Assembly: GCA_023129575.1 (NCBI GenBank)
Contig: JAGMBS010000003.1
Coordinates: 1-42,337 of the forward strand
DNA from: Minisyncoccota bacterium
GTDB taxonomy: Bacteria > Patescibacteriota > Minisyncoccia > Phycocordibacterales > UBA12079
Length of the DNA stretch: 42,337 nt
Direction: 5' to 3'
Shown here: in pieces, positions 1-42,337 of the stretch
How positions within the stretch are numbered: the stretch's first letter is position 1
How the letters are laid out: each line of letters begins with the position of its first letter
Position numbers and translations under genes: made by a program
Notes under the pieces: model-generated
The model's input: only the letters and a program-made list of their open reading frames with translations
Told to the model about the DNA's origin: nothing
The model's database searches: none

Positions 1-2
1 TA

Positions 3-578
3 GACGAATTAGGAGAAAACCCTCTCGGGGCCGTTCTTAATATCAAAGCCGAAGAAATCGGCCAGTATGCCGGTATTGCCGACTTTTTAAAATCCGAAAC
101 GGTTCTCGTCAAAGGCAACGACAGCATTATTGAAAAAATCAATTATTATCAAAACAAAACCGCCATAAATAAACTTAATAAAATTATTAACGCCGTCAAT
201 AAATTTGGCTTGACCCTGGCGATTATTTTAATGATAATTTCCACTTTAATTACTTTCAATACCATTCGCTTGGCGATTTATATTTCCCGCGAAGAGATAA
301 AAGTGATGCGTTTGGTGGGAGCGAATAACAGTTATATCAGGGGGCCTTTTATTTTTGAAGGAGTGATTTACGGCGCGCTTTCCGCCCTTCTTACCACGAT
401 TCTTTTTTACCCTTTTCTTTTTTGGCTTAATCCTTTTATTGAAAATATGTTTTTTATAGATCTGCTCGCTTATTATTCTTCTCATCTTCTTTCAATTTTT
501 GCGACCACGCTTGTCGTCGGCATTTTTGTTGGCGTTCTTTCCTCTCTCCTCGCCGTCCGCAAATATCTTTTTGTCTAA
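3..578 (+). CDS. ftsX: Cell division protein FtsX, C-terminal part (5' end outside window)
   Basis: Frame open from base 3 (DELGENPLGAVLNIKAEEIGQYAGIADFL...), then FtsX-like permease helices with 'REEIKVMRLVGANNSYIRGPFIFEG'; stop TAA at 576-578. Confidence 0.85.
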   Translation, partial: DELGENPLGAVLNIKAEEIGQYAGIADFLKSETVLVKGNDSIIEKINYYQNKTAINKLNKIINAVNKFGLTLAIILMIISTLITFNTIRLAIYISREEIKVMRLVGANNSYIRGPFIFEGVIYGALSALLTTILFYPFLFWLNPFIENMFFIDLLAYYSSHLLSIFATTLVVGIFVGVLSSLLAVRKYLFV

Positions 579-679
579 GTTTTGCAAGAATCCAGTCACG
601 AGGTTTGACCTTTTGTAGCACCACTCATCACGAGGTCGAACCTCTAAATTACTTCTCGCTGTTTTTTCTTCAAACACAA

Positions 680-702
680 ACTTGGACGTCTCACGTCCAA
701 GT
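680..702. repeat. REP family 1, copy 1 (CTC loop)
   Basis: ACTTGGACGT-CTC-ACGTCCAAGT, exact, upstream of RAYT; inverted partner of 744-766. Confidence 0.95.
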
Positions 703-743
703 CAACATTCAAGCACATGTTCAAGTATCTTATCCCCATCTAA

Positions 744-766
744 ACTTGGACGTGAGACGTCCAAGT
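744..766. repeat. REP family 1, copy 2 (GAG loop)
   Basis: ACTTGGACGT-GAG-ACGTCCAAGT, exact, 18 bp before the RAYT start. Confidence 0.95.
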
Positions 767-784
767 GGTAATATATAAAACATA

Positions 785-1486
785 ATGAGAAAAGTTCCAT
801 TTGTACAAGGCGAATATTATCATATTTATAATCGTGGAGTTGATAAACGAGCGATATTTGGCGACATTTTTGATGTATTAAGATTTTATCAAAGTATGGA
901 AGAATTTAATGTTATTGAACCGATTGGCAGCATTTATGAAAATCGTTTCAACAAAAAAGATAAAACTAAACTTGGACGTGAGACGTCCAAGTCAGGAAAA
1001 TTAGTAGATATTGTGGCTTATTGTCTTAACCCGAATCATTTCCATCTTATATTAATTCCTTTGGTGGAAAATGGAATTAGTGAATTTATGAAAAGATTGT
1101 CAGGTGGATACACTAAGTTTTTTAACATAAAATATAAGAGAAGCGGAGCTTTATTTCAAGGGAATTTTAAAGATGTTCACATTGATACTGATGAATATCT
1201 AATGTATGTAAGCGCCTATGTAAACTTAAATAATCGTGTTCACAAACCACTTGGACGTGAGACGTCCAAGTTTAAGTTGATGAAGTCAAGTTGGAATGAG
1301 TATATGAATACAAAAATAATTAAAGATAAAAAAGGTGACAATAAGTTATCAGGCAATCCAAATGATATTTGCCAAAAGGACATTATTTTAGAGAGATTTG
1401 ATGACATAAGAGATTATAAAAAATTTGCTGAAAGCGCATTACAAAGTATTTTAAAAAGGCGATATGAGATGGATACATTGGAATAA
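785..1486 (+). CDS. REP-associated tyrosine transposase (RAYT), Y1/HUH transposase superfamily
   Basis: 'YYHIYNRGVDKRAIF' N-terminus, HUH motif in 'YCLNPNHFHLILIP', Tyr region 'SGGYTKFFNIKYKRSGALFQGNFKDVHI', 'YVNLNNRVHKP'. Flanked by and containing palindromic repeats. Confidence 0.92.
   Translation: MRKVPFVQGEYYHIYNRGVDKRAIFGDIFDVLRFYQSMEEFNVIEPIGSIYENRFNKKDKTKLGRETSKSGKLVDIVAYCLNPNHFHLILIPLVENGISEFMKRLSGGYTKFFNIKYKRSGALFQGNFKDVHIDTDEYLMYVSAYVNLNNRVHKPLGRETSKFKLMKSSWNEYMNTKIIKDKKGDNKLSGNPNDICQKDIILERFDDIRDYKKFAESALQSILKRRYEMDTLE
970..992. repeat. REP family 1, copy 3 (GAG), in frame inside RAYT
   Basis: Exact copy; encodes LGRETSK. Confidence 0.95.
1249..1271. repeat. REP family 1, copy 4 (GAG), in frame inside RAYT
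   Basis: Exact copy; encodes PLGRETSKF. Confidence 0.95.
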
Positions 1487-1522
1487 TTTTGCTCAGGTAC
1501 TTTGTTTTCAAAATTTAGACAA

Positions 1523-1545
1523 ACTTGGACGTGAGACGTCCAAGT
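1523..1545. repeat. REP family 1, copy 5 (GAG), downstream of RAYT
   Basis: Exact copy. Confidence 0.95.
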
Positions 1546-1597
1546 TTGAAAGTTAGGTATTTGTGAGTTTTGAAAAGAGAAAAAAATAAGAGAAAAT

Positions 1598-1625
1598 TTG
1601 TTTTGATTTTTAAATGGGTTATAAT
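1598..1625 (+). promoter_or_regulatory. Sigma70-like promoter for pyrG
   Basis: TTGTTT-16 bp-TATAAT; ATG at 1634 is 8 nt after the -10. Confidence 0.55.
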
Positions 1626-1633
1626 TATTGCCA

Positions 1634-3325
1634 ATGAAAAATCGCAAGTATATTTTTGTTGCCGGAGGAGTGATGTCCGGCATAGGCAAAGGCATTACCG
1701 TTTCTTCCGTCGGAAAAATCTTGCAATCGCGCGGTTTCAAAATCACCGCCCTCAAAGTTGACCCCTATGTGAATGTGGACGCCGGCACAATGAATCCCAC
1801 CGAGCACGGCGAAGTGGCTGTTCTGGATGACGGTTATGAAACGGACCAAGATATGCTCAACTACGAGCGTTTTTTGAATGTGACTTTGCCGAATTTAAAT
1901 TATATGACGACCGGGCGGGTGTATCGTTCCGTTATAGAGCGGGAAAGAAATCTTGGTTACAAAGGCAAATGCGTGCAAGTTGTTCCCCATATTCCCTTGG
2001 AGATAATCGGGCGGATTGAAAAAGCGGCCAAATTGGCCGAGGCCGATATTGCCATCATAGAAATTGGTGGCACCATTGGCGAGTATGAAAATATTCTTTT
2101 TTTGGAGGCGGCGCGAATGTTAAAAATAAAGTATCCAAAAGATGTTTTGTTTATTATGCTTTCTTATTTGCCGATTCCAAGCAAAATCGGCGAGATGAAA
2201 ACTAAGCCGACTCAGCACGCGGCGCGCGCCTTAAACGCTACCGGCATCCAGCCGGATATTTTGATTGCCCGCAGCGAGGTTCCCTTGGATAAAAAACGAA
2301 AAGAAAAAATAGCGTTATTTTGCAACATTAATGCCGAAGATGTGATTTCCGCGCCGGATGTTGAGAGCATTTACGATGTTCCTCTTAATTTTGAAAAAGA
2401 TAAAATTAGCGATTCAATTATCAAAAAACTCGGGCTTCAAAAGCGAGCTAAAAAAAGCAATCTCAAACGCTGGAAAAATTTTGTGAAAAAAACTCATAAT
2501 GGCGGCCGGGAAATTAATATCGCCATTATCGGAAAATATTTTGACTCGGGCGATTTCGTTTTGTCCGACGCTTACATTTCCGTCATAGAAGCGATTAAAT
2601 TTTCCGCTTACAAAATAAATTGCAAACCGAAAATTCACTGGCTTAATTCCAAAGATTTTGAGGGCGGACGGGCGGACGGGCAAGCCCGTCCGCCTGTCCG
2701 CCGGCTGGCAGCGCTTAAAAAATATGACGGCGTGATTGTGCCGGGCGGTTTTGGTTCAAGCGGGGTAGAAGGGAAGATTAAAGTTATTCAATACGCGCGC
2801 GAAAACAAAATTCCGTTTTTCGGATTGTGCTACGGAATGCAATTGGCGGTGGTGGAATTTGCGCGCAATGTTCTCGGGTGGAAAGACGCGCACACTGCTG
2901 AAATTAATCCTCGGACAACTCACCCCGTTATTGACATAATGCCGGAGCAAAAAGAAAAATTGGCGAGGGACAACTATGGCGGAACAATGCGTCTCGGCGC
3001 GTATCCGACTGTTCTTAAAAAGGGGACAATTGCCCGCGCGGCCTACGGCCGCGCGGAAATCTCCGAACGCCACCGCCATCGCTTTGAAGTCAATCCGGAA
3101 TTCATTTCGCGGCTCACGCAAGCGGGGTTGATTTTTTCCGGAACTTCGCCGGACGGGCGATTGATGGAAATTGTGGAACTTGGACATACTATGTCCAAGT
3201 TGGGGAAATTGGCGGAAACACATCCGTTTTTTGTGGCGACTCAATTTCATCCGGAGTTTTTGGCGCGCCCGCTTTCTCCCCATCCGCTTTTCACGGAATT
3301 TTTGAAAGTCTGCAAGAAAAAATAA
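1634..3325 (+). CDS. pyrG: CTP synthase
   Basis: 'KYIFVAGGVMSGIGKGITVSSVGKILQSRG', 'KVDPYVNVDAGTMNPTEHGEVAVLDDGYETDQD', GATase 'FFGLCYGMQLAVVEFARN', 'ERHRHRFEVN', 'ATQFHPEF'. ATG at 1634 preferred over TTG at 1628. Confidence 0.97.
   Translation: MKNRKYIFVAGGVMSGIGKGITVSSVGKILQSRGFKITALKVDPYVNVDAGTMNPTEHGEVAVLDDGYETDQDMLNYERFLNVTLPNLNYMTTGRVYRSVIERERNLGYKGKCVQVVPHIPLEIIGRIEKAAKLAEADIAIIEIGGTIGEYENILFLEAARMLKIKYPKDVLFIMLSYLPIPSKIGEMKTKPTQHAARALNATGIQPDILIARSEVPLDKKRKEKIALFCNINAEDVISAPDVESIYDVPLNFEKDKISDSIIKKLGLQKRAKKSNLKRWKNFVKKTHNGGREINIAIIGKYFDSGDFVLSDAYISVIEAIKFSAYKINCKPKIHWLNSKDFEGGRADGQARPPVRRLAALKKYDGVIVPGGFGSSGVEGKIKVIQYARENKIPFFGLCYGMQLAVVEFARNVLGWKDAHTAEINPRTTHPVIDIMPEQKEKLARDNYGGTMRLGAYPTVLKKGTIARAAYGRAEISERHRHRFEVNPEFISRLTQAGLIFSGTSPDGRLMEIVELGHTMSKLGKLAETHPFFVATQFHPEFLARPLSPHPLFTEFLKVCKKK
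2663..2702. repeat. 40-bp GC-rich palindrome in the pyrG interdomain linker
   Basis: GGCGGACGGGCGGACGGGC-AA-GCCCGTCCGCCTGTCCGCC, one mismatched pair. Confidence 0.85.
3034..3056. repeat. 23-bp palindrome 10-3-10 in pyrG
   Basis: CCGCGCGGCC-TAC-GGCCGCGCGG. Confidence 0.75.
3178..3200. repeat. REP family 1, divergent copy 6, in frame in pyrG
   Basis: ACTTGGACAT-ACT-ATGTCCAAGT; both arms changed compensatorily; encodes LGHTMSKL. Confidence 0.85.
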
Positions 3326-3463
3326 AGCAGTTTATTTTTTATCCCCACTTTTCCACAATTTTGCTCCCGTTTTTCTTGCTTTTTGCGGTATAATATCAAT
3401 GTAAGTTGCGCCAAAAATCAGCGAGGTTTTTTGTTGTTCTGAAAAATTCCAAAAATAATAAAA

Positions 3464-3874
3464 ATGAAATTTAGAATTAATAAAAAGATAAAAAAAGATT
3501 TTGATTCTTGGAATATCCAGAAGAAAAAAATTCATGATTTTCGACAAAATAAATTATATCAAGTAAGAGATATTTGGTGGTGCAGTTTGGGTTTGAATGT
3601 TGGTTTTGAACAAGATGGAACAGGTAAAAGTAATGGAAGACCCATCTTAATCCTCAAGGGATTTAGTAAAGAAGTTTGTTTGGTAATTCCTTTGTCAACT
3701 TCACAGAAAGAGAATAAGTACTATTTAAAAGTAGGGAAAATTAAAAATAAAAAAGCCTCGGTTATACTTTCTCAAATTCGTCTTTTAGATACTAAAAGAT
3801 TAGTAAATAAATTAGGTAAATTGGAAAAGAAGAAATTTGAAGAAATCAAAAAAGCCGTCAAAAATTTAATCTGA
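3464..3874 (+). CDS. PemK/MazF-like toxin family protein
   Basis: 'VRDIWWCSLGLNVGFEQDGTGKSNGRPILILKGFSKEVCLVIPLSTSQ...ASVILSQIRLLDTKRL' resembles the MazF/PemK fold. No antitoxin ORF next to it. Confidence 0.75.
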   Translation: MKFRINKKIKKDFDSWNIQKKKIHDFRQNKLYQVRDIWWCSLGLNVGFEQDGTGKSNGRPILILKGFSKEVCLVIPLSTSQKENKYYLKVGKIKNKKASVILSQIRLLDTKRLVNKLGKLEKKKFEEIKKAVKNLI

Positions 3875-4030
3875 CGACTTTTCTGACTTTTTCTCCCGCC
3901 TAAGGCGGGCAAGCCCGAAGGCATTTGTACTCAAATAATATCAGGTGTAAAAAAAAAGTCAAGGGGAGTTTAACATACGAATATACGAACAATGCGAATG
4001 ATACGAATAACAACAAATAAAAAATAAAAA

Positions 4031-7000
4031 ATGAAAATTGAAATCAATAAAAAAATAACGGTTAAAAAGGCAGCCAAGGAACGGCTCAACAGGTTGAGCC
4101 GTTCCTTAGCCGCCTTTGTCCTTCTTTTTTCTCTGATTTTTAGTCCCTTTAATTCAGCTTTTTCGTTCGCGGAAGATAATGAAAGTTCGGGTTTTTTGAA
4201 TTTCAAAACGGGCTTGAACGCCACGGCGTTTTTTGTTTTTAAAACAATTAATTCTTGGTTTCAAATATCCGATTCCGATTCCGAGCAAAAAAAATCACAA
4301 ACTGAAGGCTCATTTTTACAATCCCAAACAGAAACTATTGCGGAGGGCGGGCGCGCGACGCCCGCCCTCCCTCTCGCCCCCGCGGATTCCTCCGCCGCTG
4401 AAACTCAAATCTCCGCGGGCCAAAAATTAATAAAAAAAATCGCCCAATTAAGTCCGCCGGCCATCTTGCCTCAAGCGCTTTCGGTTCAGAGCGCCGGCAT
4501 CAGCCAAGAGGAACTCGCGAGAGAATTAAATATTTTGGAAAATTCTTTGAAAGCGGAAATTTACCGAATGGCTTCGCAATTGGCGCCCGCCGCGCCCGCC
4601 GCTCAAACACCCGCCAGCAATTTTCAGGCCATCGCGCTTTCGCAGAGAATAGATAATTTGGATCAGGTTACCATTTCCAACGCCACCATCTCTAAATCCA
4701 CTTTTAGCGGTTCAACCGGAACAATCACCGATTTAACGGCAACTGATTTGACAGCCACCGATTTCACGACCGCCAATTTGTCCGCTTCAAATAATAGTTA
4801 TTTTACCGCTTTAAGCCAAGGATCAATCCCGTTCATCGGAGCAAGCGGACTTCTGTTGCAAGACAACACCAATCTTTTTTGGGACGATACAAATAACCGC
4901 TTGGGTTTGGGAACAATTACTCCTAATTATACGCTTGATGTCAGCGGGGACATTCGCACCAGCGCCACTCTTTACGCTTCCACTACCGAAATAACCAATC
5001 TGACAATAACTACCGCTTCCTCCACGCAATTAACTGTCTCGGATAAATCGTGGCTGGGGACTGTTCTGGGCGGAACTTGGCAGGGGACAATCATCGGCGA
5101 CGATTACATTACCAAAACAGGTGATTGGTCCGGGACTGTTTCAGGAAGTTATACAGGATTTGGCAATGATTTTTATACATATTTCAACGCGACCAGCACA
5201 AACGCTCTCGCGGAAGGCGCGAGCAATTTATATTGGACGCAAAACAGATGGGATCAAGCGATGACCGCGACCACCACTCTGCCGACAATCACAACTTTGC
5301 TTAATTTAACTAATGCTTCTACCACTCAACTCACAGTCAGCGATAAATCGTGGATAGGAACTGTGCTGGGCGGGACTTGGCAAGGGACATCCATTACCGA
5401 CACTTATATTGATGATGACATCACTTTGACGAATATCACGCAGATAACAAGTCGGGCGATTTCGGATACTTCGGGAACGCTTTTGGTCGGCCGGGGCGGC
5501 ACGGGTTTGACTACATTAACAAGCGGTTCTATTTTATACGCCGACGGAGACGATAATTTAACCGCTCTGGCAAGTTCAACGGACGGTTATGTTTTGGTTT
5601 TGGACGCGAACGGCCGGCCGTCTTGGAATGATTTTACCGGAACGGGCAAAGTGGTTTATGACACTTCGCCGACTTTCACGACCGGGATTACAGTGCCGGC
5701 GGACAGCATCAGCCACACGGAATTAAGCGAGGGGGACGCTTTCACTTGGACGGGTTCGCATAGTTTCAGCGGAGCAGGCGATATAGATTTGCCGGCTGAC
5801 AGCGTGGATGCCGGAGATGTGAATTTCAATTACGCCGCCAGCGGTTCAGAGGGCGGTTCGGCGACTTCGGGAGACAGCGCGTCAGCGTTCTTTTCAACGG
5901 GGACAATCGAGCACGAATATGGCGGCTTGCAGGCGGATGTCGGTTCTTACGCGGGTTTGCTTTCAATTACGGGCGGAGCCACCGCGCAGGTGGATAGCGT
6001 CAGCGAATTGAACGCTCTTTTATTGGGAGAGAGTGTCGCTTCCACAACGAATGTTTGGGCGGACGCTTATATTTCTTCGGCTTCAACTTGGAACGCAAAA
6101 TGGGACGCGTTGTCGGATATTTCGTTGGCTCATAAGTCAATTTTTGTTGGGGACAGTTCCGGCCATCCGGTCGCGACTTCCACGATAACTGTTTTAGATA
6201 GCGGTTTTGTCGGCATCGGAACAACGGTCATCGGCACTCCAAATCAACTCTGGTCTAGTGGAACCCCTATTGTAGAAATAGGTGGTGTTACGAGTAATAT
6301 GTATAGCCTTTTGAATCTGGCGGGGAAAGATAATGATGATGGGGCGAATGTTGCAGTAATTACTTTCAATAATATGGAGAATTCCGATGCTTCTGATGCT
6401 ACAAGCCAGAATTTAGCAGCAATCTATGCTCAAACGGAAACATCTGACAGTAATGCAGGAGATGATTCAGGCGGGCATTTAGTATTTCTGACAAAACCAG
6501 AAGCGGGAACTGCTGCAGAAAGAATGAGAATAGATAGCGACGGCAACATCGGCATCGGCACGACGACGCCCACGGCGCTGACGCACATCCTCCAAACAGG
6601 CGCGACGGACGCATTCAGAGTAGATGATGAATTGGCGGATACAAGTCCATTCGTAATCGATGACGACGGCAACGTCGGGATTGGGACGGATAGTCCGACA
6701 AGTAAATTACATTTACCATCAGAAAACGATGAAACAACTCCGACATTATCTTTTGGTGATGGGGATTCTGGATTTTATGAAAGGAACGATGATGAGCTAG
6801 CAGTTTCTCTAGGTGGGGTTGGAAAATTTTATTTTGGTAGTTCTTGGGTGAGATATTTAGGAAATGGATGGTTGCTAAAGAATTCTAACACATCTAGTAC
6901 AAATCCAGCTTTTTCGTTTGAAGGTGATGTGGACACAGGTATTGGCAGGGCAGGAGCAAATGAATTATCTTTGATTACTGGAGCGACGGAACGGATCAGG

Positions 7001-9559
7001 ATAGACAATAGCGGCAACGTCGGCATAGGGACGACGACGCCACAGGCGGCATTAGATATCCAAAAACCCGCGACGGGGGATTATCTAAACATATCAAATG
7101 ACTTGCACGGGGACATAGTTACGGTCAATAGTTCGGGAAATCTCGGCATCGGCACGACGGCACCTACAGCCAAGTTAGACATAGACGGCACATCTAAATT
7201 TGGTGGAATAATAAATACAGGTGGTAATTGGATAAGCGGAGACGGAGGTGCGGAGGGAATTAGTGTTGACAGCGATGGAAAAGTCGGCATCGGCACGACG
7301 GAGCCAGAGGCGAAGTTGCATATGAAATCAGCATCCGCAGTGATAGCCAAATTTGAAGGAACAGGATCAAATGATGCTTTTCTTTCTTTTGATGTTCCTG
7401 CTACTCGTAATGCACTTATGGAATTTAAAGAAAACGATGTTGGTAAATGGTATATTGGAAATGTAGCGGCTAATGATAGATTTGAATTTCATAATGGTAC
7501 TAGTGAAGTTTTTTCAATTTTAAGTTCGGGCAACGTCGGCATCGGGACGACGAGTCCGAGTAGATTATTTCATGTGAGTCATGCTACTACTAATGATGTT
7601 GCTCAGTTTGAAAGTTTAGACGAGAAGGCTGGAATAATTTTAGCTGACCCAACTGGGAGTGTAGCATTAGAAACTATCGGTGGTGATTTTAGGGTGGATG
7701 TTACTGGTGATGGGAATTATGAGTTTTATGTCAAAGAGGACGGCAACATCGGCATCGGCACAACGGGGCCGGATGAGAAGTTGCATGTTAAAGGCGGAGT
7801 TTGCATTACAGACAGCGATACTTGCGCCGGCTCTCCAGGCGATGGCGATATATGGATACTTGGCAATATGTCCGCTCTCTCTGTTACCGACCGCACGCCC
7901 ATTTTTGAAGGCGACGCTTTGTCTGAAATCAAAAAAATTAAGGGAAAAGACGGGAAAATTGACCACTCCACTTTGCCGGAATTTGTGCGGGCGGAGATAG
8001 AAAAACCAATTTTTGAAAAACGGGAAGTGGAAGAAGAATTTTTTGACGAGGAATTAAATAAGACAATAATTAAATTGGTTGAAAAGGATACGCAAATCGG
8101 AACCCGCGTGGCAACAGAAAGAAATCTTGGCAATATGATTTCAATGAATGTGAGGGCTATTCAGCAATTGGCGGAAAAAATGGGAAACAAGGTTTTCAAG
8201 GGCGATGTCATCAATTACAACGCCGGGCAATTGGCGTTGGAAAATGACAGCGGCGAGCCGCAAATGAAAATCGCTTTTGACGCCGAAAATTTTGCCGAGC
8301 TGCAAGTTAACGCGGTCGGGGATTTGACGATTACGACGGCCGGCGCCGATTTGAATTTGCCGAACGACAATTTGTCTGTTTGTTCGGGGGGAGCGTGTCC
8401 GGCGGCCGCGCGTCAAATGAACGGCGCCGGCAACTTAACAGTGGAGAATACCGCTTTTGTCGCCGGAGCTTTGGGTGTCGGCACCAGCAGTCCGGACCGC
8501 GTTTTTAATGTTTTTGAAACGGCCGCGCGCCCGCAGATGAAAATTTCTTATGACACCGATAATTACGCCGAGCTGCAGGTCTCGGCCGCGGGGGATTTGG
8601 CCTTGAGCGCGCGCGGAGGCGACATTCGCCTGCCGAATGAAAATTTGGCTATTTGCTCGGGCGGCGCCTGCCCTGCTTCCGCCGGCCTTCTAACAGGAGC
8701 GGGAAATTTAACGGTGGAAAATACGGTCTTTGTGGCGGGCGCCTTGGGCGTGGGAACCGCTCGACCCGGCCGCGCTTTGGATGTTTTTGAAACGCGCACC
8801 AGCCCGCAGATGAGAATTTCCTATGATGAGGATTTGTATTCCGAACTGAATGTCTCCGCCACGGGCGATCTTATAATTTCAGCCCGGGGCGGCGATGTCT
8901 CCATTTTAAACGAGAATTTTAAGATTTGTTCGGAAAACGGCTGTCCGGCGGAAGCAAACCTCTTAAACGGCGCGGGCAATCTGGTGGTGGAAAACAGCAT
9001 TTTGGCCTTGGGCGGCATCGGAATAAACACCGCCTCCCCGTCTTATACTTTGGATGTGAACGGCACCTTGCGGGCTTATGGAATTACGGACGCTTCGGAT
9101 GAGCGGTTAAAAACAAATATCCAAAATCTAAGTGAACTTGGACGTGAGACGTCCAAGTTGAATTTGAACTTGGACGTCTCACGTCCAAGTGGGTCAAGTG
9201 GATTAAACGGGACTCTGGCTAAAATCAACAATCTCCGCGGAGTAACTTTTCATTGGCGCAATGCCGACTTGGGAACTGCTCGGCAAATCGGACTGATTGC
9301 GCAAGAATTGGAAATAGAATATCCGGAACTTGTGAGCACCGATAACAAAGGTTTTAAATCAATTCAATACGGCAAATTCACGGCGGTTTTGCTGGAGGCC
9401 GTCAAAGAATTATTTAGTATGAGCCGAACAATTGAATACAGATCCGCGAATTTGGAGAACCGAACGGCGGATTTGGAAAAGCAAAACAAATTGCTCGCGG
9501 CCAAAACAGAAAAATTGGAAGAGCGTCTGCGCGCCCTTGAGCAAATACTTGTCCAATAA
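4031..9559 (+). CDS. Giant repetitive surface/fibre protein with C-terminal Peptidase_S74-type intramolecular chaperone domain
   Basis: Hydrophobic N-terminal segment (SLAAFVLLFSLIFSPFNSAFSFA), many 'GN(V/I)GIGTTxP' fibre repeats, C-terminal 'DASDERLKTNIQNL...LRGVTFHWRN...QIGLIAQELEIEYPELV...SIQYGKFTAVLLEAVKEL' typical of S74 chaperone domains. Confidence 0.88.
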   Translation: MKIEINKKITVKKAAKERLNRLSRSLAAFVLLFSLIFSPFNSAFSFAEDNESSGFLNFKTGLNATAFFVFKTINSWFQISDSDSEQKKSQTEGSFLQSQTETIAEGGRATPALPLAPADSSAAETQISAGQKLIKKIAQLSPPAILPQALSVQSAGISQEELARELNILENSLKAEIYRMASQLAPAAPAAQTPASNFQAIALSQRIDNLDQVTISNATISKSTFSGSTGTITDLTATDLTATDFTTANLSASNNSYFTALSQGSIPFIGASGLLLQDNTNLFWDDTNNRLGLGTITPNYTLDVSGDIRTSATLYASTTEITNLTITTASSTQLTVSDKSWLGTVLGGTWQGTIIGDDYITKTGDWSGTVSGSYTGFGNDFYTYFNATSTNALAEGASNLYWTQNRWDQAMTATTTLPTITTLLNLTNASTTQLTVSDKSWIGTVLGGTWQGTSITDTYIDDDITLTNITQITSRAISDTSGTLLVGRGGTGLTTLTSGSILYADGDDNLTALASSTDGYVLVLDANGRPSWNDFTGTGKVVYDTSPTFTTGITVPADSISHTELSEGDAFTWTGSHSFSGAGDIDLPADSVDAGDVNFNYAASGSEGGSATSGDSASAFFSTGTIEHEYGGLQADVGSYAGLLSITGGATAQVDSVSELNALLLGESVASTTNVWADAYISSASTWNAKWDALSDISLAHKSIFVGDSSGHPVATSTITVLDSGFVGIGTTVIGTPNQLWSSGTPIVEIGGVTSNMYSLLNLAGKDNDDGANVAVITFNNMENSDASDATSQNLAAIYAQTETSDSNAGDDSGGHLVFLTKPEAGTAAERMRIDSDGNIGIGTTTPTALTHILQTGATDAFRVDDELADTSPFVIDDDGNVGIGTDSPTSKLHLPSENDETTPTLSFGDGDSGFYERNDDELAVSLGGVGKFYFGSSWVRYLGNGWLLKNSNTSSTNPAFSFEGDVDTGIGRAGANELSLITGATERIRIDNSGNVGIGTTTPQAALDIQKPATGDYLNISNDLHGDIVTVNSSGNLGIGTTAPTAKLDIDGTSKFGGIINTGGNWISGDGGAEGISVDSDGKVGIGTTEPEAKLHMKSASAVIAKFEGTGSNDAFLSFDVPATRNALMEFKENDVGKWYIGNVAANDRFEFHNGTSEVFSILSSGNVGIGTTSPSRLFHVSHATTNDVAQFESLDEKAGIILADPTGSVALETIGGDFRVDVTGDGNYEFYVKEDGNIGIGTTGPDEKLHVKGGVCITDSDTCAGSPGDGDIWILGNMSALSVTDRTPIFEGDALSEIKKIKGKDGKIDHSTLPEFVRAEIEKPIFEKREVEEEFFDEELNKTIIKLVEKDTQIGTRVATERNLGNMISMNVRAIQQLAEKMGNKVFKGDVINYNAGQLALENDSGEPQMKIAFDAENFAELQVNAVGDLTITTAGADLNLPNDNLSVCSGGACPAAARQMNGAGNLTVENTAFVAGALGVGTSSPDRVFNVFETAARPQMKISYDTDNYAELQVSAAGDLALSARGGDIRLPNENLAICSGGACPASAGLLTGAGNLTVENTVFVAGALGVGTARPGRALDVFETRTSPQMRISYDEDLYSELNVSATGDLIISARGGDVSILNENFKICSENGCPAEANLLNGAGNLVVENSILALGGIGINTASPSYTLDVNGTLRAYGITDASDERLKTNIQNLSELGRETSKLNLNLDVSRPSGSSGLNGTLAKINNLRGVTFHWRNADLGTARQIGLIAQELEIEYPELVSTDNKGFKSIQYGKFTAVLLEAVKELFSMSRTIEYRSANLENRTADLEKQNKLLAAKTEKLEERLRALEQILVQ
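4076..4107. repeat. 32-bp palindrome at the N-terminal end of the fibre gene
   Basis: AAGGAACGGCTCAAC-AG-GTTGAGCCGTTCCTT; shares GAACGGCTCAA/TTGAGCCGTTC arms with 16596-16621. Confidence 0.85.
4342..4370. repeat. GC-rich palindrome in the fibre gene
   Basis: GGAGGGCGGGCG-CGCGA-CGCCCGCCCTCC. Confidence 0.8.
8258..9076 (+). repeat. Three diverged tandem 273-bp (91-aa) repeats inside the fibre gene
   Basis: 'PQMKIAFD', 'PQMKISYD' and 'PQMRISYD' start at 8258, 8531 and 8804, exactly 273 bp apart; each unit includes a Cys pair (CSGGACP/CSENGCP) and GAGNL.VEN. Confidence 0.85.
9136..9158. repeat. REP family 1, copy 7 (GAG), in the S74 region of the fibre gene
   Basis: Exact copy; encodes LGRETSK; paired with 9168-9190. 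Confidence 0.95.
9168..9190. repeat. REP family 1, copy 8 (CTC)
   Basis: Exact copy; encodes LDVSRPS; inverted partner of copy 7. Confidence 0.95.
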
Positions 9560-9570
9560 ATTTCCAATTC

Positions 9571-9598
9571 TTGACTTCATATTTTTAACTTATATAAT
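9571..9598 (+). promoter_or_regulatory. Sigma70-like promoter
   Basis: TTGACT-16 bp-TATAAT; ATG at 9605 is 6 nt after the -10. Confidence 0.65.
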
Positions 9599-9604
9599 TT
9601 AAGT

Positions 9605-9979
9605 ATGAGAAAAAATCGCGAAAAAGAAATCGTCACAAATAAATTTTTAGAAAAAACATTAAAACGCTCTTTTGACGATTTTGCCGTTATTATGGCAAAA
9701 AGTTTTACTTTTTCTGATAAGCGGTCTGATAAATTGAAAAAACATTTTCTTTCCGCAAAAATGAGTATAGAAGAAAATTTTATTTCGGTTCATCAAGAGC
9801 TTGCTCAAATTAGACAGGAAATAAATATGCTCAGTATGGAAGTTGTCAGATTAAAAAGCAAAGTAGATTTAATTTCTGAAACAGAAAAAGAAGATACGGA
9901 GGTCTTATTTAAAGATATGGAAAAATTAAAAATCCGAGTGTCTGAATTGGATAAACAAGTCCAATTTGTCAAAAATTAA
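9605..9979 (+). CDS. Hypothetical coiled-coil protein
   Basis: 124-aa ORF, heptad-like charged helix (QELAQIRQEINMLSMEVVRLKSKVDL), good promoter directly upstream. Confidence 0.65.
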   Translation: MRKNREKEIVTNKFLEKTLKRSFDDFAVIMAKSFTFSDKRSDKLKKHFLSAKMSIEENFISVHQELAQIRQEINMLSMEVVRLKSKVDLISETEKEDTEVLFKDMEKLKIRVSELDKQVQFVKN

Positions 9980-10029
9980 ACTCCCGAATTCTTTTGAGCT
10001 CTTTGATTTATAAAAAATTCGGGAGTTTT
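9978..10029 (+). terminator. Putative intrinsic terminator
   Basis: AAACTCCCGAATT (9978-9990) pairs with AATTCGGGAGTTT (10016-10028) and is followed by T; overlaps the 3' end of the 9605-9979 gene. Confidence 0.45.
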
Positions 10030-10381
10030 GAGTTCCTGAACTTGGGAGATAAAACGCTTTTCACGGCTCAACAAAGCCATATAATTTTTGACATTGAACG
10101 CGGTTGTTGTTTAAAGCCATATTTTCTCCAATTCCCTTAAAATCAGCCTAATTTTATGTGAAATACCCCTTTTTACCCATTTTTTCTATCAAATTTTCAG
10201 GAGTTTTTACCAAAATTTGCCTCATTTCGCCCCAAAATTTGCCTTTCCCAAATATCCGTCCTATAATTCCCAAAAAGCGAGAGTTATTATTAGTTTAATT
10301 TTGAATTTCAAATTTTGAATTTTGATTCAATTTTGAATGATTGAATTTTTAATTTTTAAAAAATTATGAATTTTAATTTGC

Positions 10382-10528
10382 AAAAAAGAAATTCAGGAAA
10401 CTAAACATTGGTTAAAAATGGCAGTTGTGGCTGTTCCGAATAAAAAAATTGAAGCAAGAAAATTATGGAAAGAAGCTCAAGAATTAACTCTGATTTTTGG
10501 TAAAATTGTTTCAACATTAAATCATTAG
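10382..10528 (+). pseudogene. 3' remnant of a four-helix-bundle (S23-like) protein gene
   Basis: Reading frame KKEIQETKHWLKMAVVAVPNKKIEARKLWKEAQELTLIFGKIVSTLNH*, typical of the C-terminus of four-helix-bundle proteins, with no N-terminal half or start. Confidence 0.6.
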
Positions 10529-10575
10529 AAATTAAATTATTCAATCAAAATTCAAAATTCGAAATTCATTTAACT

Positions 10576-11082
10576 ATGTTCAAAAAATACCAACCCAATT
10601 TTCGCTCTAAATTTTCCGCGGGCGGCCGGGGAAAACGAGGCGGTTTTCGCGTGCGCGGCCCGATTAAAAGTTTCCGCGATTTGGATGTTTATACCAAAAG
10701 CACGGCTTTGTCGGCGGAGATTTTTGCTTTGCGCGCTCCCAAGAATTTTGAATTGGACGAGGAATTGAAAATTCTAAAAGACCTTTCCAAATATATTCCC
10801 AAGATGATCGCGGAAAGTTACGGCAACCGTTTTGATAATTTTGCCGTGGCGGAACGAAAATTGGAAAAAACGGCTGAAATTATCACGGCGATTATTTCCA
10901 AACTTGATTTTATAATTTTGGTTCTCAAAGGCAAAGAAAAAATTTCTCTCGCGGAAGAAATTAAAGAATTCCAGGAAAAAATGGAACGGCTGTTAAAAGA
11001 TTATTCCACTCTCCGCGCTAAAACATTAAATCTCAAAAGGGCTTGGATTAGAATTAACGAAAATTTCAACAAAAAAACTTAG
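10576..11082 (+). CDS. Four-helix-bundle-like protein with basic N-terminus
   Basis: 168-aa ORF, 'IKSFRDLDVYTKSTALSAEIF...ESYGNRFDNFAVAERKLEKTAEII'; all-helical; Gly/Arg-rich N-terminus (SAGGRGKRGGFRVRG). Confidence 0.6.
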   Translation: MFKKYQPNFRSKFSAGGRGKRGGFRVRGPIKSFRDLDVYTKSTALSAEIFALRAPKNFELDEELKILKDLSKYIPKMIAESYGNRFDNFAVAERKLEKTAEIITAIISKLDFIILVLKGKEKISLAEEIKEFQEKMERLLKDYSTLRAKTLNLKRAWIRINENFNKKT

Positions 11083-11100
11083 GCATTAGATGCCTAAGTT
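11076..11100. repeat. 25-bp palindrome 11-3-11 at a gene junction
   Basis: AACTTAGGCAT-TAG-ATGCCTAAGTT; contains the upstream stop TAG (11080-11082) and the downstream ATG (11090-11092). Confidence 0.85.
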
Positions 11101-12181
11101 AATGTGTATCTGTATGAGAAAAGAAAAGGAAAAAGAAAAAAAAGAAAAAATATTGACGCATTGCCCTTATTGTCAGGGTAAAACAATCGTTAAAAGCGGA
11201 GTGAGAAAGAAAAAACATGAAGCGGTCCAGATTTATTATTGCAAAAATTGCGAGAAAAAATTTGTGTCCGGAGTAACCAAAAATTTAACCTACCCCTTGC
11301 GGGTAATTTTGGAAGCGATTACCAATTATAATTCTTTTAATTCTTTGGAGGAAGCGGCTCAAATGGCGGGGGAAAAATACGGCTTGCCGGTGAGCGCCCA
11401 GAATGTCAATAATTGGCTGAAAGGTTTTAAGGAATATCTGCCCTTTGCCCGAATGCGGGATTATATCGCGAAAAAATACGACAAGCGGGATATTTTTGTC
11501 CGGTCCAAATTATTTCACGGCCAAATTTATGATTTTATATATCACCGCGCAAAATTAAATTGTATTTTGGATGAATTTTTTAAGCATCAAAAATTCAAGC
11601 CCTTGCAAAGTTTTTTGGAAATTATTGACGCCGAATGCCCCCACCAGATTTTTCAGGAGAGCTCCAAACGGGCGTCCGAATATAAAAATGTTTTCAATTT
11701 GGACCAGGTTAAAATCACTCCCCGCCCCAATTTTGCCGTGAAAATGGCGCGGCTTGTTATCCAAACGGTGTTGAATAACAAACTTCGCCACGAGGTCCTG
11801 CAGAATTTTATGCTGGTTAATGATTCGGTAACCGTGGCGACGGAGCTGCCGATCTTGCTGGACAAGGCGGACCTTGACCATTATAAAAACACTTTGAAAT
11901 TTGTCACGCCCTTGGAATTGGCGGAGGGCGAAGTCATAACCGGCCATATTGACATAGTGCAAGTCAGAAACGGGGCGGTGCATATTTTGGATTATAAGCC
12001 GAGTGCCAAAAAAGTTAAACCGCTTGAGCAATTGACGATTTACGCTCTCGCCCTGTCCCGTTTAACCGGTTTGAAACTTTTTCATTTCAAATGCGCCTGG
12101 TTTGACGAGAATGATTATTTTGAGTTTTATCCTCTCCATGTCGTAATGAAAAAGAAGAAAAATAAAGCGGCCGTCCGATAG
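11090..12181 (+). CDS. Transposase-type Zn-ribbon + HTH-like region fused to a PD-(D/E)XK (RecB/Cas4-like) nuclease domain; start may be 11102
   Basis: 'CPYCQGKTIVKSGVRKKKHEAVQIYYCKNCEKKF' CxxC...CxxC ribbon; 'SLEEAAQMAGEKYGLPVSAQNVNNWLKGF' HTH-like; 'GHIDIVQVRNGAVHILDYKPSAKKVKPLEQLTIYALALS' matches the GxxD...DYK...QLxxYA nuclease motif order. Confidence 0.7.
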   Translation: MPKLMCICMRKEKEKEKKEKILTHCPYCQGKTIVKSGVRKKKHEAVQIYYCKNCEKKFVSGVTKNLTYPLRVILEAITNYNSFNSLEEAAQMAGEKYGLPVSAQNVNNWLKGFKEYLPFARMRDYIAKKYDKRDIFVRSKLFHGQIYDFIYHRAKLNCILDEFFKHQKFKPLQSFLEIIDAECPHQIFQESSKRASEYKNVFNLDQVKITPRPNFAVKMARLVIQTVLNNKLRHEVLQNFMLVNDSVTVATELPILLDKADLDHYKNTLKFVTPLELAEGEVITGHIDIVQVRNGAVHILDYKPSAKKVKPLEQLTIYALALSRLTGLKLFHFKCAWFDENDYFEFYPLHVVMKKKKNKAAVR

Positions 12182-12282
12182 CCGGCTTGATTTTTTTGTT
12201 TTTCAATTATCCACTTGACTTGTTATTTAAAAACAAAAAATAGTATATAATATATTCACAATTCAGAATTTAATCGCGTATT

Positions 12283-14529
12283 ATGTTTGATCAAATAATT
12301 GATCTGATTAAAGAGAGTGTTACAACCGTGGTTGCTTTGGCTGTGGGCGTTTTAGGGTTGGGCGATGCGGCATTGTTTAACCCGGATGTTGTTCCGCCGG
12401 CGGAGGATATTAAGATTTCCGAAGACCTGCCCGCCGGTGAGGCGGGATTGTCGGATAACGCGGATATTTTTGAAACGCAATTGGCGAGTATCTCGCAAGC
12501 GCTGCAAGGCGATGAGGGCGGCGGCTTTGCCGCCGCCCCGACCGAGAGCGCCGACGGCGCTCTCGCGCTTGCGGAAAATACCCAAACAGCTGTTGAAAAC
12601 GAAACACAGCTTGCTCCGCTGCTCACGTCAACCGAGCCGGAAATTCGCCCGATTAATCCGATTAAATCCACCAAACAAACAAAGCCGGTGGATGTTTCGT
12701 CTCTGCTCAAAGAAGATTTTGATAAATTTGACGCTAATTTGCAAATTACGAAAATAATTGAAGACGGGGGTAATTTTTATGTTAATTATCAATTTTTGTC
12801 TTACGGAATAAAAAATAAAATTTGGACGAAAATTTTAAAGGAAAAAAAGATGCTGGTTTCCGAAACTCTTTTGGGAGAAAAAAATTTGAGCGCTTATCTT
12901 TCCGAGGAATTGGGCGAAGTGCTTGATAATGAAATTGTCTTTCTGAAAGAAGTTCAAGAAATTCAAAAAGTCAAGCAGGCCAAAACTGAAAGCGCGGCCC
13001 AAGGGGCTCAAACAATTTCATCAAAATACAGCGCCTTGATTGGTCGGGTGCTTGATGTGAATAATGAACAATTTGGCGATTATATCCCCGTTGCAACGGA
13101 AGAAAAAACAGACAATTTAATAAATGACGGCAGAGTTGATGAAGAAAAAACAGACAATTTAACAAATGACGGCCGAGTTGATAACGAAGCGCCAATTATA
13201 ATTATCCAAGGAAATAATCCGGCTTTGATTCAAATTGGTTCAAGTTATATAGATTTGGGAGCGAAAGCGGTTGATAATATCAGCAATAATTTAGATGTAA
13301 AGATTAGCGGTGATTTAGTGAATACCGAAGTTAAAGGTTCTTATTTTGTCATTTATACCGCTACTGACGAAGCCGGCAACGTCGCCACAGCGACCAGAGA
13401 AGTGATTGTTTATGATTATGGCGCCGCGCCGGAAGTGAAGCAAATTGAAAAACCGGCCGCGCCGGAACCGCTTATAGAGATTGTCACGGAAAAACCGCTT
13501 GTAAAAATTAACGCGGAACCGGCCGCGGAGGAGAAAAAGCCGGCAGCGGTTATTGAGAAAAAAGAAATAATAGCGACAACAACGGAAATTGCGGCGGACG
13601 AAACGGCCACGACAACAATAATGATGGCGGACGAAACAGCGACCACAACCGCGCCGGCGGCATCGTCGGCATCTGTGATTGAAACAATAAAGGAAGCGGC
13701 GGCAAAAACGATTGATACAACATTGGAAACATCCGGCGCTGTTGTTGAGGGAGTTGTGGAAGGCGGCAAGAAAGCGGGCCGTAAAATTGGCGAAAAAACC
13801 AAGGAAGCGGTTGAGATTATAAGCGAGACAACCGAAGCGGCCGCGGAGACAATTAGCGAGACAAGCGCCGCGGCGCTTGAACAGGTTTCCAAAGCGCTTG
13901 AAACCGTGACGGAGGAGGTTTCAGCGATGATTAAAAAAGTTCATTTTATGGAATTGCTTGGCAATATCCGTTCCGCTTTGCAATCAAGTGTCGTGGTTGC
14001 CGGCGAGGGAACCACTGAAATTTTTGAACTTATGGAACAATTTTTGCGCCCGGCGGCGGAAAATACTTATTTGATTATAAATTCGGCGGCGCGTAAAACT
14101 TATGGCGCTTTAATAAATATTTGGCAAAAAATAGGCATTAACCAAGCAATTGCTCGGATTTCAGACCGCGTCATTGCCAATATCAGCGATTATAAAAAAG
14201 AAAACGATTTGTTTGTCAAAGAAGAAAATTTTGAACCCGACGGAACCGTCGGGTTTGAACCCGACAGAACCGTCGGGTTTGAATATTCGGAATATCAAGA
14301 AAGAAATTTTACCGGTTTTGTGTTTGGTAAAACAATAGAAATAGCAATAACGGCTCTTGATAAAACAATCAATCTCGCGTCCGCGCTGACCGCGACCGTC
14401 AGAGATTTCGGCGGAATCGTCAGTTCGGATTTGAAAGATGTTGGTGCGGAAGTTGATCAAAAAATAAATGAGACGGATTTTAGCGTTAAAGCTCTGCTCA
14501 ATTTTTTCAGAAATCATCGCCCGCTCTAA
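12283..14529 (+). CDS. Large surface/secreted protein with a DUF5011/HYR-like Ig domain
   Basis: 'NNPALIQIGSSYIDLGAKAVDNISNNLDVKISGDLVNTEVKGSYFVIYTATDEAGNVATATREVIV' is typical of DUF5011-type Ig domains; long Ala/Glu/Thr-rich low-complexity region follows. Confidence 0.7.
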   Translation: MFDQIIDLIKESVTTVVALAVGVLGLGDAALFNPDVVPPAEDIKISEDLPAGEAGLSDNADIFETQLASISQALQGDEGGGFAAAPTESADGALALAENTQTAVENETQLAPLLTSTEPEIRPINPIKSTKQTKPVDVSSLLKEDFDKFDANLQITKIIEDGGNFYVNYQFLSYGIKNKIWTKILKEKKMLVSETLLGEKNLSAYLSEELGEVLDNEIVFLKEVQEIQKVKQAKTESAAQGAQTISSKYSALIGRVLDVNNEQFGDYIPVATEEKTDNLINDGRVDEEKTDNLTNDGRVDNEAPIIIIQGNNPALIQIGSSYIDLGAKAVDNISNNLDVKISGDLVNTEVKGSYFVIYTATDEAGNVATATREVIVYDYGAAPEVKQIEKPAAPEPLIEIVTEKPLVKINAEPAAEEKKPAAVIEKKEIIATTTEIAADETATTTIMMADETATTTAPAASSASVIETIKEAAAKTIDTTLETSGAVVEGVVEGGKKAGRKIGEKTKEAVEIISETTEAAAETISETSAAALEQVSKALETVTEEVSAMIKKVHFMELLGNIRSALQSSVVVAGEGTTEIFELMEQFLRPAAENTYLIINSAARKTYGALINIWQKIGINQAIARISDRVIANISDYKKENDLFVKEENFEPDGTVGFEPDRTVGFEYSEYQERNFTGFVFGKTIEIAITALDKTINLASALTATVRDFGGIVSSDLKDVGAEVDQKINETDFSVKALLNFFRNHRPL
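12516..12538. repeat. 23-bp palindrome 10-3-10 in the surface protein gene
   Basis: GGGCGGCGGC-TTT-GCCGCCGCCC. Confidence 0.75.
12543..12565. repeat. 23-bp palindrome 10-3-10, 4 bp after the previous one
   Basis: CGAGAGCGCC-GAC-GGCGCTCTCG. Confidence 0.75.
14234..14279. repeat. Two tandem 22-bp palindromes, 24-bp period
   Basis: AACCCGACGG-AA-CCGTCGGGTT (14234-14255) and AACCCGACAG-AA-CCGTCGGGTT (14258-14279); encode FEPDGTVGFEPDRTVGFE. Confidence 0.85.
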
Positions 14530-14650
14530 AAAGCTTTCTTGTTTTTGTGAAGAAATTTCGGAAAGAGATTGTTCCTCGAGGAGGAGCGAAGTGACGGAAG
14601 AGGTGCGACCTCGAGGAGAAATTTTTGAAGCAATCTAGCCGAAAGATATT

Positions 14651-15784
14651 ATGCAAACTCCAAAAAAAATCAAAGTGGCGATTAACGGTTTCGGGCGAAT
14701 TGGCAGAGCTTTTTTTAAATTGGCGATTGAAAATCCAAGAATTGAAATTGTGGCGGTTAATGATTTGGCCGATATTGAAAACCTCGCTTATCTTCTCAAA
14801 TACGACAGTCCTTATCCAACTTGGACGTCTCACGTCCAAGTGATGGATTTAAACTTGGACGTGAGACGTCCAAGTGAACCAAGTAAAAATATTTTGCAAA
14901 TTGCCGGCAAAGATATTCCGTTTTTTAGCGAGCCGGATCCGTGTTATTTGCCGTGGAAGGATTTGAAAGTGGATATTGCGGTAGAAGCGACCGGAATTTT
15001 TAATACCTATCAAAAAGCGCGGGCTCATCTTGAAGCGGGCGCGAACAGAGTTATTTTAACGGCCCCCGCCAAAGATGAAACAGAGGCGGATTGTTGTTCC
15101 GCCGCGCGGAACAACAATCCGCCTCAGCCGCTTCAAACTCCCGATTACGGCGTCATTGGCAAAACAATTTTAATGGGCATCAACGATGAGGAATTAAAAG
15201 ATTGTCAAATAAGCGCCAACGGCTCTTGCACCACCAACGCGGTTAGTCCGGTTTTACAAATTCTCAATCAAAGCATCGGCGTGGAAAAAGCGCTTCTAAA
15301 TACGATTCATTCCTATACCGCCGCCCAAAAAATAGTTGATTCCGCCGACAAAAAAGATTTTCGCCGCGGCCGCGCCGGCGCGCAAAATATTATTCCGACT
15401 ACAACCGGCGCCGCCAGCGCGACCACTTTGGCGATTAAAGAATTGGCGGGGCGCTTTGACGGACTGGCGGTTAGAGTGCCGACCGTGCTGGGTTCACTGG
15501 CCGATTTAACTTTTACGGCCAAGAGAAATACGAGCGAAAAAGAAATTAACAAGATTTTGAAACAGGCCTCCCAAGAGGAAAAATGGCGAGGGATTTTTAC
15601 AACCACCGAAAAGCCGGTTGTTTCTTCGGATATTATCGGGAACATTTACGCTTCCATCGCCGATTTATCATTGACAAAAGTTGTGGGCGGAAATCTTGCC
15701 AAAGTTCTGATTTGGTATGATAATGAAATGGGTTACGCCAACACTCTCATTAAACATATAAATAAAATAAGAGAGATTTTATAA
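14651..15784 (+). CDS. gapA: Glyceraldehyde-3-phosphate dehydrogenase, with palindrome-encoded insertions
   Basis: 'KVAINGFGRIGRAFFKLAI', 'NGSCTTNAVSPVLQIL', 'TIHSYTAAQKIVD', 'AAGAQNIIPTTTGAA'-type motif, 'IWYDNEMGYANTLI'. Confidence 0.96.
   Translation: MQTPKKIKVAINGFGRIGRAFFKLAIENPRIEIVAVNDLADIENLAYLLKYDSPYPTWTSHVQVMDLNLDVRRPSEPSKNILQIAGKDIPFFSEPDPCYLPWKDLKVDIAVEATGIFNTYQKARAHLEAGANRVILTAPAKDETEADCCSAARNNNPPQPLQTPDYGVIGKTILMGINDEELKDCQISANGSCTTNAVSPVLQILNQSIGVEKALLNTIHSYTAAQKIVDSADKKDFRRGRAGAQNIIPTTTGAASATTLAIKELAGRFDGLAVRVPTVLGSLADLTFTAKRNTSEKEINKILKQASQEEKWRGIFTTTEKPVVSSDIIGNIYASIADLSLTKVVGGNLAKVLIWYDNEMGYANTLIKHINKIREIL
14819..14841. repeat. REP family 1, copy 9 (CTC), in gapA
   Basis: Exact copy; encodes TWTSHVQV. 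Confidence 0.95.
14853..14875. repeat. REP family 1, copy 10 (GAG), in gapA
   Basis: Exact copy; encodes LDVRRPS; inverted partner of copy 9. Confidence 0.95.
15083..15125. repeat. 43-bp palindrome in gapA
   Basis: GAGGCGGATTGTTGTTCCG-CCGCG-CGGAACAACAATCCGCCTC, 19-bp perfect arms. Confidence 0.9.
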
Positions 15785-15797
15785 ATTATAAGATAAC

Positions 15798-16280
15798 ATG
15801 AAAATACTTATTACATCAGATCACGCGGGTTTTGAACTGAAAAACGAATTACTTTCGTATCTGATTGGTTTAGGATATGAAGTGGAGGATAAGGGACCCG
15901 CGCAATATCGTTCCGAGGATGATTACCCTGATTTTATCGCGCCGGTCGCGCGCGCGGTCTCCCAAAATCCGCGCCGGTCCAAAGCAATTGTAATTGGCGG
16001 TTCGGGGCAAGGCGAGGCGATAGTGGCAAATCGTTTTGCAAATGTCCGAGCGGTTGTTTATAACGCGCCTAATCTTAATGTTATAAAACTCTCGCGCGCG
16101 CATAATGACGCGAATATCTTGTCTCTCGGCGCGCGTTTTTTGTCGATGGACGAAGCAAAGGAAGCGGTTAAACTTTGGTTGGAAACTGAATTTTCAAATG
16201 TGGAACGCCATTTCCGCCGTATTCAAAAAATAGAATCACTTAGAGGTTCAACCTCTAACAAAATTGGGGATAACTTATAA
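15798..16280 (+). CDS. rpiB: Ribose-5-phosphate isomerase B (RpiB/LacAB family)
   Basis: 'KILITSDHAGFELKNEL', 'EVEDKGPAQYRSEDDYPDFI', 'AIVIGGSGQGEAIVANRFANVRA', 'SRAHNDANILSLGARFL'. Confidence 0.93.
   Translation: MKILITSDHAGFELKNELLSYLIGLGYEVEDKGPAQYRSEDDYPDFIAPVARAVSQNPRRSKAIVIGGSGQGEAIVANRFANVRAVVYNAPNLNVIKLSRAHNDANILSLGARFLSMDEAKEAVKLWLETEFSNVERHFRRIQKIESLRGSTSNKIGDNL
16240..16258. repeat. 19-bp palindrome at the rpiB 3' end
   Basis: TTAGAGGTT-C-AACCTCTAA. Confidence 0.7.
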
Positions 16281-16301
16281 AATTTTGTAATTATTGTTAT
16301 T

Positions 16302-17078
16302 ATGAATGTGATGAAAAATATAGAAATAATACCGGCAATTTTACCAAAGGATTTTGACGAACTGGAACAAAAATTGACTCGGCTTAAAAAAGCGTTTTTG
16401 ATTTTGAACAAAAAAACAAAACCGGCCATTCAGATTGATATTTGCGACGGGCAATTTGTTTCGTCCGAAACTTGTCCTTGGACGGGCAAAGGTCAAACAA
16501 TTTCTCAATTGGCGGAATTTGCGGATAATTTTGATTTTGAACTTGATTTGATGGTTCAAAATCCAAAAGAATTGCTGGAAAATTGGCAAAATGACGAACG
16601 GCTCAACGACTTGAGCCGTTCAGGTCTTTGTAGAATAATAATGCACTTTGAAAGTTTTGAAAGCGAAAAGGACAATTTGGAAACTAATCCTCCAAATTTA
16701 TTTGGGGACTTAGTCTCCAAATTGTCCGCTTATTCAATTCAGGTTGGTATTGCGTTTAATCCCGACACGCTGGCGGAAAAAATAATTCCGTATTTGCAAA
16801 TTGCGGATTTTGTTCAATTTATGGGCATTGATAAAATTGGCTATCAAGGGCAAAATTTTAACCCAACAGTGATTTCAAAAATTCAAAAATTTCGCGCGCG
16901 AAATCCTCAGATGATAATTTCAGTAGACGGGGGAGTTAATTTGGAAAACGCGCCGAAACTTGTCAGAGCCGGCGTTAATCGTTTAGTAATCGGGTCGGCG
17001 ATTTTTGCCGACGCGGACGCGGAAATAATCGCGGAAAGAATTAAAAAATTTACCCTGTTAACCCTGTTAAAAAATTAG
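16302..17078 (+). CDS. rpe: Ribulose-phosphate 3-epimerase
   Basis: 'IEIIPAILPKDFDELEQKL', 'IQIDICDGQFV', 'DLMVQNPKELLENW', 'VGIAFNPDT', 'MGIDKIGYQGQNFNP', 'ISVDGGVNLENAPKLVRAGVNRLVIGSAIF'. Confidence 0.9.
   Translation: MNVMKNIEIIPAILPKDFDELEQKLTRLKKAFLILNKKTKPAIQIDICDGQFVSSETCPWTGKGQTISQLAEFADNFDFELDLMVQNPKELLENWQNDERLNDLSRSGLCRIIMHFESFESEKDNLETNPPNLFGDLVSKLSAYSIQVGIAFNPDTLAEKIIPYLQIADFVQFMGIDKIGYQGQNFNPTVISKIQKFRARNPQMIISVDGGVNLENAPKLVRAGVNRLVIGSAIFADADAEIIAERIKKFTLLTLLKN
16596..16621. repeat. 26-bp palindrome in rpe, same family as 4076-4107
   Basis: GAACGGCTCAA-CGAC-TTGAGCCGTTC; encodes ERLNDLSRS, compare ERLNRLSRS in the fibre protein. Confidence 0.85.
16676..16721. repeat. Two degenerate 9-3-9 palindromes in rpe
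   Basis: TTTGGAAACTAATCCTCCAAA (16676-16696) and TTTGGGGACTTAGTCTCCAAA (16701-16721); related to TTTGGAGGCAAGGCCTCCAAA in tktN. Confidence 0.55.
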
Positions 17079-17100
17079 TATTTAACAGAATTAAATAAAA

Positions 17101-17955
17101 ATGATAAATTGTAATAAGGAAAAAATCGAGAAATTGGAAAAAATCGCTAAAACAATTCGGCGGGAAATAATTGAAATGCTGGCGCGGGCCGGCTCCGGCC
17201 ACACGGCCGGTTCGCTTGATATGGTGGAAATTCTGGCCGCTTTATATTTTGAGATTTTGAAGCATAACCCGCAAAATCCCGCTTGGGAAAAAAGGGACCG
17301 CCTTATTTTATCGCACGGGCATACTTGCCCGGCGCTTTACGCGACGCTGGCGGAAGCCGAGTATTTTCCAAAAACGGACTTGCGAACTCTGCGAAAATTT
17401 GGTTCGTCTCTGCAAGGACATCCGCACCGCGAATGGCTCAAGGGCTTGGAAACCAGTTCCGGTCCGCTTGGCTCCGGACTTTCGCAAGCCATTGGAATGG
17501 CTCTCGCCGACCGCGTCAATAAATTTGGAGGCAAGGCCTCCAAAGATTCTGGGGATAAGTATTTTTATTGTTTGATGTCAGATGGGGAAATGCAATGCGG
17601 ACAAACCTGGGAGGCCTTAATGTTGGCGGGCAAAGAAAAATTAACAAATCTTATCGCCATTATTGATAGAAACGGTATTCAAATCAGCGGACAAACAAAA
17701 AAAGTAATGCCTTTGGAATCGCTGCGGAAAAAATTGGAGGCCTTTAATTGGCAGGTTTTGGAAATTGACGGGCATAATTTTGAACAAATTATCGAAGCGG
17801 TTGGAACCGCCAAAAAAACCGCGGCAAAACCGACAATAATTATCGCGCGAACAATTCCCGGCAAGGGCTTTGCGGAATTTGAAAATGATTATCGCTGGCA
17901 CGGCAAAGCCCCAAACACAGAACAAGTTGATAAAATTTTAAAAGATAAAAAATAA
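17101..17955 (+). CDS. tktN: Transketolase, N-terminal subunit
   Basis: 'GSGHTAGSLDMVEILAALYFEIL', 'RDRLILSHGHTCPALYATLAE', 'GPLGSGLSQAIGMALADRVN', 'MSDGEMQCGQTWEALMLAG'. Ends after the ThDP-binding half. Confidence 0.93.
   Translation: MINCNKEKIEKLEKIAKTIRREIIEMLARAGSGHTAGSLDMVEILAALYFEILKHNPQNPAWEKRDRLILSHGHTCPALYATLAEAEYFPKTDLRTLRKFGSSLQGHPHREWLKGLETSSGPLGSGLSQAIGMALADRVNKFGGKASKDSGDKYFYCLMSDGEMQCGQTWEALMLAGKEKLTNLIAIIDRNGIQISGQTKKVMPLESLRKKLEAFNWQVLEIDGHNFEQIIEAVGTAKKTAAKPTIIIARTIPGKGFAEFENDYRWHGKAPNTEQVDKILKDKK
17524..17544. repeat. 21-bp palindrome 9-3-9 in tktN
   Basis: TTTGGAGGC-AAG-GCCTCCAAA; encodes FGGKASK. Confidence 0.8.
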
Positions 17956-17956
17956 T

Positions 17957-18286
17957 ATGAAAAAACAATCAAAACTTTTTTTAAAAAAGAATCCAACAAT
18001 GCAGAATTTTCAGCAATATGTTTTAGATATGGAAAATGAAAGAGAATTTTCAAAAGACATTCTCCATAATTGTCTTCAGATGGGAGAGGAAGTTGGGGAA
18101 TTATTTAAAGCTGTTCGCAAAGAAATTAATATTCAAATAGATAATAATTCAAAAGTTGGTTCAGTGGATGAAGAAATTGTTGATATTTTTATTTTTCTTT
18201 GCGCGATTGCAAATAAATTCAATATTGATTTAGAAAAAGCTTTTCGTGAAAAAGAAGAAATAAATAAAAATCGTATTTGGAAATAA
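17957..18286 (+). CDS. MazG-like nucleotide pyrophosphohydrolase family protein
   Basis: 'LHNCLQMGEEVGELFKAVRKEI...VDEEIVDIFIFLCAIANKFNIDLEKAFREKEEINKNR' follows the MazG EExxE...EExxD pattern. Confidence 0.75.
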   Translation: MKKQSKLFLKKNPTMQNFQQYVLDMENEREFSKDILHNCLQMGEEVGELFKAVRKEINIQIDNNSKVGSVDEEIVDIFIFLCAIANKFNIDLEKAFREKEEINKNRIWK

Positions 18287-18348
18287 TTTAAAACAATATT
18301 AATTTATTGAAATATAACAAAAAATACGGTTTATAATTAAGTAAAATA

Positions 18349-18378
18349 TATTATATTATTATATATAATATTATAAAA
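18349..18378. promoter_or_regulatory. AT-only imperfect palindrome, candidate operator upstream of the wHTH gene
   Basis: Centre TATA|TATA at 18363/18364; 13 of 15 arm positions pair; shares a 21-bp identical stretch with 18711-18731. Confidence 0.5.
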
Positions 18379-18407
18379 ATAATGTATAAATTAATTCAAA
18401 ATTTCAT

Positions 18408-18701
18408 ATGAAGTTCACAGGAAAACAGGTAAAATTGTTGGAGCTTTTTTCAAAGGCGGTAGCAAACAGAAACAGAATTAAAATTTTAGTTTTAATTAAC
18501 AAAAAACCTAAATTAAATGTTGCGGAAATTTCAGATATTTTAAAAATGAATTACCAATCTGGAGCAGTTCATATTCAAAGATTGGAAAAAGTTGGTTTTG
18601 TATATAAAAGATATAAAGGTTTGTCAGTAGAACATGTAATTACTGAAAGAGGTAAACTTTTTTTAATTTTTTTTGAAAAAATTTTGAATTTAAAATCTTA
18701 A
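18408..18701 (+). CDS. Winged-helix (ArsR/MarR-like) transcriptional regulator
   Basis: 'FSKAVANRNRIKILVLINKKPKLNVAEISDILKMNYQSGAVHIQRLEKVGFVYKRYKG...VITERGKLFL' is a typical wHTH. Confidence 0.8.
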   Translation: MKFTGKQVKLLELFSKAVANRNRIKILVLINKKPKLNVAEISDILKMNYQSGAVHIQRLEKVGFVYKRYKGLSVEHVITERGKLFLIFFEKILNLKS

Positions 18702-18703
18702 AA

Positions 18704-18745
18704 TTAATACATTATATTATTATATATAATAATATAATGTATTAA
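18704..18745. promoter_or_regulatory. 42-bp perfect AT-rich palindrome, candidate operator between the wHTH gene and mnmA
   Basis: TTAATACATTATATTATTATATATAATAATATAATGTATTAA equals its own reverse complement. Confidence 0.6.
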
Positions 18746-18769
18746 AGCATAGACATAAAAATAAATAAG

Positions 18770-19918
18770 ATGAAAAATAAAATAAATTATAAAAACAAAA
18801 AGGTTTTTGTGGCTTTGTCCGGCGGAGTGGATTCATCGGTGACGGCGATTTTGCTTAAGAAACAAGGTTATGCCGTGACAGGTGTTTTCATTAAAGTTTG
18901 GCAACCCGATTTTGCGGGAAGCCAATGGAAAAAAGATTGCGCCGACGCTAAACAAATTTGCGATATTTTAGATATTCCCTTTGTTGTTTTAAATTTGGGA
19001 AAAGAATATCGGCGGAGTGTTTTTGATTATATGATTACCGAATACCAAAAGGGACGGACGCCCAATCCGGATGTAATGTGCAATAAAAAATTGAAATTCG
19101 GGGCGTTTTTGGACTTTGCGTTAAAAAATGGAGCGGATTTTATTGCTACAGGACATTATGTTTATACGAGTGAAAACTTGGACGTCTCACGTCCAAGTTT
19201 AAAACTTGGACGTGAGACGTCCAAGTTTTTTAAATCTAAAGATAGGAAATTGATGGCGGGAGCGGATAAAAATAAGGATCAGTCGTATTTTCTTTGGACA
19301 TTAACGCAAAAGCAATTAAAGTATTGCCTTTTCCCGATTGGACAATACAAAAAATCTCAAGTCAGAAAATTGGCAGAGGAGTTTGGATTGCCTACTGCCC
19401 GGAAAAAAGACAGCCAGGGCCTTTGTATTATTGGAAAGGTAAAAATGAAAGAATTTTTACGGCGTTTTATTCCCCAGAAACAGGGAGATGTTTTGAATCA
19501 AGACGGAGAAATAATTGGTCGGCATAAGGGAGTGTATTTTTATACATTGGGTCAAAGGCATGGATTTGAAATTAGCAAAAAAGGCGTCCTGGACAAACCG
19601 TATTATATTTTTGCCAAAGATTTCAAAAATAACAGCTTGACTGTTTTGAATAAACCGGCCGGGGGTTTTGCTTCCAAGTATGGAAAAAACGAGATTGAGA
19701 TTAAGGACATTAATTGGATTGCCGGCGCGCCGCCCGATTTGAGCAGGAAATACAAGGCCAGAATCAGATACCGCCAGCCCTTACAAGGTTGCGGTTTACA
19801 AAACAATGCCAAGAAAATAATTGTTAAATTTGATATTCCGCAGTGGGCGGCGACTCCCGGGCAGTCGCTTGTTATTTATGACGGCGAAATATGTCTTGGA
19901 GGCGGAGTGATTGTTTGA
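18770..19918 (+). CDS. mnmA: tRNA-specific 2-thiouridylase
   Basis: 'KVFVALSGGVDSSVTAILLKKQGYAVTGVFIKVW', 'GRTPNPDVMCNKKLKFGAFLDFA', 'FIATGHYVYT', 'DKNKDQSYFLWTL', 'LGQRHGFEI'. Confidence 0.95.
   Translation: MKNKINYKNKKVFVALSGGVDSSVTAILLKKQGYAVTGVFIKVWQPDFAGSQWKKDCADAKQICDILDIPFVVLNLGKEYRRSVFDYMITEYQKGRTPNPDVMCNKKLKFGAFLDFALKNGADFIATGHYVYTSENLDVSRPSLKLGRETSKFFKSKDRKLMAGADKNKDQSYFLWTLTQKQLKYCLFPIGQYKKSQVRKLAEEFGLPTARKKDSQGLCIIGKVKMKEFLRRFIPQKQGDVLNQDGEIIGRHKGVYFYTLGQRHGFEISKKGVLDKPYYIFAKDFKNNSLTVLNKPAGGFASKYGKNEIEIKDINWIAGAPPDLSRKYKARIRYRQPLQGCGLQNNAKKIIVKFDIPQWAATPGQSLVIYDGEICLGGGVIV
19176..19198. repeat. REP family 1, copy 11 (CTC), in mnmA
   Basis: Exact copy; encodes LDVSRPS. Confidence 0.95.
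19204..19226. repeat. REP family 1, copy 12 (GAG), in mnmA
   Basis: Exact copy; encodes LGRETSK; inverted partner of copy 11. Confidence 0.95.
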
Positions 19919-19931
19919 TATAATAAAAGTG

Positions 19932-20780
19932 GTGAGCAAACAAATTTACATAATTAAAGCCAACGGCGAGAAGGAATTTTTTGACAATTCTAAATTGGAG
20001 AATTCGCTTCGCAAAGCCGGAGCCGGCGCGCCGGTCATTGCGACAATCGTAAACAAAATTGAAAATGAATTGAAAGACGGGACGGAAACGATTGAAATTT
20101 ATCGGCGGGCTTTTGATTTATTGGACAAATTTGAAAGAGGAACAGCGGCGCAATATTCATTGCGTCACGCGGTGCTGGAATTAGGGCCAACCGGTTTTCC
20201 TTTTGAAAATTTTATCGGGGCGATTTTTCGGGCGAAAGGATTTGAGACAAAATTGCGGCAAAGAATCAAGGGTTTATGTATCAGTTACGAGGTTGATTTA
20301 ATGGCGCGCAACGATGAGAAATTTATAATAGGAGAAGTAAAATTTCATAACAAACGAGGCATTAAGTCCGATTTGAAAGTTGTGTTGTATGTAAAAGAAA
20401 GATTTGATGATATTGAAAAAGGCGAATTTTACGGAAATATCGACAGAAATTTGAAAAAAGAAAAATGGCTGATAACTAACACTAAATTTACGACCAGAGC
20501 GATTGATTATGGCCGCTGCTGCGCGGATTTAATGTTGGTTAGCTGGAATTATCCCAAGCAAGGCAATCTGTATCAATTGATTACGGAGGCCGGTTTGTAC
20601 CCGATTACTTGTCTGAAAACTCTCGGCCGCAATGACAAAAAATTGTTTTTGGATAGAAATATCGTTTTATGCCGCGAATTGTCGCAGGGCAGAGAGAGGT
20701 TGTTTAATTTGGTGGGAATCCCCGCCGAAAAAAGAGAAAACGCTTTGGAAGAAATTAGTAACTTAATTCCTAATACCTAA
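19932..20780 (+). CDS. ATP-cone domain fused to a PD-(D/E)XK restriction-endonuclease-like domain (GTG start preferred over TTG at 19911)
   Basis: 'IYIIKANGEKEFFDNSKLENSLRKAGAGAPVIATIV' ATP-cone; 'SYEVDLMARNDEKFIIGEVKFHNKRGIKSDLKVVLYVKERF' D...ExK core. Confidence 0.75.
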   Translation: MSKQIYIIKANGEKEFFDNSKLENSLRKAGAGAPVIATIVNKIENELKDGTETIEIYRRAFDLLDKFERGTAAQYSLRHAVLELGPTGFPFENFIGAIFRAKGFETKLRQRIKGLCISYEVDLMARNDEKFIIGEVKFHNKRGIKSDLKVVLYVKERFDDIEKGEFYGNIDRNLKKEKWLITNTKFTTRAIDYGRCCADLMLVSWNYPKQGNLYQLITEAGLYPITCLKTLGRNDKKLFLDRNIVLCRELSQGRERLFNLVGIPAEKRENALEEISNLIPNT

Positions 20781-20783
20781 ATT

Positions 20784-21335
20784 ATGATTTACGATTTTAC
20801 AAAATTAAAAGCCGGGACTAAAAATATAGAAGATTGGTTGGCGAAAGAATTTGCCAATATCAGAGCGGGAGCGATTTCCGCGACTTTATTGGATAATGTT
20901 AAGGCGGAGAATTACGGTGTTTTGGTCCCGCTTAATCAAATGGCCAGTGTTGTTACGGAGGACGCGAGGACATTGCGCGTTAATTTATGGGATGTGTCCC
21001 AGATTAAAGAGTTGGAAACGGCTATTCGCAAGGCCGATTTGGGAGCGTCATTGTCGGTGGACGGAGCGGGTTTAAGATTGTCTTTTCCTGAATTGACGGG
21101 GGAAAGACGCCAATTACTCGTGAAAATGGCGAAAAATAAATTGGAACAGGCCAAAATATCTTTGCGCGCGGAACGAGACAAGGTCTGGAATGAAATTAAA
21201 GATAAAGAAAAAATAAATGAAATCGGCCAGGATGAAAAATTCCAATTAAAAGATGAGATGCAAAAAATTGTTGATGATACAAACGCGGTTCTTGCGAAAA
21301 TTTTTGCTAAAAAAGAAAAGGAAATAATGGGATGA
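20784..21335 (+). CDS. frr: Ribosome recycling factor
   Basis: 'LAKEFANIRAGAISATLLDNVKAENYGVLVPLNQMASVVTEDARTLRVNLWD...AIRKADLGASLSVDGAGLRLSFPELTGERRQLLVKMAKNKLE'. Confidence 0.95.
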   Translation: MIYDFTKLKAGTKNIEDWLAKEFANIRAGAISATLLDNVKAENYGVLVPLNQMASVVTEDARTLRVNLWDVSQIKELETAIRKADLGASLSVDGAGLRLSFPELTGERRQLLVKMAKNKLEQAKISLRAERDKVWNEIKDKEKINEIGQDEKFQLKDEMQKIVDDTNAVLAKIFAKKEKEIMG

Positions 21336-21340
21336 ATTAC

Positions 21341-21458
21341 AAAATCCAAATTATTCCAAATTACTCAAATTAAATCCAAATGACAAAATCCAAAATTTGT
21401 TTGACATTTGAATTTTGGATTTCATTTGGAATACTTTGGATTTTGGATTTTGAAATTT
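21341..21458. repeat. MITE-like imperfect inverted repeat, copy A
   Basis: Starts AAAATCCAAATTATTCCAAATTACTCAAATTAAATCCAAATGACAAAATCC and ends TTTTGGATTTTGAAATTT; strongly similar to 27829-27947. Confidence 0.8.
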
Positions 21459-21468
21459 TAAAAATAAT

Positions 21469-22569
21469 ATGTCAATTTTAATTTTTATAATAGTTTTAGG
21501 GATATTGATTCTGGTTCATGAACTGGGACATTTTATTGTTGCCAAAAAAACTGGAATGTTAGTGGAAGAATTCGCGATCGGTTTTCCGCCCCGTCTGTTC
21601 AGTTTTCAAAAAGGGGAGACCAAATATTCTATCGGGCTTATTCCCCTCGGCGGATTTGTGAAGATATTCGGCGAGGATTATGCCATGGCAAACGCGCTTG
21701 ATGATGACAAGCGCGTTAGATGTTTTACAAATAAGCCAAAATGGGCGCAGGCCTTGGTGCTTGTCGCCGGCGTTTTTTTTAATCTTCTTTTGGCTTGGGG
21801 GCTTATTTCGGTTGGTTTTATGTCGGGCTTGCCGGTCTCGGTTAGCCAATTTACGGGAGAAACCATTGATAATCCGGAACTTATATTGGTTGATATTTTG
21901 CCGGACTCTCCGGCGGAAAAAGCCGGGTTGCAGGCGGGAGATATTATTTTATCGCTTGGAGTTGGCAAATCGGAATCTATCCAAGATTTTAAAAATAGCG
22001 CAAGTGCGACGAATTTTATCGCTTCGCGCGGCGGCCGGGAAATAGAGGTCTTGTATAAACGAGGCCCGGAAACATCTTTGGTTCATTTAACGCCCGAACA
22101 AGGAATAATAGAAAACAAATTTGCTATCGGTGTGTCTTTAGATGTAGTCGGGACGGTCAAATTTCCAATTCACCGCGCCTTTTGGGAAGGGCTTAAGGCG
22201 ACAATTTTTTGGACAAGCGCCACGGCGGCCGGCTTGTTCGGCTTTTTGCTGAGCGCTGTCACCGGTCAAGCCGATTTGTCCCAAATTTCAGGTCCGATTG
22301 GCATTATTTCTTTGGTGGGCAACGCTTTCCAATTTGGTTTTGTCTATTTGCTTAGTTTTGTCGCCATCATTTCAATAAATTTGGCGGTTATAAATTTAAT
22401 TCCCATTCCGGCCCTGGACGGCGGACGGCTTTTATTTGTTTTAATAGAGGCCGTTAAAGGTTCGCCCATTAAACCGCGGTTGGCAAACGCGCTTAATCTG
22501 GCGGGTTTCGCTTTTCTCATTTTGCTGATGATAATTATCACCGCCAGCGATGTGTTTAAACTTTTTTAA
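21469..22569 (+). CDS. rseP: RseP-type intramembrane zinc metalloprotease (site-2 protease)
   Basis: 'ILVHELGHFIVAKKTGMLVEEFAIGFPPRLFSF', PDZ 'PDSPAEKAGLQAGDIILSLG', 'INLIPIPALDGGRLLFVLIEAVKG'. Confidence 0.95.
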   Translation: MSILIFIIVLGILILVHELGHFIVAKKTGMLVEEFAIGFPPRLFSFQKGETKYSIGLIPLGGFVKIFGEDYAMANALDDDKRVRCFTNKPKWAQALVLVAGVFFNLLLAWGLISVGFMSGLPVSVSQFTGETIDNPELILVDILPDSPAEKAGLQAGDIILSLGVGKSESIQDFKNSASATNFIASRGGREIEVLYKRGPETSLVHLTPEQGIIENKFAIGVSLDVVGTVKFPIHRAFWEGLKATIFWTSATAAGLFGFLLSAVTGQADLSQISGPIGIISLVGNAFQFGFVYLLSFVAIISINLAVINLIPIPALDGGRLLFVLIEAVKGSPIKPRLANALNLAGFAFLILLMIIITASDVFKLF

Positions 22570-22578
22570 TTAGATATT

Positions 22579-22607
22579 TTGACCTGAACGATAGAATAGG
22601 TTATCAT
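22579..22607 (+). promoter_or_regulatory. Sigma70-like promoter for proS
   Basis: TTGACC-17 bp-TATCAT; ATG at 22615 is 7 nt after the -10. Confidence 0.55.
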
Positions 22608-22608
22608 T

Positions 22609-23847
22609 ATGGCAATGAAACAGAGCCGCTTATTTACAAAAACAAGAAAAGAAGCGCCCAAAGACGAGCTGGCAAAAAACGCTCAACTTTTAATCAGGGC
22701 GGGTTTTATTCATAAGGAAATGGCGGGGGTGTATTCTTATTTGCCTTTAGGGCTGAGAGTGATAAAAAAAATTGAAGAGATTGTCAGACGGGAAATGAAC
22801 GAAATTGGCGGGGTGGAATTGCAAACAACCGCCCTGCAAAAAAAAGAAGTTTGGGAAAAAACCAATCGCTGGGACGACGCAGTGGTGGATAATTGGTTCA
22901 AAACAAAATTGAAGAACGGGACGGAATTGGGCTTGGGCTTTACGCAGGAAGAGCCCTTGACCAACTTGATGACAAATTTTATTTCTTCCTATAAAAATTT
23001 GCCTGTTTTTGTTTATGATTTTCGGACGGTTTTCAGAAACGAAGAAAGGGCAAAATCGGGTTTGATAAGAGGGCGAGAATTTTATTGGAAAGCGTTGTAT
23101 TCTTTTTCCAAAAATGAGAACGAGCATAATGTTTTTTACGCGCGCGCCCAACAGGCCTATCAAAATATTTTTGAGAAAACAGGGCTGGGAGAGATTACTT
23201 TTTTAACTTTTGCTTCGGGCGGAACTTTTTCCAAATACTCCCACGAATATCAAACCATCGCGCCGGCCGGCGAAGACACCATTTATCTTTCCAAAGAAAA
23301 ACGAATTGCCGTTAACCAAGAGGTCTATACGGACGAGGTCTTAAGCGATTTGGGGCTGGCGAAAGACGAATTGACAAAAAGCAAAGCGATTGAAGTAGGC
23401 AATATTTTTCCCCTGCATTACCGATTTTCCGAACCCTTTGGCTTGCAATACAAAGATGAAAAGGGAGAAAAAAAATTGGTTTTTATGGGCAGTTATGGCT
23501 TGGGAATTTCCCGTTTGCTGGGGACGATTGTGGAAACATTAAGCGATGAAAAAGGCATTGTTTGGCCGGCGTCCGTCGCGCCGTTTAAAATTCATCTATT
23601 GAGTTTGGGGCAAAATGAAAAAGCGGAGGAAATTTATAAAAAATTAAAGGTGGCGGGCGCGGAAGTTTTGTATGATGACCGGGATATAACGGCCGGCGAG
23701 AAATTTGCGGAGGCCGATTTAATAGGTTTGCCTTATCGGGCTGTGGTTAGCGAAAAAACTGTGGCGGCCGGCGGAGCGGAATTAAAAAGAAGAAACGCGG
23801 AAAAATCAAAAATTGTCGGTCTGGAAGAATTGATAAAATTAAAATAG
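22609..23847 (+). CDS. proS: Prolyl-tRNA synthetase, short form lacking an obvious INS editing domain (start may be 22615)
   Basis: 'AGFIHKEMAGVYSYLPLGLRVIKKIEEIVRREMNEIGGVEL', 'VFRNEERAKSGLIRGREFYWKALYSFS', 'GSYGLGISRLLGTIVE', 'YDDRDITAGEKFAEADLIGLPYRAVVSEK'; 412 aa. Confidence 0.93.
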   Translation: MAMKQSRLFTKTRKEAPKDELAKNAQLLIRAGFIHKEMAGVYSYLPLGLRVIKKIEEIVRREMNEIGGVELQTTALQKKEVWEKTNRWDDAVVDNWFKTKLKNGTELGLGFTQEEPLTNLMTNFISSYKNLPVFVYDFRTVFRNEERAKSGLIRGREFYWKALYSFSKNENEHNVFYARAQQAYQNIFEKTGLGEITFLTFASGGTFSKYSHEYQTIAPAGEDTIYLSKEKRIAVNQEVYTDEVLSDLGLAKDELTKSKAIEVGNIFPLHYRFSEPFGLQYKDEKGEKKLVFMGSYGLGISRLLGTIVETLSDEKGIVWPASVAPFKIHLLSLGQNEKAEEIYKKLKVAGAEVLYDDRDITAGEKFAEADLIGLPYRAVVSEKTVAAGGAELKRRNAEKSKIVGLEELIKLK

Positions 23848-23875
23848 AAATAGTTTTCATTAAAATATCATTGCT

Positions 23876-24949
23876 ATGAATAAATTCATAAACAACGCAA
23901 AAAAGAAATTCAAAAATCTGTTTTCCAATGATATTGGAATTGATTTGGGGACGGCTAATACTTTGGTGTATGTGCAAGGCCGGGGAATTGTGTTGAATGA
24001 GCCCTCGGTGGTGGCTCTCAATGAAAAAACGGGGCGGGTGGTGGCGGTTGGCAGCCAGGCGCAAAAAATGATTGGCCGGACTCCCTCCCATATCACGGCC
24101 GTTCGTCCTCTGGTGGATGGGGTGATTTCCGATTTTGAAGTGACGGAAGAAATGATTGCTTATTTGATTAACAAATCGCAGGAAAACGCGAAAAAAATAA
24201 TCGGTCCGAGGGTGCTGGTAGGAGTGCCTTCCGGAATTACAAATGTTGAAACGCGCGCGGTGCGGGACGCGGTTATAAACACCGGCGCGCGGGAAGTGCG
24301 GATTGTGGAAGAGCCGATGGCGGCGGCGATTGGAAGCCGTTTGCCAATCAAAGACGCGGTGGGCAGTGTCGTAATTGATTTGGGCGGAGGAACATCCGAT
24401 ATTGCGGTTATTTCTTTGGGCGGGGTCGTCAATTCAAAAAATGTGCGGGTGGCGGGCGATAAGTTTAACGAGGACATTATTCAATATGTCAGAAATAAAT
24501 TTAAAATTTTAATCGGCGAGAAAACGGCTGAGCGACTCAAGATAGATATCGGCGCGGTTATTCCTTTGGAGGAGCCGTTGGAAACAACAATGCGGGGCAG
24601 GGACTTGGTTACCGGTTTGCCAAAAGAGGTAAAAATTAACGACGCGCATATTCGCAGGGCCATTTCTTCGTCTCTAATTATTTTATTGGACGCGATTAAA
24701 GAGGTTTTGGAAATGGCTCCGCCGGAAATAGTGTCCGATATTTTGAACAGAGGGGTTTATTTAACGGGAGGAGGGGCTTTATTAAAAAAATTGGATGTTC
24801 TTTTGAGCGATATAATAAAAGTTCCCGTTTATATTGTGGATGACCCTTTGACTTCGGTCGCGCGCGGAACGGGTATTATTTTAGCGGATTTAAACGAATT
24901 TGAAGAAATTCTTATTCAAAACGAAGATGGCGCGCCTCTTAAAGAATAA
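23876..24949 (+). CDS. mreB: Rod shape-determining protein MreB
   Basis: 'IGIDLGTANTLVYVQGRGIVLNEPSVVALN', 'VEEPMAAAIGSRLPIKDAVGSVVIDLGGGTSDIAVISLGG', 'LTGGGALLKKLD'. Confidence 0.97.
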   Translation: MNKFINNAKKKFKNLFSNDIGIDLGTANTLVYVQGRGIVLNEPSVVALNEKTGRVVAVGSQAQKMIGRTPSHITAVRPLVDGVISDFEVTEEMIAYLINKSQENAKKIIGPRVLVGVPSGITNVETRAVRDAVINTGAREVRIVEEPMAAAIGSRLPIKDAVGSVVIDLGGGTSDIAVISLGGVVNSKNVRVAGDKFNEDIIQYVRNKFKILIGEKTAERLKIDIGAVIPLEEPLETTMRGRDLVTGLPKEVKINDAHIRRAISSSLIILLDAIKEVLEMAPPEIVSDILNRGVYLTGGGALLKKLDVLLSDIIKVPVYIVDDPLTSVARGTGIILADLNEFEEILIQNEDGAPLKE

Positions 24950-25727
24950 CAGAAAAATAAAAATAGAGATAAGAAAAAAACTTTTTTTTACGGCTGTTGT
25001 ATTGTTGTTAATTTTGGCTTTTTGTTCGGGAACGATGTCTTTTTTGTCCGGACCTTTGCAGTTTGTCGGCCGCCCTATATGGAAAATTAAAAATTACTCC
25101 GTTGATTTTGTTTCCGAGCTCGGAGTTTTTTTTAAAACAAAGGAAAAATTAAGGGAAGAGAATAAAATTTTAAAAAATAAATTGGGAAAAGCCAATTTTC
25201 AATTATTTAACAGAAAAGCGCTGTTGGAAGAAAACATAAAATTAAAAGAAATATTGGGACGGAAAAACGAGGACTTTAAATTTATTTTGGCGAATGTTAT
25301 CGCCAAACCGAATTTATCGCCTTACGATTCTTTAATTTTAGACAGAGGGAGCCAAGACGGGGTTAAAAAAGGTAATAAAGTTTTGGCGGACGCCGATATT
25401 ATAATTGGTGAAATTGCAGAAATTTATAGCAAGACGTCCAAAGCCAAACTTTATTCTTTTCCGCGAGACACTTTAAATGTCGCGCTTGGCTTTGATAAAA
25501 TTTTTGCTCAAGCGGTCGGAAAAGGCGGCGGTAATTTTGAACTTAAATTGCCTCAAGGAACGCCTATCGCGTTGGGCGATTTGGTCACTTTACCGGAAAT
25601 GGGCTTGCTTGTTTTGGGGCGGGTGGAAGAAATAGATCTTCGCCCGGAAGATCCGTTCCAGACGGTTTTATTTAAAAGTCCGGTTAATATCTTTGAATTA
25701 AGATGGGTTCAAATTCTACAAGAATAA
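24927..25727 (+). CDS. mreC: Rod shape-determining protein MreC
   Basis: TM segment, coiled coil, 'ANVIAKPNLSPYDSLILDRGSQDGVKKGNKVLADADIIIGEIAEIYSKTSKAKLYS'. ATG at 24927 (MARLLKNNRK) overlaps the mreB 3' end. Confidence 0.9.
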   Translation: MARLLKNNRKIKIEIRKKLFFTAVVLLLILAFCSGTMSFLSGPLQFVGRPIWKIKNYSVDFVSELGVFFKTKEKLREENKILKNKLGKANFQLFNRKALLEENIKLKEILGRKNEDFKFILANVIAKPNLSPYDSLILDRGSQDGVKKGNKVLADADIIIGEIAEIYSKTSKAKLYSFPRDTLNVALGFDKIFAQAVGKGGGNFELKLPQGTPIALGDLVTLPEMGLLVLGRVEEIDLRPEDPFQTVLFKSPVNIFELRWVQILQE

Positions 25728-25972
25728 TCGCAGTTGTCTTGTTGCTTTTAAGCGTTTTTGTTTTGCCCTGGTGGTTGCTGGTTATTTTCGCTGCGGTCTT
25801 ATTTTTTTATTACGCGCCCTTTTTTGAGGGTTTGGCCATAGGATTAATCGCCGATTTGCTTTATTCCGTTCCGAGAGAAATCTTTTGGGATTTGCCGATA
25901 TTTTTTGTTTGCTTTCTTATCTGTTTTTTGTTATGTAAAATAGTCCATAAACAATTAAGAATTAGTAATTAG
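25703..25972 (+). CDS. Small membrane protein, MreD-like
   Basis: Position between mreC and mrdA; 'FFEGLAIGLIADLLYSVPREIFWDLPIFFVCFLICFLL' hydrophobic. Confidence 0.6.
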   Translation: MGSNSTRIIAVVLLLLSVFVLPWWLLVIFAAVLFFYYAPFFEGLAIGLIADLLYSVPREIFWDLPIFFVCFLICFLLCKIVHKQLRISN

Positions 25973-26007
25973 CAATTAGAGATTAGAGATTAGGTAATTA
26001 GTTTTTA

Positions 26008-26036
26008 GGAAAAAATTGGCAAAGCCAATTTTTTCC
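26008..26036. repeat. 29-bp palindrome, 13-bp arms with 3-nt loop
   Basis: GGAAAAAATTGGC-AAA-GCCAATTTTTTCC, in the spacer before mrdA. Confidence 0.85.
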
Positions 26037-26055
26037 TCTAATCACTTAAATCATT

Positions 26056-27750
26056 ATGTTTTTTCATAAACATCACAATAAAAGAGGAGAAGAAATTGCT
26101 CCGGACGATATTTTTTTAGATTCCAGCAATCTGCCTGATTTTGACACCGACCAGTTTGAAGGACGGCTGGAAAAAACTATTTCAAGAAAAACCGTTATTT
26201 TTGTCGGTTGTTTTTTTGCTTTGCTGTTGGTTCTCTGCCTTGTTAGAGTGGGCAATTTGCAATTAAAACAAGGGGAAAATTATTTGGCGAGAAGCGAAAA
26301 TAATCGTCTGCAACATTCAATTATATTTTCGGAAAGAGGAGTGATTTATGACAGAAACGGCGAAGAACTTGCCCGGAATTCTTTTTCCAAAGAGAATCAG
26401 CGAGATTTTTTCAGAAGGGAATATTCTGAATATAGCGGATTGGCGCATATTCTTGGTTATGTCAGTTATCCTAAAAAAGACAGTTCCGGAAATTATTATC
26501 AGGATAAATATATCGGAAAAAGCGGAGTGGAAAGTTTTTTTAATGAAAAATTAAGTGGCGCGAACGGGCTAAAAATTGTTGAAAAAAACGCTTTGCTTGA
26601 GATTAAATCGGAATCAACCATCCAGCCGTCCAAAACCGGAGAGAGTGTGACGCTTTCTATTGACGCGCGCGTTCAAAATGTTTTTTACGGTTTTATTTCT
26701 GATTTGGCGCGCCGGGTCGGTTTTAACGGAGGAGCGGGAGTAATAATGGATGTCCGAAACGGCGAAATTTTAGCTTTGGTCAATTATCCGGAATACGACC
26801 TCAAAATAATCTCTGACGGGGAAAATAAAAAAGTCATTGAAAAATACATCAGAGACGAAAACAAGCCCTTTTTAAATCGGGCGACTATGGGACTTTACAC
26901 GCCCGGCTCCATTGTAAAGCCCTTTTTGGCTCTCGGGGCGCTTAATGAAAAAATTATCAGTCCGACGCAACAGATATTATCCACCGGTTCCATTGTCATC
27001 CCTAATCCGTATTTTCCGAAAGAAAAATCAATTTTTAAGGATTGGAAAGCGCATGGCTGGGTTGATCTGAAAGACGCTCTGGCTGTTTCTTCCAATGTGT
27101 ATTTTTACGAGATTGGGGGCGGTTATGAAAAACAGAAAGGATTGGGTATTAAAAATATAAACAAATATATTAAACTTTTTGGTTTTAATGAAGAGTCCGG
27201 CATAGAAGCGTTTATCGAGGAAAGAGGAATTGTCCCCAATCCCGAATGGAAAGCGAAAATGTTTAACGGAGAAATATGGCGAATCGGCGACACTTATCAT
27301 ACCGCCATCGGCCAATATGGTTTTCAGGTGACGCCTTTGCAAGTCGCGCGCGCGATGGGCGCGCTTGCCAATAATGGCCGGCTTCTCCGCCCGACTATTA
27401 TATTGGGCAGAGGTAATGCCAAGAGTTATAAAAATATCGCCATCGAAGACGAGTATTTTCAAATTGTCAAAGACGGTTTGCGGCAGGCGGTTACGGCTGG
27501 AACAGCGCAAGGATTGAATTTGCCTTTTATAAAAGTGTCGGCTAAAACGGGCACGGCGGAAAGAGGAACGGCGAAGAAAAAAGTTAATTCTTGGATAACC
27601 GGTTTTTTTCCGTCTGACGCCCCGCGTTACGCGTTTGTGGTGTTGATGGAAGAAGGGCCCCAAGAAAATCAAATTGGCGGATTGTTTGTTTTCCGCCAAC
27701 TTTTGAAATGGATGCGGATTAATACGCCGGAGTATTTAACAGGTGCGTAA
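26056..27750 (+). CDS. mrdA: Penicillin-binding protein 2 (peptidoglycan transpeptidase)
   Basis: 'SERGVIYDRNGEELARN', 'GVESFFNEKLSGANGLK', 'LYTPGSIVKPFLALGAL' (SxxK), 'VSSNVYFYEIGGG' (SxN), 'VSAKTGTAERG' (KTG). Confidence 0.93.
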   Translation: MFFHKHHNKRGEEIAPDDIFLDSSNLPDFDTDQFEGRLEKTISRKTVIFVGCFFALLLVLCLVRVGNLQLKQGENYLARSENNRLQHSIIFSERGVIYDRNGEELARNSFSKENQRDFFRREYSEYSGLAHILGYVSYPKKDSSGNYYQDKYIGKSGVESFFNEKLSGANGLKIVEKNALLEIKSESTIQPSKTGESVTLSIDARVQNVFYGFISDLARRVGFNGGAGVIMDVRNGEILALVNYPEYDLKIISDGENKKVIEKYIRDENKPFLNRATMGLYTPGSIVKPFLALGALNEKIISPTQQILSTGSIVIPNPYFPKEKSIFKDWKAHGWVDLKDALAVSSNVYFYEIGGGYEKQKGLGIKNINKYIKLFGFNEESGIEAFIEERGIVPNPEWKAKMFNGEIWRIGDTYHTAIGQYGFQVTPLQVARAMGALANNGRLLRPTIILGRGNAKSYKNIAIEDEYFQIVKDGLRQAVTAGTAQGLNLPFIKVSAKTGTAERGTAKKKVNSWITGFFPSDAPRYAFVVLMEEGPQENQIGGLFVFRQLLKWMRINTPEYLTGA

Positions 27751-27828
27751 AGGATGTTCAAGGACAAAGTTTAAGTCTTTGATAAGAAGATTTTAATTTT
27801 GAATTTAAAATTTTTGCTTAATTATTCC

Positions 27829-27947
27829 AAAATCCAAATTATTTCAAATTACTCAAATTAAATTCAAATGACAAAATCCAAAACACAATTTGACATTTGA
27901 ACTTTGGACTTGATTTGAAACAATTTGAGTTTTGGATTTTGAAATTT
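27829..27947. repeat. MITE-like imperfect inverted repeat, copy B
   Basis: AAAATCCAAATTATTTCAAATTACTCAAATTAAATTCAAATGACAAAATCC...TTTTGGATTTTGAAATTT; close relative of 21341-21458. Confidence 0.8.
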
Positions 27948-27957
27948 GTGCATAGGT

Positions 27958-27986
27958 TTGTCTTTTGTTCTTAGATATATTAGAAT
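27958..27986 (+). promoter_or_regulatory. Sigma70-like promoter for greA
   Basis: TTGTCT-17 bp-TAGAAT; ATG at 27994 is 7 nt after the -10. Confidence 0.5.
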
Positions 27987-27993
27987 AGGCGTT

Positions 27994-28461
27994 ATGGAAA
28001 TTGAAAAAGAATATTTAACAAAGAAAAAATATGAAGAACTCGGCGGGGAACTTGAATGGCTTAAAACTACTCGCCGGCAGGAATTGGCCGGCCGTTTGAA
28101 GGAAGCTTTGTCTTTGGGCGATTTGAGCGAGAACGCGGAGTATCATCAGGCGAGAGAAGACCAGGCCAATGCTGAGAAACGCATCAGGGAAATAGAAACG
28201 ATTTTAAGAAATGTGGCTATTGTTGAGGGAAGTAGTTTTGACAAAATCGCCGTCGGAGCAACCGTAACGATTCAACCAAAGGGGAAAAAAGACAAAGTCC
28301 AATATTCAATTGTTGGCAGCCAAGAAGCGGATATGGCGAAAAATAAAATTTCAGTCGCTTCGCCGTTGGTGCAGGCGATGTTGGGCAAGAAAACAGGCGA
28401 TTCATTTTTTTTCGAGTCGCCCCAGGGTATTAAAAATTATAAAATAATTGAGATTAAGTAA
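27994..28461 (+). CDS. greA: Transcription elongation factor GreA
   Basis: 'YLTKKKYEELGGELEWLKTTRRQELAGRLKEALSLGDLSENAEYHQAREDQ', 'GSQEADMAKNKISVASPLVQAMLGKKTGD'. ATG 27994 preferred over upstream start. Confidence 0.95.
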   Translation: MEIEKEYLTKKKYEELGGELEWLKTTRRQELAGRLKEALSLGDLSENAEYHQAREDQANAEKRIREIETILRNVAIVEGSSFDKIAVGATVTIQPKGKKDKVQYSIVGSQEADMAKNKISVASPLVQAMLGKKTGDSFFFESPQGIKNYKIIEIK

Positions 28462-28492
28462 AAAATGGAGGGTGGAAAGTGGAGGGTGGAAA

Positions 28493-28524
28493 GTGAAAAA
28501 AATTTGCTCTGCGAATTTTTTCAC
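28493..28524. repeat. Near-perfect hairpin in the greA-lysS spacer
   Basis: GTGAAAAAAATTTGC-TCT-GCGAATTTTTTCAC within larger GGAGGGTGGAAAGT / ACATTCTACGCTCCACATTCTAC inverted flanks. Confidence 0.7.
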
Positions 28525-28561
28525 TACATTCTACGCTCCACATTCTACATACTAAATTATT

Positions 28562-30007
28562 ATGGCTTCTTTAGATGAAATCCGTCAAACACGCTTGGAA
28601 AAAAAAGCGAAATTGGAAAAAAACGGCGTCAATCCGTATCCGTCCACGGTTGATTTTGATTGTCCCCTGCAAGAAGCTTTAGCGGGTTTTTCAGAAGGGC
28701 GGGAAATTAAAGTGGTCGGCCGAATAATGTCTTTGCGTTCGCAGGGCGCTTTGGTTTTTTTTGATTTGAACGACGGAACCGAAAAAATGCAGGCGCTGTT
28801 GAAAAAAGCGGCTGTCTCGGAGAAAAATTTTCAACTCTTTTCCGAAACGGTTGATATTGGCGATTTTATTTCCGTCCAAGGGAAAATGTTTCTTACCAAA
28901 AAGGGCGAAAAAACAGTGGCCGTATCCGAATGGCGAATGCTCGCTAAAAGTTTGCGGCCTTTGCCGGAAAAATGGCACGGCATTAAAGACACCGAAGAAA
29001 GATACAGAAAAAGATATTTGGATATTTTATTTAATCCTAAAGTGCGCGAAATGATAGAAAAAAAAGCGGTGTTCTGGAATGCGGTCAGGGAATTTCATAT
29101 TGGGCAAGGATTCTTGGAAGTAACTACGCCTGTTCTTGAAAACACGGTTGGAGGAGCGGACGCGCGGCCTTTTGTTACTCATCATAATGCGTTAGATATG
29201 GATGTCTATCTTCGCATTTCTGCTGGCGAACTTTGGCAAAAGCGTTTGATAATTGCTGGTTTTGAGAAAACTTTTGAAATTGGACGGATTTTCAGAAACG
29301 AAGGAATGTCAGCAGAGCATTCACAAGATTACACTCAGTGTGAGGCTTATTGGGCTTATAGTGATTATAAAGATATGTATAAATTCCTTCGTGATTGTTA
29401 TTGTTATGTAGCAGAGAAAACATTTGGCACTTTGAAGTTCGAAATCGGAAAATTTAAAGTAGATTTAGGGGGAAATTGGCCATTGCTTGATTATAAAAAG
29501 GAAGTGGAAAGACAAACCGGCATAAATATCTGGGAAGATGATTCTGAAAAAATAATTAAAAAATTAGAACAACTCAAAATAAAATTTGACACTGCTGACA
29601 AGGGAAGATTGGTTGATATTCTTTGGAAATACTGCCGGAAAAATATTGAAGGACCAGCCATTCTTGTTAATGAACCAAAAATAACATCTCCTTTGGCCAA
29701 GATTTCACCAGACAATCCAGAGACTGTAATGAGATTCCATTTTATCATTGCCGGTTCTGAGGTGGGGCAGGGTTATAGTGAACTTAACGATCCAATTGAT
29801 CAAAAAGAAAGATTTCAAATTCAACAAAATTTGCGGGATGCTGGAGATGAAGAAGCCCAAATGATGGATGAAGAGTTTGTTGAAGCGCTGGAATATGGCA
29901 TGCCGCCAACTTCTGGTCACGGATTTAGCGAGCGGCTCTTTTGGATTTTATCGGATATCTCCGCCCGCGAAGGCGCTCTTTTCCCTTTAATGAGACCTAA
30001 AGAATAG
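28562..30007 (+). CDS. lysS: Lysyl-tRNA synthetase, class II
   Basis: OB-fold 'VVGRIMSLRSQGALVFFDLNDGTEKMQALLKK', 'RYRKRYLDILFNPKVREMIEKKAVFWNAVREF', 'FEIGRIFRNEGMSAEHSQDYTQCEAYWAY', 'YGMPPTSGHGFSERLFWIL'. Confidence 0.93.
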   Translation: MASLDEIRQTRLEKKAKLEKNGVNPYPSTVDFDCPLQEALAGFSEGREIKVVGRIMSLRSQGALVFFDLNDGTEKMQALLKKAAVSEKNFQLFSETVDIGDFISVQGKMFLTKKGEKTVAVSEWRMLAKSLRPLPEKWHGIKDTEERYRKRYLDILFNPKVREMIEKKAVFWNAVREFHIGQGFLEVTTPVLENTVGGADARPFVTHHNALDMDVYLRISAGELWQKRLIIAGFEKTFEIGRIFRNEGMSAEHSQDYTQCEAYWAYSDYKDMYKFLRDCYCYVAEKTFGTLKFEIGKFKVDLGGNWPLLDYKKEVERQTGINIWEDDSEKIIKKLEQLKIKFDTADKGRLVDILWKYCRKNIEGPAILVNEPKITSPLAKISPDNPETVMRFHFIIAGSEVGQGYSELNDPIDQKERFQIQQNLRDAGDEEAQMMDEEFVEALEYGMPPTSGHGFSERLFWILSDISAREGALFPLMRPKE

Positions 30008-30081
30008 ATTTTCAGTTATTGCTTGGACGAAGCAACCGGGATATCTTGATTTTAATTGCTGTTTTTGTTAGTATATCGTTT

Positions 30082-30531
30082 ATGTTAAAAATAAGATTGC
30101 AAAGAGTCGGCAAGAAAAATGATCCTTCCTTTAGAATTGTCTTAACCGATGTCAGACAAGGGCCCAAAAGCGGCAAATTTATAGAAAATTTGGGTTTTTA
30201 CGACGCCATCAGAAAAATTAAACAGATAAAAAAAGAACGGGTTCAATATTGGATCGCGAACGGCGCGCGGGTTTCCGGTACGGTTCATAATATCTTGGTC
30301 GGCGAAAAAATAATCGCGGGCAAAAAAATAAATGTTCTCCCTAAAAAAACTCCGTTGGAAAAGAAAATTGAAAAAACAGAAAAAAAAGCCGCCTCCTTGG
30401 CAACTCCTTTAGAAGGCGAGCAAGAAAAAACAAAAGAAAAAGAAGAGATAATTGAGAAAACAAAGGAGAAATCGCCGGAAAAGCCGCAAGAAACAAAGAA
30501 AGTTGAAGAAAATAAAGCAAAAACAGAATAG
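30082..30531 (+). CDS. rpsP: 30S ribosomal protein S16 with Lys/Glu-rich C-terminal tail
   Basis: 'MLKIRLQRVGKKNDPSFRIVLTDVRQGPKSGKFIENLGFYDAIRKIKQIKKERVQYWIANGARVSGTVHNIL'; ATG at 30082. Confidence 0.95.
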   Translation: MLKIRLQRVGKKNDPSFRIVLTDVRQGPKSGKFIENLGFYDAIRKIKQIKKERVQYWIANGARVSGTVHNILVGEKIIAGKKINVLPKKTPLEKKIEKTEKKAASLATPLEGEQEKTKEKEEIIEKTKEKSPEKPQETKKVEENKAKTE

Positions 30532-30546
30532 AAATTATTAAAAGCA

Positions 30547-30575
30547 TTGACAGATTAAATAAAATGGTCTAAACT
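30547..30575 (+). promoter_or_regulatory. Sigma70-like promoter for rpoB with long leader
   Basis: TTGACA-17 bp-TAAACT, about 200 nt before the rpoB ATG (30774). Confidence 0.55.
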
Positions 30576-30773
30576 GCATTTTAACTTTGATTGAGTTGCG
30601 GTTTTAAGTTTAGATTTTAGACATTAAGTTTAATATATTAATAATATATTTGTATTATTACAAAATATGCCTTCCAAAGGTGGCGCGGTGTTTTTGTTGT
30701 TTTATTCCATTTTTTAAGAATGGAAGGAATTTTTAGGGGCTTTTTTAATATTTAAGGGCGAAGATAATTTTCT

Positions 30774-33700
30774 ATGAGCAAATCTAAAAAATTAGAGAAG
30801 AAATATTTTAGTAAATTTAAACAATCGTTAATTAAACTCCCCAATTTGGTGGAATCTCAATTGCTGTCTTATCAACAATTCGTAAATGAGGGTATCGCGG
30901 AAGTGTTTAAAGAATTTACCCCGATTGAGGATTATTCCGGTAAAAAATTTAAACTGGAATTTCTTGATTTTGAATTTAAAAAACCCAAAGAGGACGAATT
31001 TTACGCGAAAGAAAATAAACAAACCTACCAGGCGAGTATCAAAGTCGCGGTTAAACTTACCAATAAAATTTTAAAGATAGAAAAAGAACAGGACATTTTC
31101 TTGACCGATTTTCCTTTGATGACCGAGCATGGCACTTTTATTATCAACGGCGTGGAACGGGTGGTTGTCCCGCAGCTTTCCAGATCTTTTGGCGTTTTTT
31201 TTACCGCTCAAGAATTAAAAGAAGGAAGATATTTTGGAGCCAAAATTATCCCTTACCGGGGGGCTTGGATAGAAATAGAATCTGAACCGAGCGGTTTAAT
31301 TTATGTCAAAATAGACCGAAAAAGAAAATTTCCGATTAGTTCGCTTTTGAGGGTGGTTGCTCCCGCGGGAACCGATTTGTTGTCGCTTTTCAAAGATGCG
31401 GAGACAAAAGAAATTATTCAAAAAATCATAGAAATTGACCCGGCCAAAAACACGGATGAGGCCTGTGTTGAAATCCACAAAAGATTGCGCGATGGTGAAT
31501 TGACAACCGCCAGCCACGCCAAAGTTTTTGTCGAGGGTGTTTTAGGCGAGGAAAAATACGATTTGCACAAAGTAGGGCGGTTCTATTTTAATAAAAGGTT
31601 TGGCAAATCAATGGATAAAAAAGAACTTCAAAGAAAAACAATTTCAATTGATGATTTAGTGACAACCATTGAACATATTATAAAATTGAATAATACACCC
31701 GGGGCGGAAGAAGATGATATTGATCATTTGGGTTCTCGCCGTTTGCGGTATTTTGGCGAGATGATACAACAAAAATTTAGAACCGGAATGTTTCAAATTG
31801 AAAGAAACATCCAAGACAGAATGTCTATTATGGGAGTGGATGTGAGCTTGCCGATGCAATTTATCAGTCCGCGGCCTTTGCAAGCGCGCATCAAAGAGTT
31901 TTTTACGACCAATCAACTTTCTCAATTTATGCATCAGGACAATGTTTTGTCCGAATTGGAACATTTGAGAACCGTCTCCGCTTTGGGAGCGGGCGGTTTG
32001 GTGCGGGAGCGGGCCGGTATTGACATTCGTGATGTTCATCCTTCTCATTACGGGCGGTTGTGTCCGATTCAAACCCCGGAAGGTCCGAATATCGGGCTGA
32101 TATTGCATTTGGCGAATTACGCGCGAGTTAATTCGTTTGGGATGGTGGAAACGCCTTACGCCAAAGTTAAAAAAGGGAGGATAACCGGCGAGATAGTTTA
32201 TATGAACGCGGCAGATGAAGAAAAATATAATATCTCGGACGCGGTCATCGCTTATGATGAAAAGGGCAAAATTTTGAAAGAAATGATTGAAGTGCGAATT
32301 GCCGGCGACCCGGGTTTTGTGCGGAGAGAAGAGGTAGATTTTATTGATGTTTCCACGAAACAGGCCTTTTCGGTCGCGACTTCTATGATTCCTTTCTTAA
32401 ACCATGACGACGCCAATCGGGCCTTGATGGGTTCTAATATGCAGAAACAATCGGTGTCTTGCATTATGCCGGAGATGCCGCTGGTGGCAACCGGCATTGA
32501 AGAGATAGCGGCTCGCAATACGGGGCGGCTTGCCATTGCCAAAGAAAACGGGATTGTTTCTTACGCGGACGCGCGGACAATTAGAATTAAAAATAATAAA
32601 GGAGATGAAACGGAATATAAATTGCTTAATTTTATGCGGACAAATAATTTTTCCGCACTTAGCCAAAGACCCTTGGTTGATTTAAATCAAAAAATAAAGA
32701 AAGGCGACATTTTAGCCGACGCGTCTTCTACCGCTAACGGGCAAATTGCTTTGGGACAAAATGTTTTAACGGCTTTTATGTCTTGGTATGGAGCCAATTA
32801 CGAGGATGCGATTATTATTTCCAGCCGTTTGGTAAAAGACGATAAATTTACAAGCATTCAAATTGAAGAATTTACGGAAGATGTGAGAGACACAAAATTG
32901 GGTCCGGAAATAACCACTCATGATATTCCAAATGTGGGAGAGGTTAAATTAAAAAATTTAGATGAGGATGGAATTGTGCGAATCGGGGCTGAAGTTAATC
33001 CCGGAGATATTTTGGTGGGTAAAATTACTCCCAAAGGAGAAACGCAATTAACGCCGGAAGAAAGATTATTGCGGTCTATTTTTGGAGAAAAAGCGCAGGA
33101 TGTAAAGGATACCTCGCTCAGAGTAAAAGGGGGAAAAAGAGGTTTTGTGATAAAAGTTAAAATTTTTTCCAGAGAAAAAGGAGAAATAAATGAACCGGGA
33201 GTTATCAAAAGAATATGCGTTGAAGTGGCGCAATTAAGAAATGTTTCTGTCGGCGACAAATTGGCGGGCCGACACGGCAATAAAGGAGTTATTTCAAAAA
33301 TTTTACCCCAAGAAGATATGCCTTATATGAAGGACGGAACTCCGATTGATATTATCCTTACTCCTTTAGGTGTGCCTTCCCGTATGAATTTAGGGCAAAT
33401 TTTAGAGTTGCATCTCGGAATGGCGGCCAATAGCTTAGGTTATCAAGCGATCGTGCCGCCTTTTGCCGGAGCCAGCGATAAAGAAATTAAAACGGAATTG
33501 AAAAAAGCGGGATTGAGCGAGGATGGAAAAATGGCTCTTTACGATGGTTTAACGGGGGAAACTTTTGACCAGAATATCGCGGTTGGTTATATGTATATGT
33601 TGAAATTGCACCATATGGTTGAAGATAAATTGCATATGCGTTCGGTCGGACCTTATTCGCTTATCAATCAACAGCCCTTGGGAGGCAAAGCGCAAAAAGG

Positions 33701-33929
33701 CGGACAGCGCTTCGGAGAAATGGAGGTCTGGGCCTTATTGGGCCATGGGACGGCCCATATTTTAAGAGAGGTTTTGACGATAAAGTCGGACGATATTATC
33801 GGCCGGTCGGCTGCTTTTGACGCGATTGTTAAAGGCAAAAAAATACCGGAACCGAATATTCCGGCGTCCTTTAATGTTTTATTAAACAATCTGCGCGGTT
33901 TGGCGTTGGATATAGAGTTGAAAAAGTAA
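30774..33929 (+). CDS. rpoB: DNA-directed RNA polymerase subunit beta
   Basis: 'NGVERVVVPQLSRSFGVFF', 'DVHPSHYGRLCPIQTPEGPNIGLI', 'NHDDANRALMGSNMQKQSV', 'KLAGRHGNKGVISKILPQEDMPY', 'QRFGEMEVWALLGHGTAH'. Confidence 0.98.
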   Translation: MSKSKKLEKKYFSKFKQSLIKLPNLVESQLLSYQQFVNEGIAEVFKEFTPIEDYSGKKFKLEFLDFEFKKPKEDEFYAKENKQTYQASIKVAVKLTNKILKIEKEQDIFLTDFPLMTEHGTFIINGVERVVVPQLSRSFGVFFTAQELKEGRYFGAKIIPYRGAWIEIESEPSGLIYVKIDRKRKFPISSLLRVVAPAGTDLLSLFKDAETKEIIQKIIEIDPAKNTDEACVEIHKRLRDGELTTASHAKVFVEGVLGEEKYDLHKVGRFYFNKRFGKSMDKKELQRKTISIDDLVTTIEHIIKLNNTPGAEEDDIDHLGSRRLRYFGEMIQQKFRTGMFQIERNIQDRMSIMGVDVSLPMQFISPRPLQARIKEFFTTNQLSQFMHQDNVLSELEHLRTVSALGAGGLVRERAGIDIRDVHPSHYGRLCPIQTPEGPNIGLILHLANYARVNSFGMVETPYAKVKKGRITGEIVYMNAADEEKYNISDAVIAYDEKGKILKEMIEVRIAGDPGFVRREEVDFIDVSTKQAFSVATSMIPFLNHDDANRALMGSNMQKQSVSCIMPEMPLVATGIEEIAARNTGRLAIAKENGIVSYADARTIRIKNNKGDETEYKLLNFMRTNNFSALSQRPLVDLNQKIKKGDILADASSTANGQIALGQNVLTAFMSWYGANYEDAIIISSRLVKDDKFTSIQIEEFTEDVRDTKLGPEITTHDIPNVGEVKLKNLDEDGIVRIGAEVNPGDILVGKITPKGETQLTPEERLLRSIFGEKAQDVKDTSLRVKGGKRGFVIKVKIFSREKGEINEPGVIKRICVEVAQLRNVSVGDKLAGRHGNKGVISKILPQEDMPYMKDGTPIDIILTPLGVPSRMNLGQILELHLGMAANSLGYQAIVPPFAGASDKEIKTELKKAGLSEDGKMALYDGLTGETFDQNIAVGYMYMLKLHHMVEDKLHMRSVGPYSLINQQPLGGKAQKGGQRFGEMEVWALLGHGTAHILREVLTIKSDDIIGRSAAFDAIVKGKKIPEPNIPASFNVLLNNLRGLALDIELKK

Positions 33930-34010
33930 AAAGTAAAAGTCAAAAATTTTAAACAATTTTTAATTTTTAATTTTATAATTTTTAAATAAATCAAAATTTT
34001 TAATTTTTAA

Positions 34011-34039
34011 TGACGGATTTTGCTTCGCAAAATCCGTCA
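34011..34039. repeat. 29-bp palindrome, 13-3-13, downstream of rpoB
   Basis: TGACGGATTTTGC-TTC-GCAAAATCCGTCA. Confidence 0.85.
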
Positions 34040-34197
34040 ACGACCCGATAAGAAGTCGGAAAAATCACGAGTTAAAATAAAACAATATGATACAAAATAA
34101 TATAATGAGAGACGGGACACAAAAACAAACCCCGTCAGATAAATCCGACGGGGCACTGTTACTTAAATCAATGATAGCAAAGAGAAAATATTTGTCA

Positions 34198-34271
34198 ACC
34201 CTGTTAAATAAGATTTGACAAAAAATCAAATCTTAATTTTATTTTGAAAAAATAAAATTATTTAACAGGGT
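34198..34271. repeat. Nested inverted repeat / three-way-junction-like structure
   Basis: ACCCTGTTAAATAA (34198-34211) pairs with TTATTTAACAGGGT (34258-34271); inner hairpins GATTTGA..TCAAATC and TTTTATTTT..AAAATAAAA. Confidence 0.75.
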
Positions 34272-34365
34272 CAAGCGAATGAAATTAAAAGTTAGAATAT
34301 GATTTACGATTTACGATTTAAGAATAAAAAATATTATCAATTATTATTAATTTAACAAAATTTTT

Positions 34366-35475
34366 ATGAATAAAAATATAAAAACAATTTTAGGTCTAAT
34401 CGTCGCGGTTTTGGCGGTGTGGGGGATTTATTCAATTTCGCAAAAACCGAGTGAGCCGACGGAAGGAGAGGTAATTAAAATTGGAGCGATTCTGCCATTG
34501 ACTGGGAAAATAGCTTTAACCGGCGAACAAATTCAGAGCGGAATGGAATTAGCAGTGGAAGATATCAATGCAAAATATGAAAATAAAAAAATTTCAATAT
34601 TATATGAAGATAGTAAGTTAGATCCAAAAGCAGGGGTTAGCGCTGTCAATAAATTAATAAATATTGAACATGTCAAATATATTCATACAGTTGCCACTTC
34701 AGTGATTTTGGCTGTGCAACCAATTACGGAAAAAAATAGTGTTGTAATGACTGCGGCTTCTCTTTCACCAACTATTTTAAAAGATACCAGTTATACATTG
34801 AGAATGATGTATAATCTTAACCAAGCAACAGAAAAATTAGCTGATTTTATAAACTTGCATCAATACAAAAAAATAGCTGTTTTATACCAAAATAATGATG
34901 CATGTGAAGATCAAGTGAGTCAATTGGAAAATGCAGGCATTAGTTTTTTGAAAAAAGAAAAATTTAATATTGATGAAAAAGATTTTAGAACACTTCTTTT
35001 AAAAATTAAATCAACAAATCCGGAAATAACCATGATGTTTGGTTATGGATCCATTTTTCCAATCATTTTTAAACAAATGAATGAATTGAGAATGGAAGAT
35101 ATGAATGTACTCGGGGGGCTTGATTTTTTAGAAGTGCCACCAGATACTTTATCGTTGTATAAAAATGTCAAATTTATAGTCCCAGCTTTTAACTTAAATC
35201 AGTCAAATAAATCTAGAAATTTTACAGAAAGGTATAAACAAAAATTTGGCAAAAATCCTAATCATCAAGCGGCGTATGCCTACGATACTGTTAATCTGCT
35301 ATATCTTGGAATAACAAACACAGACGGTACTCCAACAAGTGTTATGAATTATTTAAAAAATATAGGTAACTATAATGGTGTTTTAGGAAAGACAGTGTTA
35401 ATTAATGGAGATATGAAAAGTGATTTGTTGTTTGCTATGTATAAAAATAAGCAACTTATGCCGTATGAAAAATAA
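34366..35475 (+). CDS. ABC-type branched-chain amino acid-like substrate-binding protein (LivJ/periplasmic binding protein type 1 fold)
   Basis: 'VIKIGAILPLTGKIALTGEQIQSGMELAVEDINAKYENKKISILYEDSKLDPKAGVSAVNKLI...SVVMTAASLSPTI'; N-terminal TM segment without a lipobox Cys. Confidence 0.88.
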   Translation: MNKNIKTILGLIVAVLAVWGIYSISQKPSEPTEGEVIKIGAILPLTGKIALTGEQIQSGMELAVEDINAKYENKKISILYEDSKLDPKAGVSAVNKLINIEHVKYIHTVATSVILAVQPITEKNSVVMTAASLSPTILKDTSYTLRMMYNLNQATEKLADFINLHQYKKIAVLYQNNDACEDQVSQLENAGISFLKKEKFNIDEKDFRTLLLKIKSTNPEITMMFGYGSIFPIIFKQMNELRMEDMNVLGGLDFLEVPPDTLSLYKNVKFIVPAFNLNQSNKSRNFTERYKQKFGKNPNHQAAYAYDTVNLLYLGITNTDGTPTSVMNYLKNIGNYNGVLGKTVLINGDMKSDLLFAMYKNKQLMPYEK

Positions 35476-35493
35476 GAAAATCCAAAAAATGTG

Positions 35494-35522
35494 GACGAAA
35501 ATTTGCGAAGCAAATTTTCGTC
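35494..35522. repeat. 29-bp palindrome, 13-3-13, upstream of rpoC
   Basis: GACGAAAATTTGC-GAA-GCAAATTTTCGTC; same core (TTTGCGAAGCAAA) as the reverse complement of 34011-34039. Confidence 0.85.
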
Positions 35523-35555
35523 GTTATTCATAAATCTTAAATCTTAAAAAAAATT

Positions 35556-38500
35556 ATGCAAAAAACAAATTCAAAAGAAACAGACAGAAATTTCGGCGCG
35601 GGCAAGTATGATAAAAAAATTGATGCCGCGGATTTTAATTCAATTTCTTTGAAATTGGCTTCTCCCGAAAAAATCTTGGAATGGTCTCATGGAGAAGTTA
35701 AAAAACCAGAAACTATTAATTATAGGACACAACGGAGCGAAAAAGGCGGGTTATTTGACGAAAAGATTTTTGGTCCCGACAAGGATTATGAATGCTATTG
35801 CGGGAAATATAAAGGTATCAGATATAAAGGAATTGTTTGCGAGAAATGCGGAGTGGAAATTACGAGGTCAATTGTCAGACGAGAAAGAATGGGGCATATA
35901 GAATTAGCCGTGCCGGTTTCTCATATTTGGTTTCTCAAAAGCGTGCCCTCGCGGATTAGTTTAATTTTGGACATTAAAATGGAGGATTTGAGAAAAGTAA
36001 TTTATTTCGCCGGTCATATTATTATTTCCGTTAACGAGGATGAAAGAAAAAGAATTTTAAAAGAAGTGGAAAGCGAATATCGGACAAAAGTGAAAAAATT
36101 ATTGGACGAGAAAACACGGGAAAAAATGAAGGAACTATTGTTGCGCGTTAAAAAAGAAATAAACGGTCTTCAGCTTGGAGCGGTTTTTGATGAAATAACT
36201 TACAATAAATATTCTCTTAAATACGGCATTATGTTTGAAGCGGGAATTGGCGCCGAGTCAATTTATGAAATATGCCGGCGGATAGATTTAAAAAAATTGA
36301 AAGAGGAGCTGGAAAAAGATTTGGAAACGGCCGGATCAATCAAAAAAATAAAGATTAGCAAACGATTGAACTTGGTCAAAGGCGCGCTGAAATCAGGCCT
36401 TCGTCCGGAATGGATGTTTTTAACCCGGATTCCGGTTATTCCGCCCGCTTTGCGGCCGATGGTTGTTTTATCGGCCGGGCGGCACGCCACCTCGGATGTT
36501 AACGATTTATACAGGCGAGTTATTAACCGAAATAATCGCCTTAAAAAATTACAGGAAATTAACGCGCCGGAAGTTATTTTAAGAAACGAAAAAAGAATTT
36601 TGCAAGAGGCGGTTGATTCCTTAATGGATAATTCAATCAGGTTCGGCGGGGCGGGTTCGGCTATGAGCCAAGCGCAACGACGGCCTCTTAAATCCTTGGC
36701 CGATAATTTGAAAGGGAAACAAGGTTTGTTTAGGCAAAACCTGTTGGGGAAAAGAGTGGATTATTCGGGCCGGTCGGTTATTGTGGTCGGGCCCCATTTG
36801 GAATTAAATCAATGCGGTTTGCCGAAACATATGGCGCTTGAATTGTTTCGGCCTTTTGTGATTTCAAGAATTCTAAAAGACGAATTGGCTCACAATATCA
36901 AATGGGCCGGCAAATTGATTGAAGAGGGCCCTCCGGAGGTCTGGGCTATTTTAGAGGATGTGATTAAAGACAAATATGTTTTGCTAAACCGGGCGCCCAC
37001 CTTGCATCGTTTGGGAATTCAAGCGTTTCAACCTTTATTGATAGAAGGGAAAGCGATTCAGGTTCACCCTTTGGTTTGTTCGGCTTTTAACGCGGATTTT
37101 GACGGCGATATGATGGCTGTCCATGTGCCCTTAACTCAAAAAGCTCAAGCCGAGGCCAGAGAAATAATGTCGGCGGACAAAAATATATTAAAGCCGGGAA
37201 CGGGAGATTCCATCATGGATCCTAAAATGGATATGGTCTTGGGTTGTTATTGGATGACAAAAATTGTCGCGGGGGCAAAAGGGGAAGGCAAATTTTTCTC
37301 CAATGTTAACAGCGCCATTATCGCGTTTGATTTTGGCCAACTGGATTTGAGGGCAAAAATAAAAGTTCTGCCGGTAAACAGCCCTAAATACGAGCTCTTT
37401 AATAATGAAGTGTTTGAAACAACCGTTGGGCGATTATTATTCAACAGTATTTTACCGAAAGATTATCCTTTTATAAATGAAAAAGTGGGCAAAAAAGATG
37501 TATCCGAATTAATTAACGATTTAATTGAACATTTTGGCATTAATAATATCGCGCCTATTTTAGGTAAAATAAAGGACTTTGGATTTAAATATGCGACCAA
37601 GTCGGGCATTACCTGGGGAATGGACAATGTGATGGTTCCTAAAGATAAAGATAAAATTATTGCCGACGCCCAAAGCAAATCGGCTGAAATTTGGTCTCAA
37701 TACAATAATGGATTACTCACCGAGGATGAAAGGCATAGAAAAAATATAGAGATTTGGCATTCCACTAAAGACAAATTGGAAAAACTTATTCCGGCCTCTT
37801 TAGACCGGCAGGGTTCGGCTTATAATATGTGGAGTTCCGGAGCGAGAGGGTCACTCGGACAATTTACTCAAATGGCGGGGATGAGAGGCCTGATTCAAAA
37901 TACCAAAGGCGAGACAATTGAATTTCCGGTTATTTCTTGTTTGAAGGAGGGCTTAACTCCGATTGAATATTTTACCACCACCCACGGTTCGCGAAAAGGT
38001 TTGGCTGATACCGCTCTAAATACCGCCAAAGCGGGTTATTTAACGCGGAAATTATTTGATGTCGCTCAAGATGTTGTTGTTTTGGAAGAAGATTGCGGGA
38101 CAAAAGAATATATTTCGTTGAAAAAAGAAATTTTGTCCGGCATAGAAATCTCTTTGGCCAAAAATATTGCCGGACGGGTCTTGGCTAAAGGTCTCTCAGA
38201 CAAAAAAGGAAAAATTTTATACAAAAAAGGGCATTTTATCACTAAAGAGGATGCTAAAAAGATTGAAATGTCCGATATTCAAGAAGTGGATGTTAGGTCT
38301 CCAATGACTTGTTCCTCCGCGCGCGGTGTTTGCCAAAAATGTTATGGAGCGGATTTGGGAACAAATAAAATAATTGATTTGGGCGAAGCGGTCGGAACAA
38401 TAGCAGCTCAAGCTATCGGCGAACCGGGCACGCAACTTACAATGAGAACTTTCCATTCGGGCGGAACGGCTTCCGTTGGAGGCGATATTACCCAAGGTTT

Positions 38501-39257
38501 GCCGAGAGTGGAAGAAATTTTTGAACGGAGAATACCAAAAACGCCGGCCTTGGTCAGTAAAGTTAACGGAACAATTACAAGTGTGGATGAAAACAATCAA
38601 GAAAAAATAATCATAATTATGCCGGATATTGAAAGCCGTTCCTCTCTCAAAAAAGGAAAGCAACAAATTGAATATGTTGTTCCTTACAGCCGGATGCCCT
38701 TGGTTCAAGCGGGCGACTGTGTTAAAAAAGGCGACATTTTAACGGACGGCTCGGCTGATATTGCGGAATTATTTAAGTATGCCGGGAAAAGGAATACACA
38801 GGAATATATTATCAGGGAGACAATTAAAATTTATGAATTGCAAGGGGCTTCCACTTCCCGCAAGCATATGGAAGTGATTATTAAACAAATGCTGTCGCGT
38901 CGAAAAATTAAGAATGCGGGAGAAACGAAATTTTCCGCGGAAGAAATTGTGGAAGATTCCGAGTTGCGAAAAGTAAATCGGCAGGCGGAAGAAAAAGGGC
39001 TTGAGAAAGCCAAGGCGGAACAATTGGTTTTGGGTATCACGGCGGTTTCGCTTTCTCGTGAAAGTTTTTTGTCTTCGGTTTCATTCCAAAATACAACCAG
39101 GATGTTAATTAACGCTTCTGTGCGCGGCGCCGAAGATAATTTAGTGGGCTTGAAGGAAAATATTATCGTGGGCCGTTTAATTCCTGCCGGGTCGGGCTTT
39201 AAAGGCAGTAAAAAATGGGAGATGGTTCAAGCGGTTGCCGAACCGGAGGAAGAATAA
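35556..39257 (+). CDS. rpoC: DNA-directed RNA polymerase subunit beta'
   Basis: 'NYRTQRSEKGGLFDEKIFGPDKDYECYCGKYK', 'NRAPTLHRLGIQAFQPLLIEGKAIQVHPLVCSAFNADFDGDMMAVHVPL', 'GEPGTQLTMRTFHSGGTAS'. Confidence 0.98.
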   Translation: MQKTNSKETDRNFGAGKYDKKIDAADFNSISLKLASPEKILEWSHGEVKKPETINYRTQRSEKGGLFDEKIFGPDKDYECYCGKYKGIRYKGIVCEKCGVEITRSIVRRERMGHIELAVPVSHIWFLKSVPSRISLILDIKMEDLRKVIYFAGHIIISVNEDERKRILKEVESEYRTKVKKLLDEKTREKMKELLLRVKKEINGLQLGAVFDEITYNKYSLKYGIMFEAGIGAESIYEICRRIDLKKLKEELEKDLETAGSIKKIKISKRLNLVKGALKSGLRPEWMFLTRIPVIPPALRPMVVLSAGRHATSDVNDLYRRVINRNNRLKKLQEINAPEVILRNEKRILQEAVDSLMDNSIRFGGAGSAMSQAQRRPLKSLADNLKGKQGLFRQNLLGKRVDYSGRSVIVVGPHLELNQCGLPKHMALELFRPFVISRILKDELAHNIKWAGKLIEEGPPEVWAILEDVIKDKYVLLNRAPTLHRLGIQAFQPLLIEGKAIQVHPLVCSAFNADFDGDMMAVHVPLTQKAQAEAREIMSADKNILKPGTGDSIMDPKMDMVLGCYWMTKIVAGAKGEGKFFSNVNSAIIAFDFGQLDLRAKIKVLPVNSPKYELFNNEVFETTVGRLLFNSILPKDYPFINEKVGKKDVSELINDLIEHFGINNIAPILGKIKDFGFKYATKSGITWGMDNVMVPKDKDKIIADAQSKSAEIWSQYNNGLLTEDERHRKNIEIWHSTKDKLEKLIPASLDRQGSAYNMWSSGARGSLGQFTQMAGMRGLIQNTKGETIEFPVISCLKEGLTPIEYFTTTHGSRKGLADTALNTAKAGYLTRKLFDVAQDVVVLEEDCGTKEYISLKKEILSGIEISLAKNIAGRVLAKGLSDKKGKILYKKGHFITKEDAKKIEMSDIQEVDVRSPMTCSSARGVCQKCYGADLGTNKIIDLGEAVGTIAAQAIGEPGTQLTMRTFHSGGTASVGGDITQGLPRVEEIFERRIPKTPALVSKVNGTITSVDENNQEKIIIIMPDIESRSSLKKGKQQIEYVVPYSRMPLVQAGDCVKKGDILTDGSADIAELFKYAGKRNTQEYIIRETIKIYELQGASTSRKHMEVIIKQMLSRRKIKNAGETKFSAEEIVEDSELRKVNRQAEEKGLEKAKAEQLVLGITAVSLSRESFLSSVSFQNTTRMLINASVRGAEDNLVGLKENIIVGRLIPAGSGFKGSKKWEMVQAVAEPEEE

Positions 39258-39297
39258 AATAAGATTTAGGATTTAAGATTTAAGATGTATGAATAAC

Positions 39298-39320
39298 GAA
39301 AATTTACTTCGTAAATTTTC
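39298..39320. repeat. 23-bp palindrome, 10-3-10, upstream of dnaG
   Basis: GAAAATTTAC-TTC-GTAAATTTTC, flanked by ATTTAGGATTTAAGATTTAAGAT / CCTAAATCCTAAATCTTAAATCCTAAAT inverted motifs. Confidence 0.8.
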
Positions 39321-39365
39321 TAAATTTTCTCCTAAATCCTAAATCCTAAATCTTAAATCCTAAAT

Positions 39366-41081
39366 ATGAACAATGTTGAAAAAATAAAAGAAAGGTTGAA
39401 CATTGTTGATGTGGTGGAGAGCTGCGTTAAATTGGAAAAAGCCGGGTCAAATTTAAAGGCCTGTTGCCCCTTTCACAAAGAAAAAACGCCGTCTTTTTTT
39501 GTCTCGCCTGAACGGGGAACCTATAAGTGCTTCGGTTGCGGGGAAGGCGGAGATATTTTTTCGTTTGTGGAAAAATTTGAAGGGGTTGATTTTAGAGGGG
39601 CCTTAAAAATTTTGGCGGACAAAGCTGGAATAAAATTAACCGCCGAAAATCCGAAAATAACCGATGCAAAAAATAAATTATACGATATTCTGAAGCAAGC
39701 GACTGTTTTTTTTGAAGGAAATTTACGGAATAATAAATTGGCTTTGGAGTACCTGAAGAAAAGGGGCTTGACGGAAAAAACAATTCGGCGGTTCAGATTG
39801 GGTTTTGCCAAAGACGAATGGCAGGGTCTGTATAATTTTCTAAAAAAGGAAAATTATACCGATGCCGAAATAGAGAAAGCGGGACTGATAAAAAAAAGCG
39901 AGCAGGGGAAAAATTTTTATGATAGGTTCAGAAATAGAATAATTTTTCCGTTATTTGATAATTCAAATCAACCGCTTGCGTTTTCAGGACGTTTTTTTGG
40001 CAAAGACAATCAGGCCGACAAACAAGCAAAATATCTTAACAGTCCGGCCACACCGCTCTTTAACAAATCAAATGTTTTATACGGTTATAATTTCGCCAAG
40101 AACCAAATCCGAAAAAGGAATTTTTCCATTGTAGTTGAAGGTCAAATGGACTTGTTAATATGCCATCAATTTGGGTATGACAATACCGTGGCAAGTTCCG
40201 GAACCGCCCTAAGCGTTGGCCATATAAATTTGTTAAAACGCCTTTCAAATAGGGCCGTTATCGCTTTTGACGGCGACGAAGCCGGTTTTGCGTCAGCCGG
40301 TCGAGCGTCGAAAATAGCTCTGGCGGAAGGAATGGAAGTTCGCTTGCTGAAAATTCCCGCGGGTCTTGATCCGGCGGACTTTATTTTGCGAGATAAGCGG
40401 GACTGGCAAAAATCATTAAAAAATGCTAAACATATTATTGATTTTTATCTAAATAAACTGATTTTAGACATCCCGGACAGAAGAAAATTAGGGAAAAAAG
40501 CGCAAGAAAAAATCCTGCCTTTCGTGGCGGCGTTAAAGAGCGAAATTGAAAAAGCCAATTTTGTTAAAGAAATTGCCAATAAATTGGCTCTTCCCGAGAA
40601 GGCGATTTGGGCCGAATTGGATAAAATACAGGCCTCTGACGATATTACAGACGCGCAAAGCATGTCGGACGAAGAATTGTCGCCAAAAACCAACAGGAAT
40701 AAATTGAGGCATATTTCGGGTTTATATTGGTGGCAGAAAAAAAGTAAGCGGCCAATTATGGATTTGCGAAAATTTGAGAAGGAAATTTTAAAAATCATCG
40801 GGACTGATATTTTTGAAAAAATTAAAAATTTATCGGAAAAGATTAAGAATGATATTATTTGGGAGGCGGAAACTTTTTATAAAAATGTAGAGCAAAATAA
40901 AGTTGTTGATAAAATTGAAGAAGATTTAAAGAATTTAGAAATTGAATTATTAGAAAAGAAAATGGAAACAATTATGGCGGAACAGAAAAAAGAGGAAGAG
41001 AGAGGAAACGCCCAAAAAGCTTTGCAAAAATTTGAATTGTATAATGAATTGTCAAAAAAGAAAAACAGATTAACTATATAA
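39366..41081 (+). CDS. dnaG: DNA primase
   Basis: 'KIKERLNIVDVVESCVKLEKAGSNLKACCPFHKEKTPSFFVSPERGTYKCFGCGEGGDIFSFVEKFEGVDF', 'FDNSNQPLAFSGRFFG', 'VVEGQMDLLICHQFGYDNTVASSGTAL', 'AFDGDEAGFAS'. Confidence 0.96.
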   Translation: MNNVEKIKERLNIVDVVESCVKLEKAGSNLKACCPFHKEKTPSFFVSPERGTYKCFGCGEGGDIFSFVEKFEGVDFRGALKILADKAGIKLTAENPKITDAKNKLYDILKQATVFFEGNLRNNKLALEYLKKRGLTEKTIRRFRLGFAKDEWQGLYNFLKKENYTDAEIEKAGLIKKSEQGKNFYDRFRNRIIFPLFDNSNQPLAFSGRFFGKDNQADKQAKYLNSPATPLFNKSNVLYGYNFAKNQIRKRNFSIVVEGQMDLLICHQFGYDNTVASSGTALSVGHINLLKRLSNRAVIAFDGDEAGFASAGRASKIALAEGMEVRLLKIPAGLDPADFILRDKRDWQKSLKNAKHIIDFYLNKLILDIPDRRKLGKKAQEKILPFVAALKSEIEKANFVKEIANKLALPEKAIWAELDKIQASDDITDAQSMSDEELSPKTNRNKLRHISGLYWWQKKSKRPIMDLRKFEKEILKIIGTDIFEKIKNLSEKIKNDIIWEAETFYKNVEQNKVVDKIEEDLKNLEIELLEKKMETIMAEQKKEEERGNAQKALQKFELYNELSKKKNRLTI

Positions 41082-41091
41082 AATATTCCCG

Positions 41092-41112
41092 CCGTCCGCC
41101 TGGGGCGGACGG
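41092..41112. repeat. 21-bp palindrome 9-3-9 in the dnaG-rpoD spacer
   Basis: CCGTCCGCC-TGG-GGCGGACGG, followed by a bulged hairpin GCCCCGGTTAAAC...GTTTAACGGGGC. Confidence 0.8.
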
Positions 41113-41157
41113 ACCAGCCCCGGTTAAACAAAAAGGTTTAACGGGGCAAGCATTATT

Positions 41158-42337
41158 ATGCCAAACACAACCAAAACAAAATTGTCTCAGCGACGAAAAA
41201 TAACAGCCAAAAAACCCGCCGCGAAAAAAGGCGCTCGGAAAACCCCTGTTGTGAAAAAATTTATTTCTTCAATCGTTAATCAAAGAAGCGGAAAAAAAAT
41301 TTCAAAAAAAACTCAATTGGGCGGAACAAAAAGAACCAATAAAAAAAAGATCGCGAATTTAATGAAAAAGGGGAAAGAAAAAGGATTCATTACTTATGAT
41401 GATATTTTAAAAGCGTTTCCGTTTGTAGAAAAACAAATCTCGCTTTTGGAAGAGATATATGAGTTATTTGACAGAGCCGGTATTGATATTTTGGAAAGTG
41501 GCGGATTATTATCGTTGGAAGATGAAGAATTATTGCCTAAAATCGGCAAAGACACTCGCTCTCATGATTCTGTCCAAATGTATTTAAAAGAAATTGGACA
41601 ATATGAACTTTTAACTCAGGCCCAAGAAAGAGAGTTGGCCCAAAGGATTGAGACCGGGGACGAAGAAGCGAAAAATCTGTTGGCGAGAGCCAATTTGCGC
41701 TTGGTAGTTTCCATCGCTAAAAAATATACCGGCCGCAGTCCCGATTTAACTTTGCTTGATTTAATCCAAGAGGGCAGCCTGGGCTTATTCAAGGCGGTTG
41801 AGAAATTTGACTGGACTAAAGGTTTTAAATTTTCCACTTACGCCACTTGGTGGATTAGGCAGGCGGTGACGCGCGCCTTGGCGGACCAATCCAGAACAAT
41901 TAGAGTTCCTGTTCATATGGTGGAAACCATTGCCAAATATAAACAAGTTTTTAGAAGATTGTCTCAAGAACTGGGCCGTCCTCCTTTGTCGGAAGAGATT
42001 GCCACGGAAATGGATTTGCCGGTGGAGAAAGTATACGCCATTTTAAGAATAGACCGAAAAATTGTTTCTCTGGAAAAACCGGTCGGTGGCGAGGACAGTG
42101 ACGGCAAATCAACGTTGGAAAATTTTGTTCCCGACAATAAAATTATTTCTCCCGAGCAGAGTGCGTCTAAAAGAATTTTAAGCGATCAAATTAGAGATAT
42201 TTTGAATGATTTGTCGTCTAAAGAACGAAAAATTTTGGAAATGCGAAATGGTATAGAAGACGGCGTTTATCATACTTTGGAAGAAGTTGGAAAAGAATTT
42301 GGCGTTACTCGTGAGCGAATTCGCCAGATTGAAGCCA
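41158..42337 (+). CDS. rpoD: RNA polymerase primary sigma factor (3' end outside window)
   Basis: ATG at 41158, basic N-terminus, '[118 protein letters not shown]', open to the last base. Confidence 0.95.

Follow-up and report, generated by a model that had tools for sequence, protein, structure and literature searches.

In the window (the whole 42,337-nucleotide stretch of DNA analysed here), the gene of a RAYT-like Y1/HUH transposase is embedded in copies of a 23-bp palindrome (REP), which is probably the substrate on which its protein acts. The copies are found at fixed stations, two of them inside the reading frame, where they are tolerated in frame. Judged from the sequences of related loci, the station copies of a lineage share one identity and change together, so that the array undergoes a concerted turnover within the gene of its own enzyme. 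The source genome (654 kb in 48 contigs, 98% complete) has its relatives among the Paceibacteria (Parcubacteria), hence its Paceibacteria-like placement.

The RAYT-like gene and its palindromes

The gene (785-1486, forward strand, as are all features given below) encodes a protein of 233 aa. Two exact REP copies precede it, one in the CTC-loop orientation at 680-702 and the other with a GAG loop at 744-766; the latter, centred at about -29 from the start codon, occupies the upstream station that recurs in relatives. The remaining three copies are also exact and of the GAG-loop orientation: one at the internal station A (970-992), one at the internal station B (1249-1271, ~10 residues past the putative catalytic Tyr), and one at the downstream station (1523-1545). 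Stations A and B are both conserved. The five exact palindromes of the initial annotation are all present as placed by pattern matching in the window, and the translation of ORF 785-1486 agrees that both internal copies are in frame, each encoding LGRETSK. The description of the locus as a Y1/HUH RAYT gene with its own REPs on both sides and within it was likewise upheld, with the protein now named RAYT-like.

This name was chosen because the protein (P0001) scores far under the cut-off of the NCBIfam equivalog NF047646 (REP-associated tyrosine transposase, REP_Tyr_transpos; 25 bits, cut-off 80) and is thus not a certified RAYT. It passes the cut-off of Pfam Y1_Tnp (27.1 bits, cut-off 23). A sequence-profile search against the PDB gave no match. 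The fold search with its AlphaFold (AF2) model (pLDDT 88) found 4er8, the E. coli RayT with a REP hairpin, as the best PDB match, followed by the IS608 and ISDra2 transposases (TnpA). The HUH residues H85 and H87, as well as Y145, are invariant in an alignment of 25 homologues. Y145 is aligned with Y115, the catalytic Tyr of E. coli RayT, in a modest alignment (probability 37%, E 3.5e-4). In the model, station A forms a very-low-confidence loop that immediately precedes the HUH strand (residues 64-67 have a pLDDT <50). According to sequence and prediction, the internal stations are located in loops of the protein and are thus tolerated as short in-frame peptides. A search of PHROGs for a phage origin of the locus gave no match.

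The locus thus shows the features that define RAYT/TnpAREP proteins, namely a Y1 HUH domain with the HUH motif and one (putative) catalytic Tyr, and cognate palindromes flanking the gene. The tetranucleotide at the hairpin foot that marks the GTAG/CGTC superfamilies is absent as a consistent feature at every locus compared (of 438 flanks, 3 have GTAG and 5 have CGTC). The studied RAYTs act on single-stranded REP hairpins, are strand-specific, and need or use the GTAG tag (PMC8266576). As no such tag is seen here, recognition must differ from theirs. The source genome also holds a second RAYT-like gene (L222/L046, C1:39669-40139) whose own palindrome, TGACGGACGTCCGACGTCCGTCA, likewise occurs upstream of the gene, within it, and at its end.

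Fixed stations and joint change of their palindromes in relatives

RAYT genes were searched for in 99 related genomes, mostly metagenome assemblies (62 with a RAYT), and in named genomes, giving a non-redundant set of 126 loci: 70 matched on both flanks, 40 without a both-side match, and 16 without a flank palindrome. Four palindrome stations are found in most of the 126 loci: just upstream, at codon ~55-72 (A), at codon ~145-168 (B), and just downstream. In most of the first 31 loci a single palindrome is present in 3 to 5 copies at these same places, and it differs from locus to locus. The proposal of a one-off self-insertion of the REP into the RAYT gene therefore gave way to two conserved stations, which are shared by relatives in many of the order's families and hold a palindrome particular to each locus. 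Homologues carrying the LGRETSK peptide without the repeat were looked for and not seen; the homologues carry other peptides, spelled by their own repeats. Besides LGRETSK, the encoded peptides include LGGEASK, LRGPTSQ, and LGSLAPK, among others; stations A and B of a given protein often have identical ones.

Since the own REP was defined from the flank palindromes, the sample favours loci with clear flanks; among the 70 matched on both flanks, 57 carry their own palindrome core within the ORF with no more than one mismatch (exact in 48), against 2 of 280 in a control with the cores of other loci. Together with dinucleotide shuffles of the window, none of which (0/100) yielded any palindrome match (chance expectation 0), this control rules out a chance origin. 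The palindrome centre falls on the middle codon base in 91 of 108 internal copies. The internal stations are not obligatory, as 26 of the 110 loci with a flank REP have no internal copy. The density of the own REP is 1.7/kb in the ORF, 5-6.5/kb within 150 bp, and 0.02-0.2/kb further out. Relative to the upstream copy, the orientation of A is random (24 same, 22 opposite), and that of B likewise. The named loci with internal copies belong to Moranbacteria, Giovannonibacteria, Nomurabacteria, Zambryskibacteria, Yanofskybacteria, Campbellbacteria, Vogelbacteria, Niyogibacteria, and other groups, and the RAYT occupies the same place in G005 and Campbellbacteria CP011215. An assembly artefact is ruled out by the presence of the layout in the complete chromosome CP011215 and in >100 contigs from two collections.

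The joint change is seen in pairs of related loci. The RAYT genes of L020 (G004) and L116 (G006) both adjoin pyrG and encode proteins with 80, 89, and 76% identity in the N-terminal, middle, and C-terminal segments, respectively, and they carry unrelated REPs at all four stations (upstream, A, B, and downstream). Around A, the difference between them extends over the entire loop and not just the palindrome, so the old copy may have been lost and another one newly inserted. In L167, a C-to-T change relative to L165 disrupts a pairing in the stem and turns LGGKASK into LGGKTSK; the change is common to the upstream, A, and downstream copies and is orientation-matched. Between the sister loci L188, L194, and L195 the loop orientation flips. 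When the 70 loci are placed on a tree that leaves out the A and B columns, no fewer than 53 switches of REP class are needed, compared to at least 17 changes of occupancy at A and at least 15 at B, indicating that the stations outlast the sequences in them. The correlation of the REP arms with protein identity is weak (Spearman 0.19). An exchange of modules among RAYTs at their internal REPs was considered, since in some pairs the A-B segment shows greater likeness than the two ends, but the third-position identity at shared residues is not consistently raised there. The alikeness is instead simple conservation, because the catalytic core sits there.

Some loci depart from the usual layout. 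In L220 (G017:C12, around 7380-7748) the part before A is fused in frame, via one REP (FGSSTPK), to the part after B, and the catalytic core is missing, i.e. a natural A-to-B deletion; being the single case in 397 genomes searched, it does not represent a recurrent deletion. In L221 (G035:C32) the RAYT frame is interrupted close to station A, and palindromes are found at the interruption as well as upstream and downstream. Two genomes in the 0.5-1 Mb range hold many RAYT-like genes (12 RAYT matches in G097 and 9 in G072), several with different palindromes.

Copies elsewhere in the source genome

The dispersal of the REP suggested by the initial annotation was borne out by the genome scan (16 exact copies and one with 1 mismatch; 0 for the reversed-pattern control). 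Outside the RAYT unit there are 11 exact copies, every one of them in an ORF. They occupy six places, three in the window (mnmA and the genes of GAPDH and of an S74-type protein) and three on other contigs (mutM, pheT, and a glycosyltransferase gene); for several of these genes the domain identity was checked. The 1-mismatch copy sits in a class I tRNA synthetase gene. The REPs of the source genome are thus not mostly intergenic, as expected for repetitive extragenic palindromes, and neither is the REP of the second RAYT of CP011215, whose three copies outside RAYT2 are all in ORFs (mutM, ligA, and truB). The REPIN arrangement, an inverted REP pair as the dispersed unit, is represented by five close pairs with spacers of 5 to 11 bp and opposite loop orientations. 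Three in-frame pairs were located in the window by pattern matching: at 9136-9190 (copies 9136/9168), near the 3' end of the Peptidase_S74-type ORF (4031-9559); at 14819-14875 (copies 14819/14853), in the GAPDH gene (14651-15784); and at 19176-19226 (copies 19176/19204), in mnmA (18770-19918). The GAPDH loop with the pair is shorter in aligned relatives. The mnmA site is empty in G003, G004, G008, and G009 and holds other palindrome pairs in G002 and G006.

In mutM, both the source genome and Campbellbacteria CP011215 have the REP of their own RAYT at the same loop. Four mutM loci (L085, L087, L088, and L092) from four genomes of the family show four different palindromes in one loop, a REP hotspot. 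The pheT gene (L224:496-2916, G000:C47) contains, besides its REP pair, an NlpC/P60 domain (Pfam E 8.5e-18) between B3/4 and B5. A sister palindrome family, ACTTGGACATAGTATGTCCAAGT, has five copies in the source genome (G000): a single copy in the window (ACTTGGACATACTATGTCCAAGT, 3178-3200, pattern match), in frame in pyrG as LGHTMSK, and four others at C2:10275, C12:8276, C16:6813, and C48:7696. No ORF of 80 aa was found at these four places and no RAYT matching the family was seen; the family is possibly an older REP generation.

Comparison with known systems and possible explanations

The locus resembles the REPtrons (tnpAREP/RAYT) of E. coli, Pseudomonas, and Stenotrophomonas in its Y1/HUH protein, the palindromes on both sides, the inverted REP pairs, and the multiple RAYTs each with its own REP; it differs from them in the REPs at two in-ORF stations, the absence of the GTAG tag, and the fast concerted turnover. 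In E. coli rayT, the sole outside control for a RAYT ORF, the REPs are only outside the ORF and none is inside. IS200/IS605 elements also have a Y1 transposase gene bordered by hairpins, in keeping with the fold matches to the IS608 and ISDra2 TnpA, whereas here hairpins are also inside the transposase ORF. In-frame REPs in housekeeping genes are not new in kind: a 2013 report on intragenic GTAG/CGTC REPs (PMC3733652) describes in-frame REPs and dimers in genes including those of DNA ligase and truB, as in CP011215, and different REPs at about the same site in recB of X. campestris and X. oryzae. In the sections consulted, RAYT genes are overlapped by REPs at their ends only (5'ov, 3'ov), and neither in-ORF stations nor a turnover in concert with the RAYT is reported. 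The Rickettsia palindromic elements (RPE), reviewed in PMC10969869, are likewise palindromes inserted in frame into housekeeping genes that are unrelated to one another, in a genome that is also reduced, but are longer (about 150 bp), while the inserts here match the RAYT locus of the same genome.

On balance, we consider it somewhat more probable than not that the locus is a RAYT-like Y1/HUH unit (REPtron) with its cognate palindrome at fixed stations, and that the station copies are homogenised by RAYT strand transfer onto occupied sites. The manner in which RAYTs spread REPs is unsolved, and by analogy with E. coli and other TnpAREP work the protein studied here would be capable of cleavage, strand transfer, and replacement (PMC8266576). 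It would recognise the palindrome as a single-stranded hairpin, cut there, and transfer REP strands to sites where a REP is already present; the current REP would thus replace those at occupied stations and keep the array uniform. Such RAYT-mediated replacement would be the cause of the concerted turnover. The same activity would place REPs and REP pairs elsewhere, making the protein the mobiliser of its REP, and in this gene-dense genome the surviving dispersed copies would mainly be in-frame inserts in tolerant loops. As a tentative extension, which we regard as possible though somewhat doubtful, the RAYT may drive REP-for-REP conversion at occupied stations, those within its own gene as well as those in housekeeping genes far away (mutM, for example), the whole REP set of a lineage switching with the specificity of the enzyme.

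The same pattern could be produced by selection instead of copying, if the RAYT used the stations as binding sites for sensing its own gene (through autoregulation at the DNA or mRNA level, or self-marking) and all stations followed a shift in its specificity. The fixed positions, one just before the start codon, and the strong enrichment of the REP in the ORF in comparison to neighbouring DNA agree with this. We nevertheless find it unlikely: the studied RAYTs are strand-specific (PMC8266576), whereas the orientation of A and B versus the upstream copy is random, which for A (24 vs 22) argues against a strand-specific mRNA signal; the occupancy of A and B changes repeatedly on the tree; and the stem-breaking variant of L167, present in all its copies, is easier copied than selected three times. 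Strand transfer onto occupied sites also accounts better than repeated independent insertion for the excess of REP class changes over occupancy changes (53 vs 17 and 15), which fits in-place replacement. Were REPs hopping near the RAYT gene, with only two loops tolerating an in-frame insert and A and B refilled as old copies vanish, the neighbours should also be filled, yet the density drops 8- to 85-fold beyond 150 bp relative to the ORF. This explanation is therefore given a still lower chance, even if the mutM and mnmA loops behave like hotspots (different palindromes in some relatives, empty in others). The codon phase of the internal RAYT copies is also seen in most unrelated host genes, as insertion would have it, and so a shared phase alone need not mean descent.

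A homogenisation independent of the RAYT, through gene conversion, hairpin-templated repair, or template switching among close palindromes, would suit the spacing of the station copies (within about 1 kb) and the loop flips in L188, L194, and L195, which are expected from hairpin inversion. It leaves aside that copies on other contigs match as well (mutM, pheT, and glycosyltransferase), and stretches of 15-23 bp are short for ordinary recombination; we regard it as very unlikely, and replacement by the RAYT-like protein is retained as the preferred explanation.

In the open-access literature, RAYTs together with Parcubacteria were found in a single paper, which mentions each once in passing, and no description of conserved in-ORF stations inside a RAYT itself was found, which is weak evidence of novelty, as most subscription papers are outside that scope. 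In general, the locus combines an enzyme and its putative substrate within one gene, and sequence alone reveals dozens of natural pairs of enzyme and REP. Such a matched series is useful for testing recognition and for following the turnover of REPs. The locus also presents a gene in which two loops of the protein are altered as the DNA element that the protein probably processes evolves.
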